A stretch of DNA of 64,000 nt from Candidatus Sulfurimonas baltica (lineage in GTDB: Bacteria; Campylobacterota; Campylobacteria; Campylobacterales; Sulfurimonadaceae): contig NZ_CP054492.1 in NCBI RefSeq assembly GCF_015265455.1, positions 2,108,001 through 2,172,000 on the forward strand, in the 5' to 3' direction. Below are positions 1-64,000 of the stretch, piece after piece. The notes under the pieces are model-generated. The model did not search any database, was not told where the DNA came from, and saw only the letters and a program-made list of their open reading frames with translations. A program made the translations under genes and the position numbers. Numbering within the stretch: the first letter of the stretch is position 1; every line of letters starts with the position of its first letter.

Positions 1-679
1 CTGTCGCTAATATTGCTGCCTTAGCTGTTGATTCAACTGGTATAAGCTCTACATTTGATAGCCCATGCTCTTGAAGGAACTCTCTACACTGTCCAAAACC
101 CTTATCTTTAGAGTATATTTTTTTGATACTTTCAAGATTTCTAGCTTTGGTTGCAAAAGACATATGGATTGGCATGTATAATTCAGCAACAATTTTTACG
201 GAACTTTTTGCAAGCAAGTCCAATGTTTCACCTACAATTCCATCTCTTGAGTTTTCAATTGGCACAACACCAAACTTTGCTCTCTTTGCTTCTAATGTCT
301 TAAATACTGAATATATAGAGCCCAAAGATAGATAGTCACTCATAGCTCCGAAACGGCTCTCAGCAGCTTGATGAGTAAAGCTTCCTTCTGGTCCCAAATA
401 GGCAATTCTCTCTGGAAGTTCTAAGTTTCTAGAAACTGCAAAAACTTCTAAAAATATTGCTTCAATCGCATTCCTGTTTAAAAGCCCTCCACTTCTTAAA
501 CTATTTTCAGACAACCTTTGTATGATTGCTTTTTCTCTCTCAGGTCTGTATATTGCTCCGCCAGTGTTACTTTTTATCTCGCCAACACGCTCAACAACTT
601 TCATTCTTTTGTTGAGAAGTTCTAATATTTCATCATCAATAGAATCTATAATAACCCGACAATCATCTAAAGTTTTCAT
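1..679 (-). CDS. pheA: Bifunctional chorismate mutase/prephenate dehydratase, 3' end cut by window edge
   Basis: Catalyses chorismate to prephenate and prephenate to phenylpyruvate in phenylalanine synthesis. About 226 codons are visible from the ATG at 679; the reading frame runs open off the left edge. The N-terminal part is an AroQ-type chorismate mutase helix bundle (starts MKTLDDCRVIIDSIDDEI, with ELLNKRM). The dehydratase domain follows from about residue 90, with the hallmark AYLGPEGSFTHQAA and then GVVPIENSRDGIV. The missing C-terminal part should hold the rest of the dehydratase and an ACT domain. The ATG overlaps the stop of the upstream HAD gene (ATGA), implying translational coupling in a lysA-HAD-pheA operon, an order I also recall from Campylobacter jejuni. 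Confidence 0.93.
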   Translation of the reverse strand, partial: MKTLDDCRVIIDSIDDEILELLNKRMKVVERVGEIKSNTGGAIYRPEREKAIIQRLSENSLRSGGLLNRNAIEAIFLEVFAVSRNLELPERIAYLGPEGSFTHQAAESRFGAMSDYLSLGSIYSVFKTLEAKRAKFGVVPIENSRDGIVGETLDLLAKSSVKIVAELYMPIHMSFATKARNLESIKKIYSKDKGFGQCREFLQEHGLSNVELIPVESTAKAAILAT

Positions 680-1467
680 ATTATCTCCATATTCTTGTAT
701 TCCAAAATTTCTTGCATATCACCATATATAGAGTCTGGTCTTAGAGATGGCTCTAAAAATGGAACTATCTCATCTGCTGATTTATATTTTCCGCTTGTTA
801 CAAATACAGTTTTCATCCCCATCTCCTTGGCTCCGCCGAGATCTCCCTTAACATCATCACTAATTATAGTTATTTCGCTAAACTCAGCATTTCTAGCCTG
901 ATTACGCAGCATTTTTAAAGCCTCTTTGTAAAAAATTTCACTAGGTTTTCCCACAACTTCATAATTTGCAGATGTAGCAAACTCAAGCATCTTTAAAATT
1001 GCTCCAACACCTGGGTATCTTTTGTTGTTTTTAGCATATATTGATGTTTCATGCATTCCTACCAAAGAGGCTCCACTCAATAAAAAATCTATCATCTGCG
1101 CATACTCATCAGCTGTAAAATCATCTTTTACTGAGACCAATACCGTTTTTGGATTTTTATAATTGAGTAAATACCCTCTTTTGACCAACGTCTCTAAAAA
1201 TTCATTTGTGCCATAAGCAGCAACAGCTTCTTTTTTTACACGAGAGTCCAAAAGCATTAAAGGGTCAAGGTACTTAGAAAATTCAAAACTAAAACCTATT
1301 GATTGCAAAAATGAATAAAAATCTAAAGAGTCTTTTTTGGTGTTATTTGTAATTACCATATATGGGATTTTTTTTTCATTTAGCATATCAATAAACTCTA
1401 TACTCCCGCGTATTGGCGATTTATCTGTATCACTAATCAAAGTACCTTGAACATCTATGAAATACAA
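676..1467 (-). CDS. HAD superfamily (NagD-like, IIA) hydrolase, atypical motif I
   Basis: A 263-residue HAD-fold protein. Motif I near the N-terminus reads IDVQGTL, so the nucleophile Asp5 is present but the usual second Asp (general acid/base) is Gln7. Motif II (VITNNT), the motif III Lys (VVGKPSEIFY) and motif IV (IISDDVKGDLGGA) are all recognisable, and the cap placement suggests subfamily IIA. The start is TTG at 1467; no ATG or GTG lies between it and an upstream in-frame stop, and a GGGG-type ribosome-binding sequence precedes it. It sits between lysA and pheA, so a role near amino-acid synthesis is possible, but the substrate is unknown and the Gln substitution leaves phosphatase activity uncertain. 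Confidence 0.8.
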   Translation of the reverse strand: MYFIDVQGTLISDTDKSPIRGSIEFIDMLNEKKIPYMVITNNTKKDSLDFYSFLQSIGFSFEFSKYLDPLMLLDSRVKKEAVAAYGTNEFLETLVKRGYLLNYKNPKTVLVSVKDDFTADEYAQMIDFLLSGASLVGMHETSIYAKNNKRYPGVGAILKMLEFATSANYEVVGKPSEIFYKEALKMLRNQARNAEFSEITIISDDVKGDLGGAKEMGMKTVFVTSGKYKSADEIVPFLEPSLRPDSIYGDMQEILEYKNMEII

Positions 1468-1469
1468 AT

Positions 1470-1550
1470 CTATCCCCTTGTCTCGTATAGCATGAACTCA
1501 ACCATATAATATTCAGTCACTAAAGCTTTGCCTCTGGCAAGATATGTCAT
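1470..1550 (-). CDS. Possible 26-residue small ORF between lysA and the HAD gene
   Basis: ATG at 1550 to TAG at 1470. The ORF fills the 91-bp gap between the lysA stop (1559) and the HAD start (1467), and its TAG touches the HAD initiation region. The peptide begins MTYLARGK and ends LYETRG. An AGG lies about 8 nt upstream of the ATG but is a weak ribosome-binding site. It may be a coupling peptide or chance; there is no homology evidence. Confidence 0.2.
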   Translation of the reverse strand: MTYLARGKALVTEYYMVEFMLYETRG

Positions 1551-1558
1551 TCTGATAC

Positions 1559-2767
1559 CTAAACCAAAAATTCTTTTTCTAAAGCTACTAAATCTTCAAA
1601 ATTTTCACGTTTGCGTATAAGTCTTGCTTTGCCATCTTTTAACGCAATCTCAGCACTTCTTCCTCTTGTGTTGTAGTTACTGCCCATACCAAAGCCATAT
1701 GCACCGGCACTATGAACAACCAATAAATCATTGTGCTCTAAAATTGGCAGTGGGTAGTTTTTTGCAAAAAAGTCACCGCTCTCACAAACTGGACCAACTA
1801 CATCCGCTTTACTTAGCTCTGACTTACTATCTGTTATAGCTTCTATTTTATGATAAGCATTATAAAGGCTTGGACGAAGAAGATCATTCATAGCACCATC
1901 AACTACTACAAATCTTTTTGTCCCATTTTGTTTTTCATACAAGACTTTTGTTAAAAAGTATCCAGCATTTGCTGTTAAAAATCTTCCCGGTTCGCAGATT
2001 ACTGTTAAGTCCAAGCCTTTTAATGTTGAAAGTATCGCTTGGGCATAATCGTATGGAGTTATTGTAGTTTCATTGTCATATTTCACTCCAAGTCCGCCAC
2101 CGATATCAAAAAACTTTAGCTCAATTTTTATGTTTGAGAGAGAGCGAACCAAGTCAGCAACAATCTCGGCAGATTCATAAATTGGCTTAAGTTCTGTAAG
2201 CTGAGAGCCTATATGAAAATGTATTCCAACAGGATCTAAGTTTTGGGAATTTTTTGCACGAATATACATTCTTTTTGCTGCATCAATTTCAACACCAAAC
2301 TTGTTGTCATGCAGTCCAGTTGATATATATGGATGAGTTTGTGGATCAATGTTCGGATTTACTCTTATGCTAATCCTACATGTAGAATTTAACTCTTTTG
2401 CTATAAGTTCTACACGGCCAAGTTCAGCTTCACTCTCAACATTAATATAAAGAATGTCTTTATTTATTGCTTCACGAATCTCATCATCACTCTTTCCCAC
2501 ACCAGAAAAAATAATTTTGTAAGGAGGAATTCCGGCTAAGAACGCACGTCGAACTTCACCGATGGAAACACAATCTGCTCCACTACCCAAATCTGCAAAA
2601 TGTTTTACTACACTAAGGTTTGAATTTGATTTTACTGCATAAGCCATAATTGATTTTCTGCCCTTAAAGGCATCTTTCAACTCCTCATACTGCTTAGTCA
2701 TATAGTCTAAATTATATATATAAAGTGGAGTTTTATACTCGTTTGCTAACTCTTTAAAATTTATCAT
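1559..2767 (-). CDS. lysA: Diaminopimelate decarboxylase
   Basis: Decarboxylates meso-diaminopimelate to L-lysine, the last step of the DAP pathway. The 402 residues match the family length. This is a fold-type III PLP enzyme: the PLP lysine lies in YAVKSNSN (about residue 46), the glycine-rich phosphate site is FFDIGGGLGVKY, and EPGRFL is present. The C-terminal active-site segment has CESGDFFAKN and the tyrosine motif GAYGFGMGSNYN. The start ATG at 2767 gives a standard N-terminus (NFKELANEYKTPLYIYN). It is the first gene of the lysA-HAD-pheA run. Confidence 0.97.
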   Translation of the reverse strand: MINFKELANEYKTPLYIYNLDYMTKQYEELKDAFKGRKSIMAYAVKSNSNLSVVKHFADLGSGADCVSIGEVRRAFLAGIPPYKIIFSGVGKSDDEIREAINKDILYINVESEAELGRVELIAKELNSTCRISIRVNPNIDPQTHPYISTGLHDNKFGVEIDAAKRMYIRAKNSQNLDPVGIHFHIGSQLTELKPIYESAEIVADLVRSLSNIKIELKFFDIGGGLGVKYDNETTITPYDYAQAILSTLKGLDLTVICEPGRFLTANAGYFLTKVLYEKQNGTKRFVVVDGAMNDLLRPSLYNAYHKIEAITDSKSELSKADVVGPVCESGDFFAKNYPLPILEHNDLLVVHSAGAYGFGMGSNYNTRGRSAEIALKDGKARLIRKRENFEDLVALEKEFLV

Positions 2768-2834
2768 AAAAGTCCCAAATAATTTTTAGCAATTTTATCC
2801 AAAAAGTACTTATAATTTTATTTTTTAATTTATT

Positions 2835-3905
2835 CTACGCAGATACGCTGTACCTTTTCCATTGACGCATTGACACTAGAAAAAGAATGACTATTGGGGC
2901 AATTATACCAATTTCACTTGGAATTGTTTTATGGCTAGATAATTCACTTAGTGTAAAAAGAATTGCCCATACCATTAGTGAAGCAATTATTGCAGCAAAA
3001 CTAAATATTGATACATTTAAAAACCTTACACTTATTGGGACAAAGAAAAAAATTATTATAATCAAAAATGGCACGAAAAACGGATAAATAAAAATTTTGT
3101 AAATCACACTTTTAATAATATCTGTATTTATATTTTGAGCCCGCAAGAGAATATATGCATCAAAAGCATCTTTTATTGTAAAGTTTACTTTGCCTTCATA
3201 AACCTGATCTAGCATTTTAGGGCGAAACCCTTTAAGGATTTTCAAATCTTTACTCTCAGTCACCTCAATACCAAGTGAATCAAAGTTAACATTATCAGGT
3301 TTTGTAATAATATCTGCCTTGTCTATGTTCCAAAACTCATCTCGATACATAGCTTTTGAGGCAACTAAAACTTCTTTTAAAGAGTTGTTTTTAAAACTGA
3401 AGACTCTTATATTTTCTGCACTCTCTTGTAGTGGAAGCATCTTCGAGAAATAGATGAATTTATCTTTATATGTGAAGAACAGATCTCTTGTTGGGCTCAA
3501 ATACTGTGCATTTTTACGAATATTATTTGCAAATTCATTTGCTCTCGCGAAATTTGAAATAGCATGAATAGAGATAAATGATACTATTACTAATGTTGAC
3601 ACAACCACAAAAGGTTTTAGGATATCAACTCTGGAATAACCTAGAGAATAAAAAGAGACCAGTGAATTTGAGCGTATTAATAACATTTTTGTAGATATCA
3701 TAGCAAAAATAAGTGAGAGAGGGAGAAGTAAATCTATGGCGTAAAAAGCTTTATAGACTAAATAAATTAGAAGCAAGTTTGCAGATATATCTAACTTATC
3801 CATACTTCCCATATAATCAAATCCAACTAGGAATAGTATAAGTGCCAATAAAATAATTACAAAGTATTTTATATAATGAAAAGATATATATTTAAAAGCT
3901 AACAT
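2835..3905 (-). CDS. LptF/LptG-family lipopolysaccharide export permease
   Basis: A 356-residue inner-membrane protein of the YjgP/YjgQ family (COG0795). It has the family layout: membrane segments near the N-terminus (about residues 12-32, 52-70, 98-118), a periplasmic beta-jellyroll-like central region (about 130-265) and three C-terminal membrane segments. LptF and LptG form the channel of the LptB2FG transporter that lifts LPS from the inner membrane onto the Lpt bridge. I cannot say whether this is the F or the G paralogue. lptD is elsewhere in the window (53895-56057). It lies between pth and lysA, as I remember for C. jejuni. Confidence 0.88.
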   Translation of the reverse strand: MLAFKYISFHYIKYFVIILLALILFLVGFDYMGSMDKLDISANLLLIYLVYKAFYAIDLLLPLSLIFAMISTKMLLIRSNSLVSFYSLGYSRVDILKPFVVVSTLVIVSFISIHAISNFARANEFANNIRKNAQYLSPTRDLFFTYKDKFIYFSKMLPLQESAENIRVFSFKNNSLKEVLVASKAMYRDEFWNIDKADIITKPDNVNFDSLGIEVTESKDLKILKGFRPKMLDQVYEGKVNFTIKDAFDAYILLRAQNINTDIIKSVIYKIFIYPFFVPFLIIIIFFFVPISVRFLNVSIFSFAAIIASLMVWAILFTLSELSSHKTIPSEIGIIAPIVILFLVSMRQWKRYSVSA

Positions 3906-3930
3906 TTGCGTCCGTGTAAGAAGTTTGGCA

Positions 3931-4488
3931 CTATTTTAGCTGAAATTTTTTAATTGTATATATAGAGCTAACATCTTCTAGTGAATTTTGCAATAAATAT
4001 TCAACTGCCTCACATGTAAGAGAGATCCACTCACTAAGATGTGTCTGTTCTTTAGAGTTAAAATTGCTTAAAACATAAGATGAGACTTCCCCTTTATGTT
4101 CTGGTTTTCCTATACCCATTCTAACTCTAATATATTCGCGAGATATCTTCTCATCTGTAGATTTAAGGCCATTATGTCCACCATGTCCACCACCTTTTTT
4201 AAATCTTAGCGTTCCAAATGGTAAATCTAAATCATCATGTATTACAACAACATCTTCAATTTTATAAAATTTTTTAACTGCTGAAATAGAGTTGCCAGAG
4301 AGGTTCATAAATGTTAGTGGTTTTAATAAAAAATGATTTGAAAATTTGAAAAGCTCACCATTAAATAGTGATGAAGAGAGTTTTTGAGCATTTTGTCTTT
4401 TAACTAGCTCATCTATGACCATAAACCCAATATTATGGCGGGTTTGCTCATAGTTCGGGCCAGGATTACCCAGTCCGACTATTAACAT
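3931..4488 (-). CDS. pth: Peptidyl-tRNA hydrolase
   Basis: Releases tRNA from peptidyl-tRNAs that drop off the ribosome. The 185-residue length is normal. Family signatures are present: VGLGNPGPNYEQTRHNIGFMV with the catalytic His in TRHN, PLTFMNLSG, VIHDDLDLPFG and KGGGHGGHNGLKS. It starts 2 bp after the rplY stop, a classic rplY(ctc)-pth pairing, and is clearly cotranscribed with it. Confidence 0.97.
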   Translation of the reverse strand: MLIVGLGNPGPNYEQTRHNIGFMVIDELVKRQNAQKLSSSLFNGELFKFSNHFLLKPLTFMNLSGNSISAVKKFYKIEDVVVIHDDLDLPFGTLRFKKGGGHGGHNGLKSTDEKISREYIRVRMGIGKPEHKGEVSSYVLSNFNSKEQTHLSEWISLTCEAVEYLLQNSLEDVSSIYTIKKFQLK

Positions 4489-4490
4489 AA

Positions 4491-5027
4491 TTACTTAGCT
4501 TTGATTATACTTACTACAGCTACACGATCTGAATCAGTAAATTTAACATTTTCAATTAAAGCTAAATCACGGATAAGTCTAGAATCGCCAAGATCCATAG
4601 GAGTCACATCAATATTAATGCTGTTTGGAACATTTTCAATTGCAGCTTTAACTCTTAAACGAGGCTTTGAAATATTTACAAGACCTTTGTTTTTAAGACC
4701 AAATGCCTCACCTTGTGGTACAACTGGTACGTGGTAGTGAGTTACAACACCTGGTTGTGCAACCATTAAATCTACATGTAAAAGTAAAGATGTTACTGGA
4801 TGTGCCTCATACGATTGTACTACAACGTTCATCTCTTTTCCATCTATACTTACTGGAAATGCTAAAGTCTCTTTTTTGCGAACTGTACGGATATACTCAT
4901 TCATTTTGAATGCAGCATGAATATTTTCAAGCCCTTTTCCGTAAATGTTTGCAACTAGATATCCATCGCGGCGAAGCGCTTTCGTGCCTTTTTTGCCAAT
5001 ACTCTCTCTAATAATGCCTTCTAACAT
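4491..5027 (-). CDS. rplY: 50S ribosomal protein L25/general stress protein Ctc
   Basis: The 178 residues form the long, two-domain TL5/CTC type. An N-terminal 5S-rRNA-binding domain (about residues 1-90, with REsiGKKGTKALRRDGYLVANIYG character) is followed by a C-terminal beta domain (about 95-178, NKGLVNISKPRLRVKA). It binds 5S rRNA in the central protuberance. The ATG at 5027 follows an AAGGA site, and a TATAAT -10 box lies just upstream. Confidence 0.96.
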   Translation of the reverse strand: MLEGIIRESIGKKGTKALRRDGYLVANIYGKGLENIHAAFKMNEYIRTVRKKETLAFPVSIDGKEMNVVVQSYEAHPVTSLLLHVDLMVAQPGVVTHYHVPVVPQGEAFGLKNKGLVNISKPRLRVKAAIENVPNSINIDVTPMDLGDSRLIRDLALIENVKFTDSDRVAVVSIIKAK

Positions 5028-5054
5028 ATTGAATCCTTAATAAAAATATTTGGA

Positions 5055-5060
5055 ATTATA
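5055..5060 (-). promoter_or_regulatory. Putative sigma70 -10 box for rplY-pth
   Basis: TATAAT on the minus strand (context GAGGTATAATTCC), about 28 nt upstream of the rplY ATG at 5027. There is no clear -35 box, as is usual for epsilonproteobacterial vegetative promoters. Confidence 0.5.
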
Positions 5061-5087
5061 CCTCTTTAAACTTTATATTCTGTTAAA

Positions 5088-6278
5088 TTATTTTAAATCA
5101 AATACATCTTCGTTGTAAGCTCTTCCATCGTCTTTGTCGCCAGGCTTATTTCCACTAGCTTTTCCGCTATTTAGTCCACTCATTCTAAGTTCTAAATCAG
5201 ACGCGCTTGTTGCATAATCTTTTGCTTTTTCTTTTGTGATTAAACCTGCATTGTATATATCTAAAATATGCTGATCAAAACTTTGTGACCCATAATGTTC
5301 ACGTCCTTTTTCTATAGCGTCTTTTATCTCATAATCACGGTTTTCAGTTATGAGCTTTTCTATCATCGGTGTTTTAACTAAAATTTCCATGGCAGCAACT
5401 CGCTTATTGTCTATGGTTGGAATAAGCCTTTGCGATACGATACCTTTTAAAACTCCGGCCAAAGAGAGTCTGACACGATTTTGCTCATCAGTTGGAAACA
5501 TCGCTATGATACGATTAATAGTCTCTTTTGCATCTATCGTGTGTAGTGTTGAAAACACTAAGTGACCTGTGTCTGCAGCATGCAGGGCAAGCTCTACCGT
5601 CTCACGGTCACGCATCTCCCCAACAAGGATAATATCAGGATCTTCACGAAGTGCAGCTCTTAGTGCTCTATCAAAAGAGAGAGTATCTTGACCTATAGAG
5701 CGCTGATTAATTATACAACCCCTATCTTTATGAACAAACTCAATAGGATCTTCAATTGTTATAATATGCTGCTGCTCTTTTGTGTTAATCTCATTTATCA
5801 TAGCTGCGAGAGTTGTTGATTTTCCACTACCTGTTGCTCCGGTAACAAGAACCATCCCCCTTCCCTCATCGGTAAGAGTTCTTACAATTTCTGGATAACC
5901 CATCTCATCAAAGTTAGGTACCTTCATTGGGATTACACGGAAGACTGCTGATGGTCCATCCATCTGAAAGAAAATATTTACACGAAAACGATTATGCTCA
6001 TCAAATTGGTATACTAAGTCCACCTCTTTGTTTTCAACAAATTCTGCATATCTGCCTCTTAAAATCTCTTTAGCCAGTGTCATCGCTTCATCGTATGTAA
6101 ATACACTTCCGGAAAACTGTACAATTTTTCCATTAATTCTTGCACGTATTACCCCGTTAGCCTTTACATGTAAGTCACTTCCACCATTATCAATAAGCTT
6201 TTTAAGGTATGCTCTTATCTTTTTTAGCTGCTCAAATGTTAATTGACTTATATCTACTTCATTTTTATTATCACTCAT
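5088..6278 (-). CDS. pilT: Type IV pilus retraction ATPase PilT
   Basis: Hexameric cytoplasmic ATPase of the PilT/VirB11 family, 396 residues. An N-terminal PAS-like domain (about 20-110) precedes the RecA-like core. Walker A is GATGSGKSTTL, the Asp box IITIEDPIEF, Walker B DIILVGEMRD, and the His box DTGHLVFSTLHT. AIRNLIRE-like C-terminal residues are not conserved and the tail (SGLNSGKASGNKPGDKDDGR) is longer and charged. It powers pilus depolymerisation for twitching or DNA uptake. No other pilus genes are in the window. The start overlaps the tal stop by 4 bp, so the two are coupled. Confidence 0.93.
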   Translation of the reverse strand: MSDNKNEVDISQLTFEQLKKIRAYLKKLIDNGGSDLHVKANGVIRARINGKIVQFSGSVFTYDEAMTLAKEILRGRYAEFVENKEVDLVYQFDEHNRFRVNIFFQMDGPSAVFRVIPMKVPNFDEMGYPEIVRTLTDEGRGMVLVTGATGSGKSTTLAAMINEINTKEQQHIITIEDPIEFVHKDRGCIINQRSIGQDTLSFDRALRAALREDPDIILVGEMRDRETVELALHAADTGHLVFSTLHTIDAKETINRIIAMFPTDEQNRVRLSLAGVLKGIVSQRLIPTIDNKRVAAMEILVKTPMIEKLITENRDYEIKDAIEKGREHYGSQSFDQHILDIYNAGLITKEKAKDYATSASDLELRMSGLNSGKASGNKPGDKDDGRAYNEDVFDLK

Positions 6279-7255
6279 AATGACTCCAATATCTCTTTAA
6301 AAGCATCTTTAAATTGTTCTAATCCATCAACTATCTGCTTATCCAAAACTTCACTAAAGTTAATCCCTAAACTCTCTATCTTTTTGAAATGCTCCTCCAT
6401 AGTCAAAGGTGATATAGGCAGAGCAGCTTTGGCTGTGCCGTTTTTCGCAAATGCTTTTATGGTATCGATGGGTGCGGTATTAACACTGTTGTATGCTAAA
6501 AGCTTTTCTATATAATAGTGTGCAGGAAGTGAATCATCCTTTACACCTGTGCTTGCAAAGAGGGTTCTACAACCATTGACATTCATGCTCTGAATTTTCG
6601 CATAAATATCTGCACTGTTATATATTCCGCTAAGTGCAACTTCTACTCCATGTTTTGCAAGCTCTTCATCCAACGCTCTATCAACACGACTTACAAAGAC
6701 ACTTATAACAGTGTCTACTTTATCCCCGTACTTTGCAACTCCCGCCTCAAAAGCTTTCGCGCAAGAGAGAGCCTGTTCTTTTTTAAATATAAGAGTCGCG
6801 TTTACTGGAATTCCACAAGAGGTAAGCTCTTGCATTGCTATGTAGCCGGCATCTGTTGCAGGTACTTTAATCATCACATTTTTTCGCCCTATATCTGCAA
6901 AAAGCCTTTTTCCTTCCTCTATCGTTGCAGATGCATCGTCACATAAAAATGGGTCGACCTCTATGCTTACATAGCCGTCATTTCCAGCATCATAAAGAGG
7001 TTTAAGTATATCTGCCGCTTTTTGTATATCGTATATTGCCACTGCTTCATACTTTTGCTTTGGAGTTAAAGAGCTTAAAGTTGACAACTACTCTTTATAT
7101 GCAGGTGAATTTAAAATGGCATTTTTAAATATTGCTGGATTAGAGGTTGCGCCATTTACAGTTGCGCTATTTATTAAATCTTTAAATTCATTATCTAGAT
7201 AGTCTCTCTCTATAAAATCAGCCCAGAGCGAAAACTTTAAATCTTTTATATACAT
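6275..7255 (-). pseudogene. tal: Transaldolase gene interrupted by an in-frame amber (TAG) codon
   Basis: Transaldolase transfers dihydroxyacetone units in the non-oxidative pentose phosphate pathway. From the ATG at 7255 (AGGA ribosome site just upstream) the frame gives 55 residues: SLWADFIE with the catalytic Asp equivalent, NGATSNPAIF, and NSPAYKE. A TAG follows at 7088-7090, and then the same frame continues uninterrupted for 270 residues with the Schiff-base lysine region VMIKVPATDAG, GIPVNATLIF, SVFVSRVDR and FASTGVK. Start to final stop would be 326 residues, the normal family length. The downstream part can only begin at the TTG directly after the TAG and would lack the catalytic Asp and the NxATSNP loop. 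Whether this is a true pseudogene, a read-through codon or a sequencing error cannot be decided here. Confidence 0.9.
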
Positions 7256-7259
7256 AATC

Positions 7260-7643
7260 TCAAATCCTAAATAATTTTTTATCTATTATATCCCAAACAT
7301 TCTCAAAAAATTTTAAATTGGTAAAAAGTATCAAGTGAACTACAATTAAATAATACATAACTTCACTACTTATAAAAGGTACTTTATCTACAATATCAAG
7401 TAAAAGATAAAAATCAAATAAATGCTCCTCGTATAAATCTTGATTGATTAGCATTATAATTGCTAATGAGGATAGTAAAAAAAATGTAGATGAGTAGTCG
7501 CTAAATCTAAAATGTAGCAGGTACATTACAATAAACAGATTTACAAAGTAAAGCAGATAAAAGCTTAATGAAAAAACACATATCAACTCTACATGTAGAG
7601 TCAATGCGAAGATAAAAAATATGAGATTTTTTAACAGTTTCAT
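7260..7643 (-). CDS. Predicted integral membrane protein of unknown function
   Basis: 127 residues, very hydrophobic and rich in Leu, Phe, Ile and Tyr. Four or so membrane segments are likely (about residues 5-22, 24-44, 52-66, 95-112) joined by short loops. I recognise no family. It starts 2 bp after the stop of the neighbouring histidine kinase, and its own stop (7260) is 4 bp before the tal ATG, so it belongs to an HK-this-tal-pilT transcription unit. A perfect 16-bp palindrome centred on TACATGTA (7586-7601) lies inside it. Confidence 0.7.
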   Translation of the reverse strand: MKLLKNLIFFIFALTLHVELICVFSLSFYLLYFVNLFIVMYLLHFRFSDYSSTFFLLSSLAIIMLINQDLYEEHLFDFYLLLDIVDKVPFISSEVMYYLIVVHLILFTNLKFFENVWDIIDKKLFRI

Positions 7644-7644
7644 A

Positions 7645-9045
7645 CTAAGATATATTTTTTGGAACCTTTATGGTAAACATAGTGCCTTTTTCAGAAGTTT
7701 GCACATCTATGCTGCCGTTAAACTGCTTTTGCACAATCATCTGACTCATATATAGACCGAGGCCTGTCCCATTCTTCCCTTTGGTACTAAAGTATGGCTC
7801 AAAAAGTTTTGGTACATTTTCGCTTTTAATACCGCCTGCGTTATCTGAAATATCAAGTAAAATAAAATCGTCTTTACTTTTAACACTAATATTTATATAC
7901 TTATTCTCATTTTTAGATTCATCCATAGCATCTATAGCATTGTTTAAAATATTGAGCACAACCTGAATAAACTCATTTATATATGTTTTTATATGGATGT
8001 CGGCTTTTTTATCTATAGTTATATTAATACCTTTGCCTTTAACTCTAGGCATAGCAAAATTAACTGCTTTTTGAAGCAATTCATGCACCTCAACATCAAC
8101 CAACTCTTTATCGTTATTAAAATATGTTAAAAAATCATCTATTGTTTCAGAAAGATATACTATCGTATCACTTATATTACTTAAGGCTCCGTCAGTATCT
8201 TCACTGCTAACCTCTTTTCCCAATAGTTTGTCAAGCTGTAAATTTGCTATTTGAAGAGTGATTGTAGAGAGTGGCTGTCTCCACTGATGAGCTATCATAC
8301 TTATCATCTCACCCATGACCGCCTGCTTGGACTGTGTCTCTAGAATTTTATCTTTTTTTGTTAACTCTTCTAGTTTGTTTGCTACTTTTTTCTCTAAGAG
8401 TTCATTGAGCTCTGTTAGTGCAGAAGTTTTTTCTTTGACCTGCTTCTCAAGCTTAGAGTTAAAATCCAAAAGCATCTTCTGTTGTTCTAAAATAAGTTTT
8501 TGCGACTCATCCATTTTAAGTTGATAAAAATAAATCATTACACTTTCAATGACTAAAACAAAAGCGATATATGAAACCTGATACATACTGTAGTGCACTT
8601 CTATCATTGTCTGCAAGGGTGCTATAAGAATTAGGAAAAGCATTACAAACAACCAACAAAATATTTTTTTTGATGTTTGAAAATAGAGCAAAACAGCCGG
8701 AAATACTATAACCCATATATGTTTTAAGTCTACAGGGTCCCCATAGTAAATAAGGTATAAAAATAAAAATAAAAATTGAGTAGTCATAATAACAGCAACA
8801 TATTTAAGAATAAAACGATATTTTCTCAATAAAAACATTAGTACAAAAACAATAAAAAGCATTCCTATCTCAACAGGGATAAAACCTTCAATCCCTCTTA
8901 TAACATTTCCAGTGATTCCGTAAATAAGTATAATAGCAGAGATAACAAGACCTATATTTATAATCTGATATCTATATTTCAAGTCTAGTTCAAATTCACT
9001 AAATTCATGTCCACTAGTGAAAAAATTTTTAATATTGTATTTCAT
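7645..9045 (-). CDS. Membrane-bound sensor histidine kinase
   Basis: 466 residues. The N-terminal half (about 30-185) carries six or so membrane helices with short loops, a multi-spanning sensor of unknown ligand. A long coiled coil follows (about 187-240, rich in Leu, Lys and Glu). The H-box is SMIAHQWRQPLSTI (His about 253); HQWRQPL is common in campylobacterotal kinases. The HATPase_c domain has an N-box (NNAIDAM), G1 (DNAGGI), an F-box (LFEPYFSTK) and G2 (GTGLGLYMSQMIV). There is no receiver domain, and no partner regulator is adjacent, so the output is unknown. Confidence 0.92.
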   Translation of the reverse strand: MKYNIKNFFTSGHEFSEFELDLKYRYQIINIGLVISAIILIYGITGNVIRGIEGFIPVEIGMLFIVFVLMFLLRKYRFILKYVAVIMTTQFLFLFLYLIYYGDPVDLKHIWVIVFPAVLLYFQTSKKIFCWLFVMLFLILIAPLQTMIEVHYSMYQVSYIAFVLVIESVMIYFYQLKMDESQKLILEQQKMLLDFNSKLEKQVKEKTSALTELNELLEKKVANKLEELTKKDKILETQSKQAVMGEMISMIAHQWRQPLSTITLQIANLQLDKLLGKEVSSEDTDGALSNISDTIVYLSETIDDFLTYFNNDKELVDVEVHELLQKAVNFAMPRVKGKGINITIDKKADIHIKTYINEFIQVVLNILNNAIDAMDESKNENKYINISVKSKDDFILLDISDNAGGIKSENVPKLFEPYFSTKGKNGTGLGLYMSQMIVQKQFNGSIDVQTSEKGTMFTIKVPKNIS

Positions 9046-9063
9046 ATCTTCCTCGTTAACAAT

Positions 9064-10011
9064 TTATGGCAAATATACTTTATCTAAAAGTTCCTTATAT
9101 TCACTTTTGACATCACTATCTAACGTAATTCCACCACCACTTTTATATATATACCCCTCATTAATTTTTTCAATAAATCTAATCATAACTCCGCTATCAA
9201 GTGACTCTCCGTCATAAACGCCAAATACACCGCTGAAATAGCCACGCTCGTAATTTTCAACCTCTTTAATTATCTCTAACGTACTTTTTTTTGGAGCACC
9301 GCTTATACTTCCTGCCGGCAAGAGTGATTTTAAGATATCCCCAATTCTTTCATGCCAATTTTCACCGATGCTTCCACTTATATGAGAGCTTACATGTAGA
9401 AGTTTCTTATCCCCTGCTTCAATTTTATTGACATACCTGAACCTCTTTACATGTACATCGTTTGCAACTATAGAGAGATCATTTCTAAGCAAATCGACCA
9501 CCATAACATGCTCTGCCATCTCTTTTTTGTTATCCAATATTTTTTGTTCAGCATTAATCACAGAGGCGTCAATTGTCCCCTTCATAGGGTAAGTATGAAT
9601 ATAATCATCTTTTATCTGAATAAATTTTTCAGGAGAGAAGCATACAAATTTATTCTCTTTATCCTCATATCTTAACTTATAGTGTGCATTTGCATTTTGA
9701 AAAATCTCTTTTAAGCTTAACTCTGTTTTTATTGGTGTCGGAGCCGTCAAATTTAGCAAATATGTATCACCGGATTTGATTCTCTCTTGCACATAATCAA
9801 ATTTTTTTTTATATTCGACAAATTCTAGAGGATACTTTTTTATTTTGTTATTGTATTGTTTTATATTATAGTTTTCATCTATAGAGTACTCAATATCATA
9901 TTTATCAAGTTCAACCAAACGGATAATTTTTAAATTTTCTGCTTTAAAGTCACAAATAAATAAAAATGGCTCTCTTTGTTTTCCTAAAGAGTTTAAGTCA
10001 TCAAAGCTCAT
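9064..10011 (-). CDS. pabB: Aminodeoxychorismate synthase component I (chorismate-binding domain only)
   Basis: Makes 4-amino-4-deoxychorismate for folate. At 315 residues it is much shorter than E. coli PabB (about 450) because it contains only the chorismate-binding domain. The diagnostic motif is YPMKGTID, with the Lys that separates PabB (PIKGT) from anthranilate synthase (PIAGT). VMVVDLLRNDLS, LLPAGSISGAPK and SGGGITLDSD are also present. The start codon overlaps the pyrB stop (TAATG). A PabC-like lyase is encoded separately at 46964-47557; no PabA glutaminase is seen in the window. Confidence 0.9.
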   Translation of the reverse strand: MSFDDLNSLGKQREPFLFICDFKAENLKIIRLVELDKYDIEYSIDENYNIKQYNNKIKKYPLEFVEYKKKFDYVQERIKSGDTYLLNLTAPTPIKTELSLKEIFQNANAHYKLRYEDKENKFVCFSPEKFIQIKDDYIHTYPMKGTIDASVINAEQKILDNKKEMAEHVMVVDLLRNDLSIVANDVHVKRFRYVNKIEAGDKKLLHVSSHISGSIGENWHERIGDILKSLLPAGSISGAPKKSTLEIIKEVENYERGYFSGVFGVYDGESLDSGVMIRFIEKINEGYIYKSGGGITLDSDVKSEYKELLDKVYLP

Positions 10012-10886
10012 TAACTTTGCGTTATCAACTTTTTGAGAACGGCCATCCTAATAGATACGCCGTTTGTGACCTGCTTCAAAACTTTACATCTTTTATCTGC
10101 TAAAAGCGCATCGCAGATGTCAATATTTCTATGTACCGGACCTGGATGTAGAAGAACTATATCTCTGTCGCCTATTAATTCGGTTGTTATACAAAAATCA
10201 CTTGCATAATCTTTAAGCGAAGCATAACTTTGAGAGGAGTGTCTCTCTGTCTGAGTACGCAGACTCATAATGACATCCACCTCATCCACGATACTCTCTA
10301 AAAAATGTGTTGTTCTTAACTCTGTCTTTGGTAAAAAATGTGGTGGAGCAGCAAGTATCACTTCCATGCCAAATCTGCTTAAAAGCTCTATATTTGAGTT
10401 TGCTACACGTGAATTTTTTATATCCCCTACAATTGCAATTTTTTTACCTCTCAAATCACCAAAATGTTCTCTCAAAGTATACAAGTCCAAAAGTGCTTGC
10501 GTTGGATGGGCATGTGCTCCATCTCCGGCATTTATTATCGAGGCTTTTATATTGTTTGAAAGCATTTTTGGAACACCTGAGTTTTGGTGCCTTACTATTA
10601 TAGCATCTGGGTGCATTGCATCTAAATTTGCTGCAGTGTCAACTAAGGTTTCCCCTTTTTTTGTGGAGCTTTGAGCCACATCCAAATGGACAATCTCAGC
10701 ACCTAATCTTTTTGCGGCAATCTCAAAAGAGCTTTTTGTTCTCGTAGAGTTTTCAAAGAACAGTGTAATAATTATTTTATCTTGAAGTATCCTTTCGAAT
10801 CTTCCATCACTAAACTTTTTAGCATCTTCTAAAATCTCTTCTATCTCTGAAATGGTGAAATCATCTGTACGAATCAAGTGTTGCAT
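10011..10886 (-). CDS. pyrB: Aspartate carbamoyltransferase catalytic chain
   Basis: Condenses carbamoyl phosphate with aspartate in pyrimidine synthesis. 291 residues, near the usual 300. The carbamoyl-phosphate loop is [13 protein letters not shown], with VRHQNSG, the [13 protein letters not shown] signature and the aspartate-binding HPGPVHRN. No pyrI regulatory chain is adjacent. It lies 21 bp downstream of bioD and is coupled to pabB. Confidence 0.96.
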
Positions 10887-10907
10887 GATACTTCTTTTTT
10901 ATCTTTA

Positions 10908-11561
10908 TTAAATAATTTGTAGATTATACAAGACATCGCAAATCGTGTCAATATTTTTATCAACTTTTAACACTTCAACTCCTGTTTTTAAAAAATAGGG
11001 TTCAGAAACAACAGAAAAACTATCGTCGTTTTTTCGACAATTAAATGCAATCACATGTGGAATTTTTTTATCTTCCAGAGCTTTTTTACTTAGCAACGTA
11101 TCATTTATGCAACCAAGTGAACAGTGAGTTACAAAAAGGGCAGAAGCTCTAAAATATTTTATTAAATCAATAATCATATATTCTTCATCAAGCGGAACGT
11201 ACAATCCGCCAGCACCCTCAATAATCAAAACATCACACAACTTTTCTATTTTTTCTATCGCTTCATCAATCTTCTTTAAATCTAATTTTTTACCGCTAGA
11301 AGCAACATAAGGAGCTGCGGGAAGCTCATAAGTAATTGGCACAATATCTTCTAAATGTAGCTCTGAAAATTCTTTATTAATCTCTTTTATACATTTCAAA
11401 AGCTCTTCACCATCAGCAGCTTTTATTTGAACACCTGTTTCTATAGGCTTTATCACACCAACTCGAAAACCACGCGAAGCAAACTCTTTCATGATAAGTT
11501 TAGTCGTATATGTCTTGCCGATATCTGTATTCGTTGCTGTAACAAAAATTCTTTTGGTCAT
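10908..11561 (-). CDS. bioD: Dethiobiotin synthetase
   Basis: ATP-dependent closure of the ureido ring of dethiobiotin. 217 residues. The P-loop variant is VTATNTDIGKTYTTKLI (about residues 6-20), with KPIETGVQ and the acidic Walker B-like segment IIEGAGGLYVPL. It is first in the bioD-pyrB-pabB run and divergent from clpS; putative -10 boxes for both directions lie in the 54-bp gap. Confidence 0.93.
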   Translation of the reverse strand: MTKRIFVTATNTDIGKTYTTKLIMKEFASRGFRVGVIKPIETGVQIKAADGEELLKCIKEINKEFSELHLEDIVPITYELPAAPYVASSGKKLDLKKIDEAIEKIEKLCDVLIIEGAGGLYVPLDEEYMIIDLIKYFRASALFVTHCSLGCINDTLLSKKALEDKKIPHVIAFNCRKNDDSFSVVSEPYFLKTGVEVLKVDKNIDTICDVLYNLQII

Positions 11562-11578
11562 AGTTATCTCTATTTTGT

Positions 11579-11584
11579 TATAAT
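11579..11584 (+). promoter_or_regulatory. Putative -10 box for the clpS-clpA-aat operon
   Basis: TATAAT in the context TTTTGTTATAATTTACG, 32 nt before the clpS ATG. It gives a leader of about 25 nt containing the AGGA ribosome site. Confidence 0.55.
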
Positions 11585-11601
11585 TTACGAAATATGTAAT
11601 T

Positions 11602-11607
11602 ATTATA
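11602..11607 (-). promoter_or_regulatory. Putative -10 box for bioD-pyrB-pabB
   Basis: TATAAT on the minus strand (CCTATAATAATTAC), about 41 nt before the bioD ATG. It faces the clpS promoter and overlaps the clpS leader, so the two promoters would interfere. Confidence 0.45.
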
Positions 11608-11615
11608 GGAAAATT

Positions 11616-11915
11616 ATGGCAACAAATACAGAATTGGAGCTCAAAGAAGAGACTCTTATTAAATACCCTAAAAAATATAAAGTTTTAATTTTAAATGATG
11701 ACTATACCTCCATGGATTTTGTCATAGATATATTAATGACAATATTTCATAAAAGCTATCAAGAAGCTGAACTAGTTATGCTAGAGGTACATAAAAAAGA
11801 TAAAGGTGTGTGTGGAGTTTATACAAATGAGATAGCAGAAACAAAAATAATGCAGGTTCATAAACTAGCTAGAGACAGTGGTTTTCCACTTAGAGCAGAG
11901 ATGGAGGAAGAGTAG
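11616..11915 (+). CDS. clpS: ATP-dependent Clp protease adaptor ClpS
   Basis: Binds N-degron substrates and delivers them to ClpAP. 99 residues from the ATG at 11616, chosen over upstream in-frame starts because an AGGA lies 6 nt before it and the length then matches the family. The core motif is LILNDDYTSMDFVIDIL, with MLEVHKKDKGVCGVY and the final HKLARDSGFPLRAEMEEE. Its stop overlaps the clpA GTG start by one base. Confidence 0.96.
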   Translation: MATNTELELKEETLIKYPKKYKVLILNDDYTSMDFVIDILMTIFHKSYQEAELVMLEVHKKDKGVCGVYTNEIAETKIMQVHKLARDSGFPLRAEMEEE

Positions 11916-14095
11916 TGATAAGTCCGGATTTAAATGAGATATTTCAAAAATCAATCCTTTATGCACAAGAGTTAAAACATGAATATTTAACAGTTGAGCA
12001 TGTATTTTATCAACTTCTCACCTCTCCCAACGGTGCCAAAATCATTTTTAACTGTGGCGGAGATGTAGAAAAAATGAAAGAGCTTATAAAGAACTATATA
12101 TATACTAATATTGAGAAGCTTCCTCCTGATACACATAAAGAACCTTTTGAAAGCGTTGCTCTTTCACGTCTGATTGACAGCATGATAAAGCATACGCAAG
12201 CATCTCAGCAAAGCGCAGCTGATATAGGAGATCTCTTAGCAGCTCTTTTCAATGAAGAAAACACATTTACATATATGCTTCTAAATCATTATAAAATTTC
12301 AAGGTTAGATATCTTAGAGGCTATCTCGCATACTGATTCTACAGAGACCTCTTCCAATGAAATTGAATCATTTCTTGACAAATATTCAATTGACCTACTG
12401 CAAAAAGCAAAAGAGGGGAAAATAGACCCTGTTATAGGGCGAGAAGATGAGATACAAAGAGTTACTCAGATTTTATGTAGAAGAAAGAAAAACAACCCTA
12501 TTTTAGTAGGAGAGGCTGGAGTCGGAAAAACGGCGATAGCTGAAGGGCTTGCACTTAATATAGTTGCAGGTAATGTTCCCAAAATTATACAAAACTCCAA
12601 ACTATATGCTCTTGATTTAGGTGCAATGTTGGCTGGAACAAAATATAGAGGTGATTTTGAAAAAAGACTAAAAGGTGTAATGGATGAGTTAAAATCAACA
12701 CCTGAAGCGATTCTTTTTATTGATGAAATTCACACAATTATAGGTGCCGGAGCAACTAGCGGGACAATGGATGCAGCAAACCAGCTAAAACCGGCTCTCG
12801 CCTCTGGAGAGTTGCGATGCATGGGAGCTACAACATTTGCAGAGTACAGAAATGGCTTTGAAAAAGACAAAGCACTAAGTAGAAGATTTGCGAAAGTTGA
12901 TATTAATGAGCCATCACTAAAAACTAGTTATAAAATCTTAAAAGGTTTAAAAAGCAAGTATGAGGCGCATCATAATGTTACCTACACAGACAAGGCGCTA
13001 AAAGCTGCTGTAGAGTTATCCAAAAGATATATTACGGACAGGTTTTTACCAGATATAGCAATTGATCTTATAGATGAGACTGCTGCATCATTTCATCTTA
13101 AAAAAAATAAAAAAAATATAGTTCAAGCTTACGATATTGAAAAAACTATTTCTAAAATAGTAGGAATATCGAGCTCTAAATTTACAAAAGACGAAACGGT
13201 TTCATTATTAAACCTGCAATCAGATTTAAAAAAATCTGTTATAGGGCAAGATGCAGCAGTTGAAGAGGTTGTAAAAGCTATAAAGATATCAAAAGCCGGA
13301 CTTACTCCGCAAAGTAAGCCAATTGCATCGTTTTTGTTCTCAGGACCTACAGGTGTTGGAAAAACTGAACTCGCCATATCGCTAAGCAAAACTCTTGGAA
13401 TTAACTTTGAAAGATTTGACATGAGTGAATATATGGAAAAACACGCACTAAGCAGATTAGTAGGTGCTCCACCTGGTTATGTAGGGTATGAACAAGGAGG
13501 ACTTTTAACAGAAGCTATTAAAAAACATCCATACACTGTTTTACTATTAGATGAGATAGAAAAAGCACATCCTGATTTAGTCAATATACTACTTCAGATA
13601 ATGGATAGTGCTACCCTTACAGACAACAATGGGTATAAAGCAGATTTTCAAAACGTAATTCTAATAATGACATCAAATATAGGTGCAACTTCTAGAAATG
13701 TAATGGGCTTCAATAAAGACAGCTCACTCTCTAAAGGTGAAGAGCTCAAGTCTTTCTTTACCCCAGAATTTAGAAATAGACTAGATGCAATAGTTGAATT
13801 TGAACAACTGAATATGCAAACTGTAAAAGGTATAGTTGGCAAATTCATTAATGAGCTAAATAACGAACTAAAAAAGAAAAAAATTACAGTCTCAGCCTCT
13901 CAAAGAGCAATTGATTTTATTGCTGAGAGTTCTTACTCGGCAGAGATGGGAGCAAGACCATTGAAAAGATATATACAAGACAATATTACTAATAAACTAA
14001 GTGATGAAATACTATTTGGAAAATTAAAAAATGGCGGTAGTGTGCAAGTATCATTTAATAAAAAGTTGATATTAAAGTTTAAGGAATCAGAATGA
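11915..14095 (+). CDS. clpA: ATP-dependent Clp protease ATP-binding subunit ClpA
   Basis: AAA+ unfoldase that feeds ClpP. 726 residues from a GTG start overlapping the clpS stop. The N-terminal Clp-N repeats (about 1-140) are followed by two AAA+ modules. D1 has Walker A GEAGVGKTAIAEG and Walker B ILFIDEIHT; D2 has GPTGVGKTELA and VLLLDEIEKAHPD, then a C-terminal ClpB-D2-small domain. The lack of a middle coiled coil and the clpS neighbour fix it as ClpA rather than ClpB. Confidence 0.97.
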   Translation: MISPDLNEIFQKSILYAQELKHEYLTVEHVFYQLLTSPNGAKIIFNCGGDVEKMKELIKNYIYTNIEKLPPDTHKEPFESVALSRLIDSMIKHTQASQQSAADIGDLLAALFNEENTFTYMLLNHYKISRLDILEAISHTDSTETSSNEIESFLDKYSIDLLQKAKEGKIDPVIGREDEIQRVTQILCRRKKNNPILVGEAGVGKTAIAEGLALNIVAGNVPKIIQNSKLYALDLGAMLAGTKYRGDFEKRLKGVMDELKSTPEAILFIDEIHTIIGAGATSGTMDAANQLKPALASGELRCMGATTFAEYRNGFEKDKALSRRFAKVDINEPSLKTSYKILKGLKSKYEAHHNVTYTDKALKAAVELSKRYITDRFLPDIAIDLIDETAASFHLKKNKKNIVQAYDIEKTISKIVGISSSKFTKDETVSLLNLQSDLKKSVIGQDAAVEEVVKAIKISKAGLTPQSKPIASFLFSGPTGVGKTELAISLSKTLGINFERFDMSEYMEKHALSRLVGAPPGYVGYEQGGLLTEAIKKHPYTVLLLDEIEKAHPDLVNILLQIMDSATLTDNNGYKADFQNVILIMTSNIGATSRNVMGFNKDSSLSKGEELKSFFTPEFRNRLDAIVEFEQLNMQTVKGIVGKFINELNNELKKKKITVSASQRAIDFIAESSYSAEMGARPLKRYIQDNITNKLSDEILFGKLKNGGSVQVSFNKKLILKFKESE

Positions 14096-14143
14096 GTATA
14101 TACTGTTTAAACTTGCCAAATCTATATAGAATAATTTAGTAGT

Positions 14144-14836
14144 ATGATTCCAAAGATAGAAAAACATGAGCTGATTTTTCCAAATCCAAACGATGCAAAC
14201 GAAGATGGTATCGTAGCTTGGGGTGGAGACTTGAATCCTTCAAGGCTAATCCGTGCCTATCAAGCAGGAATATTTCCATGGTACAGCAAGAACGACCCAA
14301 TTATATGGTGGTCTACAAACCCACGTTTAATAATGGAGTTAGATGACTTCAAAATAACTAGATCCCTAAGAAAAAGTATTAAAAAATTTGAATATAAATT
14401 TGACACAGATTTTATACAAGTTATGAAAAACTGCAGTTCAGTATCAAGAAACAATCAAAATGGAACTTGGATTAGTACTGAAATTATAGAAGCGTATAGT
14501 GTACTTAACGGAATGGGAATAGCTCATAGTATTGAAAGTTATTTAGATGGTAATCTTGTTGGTGGATTATATGGCGTAGTAGTTGGAAAAGTATTTTGTG
14601 GAGAGTCAATGTTCTCTTTTGTAAGTGATTCATCAAAGTCTGCTTATGCAATTTTAGTGAAACATCTAAAATATTGGGGCTATGACTTTATTGACTGTCA
14701 GGTACCAACTGATCATCTTAAAAGTTTAGGAGCAATAGAAGTAAATAGAGAATACTTTTTAGATAGACTTCATAAAGTAAATATGCAAACTATAGAGCAC
14801 TATTGGGAGATAGAAAATTCTTTATTAGATAATTAG
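14144..14836 (+). CDS. aat: Leucyl/phenylalanyl-tRNA-protein transferase
   Basis: Adds Leu or Phe to proteins with N-terminal Arg or Lys, creating N-degrons read by ClpS. 230 residues. Family motifs include FPNPNDANEDGIVAWGGDL, AYQAGIFPWY, WWSTNPR, GTWI, GGLYGVVVGKVFCGESMFS and FIDCQVPTDHLKSLGA. It is placed 48 bp after clpA, so tagging, recognition and unfolding are encoded together. Confidence 0.96.
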   Translation: MIPKIEKHELIFPNPNDANEDGIVAWGGDLNPSRLIRAYQAGIFPWYSKNDPIIWWSTNPRLIMELDDFKITRSLRKSIKKFEYKFDTDFIQVMKNCSSVSRNNQNGTWISTEIIEAYSVLNGMGIAHSIESYLDGNLVGGLYGVVVGKVFCGESMFSFVSDSSKSAYAILVKHLKYWGYDFIDCQVPTDHLKSLGAIEVNREYFLDRLHKVNMQTIEHYWEIENSLLDN

Positions 14837-14904
14837 TAAAAAAGTTAGTTTGAAAAAAAGTTAATTAAATGATTGTTAGTAAAGATTAGAAGTAAATTGA
14901 TCAA

Positions 14905-15019
14905 CTAGGCAGCGACCTACATTTCCACACCTGAAAGATGCAGTATTATCAGCGATGAGAGGCTTAGCTTCTGGGTTCGGAATGGAGCCAGGCGTTTCCC
15001 TCTCTCTATAGCCACCTAG
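14905..15019 (-). rRNA. rrf: 5S ribosomal RNA
   Basis: On the minus strand the sequence runs from TCTAGGTGGCTATAG to GGTCGCTGCCTAG and contains the conserved CCATTCCGAACCCAGAAG segment. The ends pair with each other. Boundaries are good to a few bases. It is last in the rrn operon. Confidence 0.92.
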
Positions 15020-15177
15020 ACAATCAAGTGTAAAGACATCTAGATGTTCTTACATTTGACTGTTAGAGTCAATTAAAGTGAGTGTTTATACTATTTCTAG
15101 TATACATTATTGTTTAAGTCAACATTTTTTCTAAATAACTGTATCAGTACACGGTTCATTAAATAGTGTGTTTACAC

Positions 15178-15194
15178 TAAGTAAGGTAGTGAAC
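15178..15194 (-). other. 3' half of the 23S rRNA processing stem
   Basis: The 17 bases here are perfectly complementary to 18125-18141 on the other side of the 23S gene, and near-complementarity extends a few bases further. This is the classic long stem cut by RNase III to release pre-23S. Confidence 0.8.
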
Positions 15195-15221
15195 GAAGTT
15201 GTGTTCTATTCAAAGAACTGT

Positions 15222-18112
<2,891 letters not shown>

Positions 18113-18124
18113 TTTCTAATTTGC

Positions 18125-18141
18125 GTTCACTACCTTACTTA
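18125..18141 (-). other. 5' half of the 23S rRNA processing stem
   Basis: Perfect 17-base complement of 15178-15194; see that entry. It lies just before the mature 23S 5' end. Confidence 0.8.
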
Positions 18142-18342
18142 ATGTATCTCTACTTAAAGCAAGTCAGTGTACTGTTGATTGTAGTTATTTAGTTAATATA
18201 ATTAATAATTGAATAAATTCTTTTATCTTTTATATATGTTGACTTTGACAATAATAATTTAATGAACGATAGACTTTGAAGTCTAATCTAAACTCTCTGT
18301 TAAGAACTTAGATTAAGCTTTTTCTATTAATAAATGATGAAA

Positions 18343-18418
18343 TGGTGGAGAATAGCGGGATCGAACCGCTGACCTCCTGCGTGCAAGGCAGGCGCTCTCC
18401 CAGCTGAGCTAATTCCCC
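18343..18418 (-). tRNA. tRNA-Ala (anticodon TGC)
   Basis: 76 nt including an encoded CCA. On the minus strand it begins GGGGAATTAGCTCAGCTG, has the anticodon loop CTTGCACG (TGC) and the T-arm GGTTCGATCC. The acceptor GGGGAAT pairs with ATTCTCC with one wobble. It is the only tRNA found in the 16S-23S spacer. Confidence 0.97.
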
Positions 18419-18434
18419 ATTTCAAATGAACACA

Positions 18435-18460
18435 GATCACTGAAAACTAAGCAAGCAAAC
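18435..18460 (-). other. 3' half of the 16S rRNA processing stem
   Basis: About 24 of 26 bases are complementary to 20283-20308 upstream of 16S (core GAAAACTAAGC paired with GCTTAGTTTTC). It is the expected RNase III stem for pre-16S. Confidence 0.75.
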
Positions 18461-18535
18461 AAACTAATAACTAATATTATCTCTCGTGAGATTTTCTTTG
18501 TATGTCAATTCAAATGAATGATTGACTTTACTCTA

Positions 18536-20051
<1,516 letters not shown>

Positions 20052-20382
20052 TTAATTATGTAAAGAACACATTGCTGTGCATTACTGATCATTGCCCAAG
20101 ATTATTAAATCATTGGCTTTGTTGCCACTTGCTATAAATAGCTAGTGGACTTTTTGTATAGTATCTATTTCTATTGGGTATCTATATTGCTATAGACCAA
20201 ACAGAATAGACGGTTGTTGTTATATTAGTTATTTCTAAGTAAACTTATAGTGACTAACTAAACTATATTAGTTATTTCGTCTGTTTACTTGCTTAGTTTT
20301 CAATGATCTCAAACATATTCAAAAGCTTCTACTCGAAGTCTCTCTAGGCCTTAACTTAAGGTCTCTGTGTTTGTGGATGGGA
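20052..20382 (-). other. rrn operon leader (transcribed, non-coding)
   Basis: About 330 nt between the putative rrn promoter and mature 16S. It contains the 5' half of the 16S processing stem (20283-20308). A 15-base direct repeat, TATATTAGTTATTTC on the plus strand, occurs at 20221-20235 and 20264-20278. A near-palindrome CCTTAACTTAAGG lies near the promoter end. I could not identify a convincing boxA or boxB antitermination element. Confidence 0.6.
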
Positions 20383-20388
20383 ATTATA
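20383..20388 (-). promoter_or_regulatory. Putative -10 box of the rrn operon promoter
   Basis: TATAAT on the minus strand in the context CTTGCCTATAATTCCCATCC, the strongest -10 match in the 420-bp gap upstream of 16S. AT-rich DNA upstream may act as an UP-like element. No clear -35 box is visible. Confidence 0.55.
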
Positions 20389-20471
20389 GGCAAGTTGTGC
20401 TTAGTTATTTCTTAATCGCTGAAAGTTATTTAAAAAAATTTGTTAAGAGAAAAGTAGATAGTAAAAACAAC

Positions 20472-23072
20472 CTACTTTTCTCTATTAATTTCTATATATG
20501 CAGGCTCTGAAAAGTTTGGAACATCATCATATGAAAAAACTGCATAATACTTATGTATTTTTGTATCTCCAAAATTATCGTATGTGTAACTGTCTAATCC
20601 ACCATAAAGTTTTTGCCCATCATATGGTGAACATGGAATTTTAAAAGGATTTTTAACAACTATTGCACCTTTATACCCATCATCCTTTGGCGTATCCCAA
20701 TCTAACTTTATCATATTATTTTCTATTGAGTATCTTAAATTATCAACTTTAGCTGGTGCAACTCTTCGTTTTTTAATATAATTTATTATTAAAGAGGGGC
20801 GTTTCTCTCTTTTTTTATCGCACCAATCTACATTTTGTGCTTTTGAAAACAGTTTTTGAGTTGAAGCTGAAATAATGAAAACGGCTTTTGAATTTATTCT
20901 TGTCGCTTTAGCTTTCTCTACCATTTCATTTATAGCATGAGTATCAAAAACGAACCTCTGCTTAGATTCTTTTTTTATATCACTTACGCTAACATCATAT
21001 CCTATCCTTTCAATTATCTTTCTATATTTAATCTTGTCATAACTTTTTTCACCTTCATATGGAGTAATCATCTCTATATGAAAACGGAGACTGTTATCTG
21101 AGTTTACTGTTTGAACATCCAATTCTATATAAGAAGTTGAAATAACAGTATTATCCATCTCTGGCAATTGAGAAAGATCAAACTCAAAACAAGCATATTT
21201 TTTATTACCAGCTTTGTCAAAACCTACTACCAATTTGTTTTCAACTAATTTATCTTTGTAGGCAGTATACTCATATGATGATCTAAGTTCTGTCTTAGTT
21301 TCACTTATTGTATATGATATATCAAGTTTAGGCCTATATGAAAGTCCTCCGCTAAATTTTCCATATCCTATATCCCATTGCATCAACTGTGATGCTCGGT
21401 CTAGCGGAAGCGAAGATGGGCCTTGCATTTTAAAGTACGCTTCTTCTCTTCTTAATGACTCCTGTAGTATGTCTAATTCTTGTTTTGCAAAATTATATGT
21501 TTTCCATACACCTTGAGATAGCTGTGCTGAGCCTACTGGTCTATCTATATAGCTTAGAGCACTTACATTTTTAACATCTTCGAAACTACTTATACTGCCA
21601 AGTGTTCTCTCATCTATTTGTGAAACTCGCCACTCCCCATAACTCTCAACTTGAACTGAAACTCTATTCATAGGGTAAAATGAGATAGAAGCACTTGTCA
21701 TAATTGCGTTTTGTGGTACCGTTTTTAAAGAGAATCCACAAATACCAAAGCATTCCCCTTTGCCTTCGCTTATTCCAACAAATAAGGAATTATTTCCAAA
21801 GTGTTCTGCATTTTTCTTTGTCTTTTCGCCGACGTAACCTATACTTTCGGCCAACGGATAAAGAATTTTAGAAAACATGTTATACGCTGGTTTGGTTCTT
21901 ACCCCTAAAATCTGTCCATATGCTGACTTTACATTTCTGTCTTTACATACCGCTCGAATATAATAGTAATAGTTTGTTGAAAATCTTAAATTTTTGTCAA
22001 CATATGTCTTTAGCTTTGTCATCCCTATTCTATTTGAAGCTTGAGTAAAACCTTTTATCTTATTTGAGCGATATATTTCAAAATAAATAGTTTCATCACT
22101 GATGTAATCCCAGGATAGTTCAACTTCCCTTGAACTAACATCAACTGCTACAAAGTTCTCTACTCTTGGGACTGCATTGTTTTTATTATAGTTATTAACC
22201 TCAGAGAGTGCAAATATTAATGCTGGAATATTTTCATCAAGATTTTCACTCATGTGCTCTATATAGTCACTAATATTTCTAGTTCCAACTTCAGCAACTA
22301 AAGAGAGAGCACCTTGGGAGTAGTAAAACTCTCTTGCGCTTCCTGATATAAGATGTACTGGCGGTTTCCCCATATGAATGCCATATTCACGACCAGACTC
22401 TTTTCTAATCTCTTCGGCCATATTACCAGCAAGCAGATTTAAATCGACCGCATCGACCGCATCTTCATGTATAAAGTTATGAGCAGGGAAGAAAACATTT
22501 CCTTGTGAATGGTAATCCAACGCAATTGTTATATTTTTATGAGAGAGAACAAAATCCCTAATTGCTACAGTTTCTGGCTCACTAAAAGCACTTGGCCCGG
22601 AGTATACATTTGATGTTGTTTCATTATTTGTAGTAAAACCTACACTGAAGTTTCTGTTTAAATCAACACCAAAACTTCCATCTGCATTTTTTCTTCTGTT
22701 TTTTCTCCAAAAAGAGAAATGGTTTCTAGAATATTCAAATCCATCTGGATTTGCACATGGAACCATATACAAAGTTGCTCTGTTTAAAATATTATTAAGC
22801 TGAGGATCATAATCTATATGCTCTAATATATATTTTGCAAGGTGCAGAGAGAGCTCTATTCCGACCCACTCCCTTGCATGAATTGTACCTGTATAAAAAA
22901 GTGCTGGTTTGTCTAAGTGAGTATCTATGTCTTTGGTAATGCTTACAGCTATAATATCCCTGTTTTCCCAAGTTTTGCCTATTGACTCTACTCTGAAAAG
23001 GTTTGGATTACTTTTTTGAGCCCGCTCAAAAAACTCTACGCATTCGCCATACGAACTATACTGTTGTCTCAA
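20472..23072 (-). CDS. M14-family zinc carboxypeptidase with C-terminal beta-sandwich domains
   Basis: 866 residues, last gene of the M20-ATP-grasp-ATP-grasp-M14 operon. The N-terminal M14 catalytic domain (about 1-290) has all key residues: zinc ligands His65 and Glu68 in TIHAREWVGIE, DLNRNF (Asn139/Arg140), zinc ligand His188 in ALDYHSQ and catalytic Glu261 in LVAEVGTR. A fibronectin type III-like domain follows (about 305-400). The remaining 450 residues are beta-rich, with two stretches resembling DNRLT-type stalk domains and a final FN3-like segment. No signal peptide is visible at the chosen start, so a cytoplasmic location is possible but odd for the FN3 content. The substrate is unknown; association with peptide ligases suggests removal of a C-terminal residue. 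Confidence 0.85.
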   Translation of the reverse strand: MRQQYSSYGECVEFFERAQKSNPNLFRVESIGKTWENRDIIAVSITKDIDTHLDKPALFYTGTIHAREWVGIELSLHLAKYILEHIDYDPQLNNILNRATLYMVPCANPDGFEYSRNHFSFWRKNRRKNADGSFGVDLNRNFSVGFTTNNETTSNVYSGPSAFSEPETVAIRDFVLSHKNITIALDYHSQGNVFFPAHNFIHEDAVDAVDLNLLAGNMAEEIRKESGREYGIHMGKPPVHLISGSAREFYYSQGALSLVAEVGTRNISDYIEHMSENLDENIPALIFALSEVNNYNKNNAVPRVENFVAVDVSSREVELSWDYISDETIYFEIYRSNKIKGFTQASNRIGMTKLKTYVDKNLRFSTNYYYYIRAVCKDRNVKSAYGQILGVRTKPAYNMFSKILYPLAESIGYVGEKTKKNAEHFGNNSLFVGISEGKGECFGICGFSLKTVPQNAIMTSASISFYPMNRVSVQVESYGEWRVSQIDERTLGSISSFEDVKNVSALSYIDRPVGSAQLSQGVWKTYNFAKQELDILQESLRREEAYFKMQGPSSLPLDRASQLMQWDIGYGKFSGGLSYRPKLDISYTISETKTELRSSYEYTAYKDKLVENKLVVGFDKAGNKKYACFEFDLSQLPEMDNTVISTSYIELDVQTVNSDNSLRFHIEMITPYEGEKSYDKIKYRKIIERIGYDVSVSDIKKESKQRFVFDTHAINEMVEKAKATRINSKAVFIISASTQKLFSKAQNVDWCDKKREKRPSLIINYIKKRRVAPAKVDNLRYSIENNMIKLDWDTPKDDGYKGAIVVKNPFKIPCSPYDGQKLYGGLDSYTYDNFGDTKIHKYYAVFSYDDVPNFSEPAYIEINREK

Positions 23073-23086
23073 TTATTCGCCTTATA

Positions 23087-24412
23087 CTATTTTAGAAAAA
23101 ATTTAGACCACTGCTGGATCTGCTCTTTTGATGATATAAAGTAATCAGCCAGCTTTTCAAATGTTGTAATCTTTTTTTCCTCAACCAACTCTTTAATATT
23201 CACTGCTACATCCTCTTCCATGCCCTCAAGTGTCATAAGCTCTGTTAAAGAAATATCAACTACATTATATAATCTTTCTTCACCTATTTTTGAGAGCGTT
23301 GCTACATCATCCTCTTTAAGAAATGTAGGAAGTTCCTCTTCTTTCAATGGTGGCTTAATAGACTCTGGTACATCCGATGCTTTTGCCTCATCTGTTAACT
23401 GCATATCAAAATTACCTTTGTCAGCCAGCCAGTATGCTCCATCGGCCGACGGCTCATATTTTGCAAAATAGAGATGTCTTAAAGTTCTTAAAACTGATGG
23501 GTCCATTTTTCCAAGCTCTTCCCAAGAGAATAAAGGTACATGTGGAAGTCTAAATTTACCGCCACTTAAATCCCACATTATATACTGACCAATCCAATCC
23601 CTTATATATGGAAATGCTGCGAATGCTGTTGCACACTCAATAATATAAGCTTTGTTCGTATTTTCATCAATACCAATGTCACAAGCCCAATACTCTGCTT
23701 TTGCCGCTTTAGAAGCTTTTACTGCAAGTTCAAGTGCGTTCATAGGGACATTATCATAAGACATGTTTCCTCCTTGAGAAGTATTAGTTATCCACTGACC
23801 GGCACCCGAATATCTCCAAAATGCACAAACTGGTTTATGCCCAATTAACATAACACGGATATCTCCACTATCCTTAAGAGGAATTGCATTTTGTGAATAT
23901 ACTGGTTTATATTTTTTTTCGGCAAACAATGCTTTTGCCTCTCTATAATTATCTACTTTGTGAACAAAATATCCACCATAGTTAGATGCCCCGTAACTTC
24001 TTTTTACAATTTGAGGATAAGAGCAGTTTTTAAAATGTTTGTCAGCTTTTTTATCATCATATGTAATTATTGTTTTTGGAGCAGCAATATTATATTTTTC
24101 ACAAAACAGCGTTACATTCTCTTTAGATTTGTTTGAAAACTGTGTTTCAATAGATGGTATAAATCTTACATGTGGAAGTGCCGCTGCGATTTCTTTGAAA
24201 GTCTCATAAGCTGTCGCTGGAATATTTCCAACTAAAACATCAATTTTCTTGCGTTTTACTTCATTGATAAATCTTGTTTTATCATTTTTCCAATGGTATG
24301 TCACTTCTTCAATCTTGTCTGGCCAACCTCTAAAGTTGCTGTAATCAAAAAATCTCAGTACATAATCTAAGTATAAAAATCCTAATTTTGGAAGCTTCTG
24401 TTTTTTTACCAT
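23087..24412 (-). CDS. RimK-like ATP-grasp ligase with C-terminal helix-hairpin-helix region
   Basis: 441 residues. ATP-grasp signatures include PQIVKRSYGASNYGG, DIRVMLIGHKPVCAFWR and the loop WITNTSQGGNMS, which parallels RimK's WRTN..GG. The expected metal motif E-x-N reads IIECATAF here, so the Asn is replaced, which may alter metal binding. After the ATP-grasp core (to about 300) comes a linker and a region (about 385-430, TELMTLEGMEEDVAVNIKEL) that looks like a helix-hairpin-helix. The gene overlaps the next ATP-grasp gene by 7 bp and precedes the M14 gene by 14 bp. It is probably an amide ligase acting on a peptide or protein; the substrate is unknown. Confidence 0.8.
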   Translation of the reverse strand: MVKKQKLPKLGFLYLDYVLRFFDYSNFRGWPDKIEEVTYHWKNDKTRFINEVKRKKIDVLVGNIPATAYETFKEIAAALPHVRFIPSIETQFSNKSKENVTLFCEKYNIAAPKTIITYDDKKADKHFKNCSYPQIVKRSYGASNYGGYFVHKVDNYREAKALFAEKKYKPVYSQNAIPLKDSGDIRVMLIGHKPVCAFWRYSGAGQWITNTSQGGNMSYDNVPMNALELAVKASKAAKAEYWACDIGIDENTNKAYIIECATAFAAFPYIRDWIGQYIMWDLSGGKFRLPHVPLFSWEELGKMDPSVLRTLRHLYFAKYEPSADGAYWLADKGNFDMQLTDEAKASDVPESIKPPLKEEELPTFLKEDDVATLSKIGEERLYNVVDISLTELMTLEGMEEDVAVNIKELVEEKKITTFEKLADYFISSKEQIQQWSKFFLK

Positions 24413-25329
24413 TTCTTTAATCCTAGTTTTTGTTTTGTTTTTCTATCTATTAGATTTACTAAAAGGTCTATTTTTTTGTCATTAAAATCAAGACCCATCT
24501 TTTCTTGTTCTGGCGTTGCAAATGCTGGAATTCCATTTACTTCCAAAACAACATATTTTTCTTCTTTTTTATCATATAATATATCAACACCGGCAATATC
24601 CATCCCTAAAGCTTTAGTTGCTTTTTTTGCAATATCAACGATTTCATCATTCGCCTCTCGAAGCATTATGCTTCCTCCGCTTGTTATGTTTGTTCTCCAC
24701 TCTCTGTCACTTGCCTTACGTCCATAACAAGATACAAACTCACCATCAACAATATCAATTCGAAAATCTGTAAAATCATTTTCTATAAACTTCTCCAAAT
24801 ATATATGTCTCATATCTGATTTATTTAAAGAGGGCATTAGTGTGTCAAGACTTTGACGAGATTCAAGCAAAGTCATTCCATTTCCGCCCCACCCATCTAC
24901 TGGTTTAAAAACTAATTTCTCCCACTCTTTAAACTTTTCTACCATGTATTCTGGTGTTTCTCTATGGCATAAAAAGAAATCTGAAGTATTTATTCCCGCA
25001 TAATGAAGTGCGAGATTAGTTTTAAACTTATCTTCTGAGAGAGCAAATGCCTCATAACTGTTTATGGTCGGTATATATTTATTAATAGTTTCATACATGT
25101 AAACCTGTGCAACAGTTTGTTCGCCAGCATTATATGAAAAAAAGAGGTCTAAATCTAGTACATTTGTAGCGTTGCAAGTTATCCCATCCTTTGAGCCTCT
25201 TGCAAAACGTAAATCCAGCCCGGTAATCACTTCTATGTCTCTCTCTTTGAGTTTAGAAACAATTTTCTCCTCTATCTTAGCACCGCCGCTATTACTGTAC
25301 ATCCACATACCAATTGTTCTTTTTGACAT
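24406..25329 (-). CDS. RimK-family ATP-grasp ligase
   Basis: 307 residues, close to RimK and other alpha-L-glutamate ligases. It has the ATP-binding Lys in LVFKPVDGWGGNGMTL, DFRIDIVDGEFV, REWRTNITSGGS and the complete metal motif VVLEVNGIPAF. The family joins an amino acid, often glutamate, to a carboxylate via an acyl phosphate. The stop overlaps the start of the larger, divergent ATP-grasp gene, so the two probably act together or in sequence. Nothing here tells the substrate. Confidence 0.85.
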   Translation of the reverse strand: MSKRTIGMWMYSNSGGAKIEEKIVSKLKERDIEVITGLDLRFARGSKDGITCNATNVLDLDLFFSYNAGEQTVAQVYMYETINKYIPTINSYEAFALSEDKFKTNLALHYAGINTSDFFLCHRETPEYMVEKFKEWEKLVFKPVDGWGGNGMTLLESRQSLDTLMPSLNKSDMRHIYLEKFIENDFTDFRIDIVDGEFVSCYGRKASDREWRTNITSGGSIMLREANDEIVDIAKKATKALGMDIAGVDILYDKKEEKYVVLEVNGIPAFATPEQEKMGLDFNDKKIDLLVNLIDRKTKQKLGLKKW

Positions 25330-25341
25330 CTACTCTTCCCC

Positions 25342-26445
25342 TTAAAAATTAGAATTTTTTATAAAGTGTGTAAAAAGCTGTTTGCTTAGTTCTATTCTGC
25401 TACTAAAACTCTCTTTGCTAGCTCTCTCGTCTATGGTATGGTCACCATCACCAAATGGACCGAATCCATCTAATGTTACAACTCCCACCGAGCTTACAAT
25501 ATTAGCATCGCTAACTCCGCCTCTCTCCTCTGTTTTTATTGAAGTTGATGTAATATTCTCTATGTTTCTAACTAGAGCTAATGACTCTTCAGTTGTTTGC
25601 ATAACATCTCGTTGTATACCGCCTCTAAGTTTTGAGAGGGTTCCTTTTACATAAGAGTGATTCACTATTGTATCAATAGAGCTTAAAACCCTGTCTCTCT
25701 CATCTGCAACTTTATATCTCAGTTCAAAAGTCATATTAGCATAGGGAGAAATAGTGTTTGCACCTATACCTCCCTCGATTTTGCCAACATTTACCGTTGT
25801 ACCCTTTTGCAAATCTGTAAGCTTAACAAGCTCTTGAAGTTTATATGAAGCCTCTAAGTTAGCGTCATATCCCTGTGTATAACTGTTTCCGGCATGTGCT
25901 GCCTTTCCTTGAACCTCTATAAAAAAAGTTCCGACACCCTTTCGTCCTGTAACAAGTTCTAGATTTTCTCCCGCTGCTTCATATACAAAACAGTAGTCAT
26001 ACCCTTTAGCCAACTCTGCCGTAAGTAGTTTTGAGTCATCACTCCCTGTCTCTTCATCACTAACCAGCAAAACATCTATGTTTTTTATTTCTATATTTTC
26101 TTGTTTTAATTCTCTTAATGCCTGAAGTGCAACAATATTGCCACCCTTCATATCACAGACTCCTGGACCATAAACCCAGTTGGTATCTTCATGATAATCT
26201 TCAAATTTTTGAGGAGGGAATACAGTGTCAAGATGACCTAAAAGCAGTAATTTTTTGGAATTGCCGTCGTGTTTTGAAGTATAGTGTCTATGAGAGCCAA
26301 TAAGTTCTCTTTTGTATATTTTCACATTAAACCCAAGTTCTTTAAACCATGTGTCAAAAATCTCACCGACCTTATCCACACCAACTTTATTTTTTGTATA
26401 TGAGTTTATTTCAACGATAGATTTAAGATCACAAAGATAATCCAT
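25342..26445 (-). CDS. M20-family metallopeptidase (glutamate carboxypeptidase-like)
   Basis: About 367 residues from the ATG at 26445. An upstream in-frame GTG (26472) is less likely because it lies only about 11 nt from a good -10 box, whereas the ATG is preceded by GGGA. The di-zinc site motifs are LLLLGHLDTVFPP, GPGVCDMKGGNIV and SDEETGSDDSK, with a dimerisation domain in the middle (AGNSYTQGYDANLEAS) and a C-terminal His in the GDGDHTIDERA segment. It resembles carboxypeptidase G2/ArgE-type enzymes that cut C-terminal Glu or acyl groups. First gene of the ATP-grasp operon. Confidence 0.87.
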   Translation of the reverse strand: MDYLCDLKSIVEINSYTKNKVGVDKVGEIFDTWFKELGFNVKIYKRELIGSHRHYTSKHDGNSKKLLLLGHLDTVFPPQKFEDYHEDTNWVYGPGVCDMKGGNIVALQALRELKQENIEIKNIDVLLVSDEETGSDDSKLLTAELAKGYDYCFVYEAAGENLELVTGRKGVGTFFIEVQGKAAHAGNSYTQGYDANLEASYKLQELVKLTDLQKGTTVNVGKIEGGIGANTISPYANMTFELRYKVADERDRVLSSIDTIVNHSYVKGTLSKLRGGIQRDVMQTTEESLALVRNIENITSTSIKTEERGGVSDANIVSSVGVVTLDGFGPFGDGDHTIDERASKESFSSRIELSKQLFTHFIKNSNF

Positions 26446-26482
26446 ACAAGTCCCATATGTTAAGATAGCCACTTATTGAGAT

Positions 26483-26488
26483 ATTATA
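26483..26488 (-). promoter_or_regulatory. Putative -10 box for the M20/ATP-grasp/M14 operon
   Basis: TATAAT on the minus strand (AATTGTATAATATCTC), about 37 nt before the M20 ATG at 26445. The whole four-gene operon can be read from it. Confidence 0.5.
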
Positions 26489-26555
26489 CAATTATTTAGA
26501 TTAATGTTTTGGAATGGTAATGAAGTTATGCGAAATGTATTATAAGAAGAAGAGA

Positions 26556-26580
26556 CTTAGAAGATTATTTTCTTCTAAGT
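26556..26580 (-). terminator. Hairpin at the end of the rpsP-rplS operon
   Basis: Inverted repeat CTTAGAAGA / TCTTCTAAG spanning the rplS stop codon, followed on the minus strand by a U-rich run (TCTCTTCTTCTT). It probably separates the ribosomal operon from the peptidase/ligase operon. Confidence 0.5.
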
Positions 26581-26924
26581 TCTTTGATACGAGCTTTTTT
26601 ACCAGCAAGGTCACGAAGATAAAATAGTTTAGCACGACGAACACGTCCTCTACGAACAACCATTATTTCGTTAATTGAATCACTGTAAAGTGGGAAGATT
26701 CTCTCGATACCAATACTATTAGCTCCAATTTTACGAACTGTTATAGTTTGACCAGTACCTTGACCTCTTTTTGCTATACAAACACCCTCGTAATTTTGTA
26801 CACGAGTTTTGTCACCTTCTTTAATTGTTACCGCTAAACGAAGAGTATCACCAGCACGAAATTCTGGAATAGTTTTCTCAGCTGTTTGCGCTTTTTCAAA
26901 GTTTTCTATATACTTATTTCTCAT
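26565..26924 (-). CDS. rplS: 50S ribosomal protein L19
   Basis: 119 residues, full length. Signatures are [42 protein letters not shown] and [13 protein letters not shown]. It sits at the 30S-50S interface. It overlaps the end of trmD by 11 bp and closes the rpsP operon. Confidence 0.98.
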
Positions 26925-27618
26925 AAGATTTCCTTGTTCTATGCTTTAAAAGCTGCTCTGGTCTGAAGAATTTAGTTTTACATTCAGACAGAACTAATTT
27001 AAGTGAGCGAATTCTACTATGATTTCCCTTTAAATATTCTGATGGAACACAATTTTCTTGATAATCTTTTGGTTTAGAGAAAGATGGTGCTTCCAATAAT
27101 GGTGTTTCAAAGCTCTCAGTTGTTAAAGAATCACTATTTCCAAGCACTCCATCCACATTTCTTGCTATTGCATCACACATTACAAGTGATGCCAACTCTC
27201 CACCAGTTAAAATGTAGTCCCCTATTGAAAAAACTTCATCAGCATACTTTTCAATAACTCTTTCATCAATTCCCTCATATCTTCCACTCACAAAAGCTAT
27301 ATGGGATTTTTTTGCTAATCTTTTTGCATCATTTTGCTTAAAAGGCTTTGCTACTGGTGTTAAAAAAACTACATGTACATCTTCATCTTCAAATTTTAAA
27401 GCATCAAGCGTGTCATATAGAGGTTGTGGGTACATAACCATTCCAGCCCCACCACCAACTGCTGTGTCATCTACTTTATTGTGTTTTGAATTACTGAAAT
27501 CTCTTGGATTAACATACTCTACATGTAAAATATCTTTTTCGATTGCACGCTTAAGTATAGAGTCTTGAAAATAGCCCTCTACAATATTTTGAAATAGAGT
27601 TACAAAAGTAAGTTTCAT
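26914..27618 (-). CDS. trmD: tRNA (guanine-N1-)-methyltransferase
   Basis: Makes m1G37 in tRNAs and so prevents +1 frameshifting. 234 residues. SPOUT-family knot motifs are visible: [24 protein letters not shown] and [14 protein letters not shown], plus the catalytic [11 protein letters not shown] segment. It abuts rimM (one shared base) and overlaps rplS. Confidence 0.97.
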
Positions 27619-28160
27619 TATGAAGCTTCTAAAATATCCATAGCACCTTTGACAGTGATAATTTTCTTATCTATATCTACATTAACTTTAAATGGCTCTT
27701 GGAATGGAATTAAAAAACTTTTTGCACTACCTGTTTTAACTAAAATATCATCAGTCTTTACATTGAGGTAATTACTTATACTAATTCTTTCTACTTCGTT
27801 AACAATTCCTAAGAGTTTACCATCTTCATAAACTTCACAATCTTCAAGATCGAACCAAAAGTATTCTCCATCTTCTAGATGACAATTTTTTCTTGTCTCT
27901 TCTCTTGTTGTAAATAGTTTTGCATTAGTGTATTTTTTAGCATCTTCAATAGAGTTAATCCCTGCTATTTTAATAGTACCTCTCTCAAGGTTTACTTCAC
28001 TCAGCGTTATATCTTTTTTTAAATTTGTAAAAAAAGTTGCTCCATTTTGAAACTGTTCTGGGAAATCTGTGTCTGTATGTAGTTTCATATCACCATGTAT
28101 ACCGACAGTCTTGCCGATAGTAGCGATATGAAGAAGTTGTTCTTTAAACTGCTTCGACAT
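27618..28160 (-). CDS. rimM: Ribosome maturation factor RimM
   Basis: 180 residues with an N-terminal RimM barrel ([16 protein letters not shown]) and a PRC-barrel C-terminal half ([27 protein letters not shown]). Assists 30S head assembly. The start overlaps khpA by 17 bp. Confidence 0.95.
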
Positions 28161-28380
28161 TGATACGGTAGCTTACGCCATCTTTAGCTTTACAGCCAGA
28201 GATTACAGTTTTAATCGCACCAATCATCTTGCCCTCTTTGCCAATAAGCTTACCAATGTCAGCTTGATTAGCATAGAGTAGAATTTCAGTAATTTCGTCG
28301 CCATCCTTCACTTCAACTCTTACGTCATCTGGATTAGATGCTATAAGCTTTGCAAATTGTGCGACAAAGTCAGCTATCAT
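28144..28380 (-). CDS. khpA: KH-domain RNA-binding protein (KhpA/YlqC type)
   Basis: 78 residues with one KH domain; the GxxG-type loop is LIGKEGKMIGAIKTV. It sits between rpsP and rimM, the conserved place for this small RNA-binding protein. It probably binds structured RNAs or mRNAs; its exact role here is unknown. Confidence 0.93.
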   Translation of the reverse strand: MIADFVAQFAKLIASNPDDVRVEVKDGDEITEILLYANQADIGKLIGKEGKMIGAIKTVISGCKAKDGVSYRINVEAV

Positions 28381-28381
28381 C

Positions 28382-28612
28382 TTAGCGACCAGTTATCTTT
28401 TTAACACGACTACTCATTTGAGCACCAACGCTCAACCAGTAATCTAGTCTTTCATTATCTACAACTGTAGTTTTTTCAGCAACCATAGGGTTGTGGTGAC
28501 CGATTAGCTCAATCCAACCTCCATCTCTACGTTTACGTGAATCTGTTACCGCGATACGGTAAAAAGGTTGTTTTTTTCTTCCCATTCTAGTTAGGCGAAT
28601 TACTGTTGCCAT
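28382..28612 (-). CDS. rpsP: 30S ribosomal protein S16
   Basis: 76 residues beginning with the S16 signature [17 protein letters not shown], followed by [19 protein letters not shown]. First gene of the rpsP-khpA-rimM-trmD-rplS operon, 1 bp before khpA. Confidence 0.98.
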
Positions 28613-28667
28613 GTTTTGTCCTTCTCTGCACTAGTCATATTTCAACTAGCTGAATATATTAAATTTT

Positions 28668-28709
28668 TTGCATTAAATGCAAGTCTATAAGCTTCTAAAA
28701 GTTTATAGA
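28668..28709. terminator. Hairpins between ffh and rpsP
   Basis: Two inverted repeats in the 114-bp gap: TCTATAAGCTT/AAGTTTATAGA (28684-28709) and the near-palindrome TTGCATTAAATGCAA (28668-28682). On the minus strand the second is followed by AAAAAATTT, so termination or attenuation between ffh and rpsP is plausible; the U-tract is weak. Confidence 0.35.
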
Positions 28710-28726
28710 TTTACATTAAATTTTGC

Positions 28727-30073
28727 TTATCTTGGAATTGCTCCAGCTCCACCCATCTGACCCATCATCGCCTGAAGATCTTTCATCCCATTTTTACCTG
28801 AAAATTTCTTAGCCATTTTACCAGCGTTTTTAAATTGTTTAACCATACGATTTATTTCTACTATTTCAAGCCCACAACCTTTTGCGATTCTTGACTTGCG
28901 TGAGTTGTTTAATAAATCTGGATTTTCACGCTCTTTCATAGTCATTGATGAAACCATTGATTTAATATTTTTAAGTTCACTAGAGTTGTCTAAATCAAAA
29001 TCTTTTAAGGCTTTGGACATGTTGCCCATACCTGGAATCATACCCATTAAAGACTTCATGCTCCCCATTTTTTTCATACTTTCCATCTGCTCTAAAAAGT
29101 CATTATAGTTGAACTGACCTTTTTTGATTTTTGATGTAAGTCTTTTTGCCTGTTTTTCGTCAATTACAGATGCTGTCTTTTCAGCAAGACCTTCAATATC
29201 TCCAAAGCCCATAAGACGGTTTACAATACGATCTGGCAGGAAAACTTCCAAATCTTCCATTTTTTCACCGCTACCAATAAAACGGAGAGGAACTTTAACT
29301 TGGCTTGATAGTCCAAGAGCAACGCCACCCTTAGAGTCACCATCATATTTACTTAAAATAACACCATCAATACCGATTTTTTCTTTGAATGATAAAGCGG
29401 TTTTAATAGCATCTTGGCCGGTCATTGAATCAGCTACGTAAAAAATCTCATCAGGGTTAGCTGCTTTTTTTACATCTTCAAGCTCATTCATTAACTCATC
29501 ATCTATCGCTAAACGACCTGCTGTGTCTATTAGAACAACATCATAAATACCGTTATTGGCTTTTTTCAATGCTGCTTTTACTACTTCTACAGGGCTTTTA
29601 GTGCTTTCATCTTCATATAACTCAACTTCTATTTGAGCAGTAATCTGACGAAGTTGTTCTACTGCAGCTAAACGCTGTAAATCTGCTGCAACAACTAAAA
29701 CTTTTTTTTGCTTATTTTTTAGGTAATTTGCAAGTTTTCCGGTAGTAGTAGTTTTACCTGAACCTTGAAGTCCAGTCATAAGGATAACGGTTGGAGGCTT
29801 TGAAGAAAAAATAAAGCCTCTGTTTCCGCCAATTTCTAAAAGTTCATAAAGAGCCGCTCTAAGTGCGTCTAAAAACTGGTCTTTACCAATTCCTTTTGCT
29901 TTCGTCTCAATCTGTACTTTTTCAATTAATTCTCTAACAACTTTATGGTTTACATCAGCTTTTAAAAGAGATTTTTTAAGCTCGCCAAGGGCTTTAGTGA
30001 GGGCTTTTTCATCATCATGGAAACGAATTTTCTTTATCGCATTTGTAAACGAATCTGTTAATGTATCAAACAT
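28727..30073 (-). CDS. ffh: Signal recognition particle protein Ffh
   Basis: SRP54 GTPase that targets membrane proteins. 448 residues: N domain (1-85), G domain with TGLQGSGKTTTTGKLA, DTAGRL and the TKYDGDSKGG-like LSKYDGDSKGG, and a methionine-rich M domain (about 300-448, e.g. MESMKKMGSMKSLMGMIPGMGNM). I looked for the 4.5S RNA nearby and did not find it. Confidence 0.98.
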   Translation of the reverse strand: MFDTLTDSFTNAIKKIRFHDDEKALTKALGELKKSLLKADVNHKVVRELIEKVQIETKAKGIGKDQFLDALRAALYELLEIGGNRGFIFSSKPPTVILMTGLQGSGKTTTTGKLANYLKNKQKKVLVVAADLQRLAAVEQLRQITAQIEVELYEDESTKSPVEVVKAALKKANNGIYDVVLIDTAGRLAIDDELMNELEDVKKAANPDEIFYVADSMTGQDAIKTALSFKEKIGIDGVILSKYDGDSKGGVALGLSSQVKVPLRFIGSGEKMEDLEVFLPDRIVNRLMGFGDIEGLAEKTASVIDEKQAKRLTSKIKKGQFNYNDFLEQMESMKKMGSMKSLMGMIPGMGNMSKALKDFDLDNSSELKNIKSMVSSMTMKERENPDLLNNSRKSRIAKGCGLEIVEINRMVKQFKNAGKMAKKFSGKNGMKDLQAMMGQMGGAGAIPR

Positions 30074-30116
30074 AAGCCCTCCTCTTTTAAATTATATTGG
30101 ATGTAAAAAGTGGCGA

Positions 30117-30122
30117 ATTATA
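30117..30122 (-). promoter_or_regulatory. Putative -10 box for ffh
   Basis: TATAAT on the minus strand (CCCGCTATAATTCGCC), about 44 nt upstream of the ffh ATG at 30073, which has a strong GAGGAGGG ribosome site. Confidence 0.5.
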
Positions 30123-30152
30123 GCGGGAAGTTACTTTAAGTTTGCTTTAAAA

Positions 30153-30602
30153 TTAGCAATACTTAGTTAAAAATTTATGTAGCTGATTTGCAAACTGATG
30201 TGCGTCTTTTTGGTCAAATGCCTTTGGTCCTCTTGTCATCTCTCCGCTTTCACGAATTTTTTCCATAAGATTTCTCATAGCAAGATACTGTTTAATATTG
30301 TCAACGGTATAAAGCTCACCTCTGTGATCAATAGCATGTGCATTTTTAGTTATAACTCTGTCTGCTAAAGGAATATCTGCTGTTATTACCAAATCGCCCT
30401 CTTTTACAAGTTCAACAATATGGTTATCTGCTTCATCAGCACCCTGCTCGACAATAATATAGGTGATTAATTTAGATTTTCCTATTGTTATAGGTTTGTT
30501 TGAGACAACAAATGTCTCCAACTCTAATCTTTCGATTGAACGAAACACTATTGGCTTAAGCAGATTTGGAAAAGCGTCTCCGTCGACAAAAATTCGTATC
30601 AT
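30153..30602 (-). CDS. UPF0178 family protein (YaiI/YqxD-like)
   Basis: 149 residues. The conserved IFVDGDAFPNLLKPIV start, EQGADEADNHIVEL and VITADIPLADRVI define this NYN/PIN-like family; the acidic residues are typical of a metal-dependent nuclease fold, but no activity is established. It overlaps the GIY-YIG gene by 4 bp. Confidence 0.87.
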   Translation of the reverse strand: MIRIFVDGDAFPNLLKPIVFRSIERLELETFVVSNKPITIGKSKLITYIIVEQGADEADNHIVELVKEGDLVITADIPLADRVITKNAHAIDHRGELYTVDNIKQYLAMRNLMEKIRESGEMTRGPKAFDQKDAHQFANQLHKFLTKYC

Positions 30603-30856
30603 TTTATTAACTCTAACTTTTGAATTCTGGATAATTGTTTAATCTCATACTCTCGCTTAGAAGCACTGCTTTTATCTTCATGATGTTCGAAATATATCAA
30701 TTCTACCGGTCTTCTCGTACGGGTATACTTAGCCCCTTTAGGGGAGCTGTTATGCTCATCTACTCTTCTGTTTAGATCTGTGGTAATTCCAGTATAAAGA
30801 GTCTCATCATTGCACTTTAACATGTAGATAAACCATAAACTTTTAGAATTATTCAA
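30599..30856 (-). CDS. GIY-YIG endonuclease-like protein (UPF0213)
   Basis: 85 residues forming one compact GIY-YIG domain (FIYMLKCNDETLYTGITTDLNRRVDEH, with Arg in the helix and a late Glu/Lys-rich helix). Single-domain members have been linked to DNA repair or are uncharacterised. It overlaps its neighbours on both sides (8 bp and 4 bp), so it is read from the pseudouridine synthase transcript. Confidence 0.88.
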   Translation of the reverse strand: MNNSKSLWFIYMLKCNDETLYTGITTDLNRRVDEHNSSPKGAKYTRTRRPVELIYFEHHEDKSSASKREYEIKQLSRIQKLELIK

Positions 30857-31583
30857 AGTTGATAAATGTCTTTGGTTCTTCCGCTATAAATTCCATGCCA
30901 AGAAGTCTAACTTTATAGGCATGAAGCATTACTCGCTTAGCACGTCTTCCACCATACTGCTCATCACCAACTATTGAGTGTTCTACATATCTCATATGAG
31001 TTCTAATCTGGTGTGTTCTTCCATGATGAATAATACAATGTATTTTTGTTTTGTTTGCACTTACTATATCTGGAGTAATCTCAGTTATTGCAGGCTTTCC
31101 TTTACTAGATACATTTGAATAAGCTTTATTATTTTTCTTTTGAGTAAGTATTGGTTTATCTATGACTTGTGGCTCTGTAACAATCCCCTCAACCCATGCG
31201 ATATACTCTTTGTAAACTCTATCTTTTTTAAACTCTTGAATTGCTTTTTCTCGAAACTCTTCATTTTTAACAAGCATTAAAACACCGCTCGTTTCGCGAT
31301 CAAGTCTATGTAAAAGCCTTGCACCTTTAAATTGTCTCTCTATCTCATCTGAGTTTACATGTGCAGGTTTATCTATTACAATAATATCATCATTTTCAAA
31401 TATAGGTTTTGTCTTCTCTATCTTCTCTATTCTAAATATAGTTTTCTCATCTATCTCACCACGGGCTATCATAACTTTCTTATTGCCAACATAGACTAAA
31501 CCACGGTCAATCATTGACTTTGCCTGCGAGTTTGAAACACCAGTTTGATTTGATAAAATTTTATACGCTTTTTCTGTAGCCAT
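30849..31583 (-). CDS. RluA-family pseudouridine synthase
   Basis: 244 residues. An N-terminal S4-like RNA-binding segment (about 1-50, SNSQAKSMIDRGLVYVGNKK) precedes the catalytic domain with the nucleophilic Asp in RLLHRLDRETSGVLMLVK. GRTHQIRTHMRYVEHSIVGDEQYG is the second signature. It modifies rRNA or tRNA uridines; the target site cannot be assigned. Confidence 0.93.
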   Translation of the reverse strand: MATEKAYKILSNQTGVSNSQAKSMIDRGLVYVGNKKVMIARGEIDEKTIFRIEKIEKTKPIFENDDIIVIDKPAHVNSDEIERQFKGARLLHRLDRETSGVLMLVKNEEFREKAIQEFKKDRVYKEYIAWVEGIVTEPQVIDKPILTQKKNNKAYSNVSSKGKPAITEITPDIVSANKTKIHCIIHHGRTHQIRTHMRYVEHSIVGDEQYGGRRAKRVMLHAYKVRLLGMEFIAEEPKTFINFE

Positions 31584-31628
31584 AAGTGACTCCTTCTTTT
31601 ATTTATTAATGAAATAGATATCATCTAT

Positions 31629-32795
31629 TTAATCTTCTAATATCTTCTTTATTACGGGCTCTAAGTTGATCTCTTGCTCAAGCATACTTGGCGGTAACGA
31701 CCTACATGTAAGCAAGGCTCTGTGTATCTCTTGTGGTTCGACATACTGGACATGATGCACATATTTAAAAAGCTCTTTTTGATGAAAGAAGTGCTTTCCT
31801 GTAATAATTTTACACCCAAAATGAGCCGGCTCTAACGGATTATGCCCACCTACATCCTCTTTAAATGCACCACCTAAAATAGCAATATCACTTATTGCAT
31901 AAATATTATTCAGCTCGCCCATCTCATCAACCAAAATCATATCAGCTTTAAGCTCTTTGCTTTTTGAAAACCTCTCAAGAGACAAATCACATCTGTCTGC
32001 ATAAACTTTCATAAGCTCATAAACACTATCAAATCTCTCCGGATGTCTTGGGACAATAATAAGTTTTGCTTCACCCTGCTTTATATACTCAACAAATGAT
32101 TTAAGAACCATCTCCTCTTCACCATCATGAGTACTCCCAGCTACAATAACTTCGCAGTTTGGCTTCTTATACTCTTTTGTTTTAACTATTTCACCAGCCA
32201 ACTTAATATTGCCAATTACTTCAATATTTTTTGCGCCAAGAGCTATAAAACGATTTTTATCAACTTCACTTTGTGCATAAACAATCTCTACATGTGAAAG
32301 CAGTTTTTTATAAAACCAAGCCATCTGTAAATATTTTTTAGTACTTTTCTCAGAGATTCTGGCATTTAAAAGAACTATTCTCGCCCCTTTTGCTTTTAGA
32401 ACAGTAAAGAGCATAAACCAAAATTCAGCCTCTAGCACAACGAGAACCCTCTGTCTCTTAGCCCAAAAAGGTAAAAACATCTCATAAGGGAGATATCTAA
32501 CCTCAGCATTGTATTTTCTAGCCTCAACCTGCCCTGTATGAGTAATAGTTGTTATTTTTATATCACAATCATCTAGGAGCTTTAAAATAGGCTTTATAGC
32601 TCTGGCTTCACCAAGGGAACATACATGGAACCAAATTCCATCACGATTATTAAATCTTGGATTATTGAAAAGAAAAAAACGAGAAGGAAGTGACTCTTTG
32701 TATTTTTGTTTAAACGAGAGGTAAATCAAAAGTGGCAGCGCTACTGCATAGAGCGCCACGCTTAAGATAAAGTATAAAAGCGTAAATGGCTTCAA
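31629..32795 (-). CDS. waaA: 3-deoxy-D-manno-octulosonic acid (KDO) transferase
   Basis: Adds KDO to lipid A precursor at the inner membrane. 388 residues: an N-terminal membrane anchor (about 5-27), WFHVCSLGEARAIKPIL, and the glycosyltransferase family 30 C-terminal half with ILGGAFKEDVGGHNPLEPAHFG. It is 2 bp from the upstream zinc-ribbon gene and presumably cotranscribed. Confidence 0.95.
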   Translation of the reverse strand: MKPFTLLYFILSVALYAVALPLLIYLSFKQKYKESLPSRFFLFNNPRFNNRDGIWFHVCSLGEARAIKPILKLLDDCDIKITTITHTGQVEARKYNAEVRYLPYEMFLPFWAKRQRVLVVLEAEFWFMLFTVLKAKGARIVLLNARISEKSTKKYLQMAWFYKKLLSHVEIVYAQSEVDKNRFIALGAKNIEVIGNIKLAGEIVKTKEYKKPNCEVIVAGSTHDGEEEMVLKSFVEYIKQGEAKLIIVPRHPERFDSVYELMKVYADRCDLSLERFSKSKELKADMILVDEMGELNNIYAISDIAILGGAFKEDVGGHNPLEPAHFGCKIITGKHFFHQKELFKYVHHVQYVEPQEIHRALLTCRSLPPSMLEQEINLEPVIKKILED

Positions 32796-32797
32796 GC

Positions 32798-33511
32798 CTA
32801 CTCTTCAGTATCGCCCATATAAAGAATACGACCACAATGTGGACATGTAGTAATCTCTTCAGCTTTTATAACATCTGCATAAATTTTATCATTAATTAGC
32901 ATATTACAACCCATACAAGCTTGCTCTTCAACAGCCACTACAGTGCTGTTTTTAGCCCATCTACGGATTTTTTGATAAAAAGTCAACCCTTTTTGATTCA
33001 CTTCTGAAAGTAGTTTCTCTTTTTTAACAAACACCTCTTGACGAGATTTATTGATAATTTCAAGTTTCTCATCAACCTCTTTTCTTACTGATTCTAAACT
33101 TGCATCAAGCTCTGAGAGAGACTCTTTTGCCGACTCTACCTGCTCAGTTTTTAACTCAATAATTTTTTCTAATCTAGCTATCTCTTCATTTGCAAAAGTA
33201 ACCTGCTCTTTTGCAATCTCTTCTTCAAGTTGAAGTGATTTCATCTCACGTTCTGTCTTGATTTCACCACTTTTTTTAGAATTACTCTCTAATTTTTGAG
33301 AAAGTTCAGCTAAATGAAGTTCATTTTTATGCTTTTTAACTTGCTCGTCTTTTATCTCATTAGTTAAGTTTTCAATGTCAGAATCAATACTCTGTTTTTT
33401 TGCTAATGCTGCTTCAAGCTTGTAGTTAGCCTCTTCTATTTGAGGCTCAAAAGCATCTATAGCTTTATCTATGTGTGACAGGTCAATCAATTGTTTAAGG
33501 TGTGAGTTCAT
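32798..33511 (-). CDS. Coiled-coil zinc-ribbon protein (HP0958-like, DUF164)
   Basis: 237 residues. About 160 residues of antiparallel coiled coil (Lys/Glu/Leu-rich) end in a C4 zinc ribbon with CMGC and CPHC pairs. In Helicobacter pylori the homologue HP0958 stabilises RpoN and binds flagellin mRNA, so a role in flagellar control is likely but not shown here. Confidence 0.88.
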   Translation of the reverse strand: MNSHLKQLIDLSHIDKAIDAFEPQIEEANYKLEAALAKKQSIDSDIENLTNEIKDEQVKKHKNELHLAELSQKLESNSKKSGEIKTEREMKSLQLEEEIAKEQVTFANEEIARLEKIIELKTEQVESAKESLSELDASLESVRKEVDEKLEIINKSRQEVFVKKEKLLSEVNQKGLTFYQKIRRWAKNSTVVAVEEQACMGCNMLINDKIYADVIKAEEITTCPHCGRILYMGDTEE

Positions 33512-33546
33512 TAATCTCCTTTGGATTAAGTAGTAATGCCAATTGC

Positions 33547-34269
33547 TTAAATATAAGTAAAAGGATTTTTTGATGATGCAATTATAGCTTCTAAACCTAA
33601 AATTTTCAAATGTTTAAGTAAAATCTTTGCAAAAAAGTGCTCACTTTCATAATGACCTATGTCAATTAGTGATAAATTAATACTTTTCGCCTCCATTGCA
33701 TCGTGATATTTCACATCACCTGTAAGAAAGCAATCAGCGTCAATAGACTTGATTAAAGAACATCCTGAGCCTGTGGTTAGTGCTGCTTTTTTTATAAAGT
33801 TTGCACCTTTGACACATTTTGCATGTGGAAGTCCAAAAGCAGAGGCAACCTTTTTAGCAAATTTATCAAAATCTTCATTCACATCCAAATAAGCAACAAA
33901 ACCATCTTTATGAGAAATTTTATATCCTAAAACTTCAGTTGCCACATATTCATTTAGATGAGTCTGGTCAAAATTTGTGTGCATAGCTATATTTGAGATA
34001 TTTTTCTTTATCATTTTCTGGATAAGGTTTGCCGGATATTTATTGAACTCCAACTGCTTTAATCCACCAAAAATAAGAGGATGGTGTGTTATGAGCAGAG
34101 CATTGTCTTGCATAGAGTCTATCAAAGCTTCATCAACATCTATACTTAAAACAATTTGTTTTATCTCTTGTGAAAAGTCTCCTATTAAAAGACCGGAATT
34201 ATCCCAAGGCTCTTGAATATCAAAAGGGGATAAGTTATCCAATAATTTATATATTTCTGATATTTTCAT
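33547..34269 (-). CDS. Nif3-like dinuclear metal centre protein (GTP cyclohydrolase I type 2 family)
   Basis: 240 residues. Metal-binding His residues in LLITHHPLIFGG and HTNFDQ, and the C-terminal GHYESEH, match the Nif3/YbgI family, which forms toroidal hexamers. The biochemical role is uncertain despite the database name. Confidence 0.9.
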   Translation of the reverse strand: MKISEIYKLLDNLSPFDIQEPWDNSGLLIGDFSQEIKQIVLSIDVDEALIDSMQDNALLITHHPLIFGGLKQLEFNKYPANLIQKMIKKNISNIAMHTNFDQTHLNEYVATEVLGYKISHKDGFVAYLDVNEDFDKFAKKVASAFGLPHAKCVKGANFIKKAALTTGSGCSLIKSIDADCFLTGDVKYHDAMEAKSINLSLIDIGHYESEHFFAKILLKHLKILGLEAIIASSKNPFTYI

Positions 34270-34278
34270 CTATTTCTC

Positions 34279-34875
34279 CTAAGAGAGTTTTTGCAACTCT
34301 TCTTTTGCTTCATCAAAATCTGGATTTATCTCTATTGCCCTTTTATACATCTCTATTGCTTCGTCTGGATGATTCATATCTACTAAAAGATTTCCGTAAT
34401 TGTAGTACGTTATTGCATTTTGAGAATCTATAGCTAAAGACTCATTTAGGTGCATTTTAGCCGATATGAACTCACCATTTGCTCTATATATACTTGCAAT
34501 AGAGTTGTGTATATAATCATTTTTTTTGTCCAACTCTAAAGCTTCTTTATAATATTTTAGTGCTTCGTCATTGTTGTTCAGCTGCTGAAGAATATACCCT
34601 ATTTTAAAAAGAACATCAGGATTATTTTTAGCTTTTGCATTGGCCTCGGTTAGCAGTGCTAACGATTTTTGCAAATCACCCTCTTTAAAAGATTCATCTG
34701 CTCTAATAATTAAAGATTCCGGTGAAAAAACAGAAAAAGCATCAGCACTTCTCGTTTCATCGGAAGCCTCTTTGCTATCTGCCACTTCAGGGTCTTGAAG
34801 TGTTTGAATATGCTCATATATTTTAAATGCGAAAAATGCAGAGGCACCAAGCATTAGTAGTTGAAAAGTTGTCAT
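34279..34875 (-). CDS. TPR-repeat protein with N-terminal membrane anchor
   Basis: 198 residues. A hydrophobic N-terminus (TFQLLMLGASAFFAFKIY) acts as an anchor, followed by a low-complexity acidic linker. Three to four tetratricopeptide repeats run from about residue 55 (PDVLFKIGYILQQLNNNDEALKYY; NPDFDEAKEEL). Probably a scaffold; the partner is unknown. Confidence 0.85.
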   Translation of the reverse strand: MTTFQLLMLGASAFFAFKIYEHIQTLQDPEVADSKEASDETRSADAFSVFSPESLIIRADESFKEGDLQKSLALLTEANAKAKNNPDVLFKIGYILQQLNNNDEALKYYKEALELDKKNDYIHNSIASIYRANGEFISAKMHLNESLAIDSQNAITYYNYGNLLVDMNHPDEAIEMYKRAIEINPDFDEAKEELQKLS

Positions 34876-34916
34876 TATTGTTATCCCTTAATATTGTTTC
34901 ACAAAATGAAATTTTA

Positions 34917-35777
34917 TCATTTATTTAGTAGATTTTTGTTTATTAACTTCATTAACTGAAGAGGGTCAACTTGTTCACCTCCAACTCTAAAACTAAAGTG
35001 AAGATGGGGACCTGTTACTCTTCCGCTATCTCCGGACAAGCCTAAAAGCTCACCTCTTTTAACTATTGTACCCTTTTGAACATCAAGCTTGCTCATGTGG
35101 TAATAACAAGAGTATACCCCTTGTCCGTGATCCACTATAACCGAGCCTCCCGAATAAAATCTGTCTGTGGCCAAAACAACCAACCCATCATTACATGCAA
35201 TTAAAGGAGTCCCTACTTTAGCCCTGAAATCTGTTCCGCTATGATAACCTTTTAGCGAATCATTATAAACTCTTGCTTTTCCAAATTCACTTGTTATTTT
35301 TGTATTTAGTGGTAATATAAAACTTTGTGATATATAACTTTTTTCATTCGTAGTTTTATATATTTGCATAGCCTCTGCATACTCTTTTGAAGCTCTTTTA
35401 CTGTCTTCTTTGCTAAGGGTAACTTTTGAGCCATCTACTTTTATTTTTTCTTTTTTATACTTTGCATCTTCAATCTTGAAAAACAGAGTTTTAGTTTTTT
35501 GCTTTTTTGCTTCTTTATAAAAAAGCTCTACTTTTTTTTTACTTGGCTTTTCATAGTAACTAATAGGAAGCAAAACGTAAGACATTTCACTATTAATCGG
35601 GTTATCAAATATTTTATATGTTTTTTTATCCACAACTATTTTTTCGTAGCTGATATTTTTCTCTTTTTTAAACTCTAAGAGTGCTGTTTTCCCGTTAGCA
35701 ATAGTGCTATTTGAGATATCAATATTTAAAGCAAAAACGCTACATGTAAGAAAAAGCAGAAAAAAAGATAGCCTCAT
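34917..35777 (-). CDS. M23-family peptidoglycan endopeptidase
   Basis: 286 residues with a signal peptide (RLSFFLLFLTCSVFA). The C-terminal LytM domain (about 170-280) has the zinc ligands in GYHSGTDFRA (H-x3-D) and GPHLHFSF (H-x-H) and the usual YYHMSKL. Cuts peptide cross-links in the periplasm; relatives in Helicobacter and Campylobacter help set cell shape. It overlaps smpB by one base and follows it in the operon. Confidence 0.92.
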   Translation of the reverse strand: MRLSFFLLFLTCSVFALNIDISNSTIANGKTALLEFKKEKNISYEKIVVDKKTYKIFDNPINSEMSYVLLPISYYEKPSKKKVELFYKEAKKQKTKTLFFKIEDAKYKKEKIKVDGSKVTLSKEDSKRASKEYAEAMQIYKTTNEKSYISQSFILPLNTKITSEFGKARVYNDSLKGYHSGTDFRAKVGTPLIACNDGLVVLATDRFYSGGSVIVDHGQGVYSCYYHMSKLDVQKGTIVKRGELLGLSGDSGRVTGPHLHFSFRVGGEQVDPLQLMKLINKNLLNK

Positions 35778-36229
35778 TATAAATCTTTCATCGCTCTGTC
35801 AATATCCCGCTTCATATCTTTTTCTTTAAGATCATGTCTTTTATCGTGAAGCTGTTTTCCTTTTGCAATTGCAATCTGAATCTTCACGATATTTCTAGCA
35901 TTAAAGTATAACTGCAAAGGGACAATGGTATATCCATCTCTCTCAACTGCTTTTATCAGCTTCACTATCTCTTTTTTATGAAGAAGAAGTTTTCTGCTTC
36001 CTCTCTCTTCGTGTGAATAGAAGTGGTGAGTGGTCTCTAGTCTTCCTATGTGCGCATTAAATAAAAATGCTTCGCCATGTACAAAACGGATAAAACTGTC
36101 TTTTATATTTACTCGGCTTGCCCGTACACCTTTCACTTCGCTTCCGGCAAGAACCATTCCGGCTTCAAATTTTTCTTCTATATAGTAATCAAAATAGGCT
36201 TTTTTATTTTTTGCTATTGTTTCGCCCAT
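35777..36229 (-). CDS. smpB: SsrA-binding protein SmpB
   Basis: Binds tmRNA for ribosome rescue. 150 residues: [41 protein letters not shown] start region, [29 protein letters not shown]-terminal tail. In related genomes it follows csrA-ispE; here the accessory island separates it from ispE and it has its own -10 box. tmRNA itself was not found in the window. Confidence 0.97.
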
Positions 36230-36258
36230 TGTTTGATTTTCCTTATTTTATTTTTTGT

Positions 36259-36264
36259 ATTATA
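36259..36264 (-). promoter_or_regulatory. Putative -10 box for smpB
   Basis: TATAAT on the minus strand (ACAGCTATAATACAAAA), 30 nt before the smpB ATG. It would give smpB transcription independent of the island. Confidence 0.5.
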
Positions 36265-36282
36265 GCTGTATTTCATTTATGA

Positions 36283-36288
36283 TATGAT
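36283..36288 (+). promoter_or_regulatory. Possible -10 box reading into the structured RNA region
   Basis: TATGAT in ATGATATGATTATACG with T-rich DNA upstream; it would start a plus-strand RNA near 36295. On the opposite strand a TATAAT at 36292-36287 points towards smpB, so the direction is not settled. Confidence 0.3.
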
Positions 36289-36294
36289 TATACG

Positions 36295-36480
36295 AAAGGT
36301 TCCTAGCTACTGACAAGACTCCAAGGGAGGCTTCTTCGGATAGGTAATTGGGTCATTTTCATAAATTACTTTAACCTTATAATAAAGTTTTAAAAGTAAT
36401 TACAATACAATTACACCGCTCAGATACCATTGAGTATCCAGAGGTAGCCGCTACTCGCTCGGTTGATAATAAGCGACCAT
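36295..36480. ncRNA. Candidate structured RNA beside the DUF3800 operon
   Basis: About 186 bp with no convincing ORF. Possible stems read on the plus strand: AATTACTTT/AAAGTAATT (9 bp, at about 36364-36400), CTC-GATAC/GTATC-GAG around 36419-36442, TCGCT/AGCGA near 36454-36475, CTCC/GGGAG near 36320-36330, and a long-range GCTAC (36306-36310) with GTAGC (36445-36449). The region follows the partner gene and the DUF3800 gene. I recall that several comparative-genomics RNA motifs (DUF3800 motifs) occur next to such genes; membership here is inferred, not shown. The strand is uncertain. Confidence 0.45.
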
Positions 36481-36482
36481 CT

Positions 36483-37037
36483 TTAAAACCACTCACAGCC
36501 AATCAATTTTACATCTTTTTTTGAGTTATAATTCTTATATCGTTTTTGATACTCTTGCCTTTTTCCCTCTCTGTCAACATAGAAACTTGTGACTAAATAG
36601 GAGCTACTTTTACCTAACTTCTGCAGAATTACCACAAAATCATAATCTTTCAGCCACAAATATAATCTAATATCTTTTGTTACATTTGTTTCTTGATGAT
36701 AAAACATTTTGACTTCATCAATTGCATGATTTTCAATTATCTTTTTTATCCAAACCAATCTCTCAGACCTGCGATAATCGGGCAGTCTCTCTTTCTCTAC
36801 AATCCATCTGTTGCCAACTTTTTTCTGTATTTTAGTTTCTCGTGTTGTGAGATGCCAAAATACTAATTCTTTGCCATCATCTTTTTGATTTGATTTTGGA
36901 TTTATATAAATATTGCTATTGAGGTAAGTTTTCTTATCTACAAAATTTTCACAAAAATAGTCATACAAAACATCAAAAAGTTCCGTGATTTCTATGGTGT
37001 CTAAGTCTATAATTTCACTAAACACTACAGACTCCAT
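36483..37037 (-). CDS. Unrecognised protein coupled to the DUF3800 gene
   Basis: 184 residues. Visible features are a central FWHLTTRETKIQ, then RLPDYRRSERLVWIKKIIE, a Trp/Leu-rich IRLYLWLKDYDFVVIL and the C-terminal SYLVTSFYVDREGKRQEYQKRY. This pattern (FWHL...R.P..RR.ER..W...LWL...D.VV.L...Y.V..FY) looks like a recurrent bacterial and phage family, possibly nuclease-like, but I cannot name it. Its start overlaps the DUF3800 stop by 13 bp, so the two are translationally coupled. Confidence 0.7.
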   Translation of the reverse strand: MESVVFSEIIDLDTIEITELFDVLYDYFCENFVDKKTYLNSNIYINPKSNQKDDGKELVFWHLTTRETKIQKKVGNRWIVEKERLPDYRRSERLVWIKKIIENHAIDEVKMFYHQETNVTKDIRLYLWLKDYDFVVILQKLGKSSSYLVTSFYVDREGKRQEYQKRYKNYNSKKDVKLIGCEWF

Positions 37038-37696
37038 CTAAAAATATTAAACTTTTCTATCCAAGGTTTAGTGCCTATGATTTCATATCCGCAATTTAGC
37101 TCTATCTGCTCTATGATATATTTTTTTATCTCACTTTTTTTCTCTATATCTTTTCTATTTTTATACCCGATAGCACCTATAAAAAGGTCACAAAGCTGAA
37201 TAATATTGGACTCAAAAGAGTGAATAATATAAAAATCTATTTCGCTCAATCTATCATTTTTGAGAACCCTCTCAAGCTCTTTTACTTTCTCTCTGCCTTT
37301 GGTGTCTTTATAGTCCAAATATATTTTATATTGGCTGTCTCTATACAAAAAGTTTCTCAAAGTGTAAAAATAAACTACATAGTAAAAATCATCATGCGTT
37401 CTATTGTACTGCTCATGCTTTTGGTCGGATTTGTTTACGACAAGAGTCGCTTTAAACTTCATAAACTCACTGCTAAAAAAATACTCTATCAACTCTTTAT
37501 AAAATTCTTGCTGTTTGTTTATGAGTTTTGTCCATTTTATCTCATTATGATAGTTATGTTTATGTCGTAAAAATTTTATATATTTGTTGGCTTCTACAAC
37601 TTTTTCTTCATCTATCAAAATAGCACCGTTTACCATGATATTTGAGCTGTCGTTCAGTAAATGGTTGCTTTCATCGCAGAATATTTTATAGTTCAT
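37025..37696 (-). CDS. DUF3800-family protein
   Basis: 223 residues. Matches the DUF3800 pattern: N-terminal IFCDESNH (Asp8, Glu9), an EIKW motif (about 52-55), an acidic strand (IYLDYKD, Asp128) and the late QLCDLFIGAIGY (Asp170). This acidic set resembles an RNase H-like metal site, so a nuclease is plausible but unproven. It lies in the smpB-ispE island beside a coupled partner gene and a candidate structured RNA. Confidence 0.8.
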   Translation of the reverse strand: MNYKIFCDESNHLLNDSSNIMVNGAILIDEEKVVEANKYIKFLRHKHNYHNEIKWTKLINKQQEFYKELIEYFFSSEFMKFKATLVVNKSDQKHEQYNRTHDDFYYVVYFYTLRNFLYRDSQYKIYLDYKDTKGREKVKELERVLKNDRLSEIDFYIIHSFESNIIQLCDLFIGAIGYKNRKDIEKKSEIKKYIIEQIELNCGYEIIGTKPWIEKFNIFRWSL

Positions 37697-37762
37697 TGGT
37701 TAGCCTTTATTTTCTTGTATTTTTTCTAACGGACATTAAGAATTGACGTAATATCTCAAATT

Positions 37763-38731
37763 TCATTCCTCTATTTTTTGAAATTTCAATGTATAATTTT
37801 TTTTATTTAACCTAGTGTTATATCTTTCAAAATAACCTGTTTGCTTTGGATATAAATACTCGTTATTCCTAATTTCTTTACTAGATTTTATTCCATAAGT
37901 TAAAGAGCATATAGAACTAGAATCTATTTTAAATAGATACAAAATTTCAGGGTTATTTTTTGCTAAATTTGCTAGTGAATTTCCCCATACACTTCTATCC
38001 TCTTCACTTTCAATATCTTCTAAAAATATATGAAGTTTTGTACATTTATCACCATTCTCTTTTTTACAACTTTCAAATTCAATTTTAGGGTTTTCCGATA
38101 TGTCATTATTTAACATATTATCAATAAATTTTATATCCTTATACTTATCAAAATCATCCAATATCACTTTATCAGCTTGAGAAAGTTTTAAAATAATTCT
38201 ATGCTCTTTTTCATATATCCATTCATCACTTTTTTGAAGAAATATTTCAAATAATAATCTATCTTCACCTTCAACAGAAATATTACTATAGTCTCTATCA
38301 AACATATCAATTTTATACATTTGTTGTTTTCTATATATTATTGCATGACATTTGCCATCATAATAATCAAAAGGTTTATCAAGAGCTGTTTCTGTAAATC
38401 TAAATAATTTCTTAAAAAAAACTGTATAGCCTGTATAAAAAGAAAATCCTATTAATGCACCTTTATGTTCGTTTGCATAATGTGCCCACATTAATAAATC
38501 ATCCTTAGCCTCTGTAAAACTGATAACACAAACTTTATGTTTATTCTCTTCAATATACTTTAGAAGCTCTTTGTCATCTAACTCACAATTAAATTCTTTT
38601 GTTAATTTTTTTAATGCTTTTTTAGAATAAGTTGCTTCAAATGGATCGTTTAAAGCACTTAATTGAGTAGCACGAATATAACCATCATTCAAAATAAAAT
38701 TTGGATTACTCACATATTTATACAAATGCAT
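37763..38731 (-). CDS. DUF2971-family protein
   Basis: 322 residues. The N-terminus has the DUF2971 hallmarks: LYKYVSNPNFIL, the segment ATQLSALNDPFEA, and VCVISFTEAKDDLLMWAHYANEHKG. Members are common in accessory and defence-type regions; the function is unknown. It is 18 bp downstream of the MmeI-like gene, so the two may be cotranscribed. Confidence 0.8.
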   Translation of the reverse strand: MHLYKYVSNPNFILNDGYIRATQLSALNDPFEATYSKKALKKLTKEFNCELDDKELLKYIEENKHKVCVISFTEAKDDLLMWAHYANEHKGALIGFSFYTGYTVFFKKLFRFTETALDKPFDYYDGKCHAIIYRKQQMYKIDMFDRDYSNISVEGEDRLLFEIFLQKSDEWIYEKEHRIILKLSQADKVILDDFDKYKDIKFIDNMLNNDISENPKIEFESCKKENGDKCTKLHIFLEDIESEEDRSVWGNSLANLAKNNPEILYLFKIDSSSICSLTYGIKSSKEIRNNEYLYPKQTGYFERYNTRLNKKNYTLKFQKIEE

Positions 38732-38749
38732 TATATTTTCAACCCTCCA

Positions 38750-41455
38750 TCAATTACTTTCACCCAAATACTCCTCATACAACTCAAACAAAAACTCAAT
38801 TCTCTCTTTGTCATTTTTGAAAATTTTATTTGTGTAGCATTTGTCTACTGCTTTGTCTAACTCTTGGTGGGCTTTTTTTAGTTTTGGTGGCATGGCTAGT
38901 GGGTCGTAGAGGTCGGCTAGTGAGCTGTCTTTGAAACTCTCTCGAACCTCTAAAACTTTTTGTGCTTTTTCTTCTACATGTAGTCTATTTTTTTCGCTTA
39001 CATTTTTTGGGAATGGGTAGTTGTTGTAAACTAGCTCATTTGAATATCTGTAATCACTTTTAATTCTTCCAGCCGTATATTTGACCCAGGTCATGTGCAT
39101 CAGCGATGTTAAAATTCCAAAATGTGACAAAGAATTTATTGGAATTGTACTTGTTGAATTATTTGCTATATACTTTTCATTAAAAAATCCCATTGGTATA
39201 TATATTCTATTTTCTGATGAATGTAATGGAATCAATACAAAATTACTTTTTGACTGTCTGTTCTCTCCAAAAAGAGTCGGATACTCTGCTAGTTTTTTGG
39301 TAGCTTCTCTCGTACTTTCTTCTCTTAGTTTTTTTACATTTTCTATGCGTTGCTTAACCTGTGGCATTGATTTTAAATCATTTGGTTCTAAATCTTCAAG
39401 CCACAAACACCATCTATTTTTACCGTTTAAAAATTCACTTGCACTTAGTAATGGTTTTATATATTTTTCAGCCATTGGCTCTTGTAGTAAAAGTTCTGCT
39501 TTATCTTCATCGGTAAGTAAAAAGTTTCCGCCGTCATTTGGCATACTACCAAAAGATATATTTGGAACATCGCAAATTGGTTTTCTTCTTTTCTCAATTA
39601 CAAAATCATCGCCTTCAACCAAATAAGGATTGATATTTTTTACACTCTTAGCATGTGGTTCTGCTTTAATATCTTCATATTCAAAGATAGTTTTGTTGTC
39701 GCTGTCAAAATTTGCAAATCCGATTATCACTACATGTACAGCTGCGTTTGCTTTTGCTTCGTTGCTCCAGTTAAAAGTTTGATGTGCAAAGTGGATTTTT
39801 ATTTTATAGTTATCAAACAGTTCTTTCCAAAGTATGCCGACCTGTTCGCCCTGAGCGATGGAGTTTGTGGAGACAAAGGCAACTTTTATGTTTGTATTTT
39901 GAATGTAGCGTGCGGCTTTGAGATACCAAGCCGTAACATAGTCTAAAACTCCTGCACCCTGAACTTTGCCAAAGATTTTTTTCATATCTTCTTTTTGTTC
40001 TTTGCCTTGCAATTGCTTGCCTATAAACGGCGGATTTCCAAGAATAAAAGAGAGTTTATCTTTTGCTATCACATCTTCCCACTCTACATGTAAAGAATTT
40101 CCATGCACGATATTTGCCGATTTTTTGAGCGGAAGTCTTGCGAAATATTGTCCGAAATACTCACTTATCATCATGTTCATTTGATGGTCGATGAGCCACA
40201 TGGCAACTCTGGCTATCTGTGCGGCAAACTCTTCGTACTCTATGCCGTGAAACTGGTCAACGTCACACCAAACTATGGCTTCAATATCCAAAACACTCTC
40301 TACATGTAAGAGTTTTAAAATTTCAAATTCGAGTTTGCGTAACTCCCTGTATGAGAGAATAAGAAAGTTTCCGCTTCCACATGCAGGGTCTAAAAAGTGG
40401 AGTGTTGAGAGTTCTTTGTGAAACTCTTGGAGCTTCGTTTTGTTTTTCTTTACTTTTTCAAATTTTTCATAAAGTTCATCTAAAAAGAGAGGTTTTATGA
40501 GCTTTAAGATGTTGCCCTCACTTGTGTAGTGCGCACCTAGATTTCGTCTGTGGGCTTTGTCCATGATGGACTGAAAAAGTGAGCCAAAAATCGCAGGGCT
40601 TATCAGTGCCCAGTCAAGATAACAGCACTCCAAAAGTGCTTCTCGCATTTTAGTATCGAACGAAACTATCGGCAAAAACTCTTCAAAAAGCCTTCCGTTT
40701 ACATAAGGAAATGCGTTTACACTCTCATCAAGATTTTTGAGTCTTTTTTCTTGCGGTGTGTTTAACACTTGATAAAGTTCGGCTAGTTTACTCCCGACAT
40801 CACTTCCATCTTCATGTGTTTTATTTTCAAGAAACTCCGTAAAAAGTCTTTTTTCAAAAATGGCTGTATCTTCTGCAAAAAGTAAAAACAGAAGCCTTAC
40901 TAAAAAATGCTCTAGCGGATGCCCGTCATAACCTGTCTCTTTGAGCGCATCATGAAGTTTTCCCATAAGCAGGGCGGCTTTGATGTTGATGGGGTCTTCT
41001 GCAACAACTTTATGTTTTGTGTAGCCTGCTATAAAACCAAAAAGATTGACATTTTTGTAGAGTTCGTTTATGTTAAATTCGTGCGTGGTGTTCTCTTCTA
41101 AGTCATAAAGTCTAAAGATTTCAAAATCGGAGATGAGAATGTATTTTGGAAGTTCGGCTTCTTTTAAGCCGGGGAAATAATCAAGTGCCTGAGTGTAGGC
41201 TTTGTCTAAATCTTTGCCTTTTGATTTGTGTTCGACGAGCAAAACACCTTTCCAAAAAAGGTCAATCCGCCCCCGTTTTTCACCGAGCTTTTTAACAGGC
41301 TCTTCAAAGGACGCTACACGTTTACGACTAATGCCGAAAATATTGAAAAATTCATTCCAAAAGCTTTGCGATTCTGCATGTTCTCTTGCTTCACTTTCCC
41401 ACTCTTTGGAAAAGTTTATCGCTCTGTTTTTTATCTCGTTCCAGCTTAGTGCCAT
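38750..41455 (-). CDS. MmeI-like type IIG restriction-methylation enzyme
   Basis: 901 residues, one polypeptide with cutting and methylating parts. An N-terminal PD-(D/E)xK nuclease (about 50-110) shows Asp65 in RIDLFW and Glu75-x-Lys77 in VEHKSKG. A helical linker leads to an N6-adenine methyltransferase with SAM motif FLDPACGSGNFLI (about 355) and catalytic LGNPPFIGKQ (about 480). The C-terminal third should be the target-recognition domain. MmeI itself is about 920 residues. The recognition sequence cannot be read from this. It is the first gene of the island. Confidence 0.85.
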   Translation of the reverse strand: MALSWNEIKNRAINFSKEWESEAREHAESQSFWNEFFNIFGISRKRVASFEEPVKKLGEKRGRIDLFWKGVLLVEHKSKGKDLDKAYTQALDYFPGLKEAELPKYILISDFEIFRLYDLEENTTHEFNINELYKNVNLFGFIAGYTKHKVVAEDPINIKAALLMGKLHDALKETGYDGHPLEHFLVRLLFLLFAEDTAIFEKRLFTEFLENKTHEDGSDVGSKLAELYQVLNTPQEKRLKNLDESVNAFPYVNGRLFEEFLPIVSFDTKMREALLECCYLDWALISPAIFGSLFQSIMDKAHRRNLGAHYTSEGNILKLIKPLFLDELYEKFEKVKKNKTKLQEFHKELSTLHFLDPACGSGNFLILSYRELRKLEFEILKLLHVESVLDIEAIVWCDVDQFHGIEYEEFAAQIARVAMWLIDHQMNMMISEYFGQYFARLPLKKSANIVHGNSLHVEWEDVIAKDKLSFILGNPPFIGKQLQGKEQKEDMKKIFGKVQGAGVLDYVTAWYLKAARYIQNTNIKVAFVSTNSIAQGEQVGILWKELFDNYKIKIHFAHQTFNWSNEAKANAAVHVVIIGFANFDSDNKTIFEYEDIKAEPHAKSVKNINPYLVEGDDFVIEKRRKPICDVPNISFGSMPNDGGNFLLTDEDKAELLLQEPMAEKYIKPLLSASEFLNGKNRWCLWLEDLEPNDLKSMPQVKQRIENVKKLREESTREATKKLAEYPTLFGENRQSKSNFVLIPLHSSENRIYIPMGFFNEKYIANNSTSTIPINSLSHFGILTSLMHMTWVKYTAGRIKSDYRYSNELVYNNYPFPKNVSEKNRLHVEEKAQKVLEVRESFKDSSLADLYDPLAMPPKLKKAHQELDKAVDKCYTNKIFKNDKERIEFLFELYEEYLGESN

Positions 41456-41514
41456 TTAGTTTGATTTCCTTGCCTCAGTTTTATAACACTAAATCATCAC
41501 CAAATCTAGTTCAC

Positions 41515-42291
41515 TCATTTAATTCTAAAAAAACTGCTTCCGCTTCCGCTGAAATAATATCCGTGTTTATAATGATTTTTCAACTCTCTATACTCTTGAA
41601 GTGCTGGTTTGAACAGATCGTTTGCTTCATCAATGCTCATTTTATTGAGTATTTCAGAGGATGTTGTTGTTTTCAACTCGTTCATTTTAAATCCATCTAT
41701 TGGATCATAAAAGTTTTCTCTATAAACGGCATAAACTTTTGGCGTACTTATCTCCACTTTTGGTGTAAAAACCTCAAACTCTAAAAGAGGTTCTTTAAAC
41801 TCCTCAACAACTTCACCTATTCCGCCAACATTTGCACTGTCAAATCCATAAACAAAAAACGGAACGTCAGCTCCTACTTTTAGACCTACTGTTGCTAGTT
41901 CATTTTGAGAAAGTCCTAAGTGTAAAACTTCATTGCACATTTTCAAAAATGTAGCCGCATCACTGCTTCCGCCGCCAAGCCCCGCAAATGCTGGGATATT
42001 TTTCTTTACATGTACAGCATATTTTTGCATTAAACTTTGTAATGAGACAGCCAATGGCTCGCTCAAGAAGTCTAAAAGAGATAAATATGCTTTATATATT
42101 GTGTTTTGCTCTGTGGTGCATGAAAAATCACCTATGATTTTAAACTCGTCACTCTCTTTGAATACAAAAGAGAGTTCGTCGTACAAAGAGTCTACTCTCA
42201 TAAATCTGGAAATTATCTCATGATAATTAGCTCTCATGCCTGTTATTTTTAAAAAGATATTTACTTTTGCATAAGCTTTGTAAATCTTCAT
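41515..42291 (-). CDS. ispE: 4-diphosphocytidyl-2-C-methyl-D-erythritol kinase
   Basis: GHMP kinase of the MEP isoprenoid pathway. 258 residues, slightly short as in related epsilonproteobacteria. AYAKVNIFLKITG start, the phosphate-binding loop PAFAGLGGGSSDAATFL, and YYFSGSGSSFF near the C-terminus. It follows csrA by 10 bp. Confidence 0.95.
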   Translation of the reverse strand: MKIYKAYAKVNIFLKITGMRANYHEIISRFMRVDSLYDELSFVFKESDEFKIIGDFSCTTEQNTIYKAYLSLLDFLSEPLAVSLQSLMQKYAVHVKKNIPAFAGLGGGSSDAATFLKMCNEVLHLGLSQNELATVGLKVGADVPFFVYGFDSANVGGIGEVVEEFKEPLLEFEVFTPKVEISTPKVYAVYRENFYDPIDGFKMNELKTTTSSEILNKMSIDEANDLFKPALQEYRELKNHYKHGYYFSGSGSSFFRIK

Positions 42292-42301
42292 AGACTATCT
42301 C

Positions 42302-42532
42302 TTATTTTTTTATCAAAGATCGCAGTAAGCTGACATCATCCAAACTTGCCTCTTTTGAGGAAGCAATATTTGAATCTTTAACATCTTCGAGTAATTCACT
42401 TCTCATGATACTTACACTTTTAGGAGCTTCTATTCCCAACTTTACCACTCCCTTGTCAATAGATATAATCTTTATAACCGTATCATCACCTAGGACAATT
42501 GACTCATTTAATTTTCTAGCTAGTACTAACAT
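42302..42532 (-). CDS. csrA: Carbon storage regulator CsrA
   Basis: 76-residue RNA-binding translational regulator; MLVLARKLNESIVLGDD and KLGIEAPKSVSIMRSEL are diagnostic. In this phylum it controls flagellin translation through FliW (not in the window). It overlaps truB by 7 bp. Confidence 0.97.
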   Translation of the reverse strand: MLVLARKLNESIVLGDDTVIKIISIDKGVVKLGIEAPKSVSIMRSELLEDVKDSNIASSKEASLDDVSLLRSLIKK

Positions 42533-43347
42533 TCAATCCTGCCTAGTTCATATTTTACTTCTGATTTGACTACATTTATAATAGAGATAAACCCACCGCT
42601 ATCAAGCCAATAATAGCCATCTTCTTTCGTCTTTAAATCCTCTATAGCAAGAACTCTTCCATATTTTAGATTATCACTCTCTCCAGTGTAAAAATTCTCA
42701 GGAATGCTCAAAGAATTTTTAATATTCAAGAGCTTTTCATCATTATACCGAAACTGCCCCTCACTTAGTCTCTCTAAAGCACTAAGACTTCCAAACTCTA
42801 CTCCTAGTCTATTTGCAATCATAAGACCAAGAGAACGTATGTATGTTCCCTCTGAGACCGTAGCTTCAAATGTGACAAATGGATGTGAATAGTTTATAAG
42901 TTTTGTTTCATAAATAGTAGAGTTTATTTTATTAAGCGTAAACTCTTTTCCTGCACGAGCCAAGTCATAAGCTCTTTGTCCGTTTATCTGCTTTGCACTA
43001 AATATAGGCGGCTCATATTCAAGCTCACCCTCTAAAGATTTGATAACATTTAAAACATCCTCTTCAGCAAGCTCTTGTAAAATTTCTACATTTTTAATTA
43101 ACTCTGTATCTAAACTATCTGACTGTGCTCCGAGCCAAAGGGTTGCTCTGTAAATTTTTGGAGCTTTGTTTAAAAAGCGAAAAAGTTTAGTGTGAGAACC
43201 CATCCCAATAATCAAAACACCTTTTGCAAAAGGGTCAAGTGTTCCGGAAAATCCAGCCTTTTTAGTATTATATTTTCTTTTTAGCTTTGTTAGGAAAAAA
43301 TTTGAACTAATGCTTGTTGGTTTATATGCTACAAAGAGTTTATTCAT
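42526..43347 (-). CDS. truB: tRNA pseudouridine(55) synthase
   Basis: 273 residues. The catalytic Asp is in KAGFSGTLDPFAKGVLIIG, with the ANRLG-type RSLGLMIANRLGVE segment. It overlaps uvrD by 4 bp and csrA by 7 bp, so uvrD-truB-csrA-ispE is one operon. Confidence 0.96.
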   Translation of the reverse strand: MNKLFVAYKPTSISSNFFLTKLKRKYNTKKAGFSGTLDPFAKGVLIIGMGSHTKLFRFLNKAPKIYRATLWLGAQSDSLDTELIKNVEILQELAEEDVLNVIKSLEGELEYEPPIFSAKQINGQRAYDLARAGKEFTLNKINSTIYETKLINYSHPFVTFEATVSEGTYIRSLGLMIANRLGVEFGSLSALERLSEGQFRYNDEKLLNIKNSLSIPENFYTGESDNLKYGRVLAIEDLKTKEDGYYWLDSGGFISIINVVKSEVKYELGRIEC

Positions 43348-45392
43348 AGTCTCTCTACAAACGAGGCTAAAATATCTCTTTTTGTACCGGCAAAATTAAT
43401 ATTTAGTTTAAACTCTCTTCCGGATTTGCTAATACCGGTTACTCGTCCTGTTCCAAATATTTTATGACGAACCAAATCACCTTTCTTAAATGCAGTGTTT
43501 TTTTCAACAATCAGTGAGCCCTCGCATAGTCCAGCCTCATTAAAAAACCTGCTTTTTTGTAAATCGCTTCTGCGACCCTTATAAAATCTACTAGAGGCGT
43601 GTGAAAGTGTTAAAGTGTCTTTTGCTCTTGTAAAAGAGACATAACCTAAGCGCCTCTCCTCTTCAAGGTCGCTTCCATCACCGACAAGCGGCAAAAAGCC
43701 CTCTTCAAGTCCAATAACAAAAATATGGTCAAACTCCAAGCCTTTTGAGGCATGAATACTCATCATATAAATACTATCCCCCTCAACCTGATCTTGCTCA
43801 CTCTGAAGAGTTAGTTCATTTAAAAACTCATCCAACGATGCCTCTGGAGTATTTTTAACAAAATCACGGAATAGTCCATAAAACTCATCCATGTTAAGGA
43901 CTCGATCCGCTTCATCCTGCATTCCAGTATAGATGTCCTTTAGATGGAAAGTATCCTCCAGCACATCTATAAAATTATACGTAGATTCACCAACAGACTT
44001 TGCAACACTTTGAATATCTTTAATAAACTTTTTAAGTGTTTTGGTATTTTTTGCTCTAACTAGAGACTCCAAGTCTGCAACTGACACTTTTTTAATATAC
44101 TCAAAAATTGATGTATCATTCGCATGTGCGGCCAGCTCGATTTTATCTACACTTGCTTTTCCCAAGCCTCTCTTTGGTTTATTTACTATCCGCTTAAAAG
44201 AGAAATCATCATGAAAATTTGTAATAACTCTAATATAGCTTATAAGGTCTTTTATCTCTGCCCTGTCATAAAATCTCAATCCTCCGACAAGCTTATAATT
44301 GATACCTGAACGATTCAGCCCCTCTTCTATAGAACGGCTCAAAACATTTACTCTGTACAAAACAGCTATATTTTCTGCTTTTACTCCTGAGTCCAAGAGT
44401 TTACCAATCTTTAAAGCAATCTTTTTGGACTCTTCATTTTCATCATTAGAGTTTAAGACAGTAACATCTTCGCCACTTCCGCGAGTAGGGATAAGTTTTT
44501 TTCCAAGTCTTGAGCGATTGTGCTCGATTAACGAGTTTGCTACTTTTAATATTGGCTCACGGGAACGGTAATTCTCTTCAAGTTTGAAAACAGCAGTACC
44601 GACAAAGTCTTGATCAAACTCCATAATATTTCGTATATGGGCTCCTCTCCAGCCATAAATACTCTGGTCATCATCACCGACAACGCAGAGATTATTATGT
44701 GTACAACAAAGCTTTTGTAGAAGTTTTAACTGTAGCTCATTTGTATCTTGGTACTCATCAACCATGATATATCGGTACTTCTCAGATGTAGCGCGCGCTA
44801 GTTCCTCATTTTCATTTAAAAGTCTATAAGTAAGGGCAATCAAGTCATCAAAATCGACCAGATTATTTTCCAGTAAATATACCTCATACTCTTCATAAAC
44901 TTTTGCAATCTGCTGATAGTTAAATAGTTCAGCCTGCTTATAGGCGTCATCTGGGGTTAGCAGTGAGTTTTTGTATCTTGATATTTCACTTGCTATTAAC
45001 TGTGTTGGAATTTCAGAATTTATCTTTTTTATAATTCTTTTTTTGTCATCTGTATCTATAACTACAAAGTTGTTCTGTCTATTTAATAGATGAATATTAA
45101 ACTTTAAAAACAGCAATCCAAACTTGTGAAATGTACATAAAAGTGGTGGATAAGCAGCATTCTCCATCATGTCAGATGCACGCTCTTTCATCTCTTTTGC
45201 CGCTTTATTAGTGAAGGTAAGTGTCAAAGTGTTTGATGCTGGAATACCCAACTCTTCAACCAGATAGGCAAGACGAGAAACTATAGTAGTAGTTTTTCCG
45301 CTCCCTGCTCCCGCTAAGATTAGAACAGGACCTTCTGATTGCTTTACAGCTTTTGTTTGTGAATCATTTAGTTTGTCGAAGATTTTTTTCAT
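43344..45392 (-). CDS. uvrD: UvrD/Rep/PcrA-family DNA helicase
   Basis: 682 residues, superfamily I 3'-5' helicase. Motif I is LAGAGSGKTTTI, Ia TLTFTNKAAKEMKERA, II VDEYQDTNELQ, III VGDDDQSIYGWRGA, IV ENYRSREPIL, V SIHASKGLEFDHIFVIG, VI EERRLGYVSFTRAK. The paralogue name (uvrD, rep or pcrA) is not certain. Confidence 0.93.
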   Translation of the reverse strand: MKKIFDKLNDSQTKAVKQSEGPVLILAGAGSGKTTTIVSRLAYLVEELGIPASNTLTLTFTNKAAKEMKERASDMMENAAYPPLLCTFHKFGLLFLKFNIHLLNRQNNFVVIDTDDKKRIIKKINSEIPTQLIASEISRYKNSLLTPDDAYKQAELFNYQQIAKVYEEYEVYLLENNLVDFDDLIALTYRLLNENEELARATSEKYRYIMVDEYQDTNELQLKLLQKLCCTHNNLCVVGDDDQSIYGWRGAHIRNIMEFDQDFVGTAVFKLEENYRSREPILKVANSLIEHNRSRLGKKLIPTRGSGEDVTVLNSNDENEESKKIALKIGKLLDSGVKAENIAVLYRVNVLSRSIEEGLNRSGINYKLVGGLRFYDRAEIKDLISYIRVITNFHDDFSFKRIVNKPKRGLGKASVDKIELAAHANDTSIFEYIKKVSVADLESLVRAKNTKTLKKFIKDIQSVAKSVGESTYNFIDVLEDTFHLKDIYTGMQDEADRVLNMDEFYGLFRDFVKNTPEASLDEFLNELTLQSEQDQVEGDSIYMMSIHASKGLEFDHIFVIGLEEGFLPLVGDGSDLEEERRLGYVSFTRAKDTLTLSHASSRFYKGRRSDLQKSRFFNEAGLCEGSLIVEKNTAFKKGDLVRHKIFGTGRVTGISKSGREFKLNINFAGTKRDILASFVERL

Positions 45393-45422
45393 ATTTCGCC
45401 ACTATGTTATATTTGTTAAATT

Positions 45423-45428
45423 ATTATA
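45423..45428 (-). promoter_or_regulatory. Putative -10 box for the uvrD-truB-csrA-ispE operon
   Basis: TATAAT on the minus strand (TTTAGCTATAATAATTT), about 31 nt before the uvrD ATG at 45392. Confidence 0.5.
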
Positions 45429-45468
45429 GCTAAAAAGAAATAAATTATTACAAACCTATTGCATTAAT

Positions 45469-45493
45469 TATAATTTTGAGTTATAATTTTGAC
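45469..45493 (+). promoter_or_regulatory. Tandem repeat containing the putative -10 box of the LysR gene
   Basis: TTATAATTTTGA occurs twice, at 45469-45480 and 45482-45493 (period 13). The second copy contains a TATAAT (45483-45488) placed 31 nt before the LysR ATG. The repeats could be two -10 boxes or an operator. Confidence 0.45.
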
Positions 45494-45519
45494 TATTATT
45501 TAAGCTTATAGGAATTATT

Positions 45520-46422
45520 ATGTTAAAAGATTTTGCGAAATTACAAACCTTCTTGATGGTTATAAAAGAGAGAAGTTTTTCAAAAGCATCAGCAAAACTT
45601 GGAATCTCACAACCTGCCGTTACTCAGCAAATAAAGTTTATTGAAGATTACCTTGATACGAAAATTGTAGATAGAAAAAAGAATGGTATTTTGCTAACTA
45701 AAGAGGGTGAAGACCTTTACAGAATTGCATCTAGACTTGAAAAAGCGATAGCTGGAAGCGAAAAAGAACTTTTAAAAATTATCAACAAAGATTTTACGTT
45801 TGTTATGGGTTCATCAAATGCAATTGGAAACTATATCTTACCAAACTACCTTTGCGATATCAAAAAAAGAATTGATAACAATGTTTACATGAATGTTGCT
45901 CTTTCGAGTGAAATAATCGACCAACTACAAGATAAAAAAATAGATGTCGCACTTATTGAATCTCCTGTTTTTAGAGATGGTATCGTGTATAGAGAGTGGG
46001 TTTTAGATGAATTAGTTGTGTTTTCAAATCAGCCTATAAAAAAACACTTATCTGCAGAAGATTTGATGGACTTTGATTGGATTTGCAGAGATGAACACTC
46101 TCATACCAGAAAGCTAACTTCTGAAGTTTTTGAAGAGATTGGTGTTCAGTGTAACCACTTTAATGTACTCGGAGTTCTTGGAAGTCCAACTGCAATTAAA
46201 GAATCTATACTACATGCTAATAAAAATTCAGAGAGACCTGTTGTATCGGTTATGTCGCGTCACGTAATTGCACAAGAGCTAAAAGATGGAAGACTATTTG
46301 AGGCTAGACTTAAAAATTATAAAATTGAGAGACACTTTTATATTGCTTATCTTAAAGAGAGAAAGCACGATGCATTTGTTGATAACGTAGTAAACTTTTT
46401 ATTATCTCTGAATAAAGTGTAA
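45520..46422 (+). CDS. LysR-family transcriptional regulator
   Basis: 300 residues. The winged-helix DNA-binding domain is at the N-terminus (FLMVIKERSFSKASAKLGISQPAVTQQIKFIE), followed by a two-lobed periplasmic-binding-like effector domain. No signature tells the ligand; CysB- or CbbR-like roles are possible in an autotroph but not shown. It diverges from uvrD and converges on the unknown gene at 46489. AGGA precedes the ATG. Confidence 0.93.
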   Translation: MLKDFAKLQTFLMVIKERSFSKASAKLGISQPAVTQQIKFIEDYLDTKIVDRKKNGILLTKEGEDLYRIASRLEKAIAGSEKELLKIINKDFTFVMGSSNAIGNYILPNYLCDIKKRIDNNVYMNVALSSEIIDQLQDKKIDVALIESPVFRDGIVYREWVLDELVVFSNQPIKKHLSAEDLMDFDWICRDEHSHTRKLTSEVFEEIGVQCNHFNVLGVLGSPTAIKESILHANKNSERPVVSVMSRHVIAQELKDGRLFEARLKNYKIERHFYIAYLKERKHDAFVDNVVNFLLSLNKV

Positions 46423-46472
46423 ACTAATTCAATAGTTTGCACTTTGTTTAAAAATTTCTCAAAAGTTTGTTT

Positions 46473-46507
46473 TTCTAAGTTTAAAAATTTATTTTAAAAA
46501 CTTAGAA
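46473..46507. terminator. Bidirectional hairpin between the LysR gene and its convergent neighbour
   Basis: Inverted repeat TTCTAAGTTT (46473-46482) and AAACTTAGAA (46498-46507) with A/T-rich flanks on both sides, in a convergent gap of 66 bp and running into the last codons of the unknown gene. Confidence 0.5.
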
Positions 46508-46944
46508 TTTTCAGGATTTGACAAGAATGAGGCCATAGAGTTTTCAACTCCGCCACTATCTACTTTCTTCTCTTTCTTACTATTTTTTTTATAGCTAGCC
46601 AGATTTATAAGCAGTGGTGTTTCATCTACAATAACTTGTATAATACTCAATAGCGGGACACTGACCAAACTACCAAAATTATCTGCTCCAAAACCTGCTT
46701 CAAAAATTAAATTATCACCTATAACTATTGCTGTTTCAAATGTATACCCTGCTAAGAAAAAAAGAGTCATCTCTCTAAACTCTTTATTTATCTCATCTGG
46801 AAGGGGAGGCTCAAAAGAAACGTCAGCTATCCTACAAAGAATCCCGAAGTTTTGCTCTTTCTCAAAAAGATGAATTATCAAGCTGTGTATATTTGTTTTC
46901 ATTAAATTTGCAAAATCTTTATTTTCTATTACATTCTCTAACAA
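46489..46944 (-). CDS. Conserved-looking protein of unknown function, faint SspB-like pattern
   Basis: 151 residues, acidic and hydrophobic with a Lys-rich tail (SYKKNSKKEKK) and a short C-terminal peptide. The stretch NLIFEAGFGADNFGSLVSVPLLSI parallels the substrate-binding strand of ClpXP adaptor SspB (F.ARFGG....I.VP..AV), and the protein has SspB-like length and a linker-plus-tail. That resemblance is only by eye. It follows the PabC-like gene by 19 bp. Confidence 0.7.
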   Translation of the reverse strand: MLENVIENKDFANLMKTNIHSLIIHLFEKEQNFGILCRIADVSFEPPLPDEINKEFREMTLFFLAGYTFETAIVIGDNLIFEAGFGADNFGSLVSVPLLSIIQVIVDETPLLINLASYKKNSKKEKKVDSGGVENSMASFLSNPENSKFLK

Positions 46945-46963
46945 ATATTATCCTTTTTCGAAA

Positions 46964-47557
46964 TTATATCAAAAACTCACATCTATCTAACACATAAAAA
47001 TCAACCATAGCGTTTAAAAGTGCCACTTTAGAAAAATTTCTAATATCTTGCACTTTTATATCAGCCTCTACTATCTTTCCTTCATCTAAAAGTCTAGCTC
47101 TTGTAGTCCCTTTTAAAAGTGGTTTTTTAGATGTAATCCACTCTCCGTTACTATAAAAAGCAATATTAGCTATACTTGTATCACAAACTAATAAGTTTTT
47201 GATGATAAGTATCTCGTCTGCATCATCTCTTTCATTATATAAGGCATCTATTTCATCTCTATTTACAGATTTAACTGGGTAATCTATCTCATTGCTAAAA
47301 ACAAGTTTTAAAGAGTTTACTTCTTTTTTTTTATACTCATGGTATGTAACATCTATTACATGTGGCACTTTAGATATATCATATATCAGACGACATCTAT
47401 ATATGCCTATTTTTGGAGGATTTAAAAGCTCTTTTATATTCATAGGTTCATTAATACCAAAAGATTCCAAAACACTCTCATACCTTTTTTGATGATATGA
47501 AAGATGAAAAATTTCTCCATCAACTGCCCTAATGGTTTCTAAAAAAACATTATTCAC
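46964..47557 (-). CDS. Class IV aminotransferase, PabC-like (aminodeoxychorismate lyase candidate)
   Basis: 197 residues, short for the family (about 270 in E. coli PabC). Begins FLETIRAVDGEIFHLSYHQKRYE. The likely PLP Lys is in YPVKSVNRDEIDALY and the cofactor-phosphate segment is LLVCDTSIANIAFYSNGEWIT, followed by LLKGTTRARLL. It may supply p-aminobenzoate from the product of PabB (9064-10011). The start overlaps cysteine synthase by 8 bp. Confidence 0.82.
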   Translation of the reverse strand: MNNVFLETIRAVDGEIFHLSYHQKRYESVLESFGINEPMNIKELLNPPKIGIYRCRLIYDISKVPHVIDVTYHEYKKKEVNSLKLVFSNEIDYPVKSVNRDEIDALYNERDDADEILIIKNLLVCDTSIANIAFYSNGEWITSKKPLLKGTTRARLLDEGKIVEADIKVQDIRNFSKVALLNAMVDFYVLDRCEFLI

Positions 47558-48473
47558 TAAATAATGCCGTACTTAGATACCTCTCACCTGTATCACAAAG
47601 AATTGTCACTAATGTCTTACCTCTAAACTCTTCTCTAGAAGCAACTTGCATTGTTGCATATACATTTGCGCCAGCAGATATTCCGACAAGCAACCCTTCC
47701 TCTTTGGCTAGCATTTTTGCTGTATTTATGGCGTCTTCATTACTAACTCTTATAACTTCTCCATACACAGTTATATCTAATGCTTTAGGTATAAAACCAG
47801 CGCCTATACCTTGAATAGCATGTGGACCAGCAGTCCCTCCTGATAGTACTGCTGAGTCTTTTGGTTCTACTGCAAATATCGCTATATTTTTCACATGCTC
47901 TTTTAAAACTTTTGAAGTACCGCTCAAAGTGCCACCTGTTCCAACAGCTGCAACAAAGGCATCAATCTTTCCATCCGTATCATTTAAAATTTCATTAGCT
48001 GTTGTTAACATGTGAATTTCAGGATTTGCCGGATTTTCAAACTGTTGCAGAACTATAGAGTTTGGAATCTCTTTGTGTAACTGATCTGCTTTATTTATTG
48101 CACCATTCATACCCTCTGAAGCGGGTGTTAAAACAAGCTCGGCACCTAAAGCTCTTAAAAGGCTTCTTCTTTCCAAACTCATAGATTCAGGCATTGTCAA
48201 AATTAGTTTTATTTTTTGCGATGCACAATTTGCTGCCAATGCTATCCCTGTATTTCCACTTGTTGGCTCAATGATTGTTGTACCCTTGATTATTTTACCC
48301 GCTTCTTGTGCTCGTCTAATCATATTAAAGCCTATTCTATCTTTCACAGAGCTGGTAGGATTCATAAACTCACACTTGCCAATAATAGTTGCACCGCTTA
48401 ATCTTGATGGTGTGTTTAATACAACCATTGGAGTATTGCCAATAAGTTCTGTAATGTTTTTTGCAATTTTCAT
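47550..48473 (-). CDS. cysK: Cysteine synthase (O-acetylserine sulfhydrylase)
   Basis: 307 residues, PLP fold-type II. The PLP Lys is in NPTSSVKDRIGFNMI, the substrate loop in PTSGNTGIALA and the phosphate site in VGTGGTLSG. Makes cysteine from O-acetylserine and sulfide. CysK versus CysM cannot be fixed from sequence alone. Confidence 0.93.
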   Translation of the reverse strand: MKIAKNITELIGNTPMVVLNTPSRLSGATIIGKCEFMNPTSSVKDRIGFNMIRRAQEAGKIIKGTTIIEPTSGNTGIALAANCASQKIKLILTMPESMSLERRSLLRALGAELVLTPASEGMNGAINKADQLHKEIPNSIVLQQFENPANPEIHMLTTANEILNDTDGKIDAFVAAVGTGGTLSGTSKVLKEHVKNIAIFAVEPKDSAVLSGGTAGPHAIQGIGAGFIPKALDITVYGEVIRVSNEDAINTAKMLAKEEGLLVGISAGANVYATMQVASREEFRGKTLVTILCDTGERYLSTALFSE

Positions 48474-48492
48474 TGAATATCCTTTAATTTAT

Positions 48493-50256
48493 CTATACAA
48501 GCTTACGAATAACTTTATTTCTACCATCTTCTTTTGCTCTATAAAGATGCTCGTACGCCAATTTATAAATCTCTTTTTCATCGCCTATATTATCACTCAT
48601 AACAGAAACCAGGCCAAATGATGCAGTTAGAACTTTGTATATTACATTTCCCTCATGTTTAATACGAATCATCTCTATATTTTTTCTTAGAACTTGTGTA
48701 TATAGATACCCCTCGTCCTCATTAGCTGTTTTAAATATAATACCGAATTCTGCTCCGCCAAGTCTAAAGCAGAAATCGTCAGGACGTCTAAAAGATTTTA
48801 TTACAACATTTGATATATCTACAATAGCCTTATCACCATTATCGTGCCCATAAATATCGTTATAATTTTTAAAATCATCTATATCTAAGACTATAAGATT
48901 AAAACAACCACCATTTCTTTTTATACCCTTGGCTGTTCTTGGAAAAAGATCATTAAAATATCTTCTGTTGTACATGTTGGTTAATTCATCACCAAGAAGA
49001 AGATCTTCATTTAGTTTTTTATATGTGACATCATGCATAATATGATTGAAGCATATTAATTTTTTATCTTTTATTTTTGACTCTATTTTACTACTAAGCC
49101 AATATATTTTTCCATCTTTAGTTCTGTTTTTTAAATCACCGCTCCACTCTCCATCTTTTTGTAAGCTTTCTTTAATACTCTTGTTTGTTTGTTCTGATAT
49201 CTCAGAATCCATTATCATCTCAAATGGTTTGCTAATCAATTCCTTCTCTTTATATCCACTTATTTCACAGAATCTGTTACTAACTCCTACAATAGTACCA
49301 TCTGACGAGGTCTCGACAATAATTATGTTATCATCCACCATATCTTTATGTTCACTAAAATCATCGTAACTCTCTTGCAAATTTTTCAGGCTTCTTTTAA
49401 GTCCAAAACTGACAACAAGCAATGTTAAAAAAACCATTCCAGCTAAAAGCGTAGATATAATTTGTTCATCTTTTTTAAACTTATTTGCCTCTTTTGTTAT
49501 ATTTTTGAAAAAATGAATATTTGCTACAGATATATTTTCACTGTTTTTTATACTAAAAAAGTAGCTTAAATAGACACTGCTTCTTGTTTTTATGATATCA
49601 CTAAACTCAAATATATTATCAAGGATTTCAATGTTTTCAATAGTTTTATATGTTAACTTATTTTCAATAAACATAACACCTTCTATATTTGAATAATGTT
49701 TCATATCTTTTAAAACATAATCTATATTAATACCCAATTCCAAAACTCCAATATACTCTTCAGAATAAAATATAGGTTGCATAATTCTATATGCCAAATA
49801 ATCTTCATCTTTGTAAAATCCTGCAGCCGCCTCTTTACTTTTATGTACTTTTTCCAAAAGACTTCTATTTTTGTACATATATGTCTCATGAGGTTGATTC
49901 ATTTTCAACAACAAAGTATTGTCCGGAAGGTGAAAATTCATAATAACTAGATTTGGATTCTCTTTTTGAAGTCTTATGAATGTGTCAGATGAAAGTTTAT
50001 ATAAAAGCTGTTTATCTCTACTTTTAATTGCTTCTTTCACATAAAAAAAGTTGGAGTTAAATAAAATTTTATCAGAGTAAAAATTTTCGTATTTTTTATT
50101 AATTTTTTCATATAAATTTTTTGTATTTTTTAAATACTCTGTTTGAAGTATTTTCATATCTTCTTCTTGTTGCACCTCGATAATAGTTAACAGAGCAAAA
50201 GAAAATATTGAAAGAATAAAAGTTATAAATAGAAGGATTTTATTTTTTATACTCAT
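48493..50256 (-). CDS. Membrane PAS-GGDEF protein with a degenerate GGAEF signature
   Basis: 587 residues. A membrane helix (about 5-27), an extracytoplasmic sensor domain to about 255 and a second helix (about 262-282). A PAS domain follows (about 305-415, SNRFCEISGYKEKELISKPFEMIM) and then a GGDEF domain (about 425-587). The signature reads FRLGGAEFGIIF, so the third, metal-coordinating residue is Ala. An inhibitory-site RxxD (RPDD) lies five residues before it, and DELTNMYNRRYF and DIDDFKNYNDIYGHDNGD are intact. Diguanylate cyclase activity is doubtful. Confidence 0.9.
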   Translation of the reverse strand: MSIKNKILLFITFILSIFSFALLTIIEVQQEEDMKILQTEYLKNTKNLYEKINKKYENFYSDKILFNSNFFYVKEAIKSRDKQLLYKLSSDTFIRLQKENPNLVIMNFHLPDNTLLLKMNQPHETYMYKNRSLLEKVHKSKEAAAGFYKDEDYLAYRIMQPIFYSEEYIGVLELGINIDYVLKDMKHYSNIEGVMFIENKLTYKTIENIEILDNIFEFSDIIKTRSSVYLSYFFSIKNSENISVANIHFFKNITKEANKFKKDEQIISTLLAGMVFLTLLVVSFGLKRSLKNLQESYDDFSEHKDMVDDNIIIVETSSDGTIVGVSNRFCEISGYKEKELISKPFEMIMDSEISEQTNKSIKESLQKDGEWSGDLKNRTKDGKIYWLSSKIESKIKDKKLICFNHIMHDVTYKKLNEDLLLGDELTNMYNRRYFNDLFPRTAKGIKRNGGCFNLIVLDIDDFKNYNDIYGHDNGDKAIVDISNVVIKSFRRPDDFCFRLGGAEFGIIFKTANEDEGYLYTQVLRKNIEMIRIKHEGNVIYKVLTASFGLVSVMSDNIGDEKEIYKLAYEHLYRAKEDGRNKVIRKLV

Positions 50257-50413
50257 TGATTTTCTCTTACATCATGCATTGTTATAGCCTTAATAGTACT
50301 TAATTTTTTTGTTAATTTTAACATAAAAAACTTCATATGATGTTTTATATAGTAAATATAGTATTGATTATTTTAGGGAAGGTTGTTTTATTATTTGATA
50401 ATGGATTTGTTTG

Positions 50414-50497
50414 TGGTGCGATTGGAGGGATTTGAACCCTCACACCTTGCGGCACAAGCCCCTCAAGCCTGCGTGTCTACCGTTCCACCACAATCGC
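50414..50497 (-). tRNA. tRNA-Leu (anticodon GAG)
   Basis: 84 nt with encoded CCA. Class II tRNA: acceptor GCGATTG/CAATCGC, anticodon loop TTGAGGG (GAG), long variable arm (TTGTGCCGCAAGGTGT region) and T-loop GGTTCAAATCC. Lies 50 bp after atpE on the same strand. Confidence 0.95.
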
Positions 50498-50512
50498 ATA
50501 TTAAAATAAAGT

Positions 50513-50528
50513 GTTGGCCGAAGCCAAC
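50513..50528 (-). terminator. Rho-independent terminator after atpE
   Basis: On the minus strand GTTGGC-TTCG-GCCAAC, a 6-bp GC-rich stem with a UUCG tetraloop, followed by ACTTTATTTTAA. It lies between the atpE stop and tRNA-Leu. Confidence 0.75.
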
Positions 50529-50547
50529 GGAGGTATATTTAAGTTGA

Positions 50548-50862
50548 TTAACCTAAATATGGGTTCGCATATAAAGCGATAAGTGCGATTACAAGTGCAT
50601 AGATAACTTGTGCTTCAATCATTGCAAGAGCGATGAACATTGTAGTCATTAGTTTAGCACCTAAACCTGGGTTACGTGCAGTACCAGCGATTGTTGCAGC
50701 AGCAGTATGACCCATACCGATAGCTCCACCAAGAGCAGCAAGACCAAGACCAAGACCAGCAGCGATCATTGAGTAAGCTTTAAGAGTTTGATTTGCAACA
50801 TCTCCATCAGCAGCGAATGCAGCAGTAGCTAATGCTACCATTAAAAATAGAACTTTTTTCAT
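50548..50862 (-). CDS. atpE: ATP synthase F0 subunit c
   Basis: 104 residues from the ATG at 50862, chosen because GGAG lies 8 nt upstream; an in-frame TTG 12 bp earlier overlaps that site. An N-terminal signal-like helix (KKVLFLMVALATAAFA) precedes the two-helix hairpin. Helix 1 is Gly-rich (MIAAGLGLGLAALGGAIGMG) and helix 2 carries the proton- or sodium-binding Glu in MIEAQVIYALVIAL. The basic loop is GTARNPGLG. The gene is alone, apart from the other F0F1 genes, as in other Campylobacterota. Confidence 0.95.
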   Translation of the reverse strand: MKKVLFLMVALATAAFAADGDVANQTLKAYSMIAAGLGLGLAALGGAIGMGHTAAATIAGTARNPGLGAKLMTTMFIALAMIEAQVIYALVIALIALYANPYLG

Positions 50863-51029
50863 GTATTTCTCCAATATGTTTTACAAAAATTTTCGGCTAG
50901 CGTAACCATATTCTAAATGAATACAGCAATCCAAACATAAATGCAAAGATTTCCCTACTAAAATTTGATTGGCGATTATACATAAAAAGTGCTAAAAGGG
51001 AGTTTAATATTTGAAAAATAGTTTATAAA

Positions 51030-51053
51030 ATCAATTCTACATGTAGAATTGAT
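51030..51053 (-). terminator. Perfect 24-bp palindrome downstream of pnp
   Basis: Arms of 12 bases around a TACATGTA core (arm ATCAATTCTACA), followed on the minus strand by TTTATAAAC and TTTTTC. It fits a pnp terminator, though a perfect palindrome with no loop is unusual; it may also be a protein-binding site. Confidence 0.5.
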
Positions 51054-51072
51054 TCTAGCATGTGGAGAGCCG

Positions 51073-53238
51073 TTACGCACGGCCTAAAGAAATTTTATTC
51101 CCTTTAAATTCCAATATCTCTACTGTGATTTTTTCACCTTCACTTAAGACATCTGATACTTTTTCTACTCTTTGATCTGATACTTTTGAAATATGTAAAA
51201 GTCCGTCAGTTCCATCTGGGAGCTCTATAAATGCACCAAAATCAACTATTTTTTTTACAATTCCCTCGTATTTTTCACCAACTTCATATTTGACTTTCTC
51301 AACCTTAGGTGCATTCACTATCCCATTTATATGATCTCTAGCTCCAGCAACACCTATTTTATTTTTTCCTGTAATCTTAACTTTTCCATCTTTTTTATCT
51401 ATATCAATTGCTACTTCAAACTTCTCTATCATTTCACGAATAGTTTTACCTGCTTGACCAATAATCTCTCCTATAAAGCTAGGGTCTATATGAAAAAAGT
51501 CCGTACTTGGAAGAACACCATCATTAAACTCGATTTTATCTTCAGCTTCAATCATTATGTCTATAATATGAGCTCTTCCCTCTTTCGCTTGAAAAAGTGC
51601 TTCTTTTAAAACATCTAAACTAATTCCGCCGAGTTTAATATCCATCTGCATCGCAGTGATTCCATCTTTTGAACCAGTAACTTTAAAGTCCATATCACCA
51701 TCATGATCTTCTAAACCCATTATATCTGAGAGAATAGCATATTTGTCACCTTGGGAAACCATACCCATAGCAATTCCGGCTACTACTTCACTAGTCTCTA
51801 TATCAGCAGCACGCAATGCCAGATAACCACCACAAACTGTCGCCATTGAAGAAGAACCATTTGACTCGAGTACTTCTGAGACTAAACGAACTGTTTGTCC
51901 ATCAAGATTTACGATAGGTTCAAGTGCTCTTTTAGCTAAATTTCCATGTCCTAGTTCTCTTCTTTTTGTTCCCATAATAGGAGATGCCTCACCAACGCTA
52001 AAACCAGGAAAATTATAGTGAACCATAAAGTTTTCATTTTGAGTTCCCTCATCTGTCAGAGCCTCAAACATTTGTGCATCTTTAGGTCCACCCATTGTAA
52101 GAACTACTAATGTTTGTGTCTGACCACGTGTGAATAGGCATGATGAGTGAGCAGAAGGGAGTATGTTTGTGCTAATTGATATAGGTCTAACTTCAGTTAA
52201 AGCTCTTCCGTCTGCACGAACTCTCTCGTTTAAAATCTGAGCTCTAACTTGCTCTTTTTTTACTTTTTCTATTGCATCTTTTAGCTGTACTTCTTCCCAC
52301 TCAATATTATTTTTTATTATTCTTTTTCTAAGTTGTCTCAGAGCAGTTGAGCGTTCTGATTTTGCCATTTGGTTCATCGCGTCTTTTATATCTGACAAGT
52401 GATTGTCTCTTACAAATGAAACCATCTCTTCATTTATTACATGTGCTTTATATTCAATAGCTAAAGTCTCTTTTTTAAAGGCTCTAAAAGAGTTTTCAAA
52501 CTTGGCATTATTCTCAAAAAGAAGTTTTTGTGTTTGCTCAAACACCTTAATAAGTTCATCTTCACTTATTGCATTTGAAGTATGAGTTGATAAAATAGGA
52601 GCGCTCATTGTTGGGTCCATAAGCGGGTCAACAATTAAAGTGTTATCAAACTTTTCAGAGCCTATTGTTCTCATCTCAATCATAAGAATATCATCTTTTG
52701 TCCCGGATAGGTAAAGGTCTAGTGTAGAATTTCTAAGCTGTTGAAGAGTTGGATTTAGAACTATTTTTCCATCAATTTTAGCAGCACGAACTGCTGATAC
52801 TGAAGTGTTTATATCTATATCACTTACATAAAGTGCAGCTGAGGCAGCATTAAGTGCAAGGGCTTGCAAATCAGACTCTTTGTCAACACTGAACACTAAG
52901 ATAGTTATCTGCGTAGGATGTCCGAAGCCTTTTGGAAATAGTGGGCGAAGAGAGCGATCAACTATACGAGAAGTGAGTGTTTCAAAATCACTTGGCTTAG
53001 TCTCACGTTTAAAAAATCCACCTGGAATTTTGCCGGCAGCATATGTTTTTTCAATATACTGAACAGTTAATGGTAAAAAATCATCCTTAACTATCTCTGT
53101 CTCATCAATCACAACAGTAGCAAGTATTACACTATTACCACTCTTCAACCATGCAGAACCATTTGCCTGCTTGGCTATATCACTAAAATTGTACTCTTGC
53201 TCTGTATTTAAAAGCTCTACGTTAACATCATATTTCAT
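51073..53238 (-). CDS. pnp: Polyribonucleotide nucleotidyltransferase
   Basis: 721 residues, phosphorolytic 3'-5' exoribonuclease. Two RNase PH-like cores (about 10-215 and 325-550), with a FTRGQTQTL motif and DIMGLEDHDGDMDFKV, then KH (about 570-625, DPSFIGEIIGQAGKTIREMI) and S1 (about 640-710, GIVKKIVDFGAFIELPDGTDGLLH) domains. Its start overlaps the PRTase-like gene by 11 bp. Confidence 0.97.
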   Translation of the reverse strand: MKYDVNVELLNTEQEYNFSDIAKQANGSAWLKSGNSVILATVVIDETEIVKDDFLPLTVQYIEKTYAAGKIPGGFFKRETKPSDFETLTSRIVDRSLRPLFPKGFGHPTQITILVFSVDKESDLQALALNAASAALYVSDIDINTSVSAVRAAKIDGKIVLNPTLQQLRNSTLDLYLSGTKDDILMIEMRTIGSEKFDNTLIVDPLMDPTMSAPILSTHTSNAISEDELIKVFEQTQKLLFENNAKFENSFRAFKKETLAIEYKAHVINEEMVSFVRDNHLSDIKDAMNQMAKSERSTALRQLRKRIIKNNIEWEEVQLKDAIEKVKKEQVRAQILNERVRADGRALTEVRPISISTNILPSAHSSCLFTRGQTQTLVVLTMGGPKDAQMFEALTDEGTQNENFMVHYNFPGFSVGEASPIMGTKRRELGHGNLAKRALEPIVNLDGQTVRLVSEVLESNGSSSMATVCGGYLALRAADIETSEVVAGIAMGMVSQGDKYAILSDIMGLEDHDGDMDFKVTGSKDGITAMQMDIKLGGISLDVLKEALFQAKEGRAHIIDIMIEAEDKIEFNDGVLPSTDFFHIDPSFIGEIIGQAGKTIREMIEKFEVAIDIDKKDGKVKITGKNKIGVAGARDHINGIVNAPKVEKVKYEVGEKYEGIVKKIVDFGAFIELPDGTDGLLHISKVSDQRVEKVSDVLSEGEKITVEILEFKGNKISLGRA

Positions 53239-53890
53239 TCTTTTCTCCTAATAATTTCTCAATTTTTTCTTCATCTATCTTTTCTAATTCTTCATAATAT
53301 AGTGATGTTTCTACATAATCATCTATACTATGAAGAAAAAATATATCGTCTGCGAATGGTTCGAGAAGTTCCAGAACATCGCTTGGTATAACTGGAACTG
53401 CAATATAAACAGCTTTTGGCTTTTGTGCAAGAATTGTTTTTAATGCTGTCATAAATTTAAGCCCAGTTTCACTTCCCTCATCTACCAATAAAACTATTTT
53501 ATTTTTTACAGAGGAGAAGTGCTTGCCTTTTCTGTACTGATAAACATAACTCAATATTTTCTCTTCATGCTTTCTTTGAGCTTCACCATATATGTAGTCA
53601 TACTGAATCCCAAAGGCAGAGACAAGGTTTTCATTTATAACAATCTCTTCTCTTTCACTTACTCTAGCTATTTCACACTCATAGTTATTTGGTGCCATTA
53701 TTGCTTCTGAAAATAAAAAATCAATGCTGTTGGAATATTTTTTTCTTAAGTAGTGAGCAAGATCCAAACCACCCCTTGAAACAGCAATCAACTTCCATTT
53801 TTCATCCTTAAGTTTTTGCATAGGGATAACGTCCATAAGTTTACGTGCAGCATCTTCGCGATTTTTAAGTATATGTTTATATTTTTTCAT
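53228..53890 (-). CDS. Phosphoribosyltransferase-like protein
   Basis: 220 residues from the ATG at 53890, with AAGGGA nine bases upstream inside the end of lptD; longer in-frame starts overlap lptD. KIVLLVDEGSETGLKFMTAL resembles the PRPP loop of type I PRTases (VDD..TG), with the first acidic position kept (DEGSETG). It lies between lptD and pnp, an arrangement I recall for C. jejuni Cj1252. The substrate is unknown. Confidence 0.75.
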   Translation of the reverse strand: MKKYKHILKNREDAARKLMDVIPMQKLKDEKWKLIAVSRGGLDLAHYLRKKYSNSIDFLFSEAIMAPNNYECEIARVSEREEIVINENLVSAFGIQYDYIYGEAQRKHEEKILSYVYQYRKGKHFSSVKNKIVLLVDEGSETGLKFMTALKTILAQKPKAVYIAVPVIPSDVLELLEPFADDIFFLHSIDDYVETSLYYEELEKIDEEKIEKLLGEKNEI

Positions 53891-53894
53891 ATAA

Positions 53895-56057
53895 TCAATT
53901 CCCTTCTGAATCATCTGGTATTCTATAAACAAACTCAGATGATTTATTATTTGATGACATTATTGGTTTAAGTGCTATAGTAAAATAAATATATCTGTCA
54001 TATATTGACCCTGACACTCCGTTTTGGTCAAGTATAGGTCTGTTGTTTTCAACATATCTAAGTCCAAAGTCCCAACATCTTTTCTTATACAAGAAGCCAA
54101 GCTCCATACTCTTTTTATAACCTTCTTCTAGGTCATAATCATATCTAAAATTATAAGCGTAGTGCTTATTATAATCATATTTCAAACTTGAAGTCATGTA
54201 ACTTGTCTTATCAGCTCCTGGCAAAAAACTATTTTTATACATGTGAGACAGCGCTATATTGAAACCATTGCCATTAAAAGATATTTTATTAAAGTTTTTA
54301 GAAATATCTCTCTCGTTATAGTTATAAAACATATTGTTGTAATAATCAATGCTATCAGTAATCTTATAATCTAGTTCATTTTCAAGCTCTCCAATCCCGC
54401 CATTAGCATCCTCATATGAAATATTTTGTGATAATCTATGATATACAATCTGCTGACCGTCATCTGAATAAAGATACTGCGAGAAAAAGAGATTTAAATT
54501 CTCTTCTATGTCTGAAATATTATAAAATTCACAAATATCTTCGTTTTTATGAATATTTTGAGAACAGTAATCTTTTTGCTCATTATAGTAACCGTCTCTT
54601 GTCTCAGACCCACCGACAATATACTGAGAACCAAAATCCACTACATGAGTTAATTTATCATAAGCACGAGCAAGCTGAGAAGAGATAGAGAGTGAGTGTG
54701 AATTTCTTGCATACAAGCCGTCATTGTACACATTAGCAGTTGGAAGCTCCTCATTCCCCTTAAATCCAGTATATTGTGCATAAATATATGACTTATATGA
54801 AACATTTACATGTTCATCAAAGAGTGATGTCTGAAATGTTACAGGTATATTTATATCTGTTTGAGTTGCACTTTTACCAACTGCTCTAGAGTAGTTATTT
54901 GTTTTAATGTCAAGATTATATAAAAGATGATCTTTAAAAAGTGTGCTTAAATAACTGTGATACTGCAGTGACGGAAGGTTTTGAATAGTCTTTTCGTTAC
55001 TCTCTTTTGTTAAATCTTTATAGTACTTGAAATATGCACCAAAATAGTCTGTATCATTATTGTAAAATATATTGATTCTTGAAATAACCTGCGTTGCAGT
55101 TGAAGTTAATGTACTGTCACTTGTAGATAAATTTATATATTCTACGTCGTTCATATCATTTATATCGACATGTATTCCAGACTGACCTTTTAAATTAGCC
55201 GAGAACCACTGATTTATAACATCAGTGTTGACATAATTAAAATTAAACCCATAATGAGTCTCATTTGCCAAATCATTTTCAAGAAAATAATCACCTTTCT
55301 CTTTAAAATAACCGACTACCAAACTTCCTTTAGAGACTCTACTGTCAACAAACCTGAATGTAGAGTATATGCCTGAGCCACGCTGATTTCTAATCTGAGG
55401 TTTCAACTCTAAATCCCACCAATTTTGCTCGGCAATAAAAAGTGCCTGCTCATAGTAGAACCCTTCATTATTTGAATATCCGAACATTGGAGGTAAAACT
55501 CCTGTTCTTCTGGTTGTATCTAGTGAATATCCAAAGTATGGGGTGTAAAAAACCGGAATATCATAGATATATAGTCTCGCATTATAGAGACTTAGCCACA
55601 TTGTGTTTGTATTGTATTCAGATGATGTAAACTCCATTTTCCAGAGTGGATTGTCTGGGTCGCAGCCACTCGTCACACCGGAGGTAATCTCTATTTCATC
55701 ATCTTTTGCATAACTCTTAGCTCCGCTAATCCAGACATTTGATGTTTGTTCTGACATATAAAACGGCTTAAAAGTTCTCTCTTTGTTTGCTATATTTAAC
55801 TTTGCATAATCTCCTAGCAACTTTATGTCACTTCCTTGTGTTGCACGAATATTTCCAAATAACTCCAACTCACCGCTATTTCTGTCATAGACGGCTCTTT
55901 GAGCAGTTAAATGAGACTCTTTATAAATTACTATAACCTCTCCGTAAGCCTTTACAACATTATCCTTGGTGTCCATTTTAGTAGCATATACTTCAACTTT
56001 ATCATCACCGTTTAGGTAAGGGATAAAAAGTATAAATAAAATGAGGATTTTAAGCAT
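53895..56057 (-). CDS. lptD: LPS assembly outer-membrane protein LptD
   Basis: 720 residues. A short signal peptide (LKILILFILFIPYLNG), an OstA-like periplasmic jellyroll (about 20-130, YAKLNIANKERTF) and a large C-terminal beta-barrel rich in aromatic strands (e.g. TPYFGYSLDTTRRTGVLPP). It inserts LPS into the outer leaflet, working with the LptF/G permease family member at 2835-3905. Confidence 0.93.
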   Translation of the reverse strand: MLKILILFILFIPYLNGDDKVEVYATKMDTKDNVVKAYGEVIVIYKESHLTAQRAVYDRNSGELELFGNIRATQGSDIKLLGDYAKLNIANKERTFKPFYMSEQTSNVWISGAKSYAKDDEIEITSGVTSGCDPDNPLWKMEFTSSEYNTNTMWLSLYNARLYIYDIPVFYTPYFGYSLDTTRRTGVLPPMFGYSNNEGFYYEQALFIAEQNWWDLELKPQIRNQRGSGIYSTFRFVDSRVSKGSLVVGYFKEKGDYFLENDLANETHYGFNFNYVNTDVINQWFSANLKGQSGIHVDINDMNDVEYINLSTSDSTLTSTATQVISRINIFYNNDTDYFGAYFKYYKDLTKESNEKTIQNLPSLQYHSYLSTLFKDHLLYNLDIKTNNYSRAVGKSATQTDINIPVTFQTSLFDEHVNVSYKSYIYAQYTGFKGNEELPTANVYNDGLYARNSHSLSISSQLARAYDKLTHVVDFGSQYIVGGSETRDGYYNEQKDYCSQNIHKNEDICEFYNISDIEENLNLFFSQYLYSDDGQQIVYHRLSQNISYEDANGGIGELENELDYKITDSIDYYNNMFYNYNERDISKNFNKISFNGNGFNIALSHMYKNSFLPGADKTSYMTSSLKYDYNKHYAYNFRYDYDLEEGYKKSMELGFLYKKRCWDFGLRYVENNRPILDQNGVSGSIYDRYIYFTIALKPIMSSNNKSSEFVYRIPDDSEGN

Positions 56058-56499
56058 TTACAACCAAAGTCTTAGCAGTTTTATCATGCCAAGTTTGACG
56101 GGAAGGGTCCATCATCCCCCAAACAAATCCCAGATAAAAAAACATTTCGCTAATCACCCTAACTATAGCACGGTTAAGAGCGCTTATTACATTTGGAGCT
56201 TGAAGTGTTTTTATTTCTATTACTCTTATTTTCATAGCAATCTTACCTAAAGTTGCCCCATACTGTGTCACAAAAAAAGCCTGATAAAAAACTTTCATGG
56301 CCATATATTCCAAAACAAAAGTATTTGTCACTATTATCATCTCTTCCATTGTTTTAGCTTCAAAAAAAGAGTCGCCCAGAGCTATAATAAGTAAAAAAGA
56401 GAGCAGCATCTCGTCTATAAAAAAAGCCAATGCTCTTTTTTTAAATGTTGCAAGAGTTATATCTTCTCGGTGAAGTATATCCTGAATGTCGTTATTCAC
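56050..56499 (-). CDS. RDD-family membrane protein
   Basis: 149 residues with three or so membrane segments (about 25-45, 58-78, 110-130). The RDD motif region is KRALAFFIDEMLLSFLL and the loop GATLGKIAMKIRVI is typical. Overlaps lptD by 8 bp; function unknown. Confidence 0.87.
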   Translation of the reverse strand: MNNDIQDILHREDITLATFKKRALAFFIDEMLLSFLLIIALGDSFFEAKTMEEMIIVTNTFVLEYMAMKVFYQAFFVTQYGATLGKIAMKIRVIEIKTLQAPNVISALNRAIVRVISEMFFYLGFVWGMMDPSRQTWHDKTAKTLVVNA

Positions 56500-56511
56500 T
56501 TTTTATACTTC

Positions 56512-57777
56512 CTAAAGAGCTTGGTAAGCTATGTCTGTTCTTAGTTTTTTACCTGCAAAATGGACTTGACCACATCTTAGGTATGCCCTGTCTCTTGCCT
56601 CTCTAATACTATCCCCGACCCCTACACAGACCAGAACTCTTCCTCCGTCTGCATAAAGCTTCCCGTCAATCATGCTTACACCGGCATATGAGATATGAGT
56701 ATATTTTTCAATCTCTTCATGGTGAGCATTGTCTACAATTATCTCTGCTGGAAGTGAGCTTTTATATGGATAATTTCCGCTTGCCATTACTACGCCAACA
56801 GCATACTGCTTTGAGAACTCTACTTTTATCTCGCCAAGTCTTTTTGTTGCAGCTTTATAGAACATGTCGCTCACGCTTGATGTCATAAGGGGCATAAGTA
56901 TCTCACACTCTGGGTCACCAAAGCGAACGTTAAATTCCAGTGTAATGGGCTCTCCGTTTACAACCATTATTCCGATAAAAAGTACACCTTCAAAAGGTGC
57001 ACCCTCTTTTTTCATCCCATCAAGCGTTGGACGGATTACTCTATCTCTTACTTTTTGGTATAGCTCTTCATCCACTAAAGGTGTTGGGGCATATGCACCC
57101 ATTCCTCCCGTGTTTGGTCCTTCGTCATTATCTAAAAGTCTTTTATGGTCTTGTGCTGCTGGAAGCAGAATATAATCATCTCCATCACAAACTGCAAACA
57201 TCGAAAGCTCATAGCCATCCAAAAATTCTTCAACAATAACTTTGAGTCCGGCATCACCAAAACTTTTTCCGCTTAACATCTCGGAAATTGCTATTTTTGC
57301 TTCATCATGACTTTGTGCGATGATTACACCTTTACCTCCACATAGTCCGTCAGCTTTTACAACAATTGGAGCAGTCAGAGTCTCGGTAAATTTAAAAGCA
57401 TCCTCAATAGAAGCAGTTTCAATATAACGGGCAGTGGGGATATTGTACTTCGCCAAAAAGTTTTTCATATAAACTTTTGAACCCTCTAGCTGAGCGGCCT
57501 CTTTGCTTGGTCCAAAGATAACAAGTCCATTTGCTTTAAAAATATCAACAACGCCATCAACAAGGGGAGCTTCAGGGCCAACTATTGTTAAATCAATACC
57601 ATTCTCTTTTGCAAATATAGCAAGTTCATTGTAATCTTTAATATCTAAGTTTGTCCCCAAGCTGCTCGTTGCGCCATTTCCAGGTTGAAAAAATATCTCA
57701 TGAGCTTCAGCTTCATTTCTAATTGCACGGGCTATAGAGTATTCTCTACCACCATTGCCTAATATTAAAATCTTCAT
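56512..57777 (-). CDS. purD: Phosphoribosylamine-glycine ligase (GARS)
   Basis: ATP-grasp enzyme joining glycine to phosphoribosylamine in purine synthesis. 421 residues. [19 protein letters not shown] start, [19 protein letters not shown] site, [13 protein letters not shown] and [12 protein letters not shown]. The gene follows a candidate 6S RNA and heads the purD-RDD-lptD-PRTase-pnp run. Confidence 0.97.
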
Positions 57778-57815
57778 TTCTATACTCCATAGTGATTAAA
57801 AAAATATTTATTTAA

Positions 57816-57821
57816 ATTATA
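57816..57821 (-). promoter_or_regulatory. Putative -10 box for purD
   Basis: TATAAT on the minus strand (TTTTTTATAATTTAAAT), about 39 nt before the purD ATG, downstream of the 6S-like RNA. Confidence 0.45.
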
Positions 57822-57854
57822 AAAAATAAACTAAACAAATACTTTGGAAAATAA

Positions 57855-58050
57855 GCCCGAGTAGCCGTCTCGCATTTGGCTTGGTTCTAAAAGCCGAATT
57901 TGGGCGAAGAGAGAACTCTTTAAAGGCGGCATTATCTCGACAGAGTTAACGTATCTCAAACGATAGCACCGACACATAAGAAAAACTACCTGTTCGCGGT
58001 TTGAATATGTAGAACCCTCATTATTACGATATGTCGAACTACCCAGACTA
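57855..58050 (-). ncRNA. ssrS: 6S-like regulatory RNA
   Basis: About 195 nt in the 313-bp gap between a histidine-kinase gene and purD. A strong -10 box (TATAAT, 58058-58063) is 7 nt before the 5' end. The two ends, GTCTGGGTAGTT and GGCTACTCGGGC, pair over 12 positions with wobbles, and the length fits 6S RNA, which mimics an open promoter to hold RNA polymerase. I recall 6S RNA upstream of purD in other epsilonproteobacteria. Without an alignment to known 6S the identity remains likely rather than certain. Confidence 0.6.
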
Positions 58051-58057
58051 TAAATGG

Positions 58058-58063
58058 ATTATA
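58058..58063 (-). promoter_or_regulatory. -10 box of the 6S-like RNA
   Basis: TATAAT on the minus strand (TTTTAGTATAATCCATTTA), with a start expected at about 58050, the beginning of the closing stem. Confidence 0.6.
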
Positions 58064-58090
58064 CTAAAAATTACTTGATTTTTTTATGAA

Positions 58091-59884
58091 TTAGGCTTTT
58101 GGAAGAGTTATTTTGAATATTGCTCCATCTTTATCATTGTAAGCATCTATATCTCCTTTTTGGTCAAGCACAATTTTCTTGGCTATGCTTAAACCTATTC
58201 CCATTCCACCTTGAGGTTTGCTTGAGACAAACGGCTCAAAAATATTATTTAAAATTTCTGCATCAATGCCACCAGCGTTATCTTTAAAAGTTACAATAAT
58301 ATTTTCATCTTCTTCTTTACAATCTATAAAGAGCTCTCTATCATCGTAAGACTCTTTTTTCTGCAGTTCATCAAGCGCATTATTTACCATAACAACCCAA
58401 ACCTGCTCTATTCTCTGCTCTTGGACATTGGATAAAAACACAAACTCTTTCATATTAAAACTAAGATTAAACTCTTTTTTATTTAAATATATTTTACTTA
58501 TATATTTTGAGCGATTATAGGCCATTACCAAAGATACCGCAATCGTATTATAAATATTTACAACCTCAGAACTCTCCTTTGTATGTTGAGACATTTCTCT
58601 CATGGATTCAATTATTGTTGCAATTTTTGCTACTCCGCTGCTTACATGTACAAAATCTTCCAAAAGGTTTTTCTTTGCGGTTGAATCTTCGAGATCTTCT
58701 AAATCCATTTTCATCATCTCAACATTGCCCTTAATATAAGTTAAAGGGGTATTTATCTCATGTGTTATTCCCGCTGAGAGCTGCCCAATAACACTGAACT
58801 TAACATCTCTCATTCTTGCTTCTTCATGCTCTTTTGCCAAAGTCATATTTTTTATAACCTCATTGTTGAGAAGAGGGACGAGTTCGCCAACTCTTCGCTC
58901 CAGGTATGCCTCTTGCTCTTCGTGCCTTGTTACATTAACCATGGCACAAATGTAGCCATTATATTTTCCATCTTTTTTTATAACTGTTTTAAAAAATTCA
59001 TATATAACCGTTTTGTTACCTCTTGAATTATATATCTCTTTATAATGAATATTGTCACAGCTTAAAAGCTCCAAATCTTTTTTTGCGTGAACATTTGCTA
59101 AATACTCCGGTAAGATATCATCTGTTTTCTTGTTGACTATTTCATTTTTATCTGCATTAGTAAGTCCCGCATAGGCATTGTTGCACTCAATATATACATT
59201 TTGTTTGTTTTTTACAAATATAGGTAAAGGAACAGCATCTAAAACTGTTTGCAATCGCTCCAAATTTTCACTTAATGTCTTATTTAATTTTTTGATTTTT
59301 TGTGTATGTTTTAGCGCTACATTGAGTAAAATCAACATTGTTAACAGTACAACAAGAAGCATAATATGTGAAATTTGTTTATTTTTTTCCAAATCAACTA
59401 CCTCATTGGAGATTGACAATGAAACTATATATCTTTGAGTATTATTCATTTTTATAAATGTCAAAAAGTACCATAGTTTGTCTATGTTCACTTTATCTAC
59501 AAAAATATCTTTGTCTTTAATTTTGTTTGAGATTTCTATTTGCTGTTTTTTGTCTATTTTATCGTTAAGCACGCCAAGAATATCTGAGTCAAAAATATTT
59601 GGGGAGTTTTTTTCAAAATATACTAACATATATTTATCTTTTAATATCTCTTGCATCTCTATTAAAAGGTTCTCCATGCCCTTGTAATTTTCAGGATGTT
59701 TAACATTTAAAAGATCAAATATATTTTTTTTTGAGACTCTTTCGTGTTCAATATACTTTTCAAGACTTATGCTGTATACATGATTGATAAAAAGCGAGGT
59801 TGGAACATAAAAGAGTATTGAGAATATAAAAAGTATGCCATATCTTCTAAATTCACTCATATTATTTTGCAAGTACCTCATCAA
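58091..59884 (-). CDS. PAS-containing sensor histidine kinase
   Basis: 597 residues. Two membrane helices (about 15-33 and 172-192) flank a periplasmic sensor region; a PAS domain runs about 208-325 (VPLPIFVKNKQNVYIECN). The H-box is QLSAGITHEINTPLTYIKGN, and the HATPase_c shows NNALDEL, DNAGGI and FVSSKPQGGMGIGLSIAK. It overlaps the response regulator gene by 23 bp and would phosphorylate it; the signal is unknown. Confidence 0.93.
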   Translation of the reverse strand: MMRYLQNNMSEFRRYGILFIFSILFYVPTSLFINHVYSISLEKYIEHERVSKKNIFDLLNVKHPENYKGMENLLIEMQEILKDKYMLVYFEKNSPNIFDSDILGVLNDKIDKKQQIEISNKIKDKDIFVDKVNIDKLWYFLTFIKMNNTQRYIVSLSISNEVVDLEKNKQISHIMLLVVLLTMLILLNVALKHTQKIKKLNKTLSENLERLQTVLDAVPLPIFVKNKQNVYIECNNAYAGLTNADKNEIVNKKTDDILPEYLANVHAKKDLELLSCDNIHYKEIYNSRGNKTVIYEFFKTVIKKDGKYNGYICAMVNVTRHEEQEAYLERRVGELVPLLNNEVIKNMTLAKEHEEARMRDVKFSVIGQLSAGITHEINTPLTYIKGNVEMMKMDLEDLEDSTAKKNLLEDFVHVSSGVAKIATIIESMREMSQHTKESSEVVNIYNTIAVSLVMAYNRSKYISKIYLNKKEFNLSFNMKEFVFLSNVQEQRIEQVWVVMVNNALDELQKKESYDDRELFIDCKEEDENIIVTFKDNAGGIDAEILNNIFEPFVSSKPQGGMGIGLSIAKKIVLDQKGDIDAYNDKDGAIFKITLPKA

Positions 59885-60224
59885 TTTTTTTACTTATAGC
59901 ATCAAGAGAGCTAAATGGTTTCATTAAGTAGTGCTCAGCTCCTTGTCTGTGCGCCTCTAAAACCTTATCCAAAGTAGAATATGCAGTCATCATAATAACT
60001 TTAATATCTGGGCATTTCTCTTTTATCTTTGGTAAAAGCTCAAGTCCATTTATTTGTGGCATCATTATGTCAAGTAAAATAACATCCGTGGAGTTGCTTA
60101 TGCTGTCCAACGCATTTAACGGGTTATTATAAGTTTTAACGCTATTGTTTTTATCTCTTGATAAGTATTTATCTATCATTGACAAAATTTCTATTTCGTC
60201 ATCTATTACTACAATATTAATCAT
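59862..60224 (-). CDS. Single-domain response regulator
   Basis: 120 residues, receiver domain only. Acidic pocket [10 protein letters not shown], phospho-Asp in [13 protein letters not shown], Thr in [11 protein letters not shown], Lys in LMKPF. With no output domain it works like CheY or a relay. It sits between an MCP gene (4 bp overlap) and a kinase gene. Confidence 0.93.
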
Positions 60225-61546
60225 TTTCTTCCTTTTTCAAATAAATCAACGACGGCAGATTTCATTTGTTTGTTTGCTTTTTGTTCAACCATCTCATCAA
60301 GATATTTAAAAACATCCAAAGAGGCATCCTCTATCTCTTGAACCATATTCTCTATTTTTCCATTAGAACACACTTCTTGAGTGCCGGAACACTCCTCAGC
60401 CACTCTGTTTGCAACACTATGGACTATTGAGTGCGGAATCTCCAGTTTTGAGTAAGCACTTGTATCTTCAAACTCTTTTTTACCAGAACCTTCACGATAC
60501 CATTTGCCTAGTCTGCAGTTATTATGATCAACTTTATTAAAACTATTTTCTTCTCCGAAGATAAGTGCAAATACATTGTTTTTATAAATAACATGGTCTA
60601 TTTTGGCCAATGAAACAAATATTTTATTACTTATATGGTCAATTTCATAGACACTTCTTGATGAGTTTCGCTCAAAAGAGATTATCTTATTTTTTAGTAG
60701 CTCTATTTTTTCTTTTGTTTTTTGTAAAATATCGCTTGTCGCTTCAACACTCTCCTGAGCAGAAGAGCTCTCCTGCTGCATAGCACGAACAACAATCGAT
60801 ATATCTTTTGTAGCAATTTGTGTTTTTTCTGCAAGCTTGCGTACTTCATCTGCTACAACAGCAAATCCACGCCCATGTTCCCCTGCTCTTGCTGCTTCTA
60901 TTGCCGCATTTAAGGCTAACAAATTTGTTTGATCTGCTATATCTTCTATAAGATTTACAACGTTAGAGATTTCATTAGATCTTGTACTCAAAGATTCTGT
61001 ATTTCCTCTGGTAGCCTCCATATTTTCTGATAAAAAGTCCATATTGCCAACAGACTCCATTATAAGATTTAGACCATCTTTTGACTCTAGTGCAATTACT
61101 GATGACTCTTCTTTCATCTGCTCTAGTTCACTTAGCATACCTGAATATGTTTTTTGAGAATCTTGCAGGGCGTAATTGATTGATTTTTGGCGTTTAGACA
61201 TTATCGTACTGTCCTTTGCACTTTTAATATCAGTTTTAACGATGCTGTAAAGTGTCCCTCCGTTTGATAGAGGAAGAGATTTAACATTCCCACTGCAATT
61301 ACTTACATTAATGTTCTTGTTTCCTCTTTTAAGCTCCGTCAAGAGTGCATTTTCATCTTTTATCATCTCTTTGGCTAAACTATTTTTATTAGTAATCTCC
61401 CCGCTTGATGAGACTGATACAATCATCTCCTCTTGTGAAAATCCAAAAGTTTCTTTATAAAACTCTAACTCTTTTTTCATAGATAGGATCTCTTCTTCTA
61501 AAGCTTTTATCTCTTCATTATGTTTTTTACTTGATGAGAAAAACAT
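60221..61546 (-). CDS. Soluble chemoreceptor with C-terminal CZB (zinc-binding) domain
   Basis: 441 residues, no membrane helix. An N-terminal coiled coil ([19 protein letters not shown]) and a short sensor region precede the MCP signalling domain, with the tip [33 protein letters not shown]. The C-terminal CZB domain (about 310-400) has its zinc ligands: His in [10 protein letters not shown], Cys in [10 protein letters not shown] and two His in [13 protein letters not shown] domains elsewhere bind zinc tightly and sense redox or chlorine species. First gene of an MCP-regulator-kinase operon. Confidence 0.92.
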
Positions 61547-61587
61547 TTAACAACCTTTAATTTTGTATTGGACTATAATTTTGAGCC

Positions 61588-61593
61588 ATTATA
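61588..61593 (-). promoter_or_regulatory. Putative -10 box for the MCP-regulator-kinase operon
   Basis: TATAAT on the minus strand (TCTAATATAATGGC), about 42 nt before the MCP ATG at 61546. Confidence 0.45.
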
Positions 61594-61636
61594 TTAGAAT
61601 AAATTATAAAAGTTTCTTAAAGTTTGTTAAAATATG

Positions 61637-62272
61637 TTACACCTCTAAAGCTAACTCTATACAACTTTCAATAGATGTTTCTTCTGATATTTGATACTCG
61701 ATATTTTTTGGTATTGACTTTGCCGTAGTTTTACCAATAACTATAACCTTTAAATCCGAAGTTATTGTATGAGTTTTCAAAAAACACTCCACTGATGATG
61801 GAGATGTGAAAATTAGAGTGGCACTCTTTTGTACATGTAGATTTAGTATTTCTTCTGAGCACTCGCTTACATAGAGTATCTTTTCATCTATTTTATAGTC
61901 GTTTTTTTTAGCTACTTGTGCAAAATTTGAAGCTACTGTTTGTGCTCTTAAATATAGCCATTTAGTCTCTTTTGAAAACTCTTCTATTTTTTCAAGCAAC
62001 CCATCTCCGTACCCCTCTTTTGCAGTTACAATACTGCCGCCAATACTTTTATATTCCATTGCTGTTTTAGCAGATACGCAAAGTGCTCGGAGATGAATAA
62101 AATCTTTTTTATCATATTGTTCCAGAGCTTTTATTGCTTGTTTTGAGGTTATTATTAGGTAGTCGTATTTTGTAAAATCTATAGATGGATTTAAATATCT
62201 AATATTTAAAGAATTGATACATGTAGCTTTGGGATGAGAGGAAGTTGAGAAGAGATAAATTTGTCTTGACAT
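61637..62272 (-). CDS. hemD: Uroporphyrinogen-III synthase
   Basis: Closes hydroxymethylbilane to uroporphyrinogen III in haem synthesis. About 211 residues from the ATG at 62272 (SRQIYLFSTSSHP); an alternative TTG at 62305 overlaps guaA by 14 bp. The family is poorly conserved; the fold pattern YDYLIITSKQAI, VSAKTAMEYK, TLIFTSPSSVECFLK and VIVIGKTTAKSI supports it. It follows guaA, separated by the inverted repeat at 62278-62294. Confidence 0.85.
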   Translation of the reverse strand: MSRQIYLFSTSSHPKATCINSLNIRYLNPSIDFTKYDYLIITSKQAIKALEQYDKKDFIHLRALCVSAKTAMEYKSIGGSIVTAKEGYGDGLLEKIEEFSKETKWLYLRAQTVASNFAQVAKKNDYKIDEKILYVSECSEEILNLHVQKSATLIFTSPSSVECFLKTHTITSDLKVIVIGKTTAKSIPKNIEYQISEETSIESCIELALEV

Positions 62273-62277
62273 GAAAA

Positions 62278-62294
62278 TAGAGATTAAATCTCTA
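62278..62294 (-). promoter_or_regulatory. Inverted repeat between guaA stop and hemD start
   Basis: TAGAGATTAAATCTCTA is nearly self-complementary. It spans the guaA stop codon and lies between a GGGAG sequence and the hemD ATG. Folding could bring that ribosome site near the start, coupling hemD to guaA translation. Confidence 0.4.
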
Positions 62295-63842
62295 CTCCCA
62301 CTCAATAGTTGCTGGTGGCTTACTACTAATGTCGTAAACTACCCTGTTTATACCATCTACTTCATTGATAATTCTTCTTGATATTCTCTCTAGTAAATCA
62401 TGTGGAAGATGAGCAAATGTTGCTGTCATTCCATCAACAGCTTCTACTACTCTAACACAAATAGTATTGTCATAAGTACGGTTATCTCCCATTACACCAA
62501 CAGATTTTACATTTAATAAAACTGCAAATGCTTGCCATGTTTTAGCGTAGTATCCACTAGCTTTTAATTCGTCTAGTAAAATAACATCAGCTTCACGCAA
62601 AATAGTTAAATCAGGAACATTTACATCACCCATGATTCTAATAGCTAAACCTGGTCCAGGGAATGGATGACGGTTAATCATACCTTCTGGAAGACCAAGC
62701 TCTAGTCCAATTTTACGAACTTCATCTTTAAATAGTTCACGAAGAGGTTCTATTAGCTCAAAATCCATCCAATCTGGTAAACCGCCGACATTATGGTGAG
62801 ACTTAATAACTTCAGATGGACCATTTACACTTATTGACTCAATAACATCCGGATAAAGTGTCCCTTGAGCTAAAAACTTTATACCATCGTGTTTTTTAGC
62901 CTCTTTTTCAAACTCTTCTATGAAAGTATGGCCAATTATTTTTCTCTTTTCTTCCGGATCGCTAATACCTGCTAGTTTGCCAAGAAAGTTATCGACAGCA
63001 TCAACAGTAATCAGAGGAGTTTTTAGATTGATTTTAAAAACCTCTTCTACTTGTTCTCTTTCACCTTTTCTTAAAAGACCATTATCTACAAATACCGGAA
63101 TTAGCTGGTCACCAATCGCTTCATACAGCATAGCAGCAACAACGGAGCTGTCAACACCACCGCTTAATCCACAAAGAACTTTTCCAGTTCCAACTTTTTC
63201 ACGGATAATTTTTATTTGCTCTTTTAAGAAGTGCTCCATCTTCCATTTTTCAGTTACTCCACAAATATTTCTTGCGAAGTTACGAAGCATTAGGTAACCC
63301 TCTTCAGAGTGCTGAACTTCAGGGTGATACTGCATAGCGTAAACACGCTTTTCTTCATTTGCAATTGCTGCATAAGGTGAATTAGCAGATGTCGCTATAG
63401 GAGCAAAACCCTCTGGAAGCACATCAACTTTGTCACTATGACTCATCCAAACTACGCGACCATCATCACAATCAGCCAGAAGAGGGGAACATTTTTCGTC
63501 AATATTATTAATAGTAAGTTCAGCTTTGCCGTATTCATGGTGGCTAGAGCGGATAACGCTACCGCCAAAATCAACAGCAATTCTTTGCATACCGTAACAA
63601 ATACCTAAAATTGGGATACCCATAGCGTAGACACCTTGGTCAACCACATAAGCGTCTTTGTTATAAACAGATGATGGGCCACCGCTAAGGATAACACCTT
63701 TTGGGTTCTTTGCTTTAATATCTTCTACTGGTGTATGGTAAGGGAGAATTTCACAATAAATTTTATCTTCACGAAGACGACGAGCTATAAGTTGTGTGTA
63801 CTGAGAACCAAAATCTAATACGATAATGCTAACATTTGTCAT
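62292..63842 (-). CDS. guaA: GMP synthase (glutamine-hydrolysing)
   Basis: Aminates XMP to GMP. 516 residues from the ATG at 63842, chosen for its AAGG ribosome site and because an upstream GTG (63911) would add a 23-residue extension not typical of the family. The class I glutaminase domain has Cys in GICYGMQRI and His-Glu in YHPEVQHSE. The ATP pyrophosphatase domain has the P-loop [15 protein letters not shown]. The C-terminal dimerisation domain ends with [11 protein letters not shown]. Confidence 0.97.
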
Positions 63843-64000
63843 GTTAATGCCTTTAATAAGAGTGTTTTGAGGTGCCAAAAATGGCTTTGAGAGGGAATGT
63901 ACCCTTTTCACATGGTGAAAGGATACAATAAGTTAGATTAATATTTGATATATAGACCTAATACTTCAAATTGGAGATACCATACAGCGACAGACACAAA

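Follow-up and report, generated by a model that had tools for sequence, protein, structure and literature searches.

A convergent structured RNA beside the DUF3800 gene pair of the candidate defence system PDC-M04 (RlfAB)

Does the DNA behind a DUF3800 gene and its overlapping partner encode an RNA that belongs with the two proteins, and if so, what might such a three-part unit do? The question arises from a locus in the window, i.e. the whole analysed stretch of 64,000 nucleotides from Candidatus Sulfurimonas baltica, for which a sequence-only reading had proposed that a nuclease-like protein, a partner and an RNA could form one toxin-antitoxin, phage-defence or small mobile unit.

The gene pair, its proteins and its neighbourhood

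The protein-coding features are:

37025–37696, minus strand: DUF3800 protein of 223 aa (RlfA-like, PDC-M04A), predicted to be a nuclease with an RNase H fold
36483–37037, minus strand: partner protein of 184 aa (RlfB-like, PDC-M04B), which may be a BECR-fold (RelE/colicin D-like) RNase
37763–38731, minus strand: DUF2971 protein (Pfam DUF2971; PADLOC PDC-S31, E 7.6e-21), a neighbouring defence candidate
38750–41455, minus strand: MmeI-type (type IIL/IIG) restriction-modification enzyme (Pfam MmeI domains; PADLOC REase_MTase_IIG), in the same island

The DUF3800 gene was recovered by Pfam (PF12686, E 8e-10), and the 13-bp overlap with the partner ORF is present as first read. The DUF3800 protein matches the PADLOC model PDC-M04A (E 5e-75, residues 1–222) and the product of the adjoining gene matches PDC-M04B (E 1e-63, residues 7–184); RlfA and RlfB of phage P1 also match these two models strongly, and the window DUF3800 protein is 38% identical to P1 RlfA across 98%. 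By these sequence comparisons, the gene pair is the PADLOC candidate defence system PDC-M04, homologous to rlfA-rlfB of P1 and P7 (also called rapA-rapB); the name PDC-M04 did not occur in the literature searched. As PADLOC-DB holds protein models only, the candidate system there includes no RNA; the window locus has the same two proteins and adds one.

The AlphaFold model of the DUF3800 protein (pLDDT 85.5) matches RNase HII in Foldseek (E 4.6e-6), and all 18 PDB chains found at E ≤ 0.001 are RNase HII/H2. As modelled, the protein has an RNase H fold and a nuclease role is predicted; D8, E9, E52, D128 and D170, invariant across 12 sequences, would be the catalytic acidic residues. The partner is harder to place. 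All 10 homologues scanned fall into the phage family phrog_16230, annotated as 'replication protein'. Among the nine VIA rows listed with at least 70 aligned residues, six (weak, Z ≤ 4.3; HigB1 counted twice) are RelE/HigB/BrnT/colicin D or toxin-complex entries, and the remaining three are N-acetyltransferases. We take RelE, HigB, BrnT and colicin D to have the BECR fold in common. Foldseek gave no confident fold match (best E only 0.21, with RelE ranking seventh), and the partner is possibly a BECR-fold RNase.

MmeI-type enzymes are also encoded close to the unit, or to what remains of it, at loci L014, L020, L025 and L039, and a restriction-modification gene lies nearby in 20 of the 25 loci checked, a raw count not set against a background. 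Such genes include type IIL and type III restriction enzymes and in some loci flank the unit on both sides. The DUF2971 (PDC-S31) gene lies outside the conserved unit. The arrangement, a nuclease gene beside or between restriction genes, resembles that of PrrC and RloC, anticodon nucleases linked to type I restriction, with the differences that an RNA is present here and that the neighbours are not just type I; no family match of the pair proteins to PrrC or RloC was seen in Pfam or PADLOC. PrrC is silenced by its linked restriction enzyme, according to an excerpt of PMC2610378.

Two RNAs behind the partner gene

The features of the intergenic DNA are:

36419–36484, plus strand: RNA-A, running towards the gene pair with its 3′ end at the partner stop codon; it has a 5′ hairpin and an H-type pseudoknot
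36406–36411, plus strand: −10 box TACAAT of RNA-A, 7 nt upstream of the RNA start
36295–36358, plus strand: RNA-B, left over from another kind of DUF3800 system, one with a single gene, which this locus has lost
36283–36288, plus strand: −10-like TATGAT before RNA-B, read by eye

Non-coding DNA directly behind the partner gene had been described as strongly stem-forming. The non-coding DNA is there; the description fails for the window sequence alone, since it shows no unusual folding on either strand by itself (z −0.83 on the minus and −0.04 on the plus strand), and the structure emerges only by comparison. It also lies on the plus strand, opposite to the genes and not as first read. RNAalifold on a first gene-strand MAFFT alignment returned just 4 pairs. 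The RNA-A structure was drawn by hand on the strand opposite the genes and then counted, so that it derives from the same sequences as were counted, and as these are related, the cell counts are not independent events. On this basis, 93.7% of the cells are paired, compared to 28–42% when the structure is slid (0/500 shuffles), with compensatory change at 7 of the 18 pairs; for 16 sequences the value is 94.1%, with 0/500 shuffles on both pairing and covariation score. Across phyla, 92.4% of the cells of the 5′ hairpin are paired and 5/8 pairs show compensatory change. The H-type pseudoknot is likewise backed by compensatory changes; individually, the pseudoknots of L119 and L120 are not significant (26/200 and 10/200 shuffles). 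Thus both covariation (by pair counts, not R-scape) and conservation beside homologous gene pairs, whose absence would have counted against the original proposal, were found.

A covariance model, R1, matches the window at 36418–36484 (plus strand), the window being among its own sequences. It scores five loci of the class poorly (best 13.9 bits, E 0.11, at L115; no match at the expected place in L121); outside its training groups, what the loci have in common is limited to the 5′ hairpin and the layout of the pseudoknot and does not extend to the whole sequence. Eleven weaker R1 matches (E 0.005–0.05) were rejected as chance, their flanks having no DUF3800 or partner match.

Matches to a −10 box at fixed spacing average 4.6 of 6 over 15 loci, exceeding all 5000 shuffles, and in an independent check eight of nine new loci have a −10 box with 5–6 of 6 matches at a spacing of 7–8 nt. 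The shuffle nulls for promoter boxes, pseudoknots and hairpin pattern were mononucleotide; the 15-locus test also used rotations. RNA-A would accordingly be read as a transcript convergent to the genes from its own promoter.

What had been read as a single RNA of about 190 bp is a composite of RNA-A and RNA-B, and the proposed long-range GCTAC/GTAGC pairing connects these two separate RNAs. Among 18 downstream stretches, the order RNA-A then RNA-B is confined to the window (L002) and the G150 record (L003 = L014); L039 has both in a different order. At G048, G056 and G093 full-length DUF3800-B genes are followed by an RNA of the B type, and in 10 of 20 loci RNA-B occurs without the gene. Its structure is also backed by covariation; its covariance model R2 finds the window copy, one of its own sequences, at E 9.3e-21, and TATAAT-like boxes precede it at G048, G093, G152 and G180. 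RNA-B is what remains of a second DUF3800 system whose gene has been lost. The 19-codon ORF (MKMTQLPIRR...) lying on it was rejected because the hairpin lengths vary out of frame: among the homologues one hairpin departs from that of the window by 4, 6, 7, 8 or 12 nt, and no frame is conserved.

The Rfam DUF3800 motifs are, like RNA-A and RNA-B, structured RNAs beside a DUF3800 gene; the families include DUF3800-I and -IX, as an excerpt of PMC11701678 has it. The cmsearch suggested at the outset gave no match to any Rfam family at either RNA in the window up to E 10; the sole Rfam match in 36230–36500 is RNase_P (E 1.8, far under the cut-off), with none at the gathering score. Among 17 loci scanned, the 14 other RNA-bearing ones had no Rfam match at their RNAs up to E 1 or 2. 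In L078 a sub-threshold DUF3800-I match (3789–3926, 29.5 bits against a cut-off of 44.2, E 1.8) lies about 240 nt from the RNA. A search for DUF3800-I in 6 genomes gave no match and is uninformative, as the controls were also blank.

Distribution across loci, phages and other lineages

A protein search of 387 genomes of the class gave 17 loci with both genes; all 17 have the RNA, and 10 of them were newly seen. In the last 11 of these it was found by the hairpin pattern in nine and by the model in two; the pattern has a background of 5 matches per 80,406 strand-bases and occurs in 30 of 3300 shuffled regions. No such RNA was found in scans at those DUF3800 genes beside which no RlfB was detected (L124, L125, L059, L084); L024 had no R1 match and was, like L080, otherwise inspected on the gene strand. 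No RNA was seen in L015, where the partner frame is broken near the contig end, or in L025, where a 23-aa DUF3800 remnant is kept near MmeI. In L126, with a broken DUF3800 gene, the hairpin is kept and the −10 box is gone (2/6); four further hairpin-pattern matches lie elsewhere in this locus. The unit of the rlfAB type is often carried by phages and plasmids.

Behind rlfB-like genes the same hairpin recurs in P1 and a Bifidobacterium phage as well as in Rhizobium, Methylobacterium and Bacteroides, usually preceded at an equal spacing by a promoter-like box. The phage RNAs have just the 5′ hairpin in common and were recognised by eye and with a pattern written after seeing them; R1 gave no convincing match on the phage loci (best 8.6 bits). 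The P1 record has the same gene order and no RNA annotated behind rlfB, and among the titles listed in a literature search none was relevant to P1 small RNAs. In ten P1-like contigs, all close relatives, the RNA is 0 or 1 base off that of P1 over 66 nt. No earlier description of a convergent RNA beside the rlfAB/DUF3800 pair was found in the literature, and RNA-A is, as predicted from this distribution, a third, previously unrecognised component of the PDC-M04 (RlfAB) module, about 60–100 nt long.

P1 also suggests that the unit might serve phage or plasmid replication and was only later captured by restriction islands. There rlfAB adjoins repL after a C1-controlled operator, the record notes 'possibly associated with lytic replication', and rlf presumably stands for replication lytic function. 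The record's note is a guess, however; the pair matches a candidate defence system, chromosomal copies adjoin restriction genes, and P1 rlfA and rlfB scored non-essential by CRISPRi in the excerpted data of PMC10695390. We regard this explanation as very improbable.

The position of the RNA, convergent and ending at the rlfB stop codon, and the terminator-like stem plus T run in P1, Bbif-1, L076 and L078 would also fit a cis-acting antisense or terminator that regulates or ends the rlfAB mRNA and has no role in trans. A terminator, however, needs neither a 5′ hairpin with compensatory changes nor a promoter, the coding overlap is minimal, and the RNAs remain where the neighbouring genes are absent, which leaves this explanation improbable. 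Such lone RNAs occur at two Campylobacterota loci (L039 and L041) and on E. coli chromosomes (four read), at least one of the latter near phage genes; by eye, the E. coli copies lack a clear −10 box at the expected distance.

Possible functions of the unit

How might RNA and proteins act together? We give about an even chance to RlfAB being a suicide or guard nuclease held by an RNA antitoxin. The RNA, most likely made constantly, would bind RlfA (RNase H-fold) and/or RlfB (possibly a BECR-fold RNase) and keep the protein silent; when it is lost or titrated, e.g. by phage transcription shut-off or when the adjoining restriction enzyme is disarmed, the freed nuclease would stop the cell, as abortive infection or by guarding the restriction system. 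What the sequences show is the gene pair, the conserved convergent RNA with its covarying hairpin and pseudoknot, the promoter-like boxes, the restriction-modification neighbours and the lone RNAs; that the RNA is transcribed, binds and silences a toxic protein and answers to such a trigger is inferred. Of the unit first proposed, the association itself is upheld by co-conservation, covariation, the PADLOC match and the restriction-modification surroundings; the RNA strand, a single RNA in place of two, the long-range pairing, the small ORF and a match to an Rfam DUF3800 motif proved wrong or unsupported. Some observations weigh against this model: lone RNAs could equally be decoys for an RNA-dependent nuclease, or slow-decaying scars, and the C1-controlled operator ahead of the P1 pair would suit a function in the lytic phase, which it may have in place of a guard's. 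Since P1 rlfA and rlfB are non-essential, no addiction is visible in the CRISPRi assay.

The main rival, which we consider possible and less probable than the RNA antitoxin, holds that the RlfA nuclease needs the RNA as its scaffold or cofactor and owes a fixed specificity to it, lone prophage RNAs being decoys. RNA and proteins co-occur, RlfA is a predicted RNase H-fold nuclease, RNase P and CRISPR effectors offer parallels, and excerpts of PMC10910872 and PMC12669027 describe DUF3800 proteins accompanying some Cas12a2, VI-F and V-A2 loci. Against it, the RNAs persist without the proteins, and no hypervariable guide-like segment was seen: unlike in OMEGA-like systems, the RNA lies confined between its promoter and the gene, and among the close relatives compared its body is conserved end to end, with no hypervariable guide by a conserved scaffold.

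The putative RNA antitoxin also departs from established toxin-antitoxin types. Type I systems pair a small hydrophobic toxin peptide with an antisense RNA; the proteins here have 223 and 184 aa and other family matches. In ToxIN, of type III, tandem RNA repeats precede the toxin within its operon, whereas here the RNA is single-copy and downstream, on the opposite strand with its own promoter, and comes with two proteins. If the model holds, the likeness to ToxIN would lie in a nuclease toxin with an RNA pseudoknot and in phages that carry the RNA alone; a phage pseudo-ToxI RNA neutralises ToxIN, according to an excerpt of PMC3475682.

Two DUF3800 families here share one layout, a convergent RNA directly behind the gene, which may partly explain why RNAs recur beside DUF3800 genes. 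The RNA, for which position, strand and promoter are precisely predicted, adds a missing component to a candidate defence system and to two P1 genes that had lacked an explanation, and the lone E. coli copies point to an arms race at the RNA level. Tentatively, and at less than even chance, RlfAB and its convergent RNA may represent a new class of suicide nuclease under RNA control, a tripwire beside or inside restriction operons against anti-restriction phages, which lone prophage RNAs would disarm and of which P1 would carry a complete copy.

The gene pair and its island

The DUF3800 gene and its partner overlap by 13 bp, bearing out the overlap proposed in the sequence-only reading. The features concerned, in window coordinates, are:

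37025-37696, minus strand: DUF3800 gene, confirmed as a real gene
36483-37037, minus strand: partner gene, confirmed as a real gene
36419-36484, plus strand: RNA-A, candidate RNA convergent with the gene pair
36295-36358, plus strand: RNA-B, candidate RNA of a second family
37763-38731: DUF2971 gene, which separates the restriction enzyme from the DUF3800 pair and matches PADLOC candidate PDC-S31
57855-57989: purD RNA motif (Rfam RF01069, 83.3 bits), a known motif distant from this locus

On the minus strand the order is ispE, MmeI-type restriction enzyme, DUF2971 protein, DUF3800, partner, RNA region and smpB; ispE was assigned from the window gene's own sequence, and matches to it are present in two fetched loci, L020 and L031. 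The genome (one 2.74-Mb contig) has a single copy of the RNA region. The ispE-smpB interval (35777-42291) holds MmeI, DUF2971 and traces of two DUF3800 units, and looks like an insertion hotspot. The site has apparently served more than once, since in L031 a broken gene of another family, DUF3800-B, which matches in two frames, lies with RNA-B between ispE and smpB, and in L020 MmeI is preceded by an ispE end.

A restriction-modification gene adjoins the unit in 17 of 22 loci (nearest genes by Pfam; a raw count, with several loci testable on one side only). Adding the window, L014 and L020, where MmeI is near by but not always the immediate neighbour, gives 20 of 25, again a raw count. The unit is flanked by hsdS and hsdR at L005, by a methylase and a Res gene at L009, and by a methylase and hsdS at L114 and L119; no restriction gene was found among the nearest genes by Pfam at L006, L016, L019, L044 and L115.

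PDC-M04A and PDC-M04B, the PADLOC models of a phage defence candidate, match both window proteins and both proteins of the phage P1 pair rlfA-rlfB; the name PDC-M04 was not found in the openly licensed literature searched. The predicted structure of the DUF3800 protein shows an RNase H fold (pLDDT 85.5; best Foldseek match RNase HII, E 4.6e-6), in agreement with statements in PMC10910872 and PMC12669027. Modelling of the partner is weak, the best of five models having pLDDT 73 and the others about 50; its better-covered structural matches are mostly BECR-type toxins, a resemblance that serves as a lead only.

Two RNA families in place of one region

No Rfam family matches the RNA region of the window, and the strong stem formation claimed for it was not upheld: single-strand folding was no better than that of shuffles (z -0.83 and -0.04). 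The evidence for structure is comparative. Among 228 family genomes, 12, counting that of the window, have a homologue of the partner; DUF3800 relatives turned up at 12 separate loci in the species collection searched. A conserved motif follows the partner directly, although the partners are only 28-45% identical at lowest. This RNA-A, on the strand opposite the genes, starts with CUCA or CUUG at its 5' end, and its 3' end lies at the partner stop codon. A -10-like hexamer lies 7 nt before the start; over 15 loci it averages 4.6 of 6 matches, and the highest mean was 3.93 among 5000 shuffles and 3.73 among 5000 rotations. Among nine later loci outside the first set, eight score 5 or 6 of 6 for a box at a distance of 7 or 8 nt; the exception is L126, with a broken DUF3800 gene and only 2/6.

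The structure, drawn by hand and then scored against shuffles, starts with a hairpin, which CUC/GAG closes (in long forms CUUG/CAAG), and continues with an H-type pseudoknot. In the eight short forms 93.7% of cells are paired, against 28-42% when slid by 1-3 columns, and 7 of 18 pairs show compensatory changes; on paired percentage, compensated pairs and covariation score alike, none of 500 shuffles did as well. For all 16 sequences the values are 94.1% and 7 of 13, reached by 0/500 shuffles (cells paired, covariation score) and 15/500 (compensated pairs). Further pair types were not above shuffles (393/500 for the short forms, 201/500 for the 16 sequences). In 14 of the 16 sequences just 0-5 of 200 shuffles attain the per-sequence pseudoknot score; support is weaker in L119 and L120 (26 and 10 of 200).

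A covariance model of RNA-A (R1) gave nine strong matches (E <1e-6) in 397 class genomes, four of them the model's own sequences (G000, G150, G056 and G458, the last identified as L021 by its contig position). The five others comprise three that are convergent beside both genes (G537, G468, G535) and two that are lone. In one, L039, a lone RNA-A and a lone RNA-B lie behind an MmeI gene; in the other, L041, RNA-A lies behind a 341-aa ORF resembling the DUF1016 family, with TATAAT 7 nt ahead of it (by eye). Over 36 local sources R1 gave 26 matches at E <1e-6, or 21 places once duplicates were removed: 16 training places, L040, L043, L044 and the same two lone ones.

Searching by protein instead, 19 of 387 class genomes had a DUF3800 match, and the RNA was present in all 17 loci with both genes, six of them already known. 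Of the remaining 11, among which L118 is the known G468 locus and L114, L116 and L117 look near-identical, nine have the hairpin by pattern, and L122 and L123 were found by R1 (31.6 bits, E 7e-6). The pattern matched elsewhere five times in the 80,406 strand-bases that these loci span, four of these in L126, and 30 times in 3300 shuffled regions. L126 has the expected hairpin plus four extra matches, possibly repeated RNA copies. Because R1 scores L114, L115, L119, L120 and L121 poorly, what they share is the hairpin and, with less certainty, the pseudoknot plan. No RNA of RNA-A type was found at L124 and L125, which have a more distant DUF3800 gene and no detectable partner.

The single RNA region of the sequence-only reading gave way to two RNAs, as 36285-36365 matches strongly away from partner genes. 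Homologues of RNA-B lie directly behind the single-gene DUF3800-B family (about 327-329 aa; DUF3800 by Pfam) in G048, G056 and G093. RNA-B has -10-like boxes on its own strand (by eye). In its stems 95.4% of cells are paired (0/500 shuffles for paired cells and covariation score); compensatory changes affect just 3 of 19 pairs, a number that 19/500 shuffles reach. Since in G150 a fragment, IKEYIIDEGIVTKDMENK, resembling the DUF3800-B C-terminus precedes RNA-B, and in the window RNA-B alone remains of that unit, 36295-36358 most likely marks where a second unit has been lost. The RNA-B model (R2) matched in 22 of 397 class genomes. Twenty loci were fetched and scanned over 1.5-kb flanks with one query protein, by which divergent genes could be missed: nine had a DUF3800-B match longer than 200 aa, one a 26-aa match and ten none. 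RNA-B directly follows an apparent hsdS end in L034 and an apparent hsdR end in L100.

Relatives in phage P1, other phyla and E. coli

The window DUF3800 protein shares 38% identity with P1 RlfA over 98%, and the partner falls into one PADLOC and one PHROG family with P1 RlfB. Opposite rlfB, the other strand of P1 has TTGAAA-N17-TAGATT-N7-CUCAUCUACCAUGUGUAGAAAGAG, then a strong stem and a T run. We predict a small RNA starting near 52975 (minus) of NC_005856, where the record has no annotation. It is kept in ten P1-like contigs (0 or 1 difference in 66 nt). In L072 RlfB is 71% identical and the upstream DNA different, yet the RNA is kept, with a -10-like box at the P1 distance and one change compensated in the 3' stem (by eye). 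This contig piece also bears a tmRNA gene end (1-101, Rfam), which suggests integration at ssrA.

The hairpin also lies behind rlfB-like genes in a Rhizobium plasmid, a Methylobacterium plasmid and Bifidobacterium phage Bbif-1, and occurs in IMG/VR contigs L076, L078 and L079 and in Bacteroides/Phocaeicola plasmids (L082, L083); L060, whose sequence near the RNA equals that of L082, and L077, an apparent repeat of L076, were not counted separately. The preceding gene is RlfB-like by search in P1, Rhizobium, Methylobacterium, L072, L076, L078 and L079 (L076-L079 being linked through RlfB, with upstream RlfA not part of the assignment), weakly so in Bbif-1 (E 6e-3), and by position only in L082 and L083. 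In these last two the element upstream of the RNA is TACCTTTG, which agrees with the Bacteroidetes -7 consensus, TAnnTTTG. Eighteen hairpins across phyla, including two lone E. coli copies, have 92.4% of cells paired (at most 62.9% when slid) and 5 of 8 pairs compensated (0/500 shuffles). Joint -35/-10 matches at nine loci outside the Campylobacterota set, one being L019 (contig labelled Flavobacteriales) and L078 and L079 adding little, reach 73/108, against a maximum of 65 in 4000 shuffles.

Behind the RlfA gene, Bbif-1 seems to encode an RlfB-like protein (L057 3697-4212; tblastn, record 35830-36111, E 6e-3) where the record has no annotated feature. In L078 a sub-threshold Rfam DUF3800-I match (3789-3926; 29.5 bits, cut-off 44.2) lies about 240 nt from the RlfB-linked RNA. 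Two distant single DUF3800 genes, in a Mannheimia phage (L059 3790-3970) and a Salmonella plasmid (L084 3280-3570), are followed on the opposite strand by promoter-like and GC-hairpin DNA; a convergent RNA may therefore be general for DUF3800 genes.

In 5426 E. coli genomes, three separate record lists gave rlfA DNA in 122 records, rlfB in 122 (118 at at least 80% coverage) and the P1 RNA with promoter in 169 (122 covering at least 80% of the query). Forty-seven records fall in the 80-90% identity band for the RNA; among the matches listed, nine of these are chromosomal and cover the RNA body only. Of the 47, L085-L088 were inspected, and none of these four had RlfA or RlfB within 3-kb flanks (tblastn). 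Their RNAs retain the hairpin, along with most of the 3' stem, and no obvious -10 box was seen at the usual distance; in L088 an annotated phage head gene is close by. One lone copy as query matched eight phage records, P1 and relatives, and 101 plasmid records, near the rlfB plasmid count (103).

Possible role of the RNA

The protein pair is already known as a defence candidate, as are RNAs beside DUF3800 genes as a kind; a 2017 survey reportedly described such motifs. As far as searches of openly licensed literature show, the candidate RNA-A family and its apparently convergent, promoter-driven layout, the predicted relative in P1, the putative second family RNA-B and the lone copies are new.

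We favour the reading that the unit is a nuclease module silenced by its own RNA, which would act like an antitoxin on the predicted nuclease. The RNA is present at every locus with both intact genes where downstream DNA was examined, and repeatedly where the genes are gone, a sequence of loss that one would expect of an antitoxin. Lone copies in E. coli chromosomes point the same way, as phage PhiTE carries a pseudo-ToxI against ToxIN (PMC3475682). As a rival, the RNA could be a cofactor of the nuclease rather than its silencer, and the lone copies are compatible with this too, because decoys would also work against an RNA-dependent nuclease. The favoured silenced module would, by its place beside restriction genes, resemble PrrC, which, according to PMC2610378, is kept silent by the restriction enzyme linked to it and is activated when a phage supplies an anti-restriction factor.
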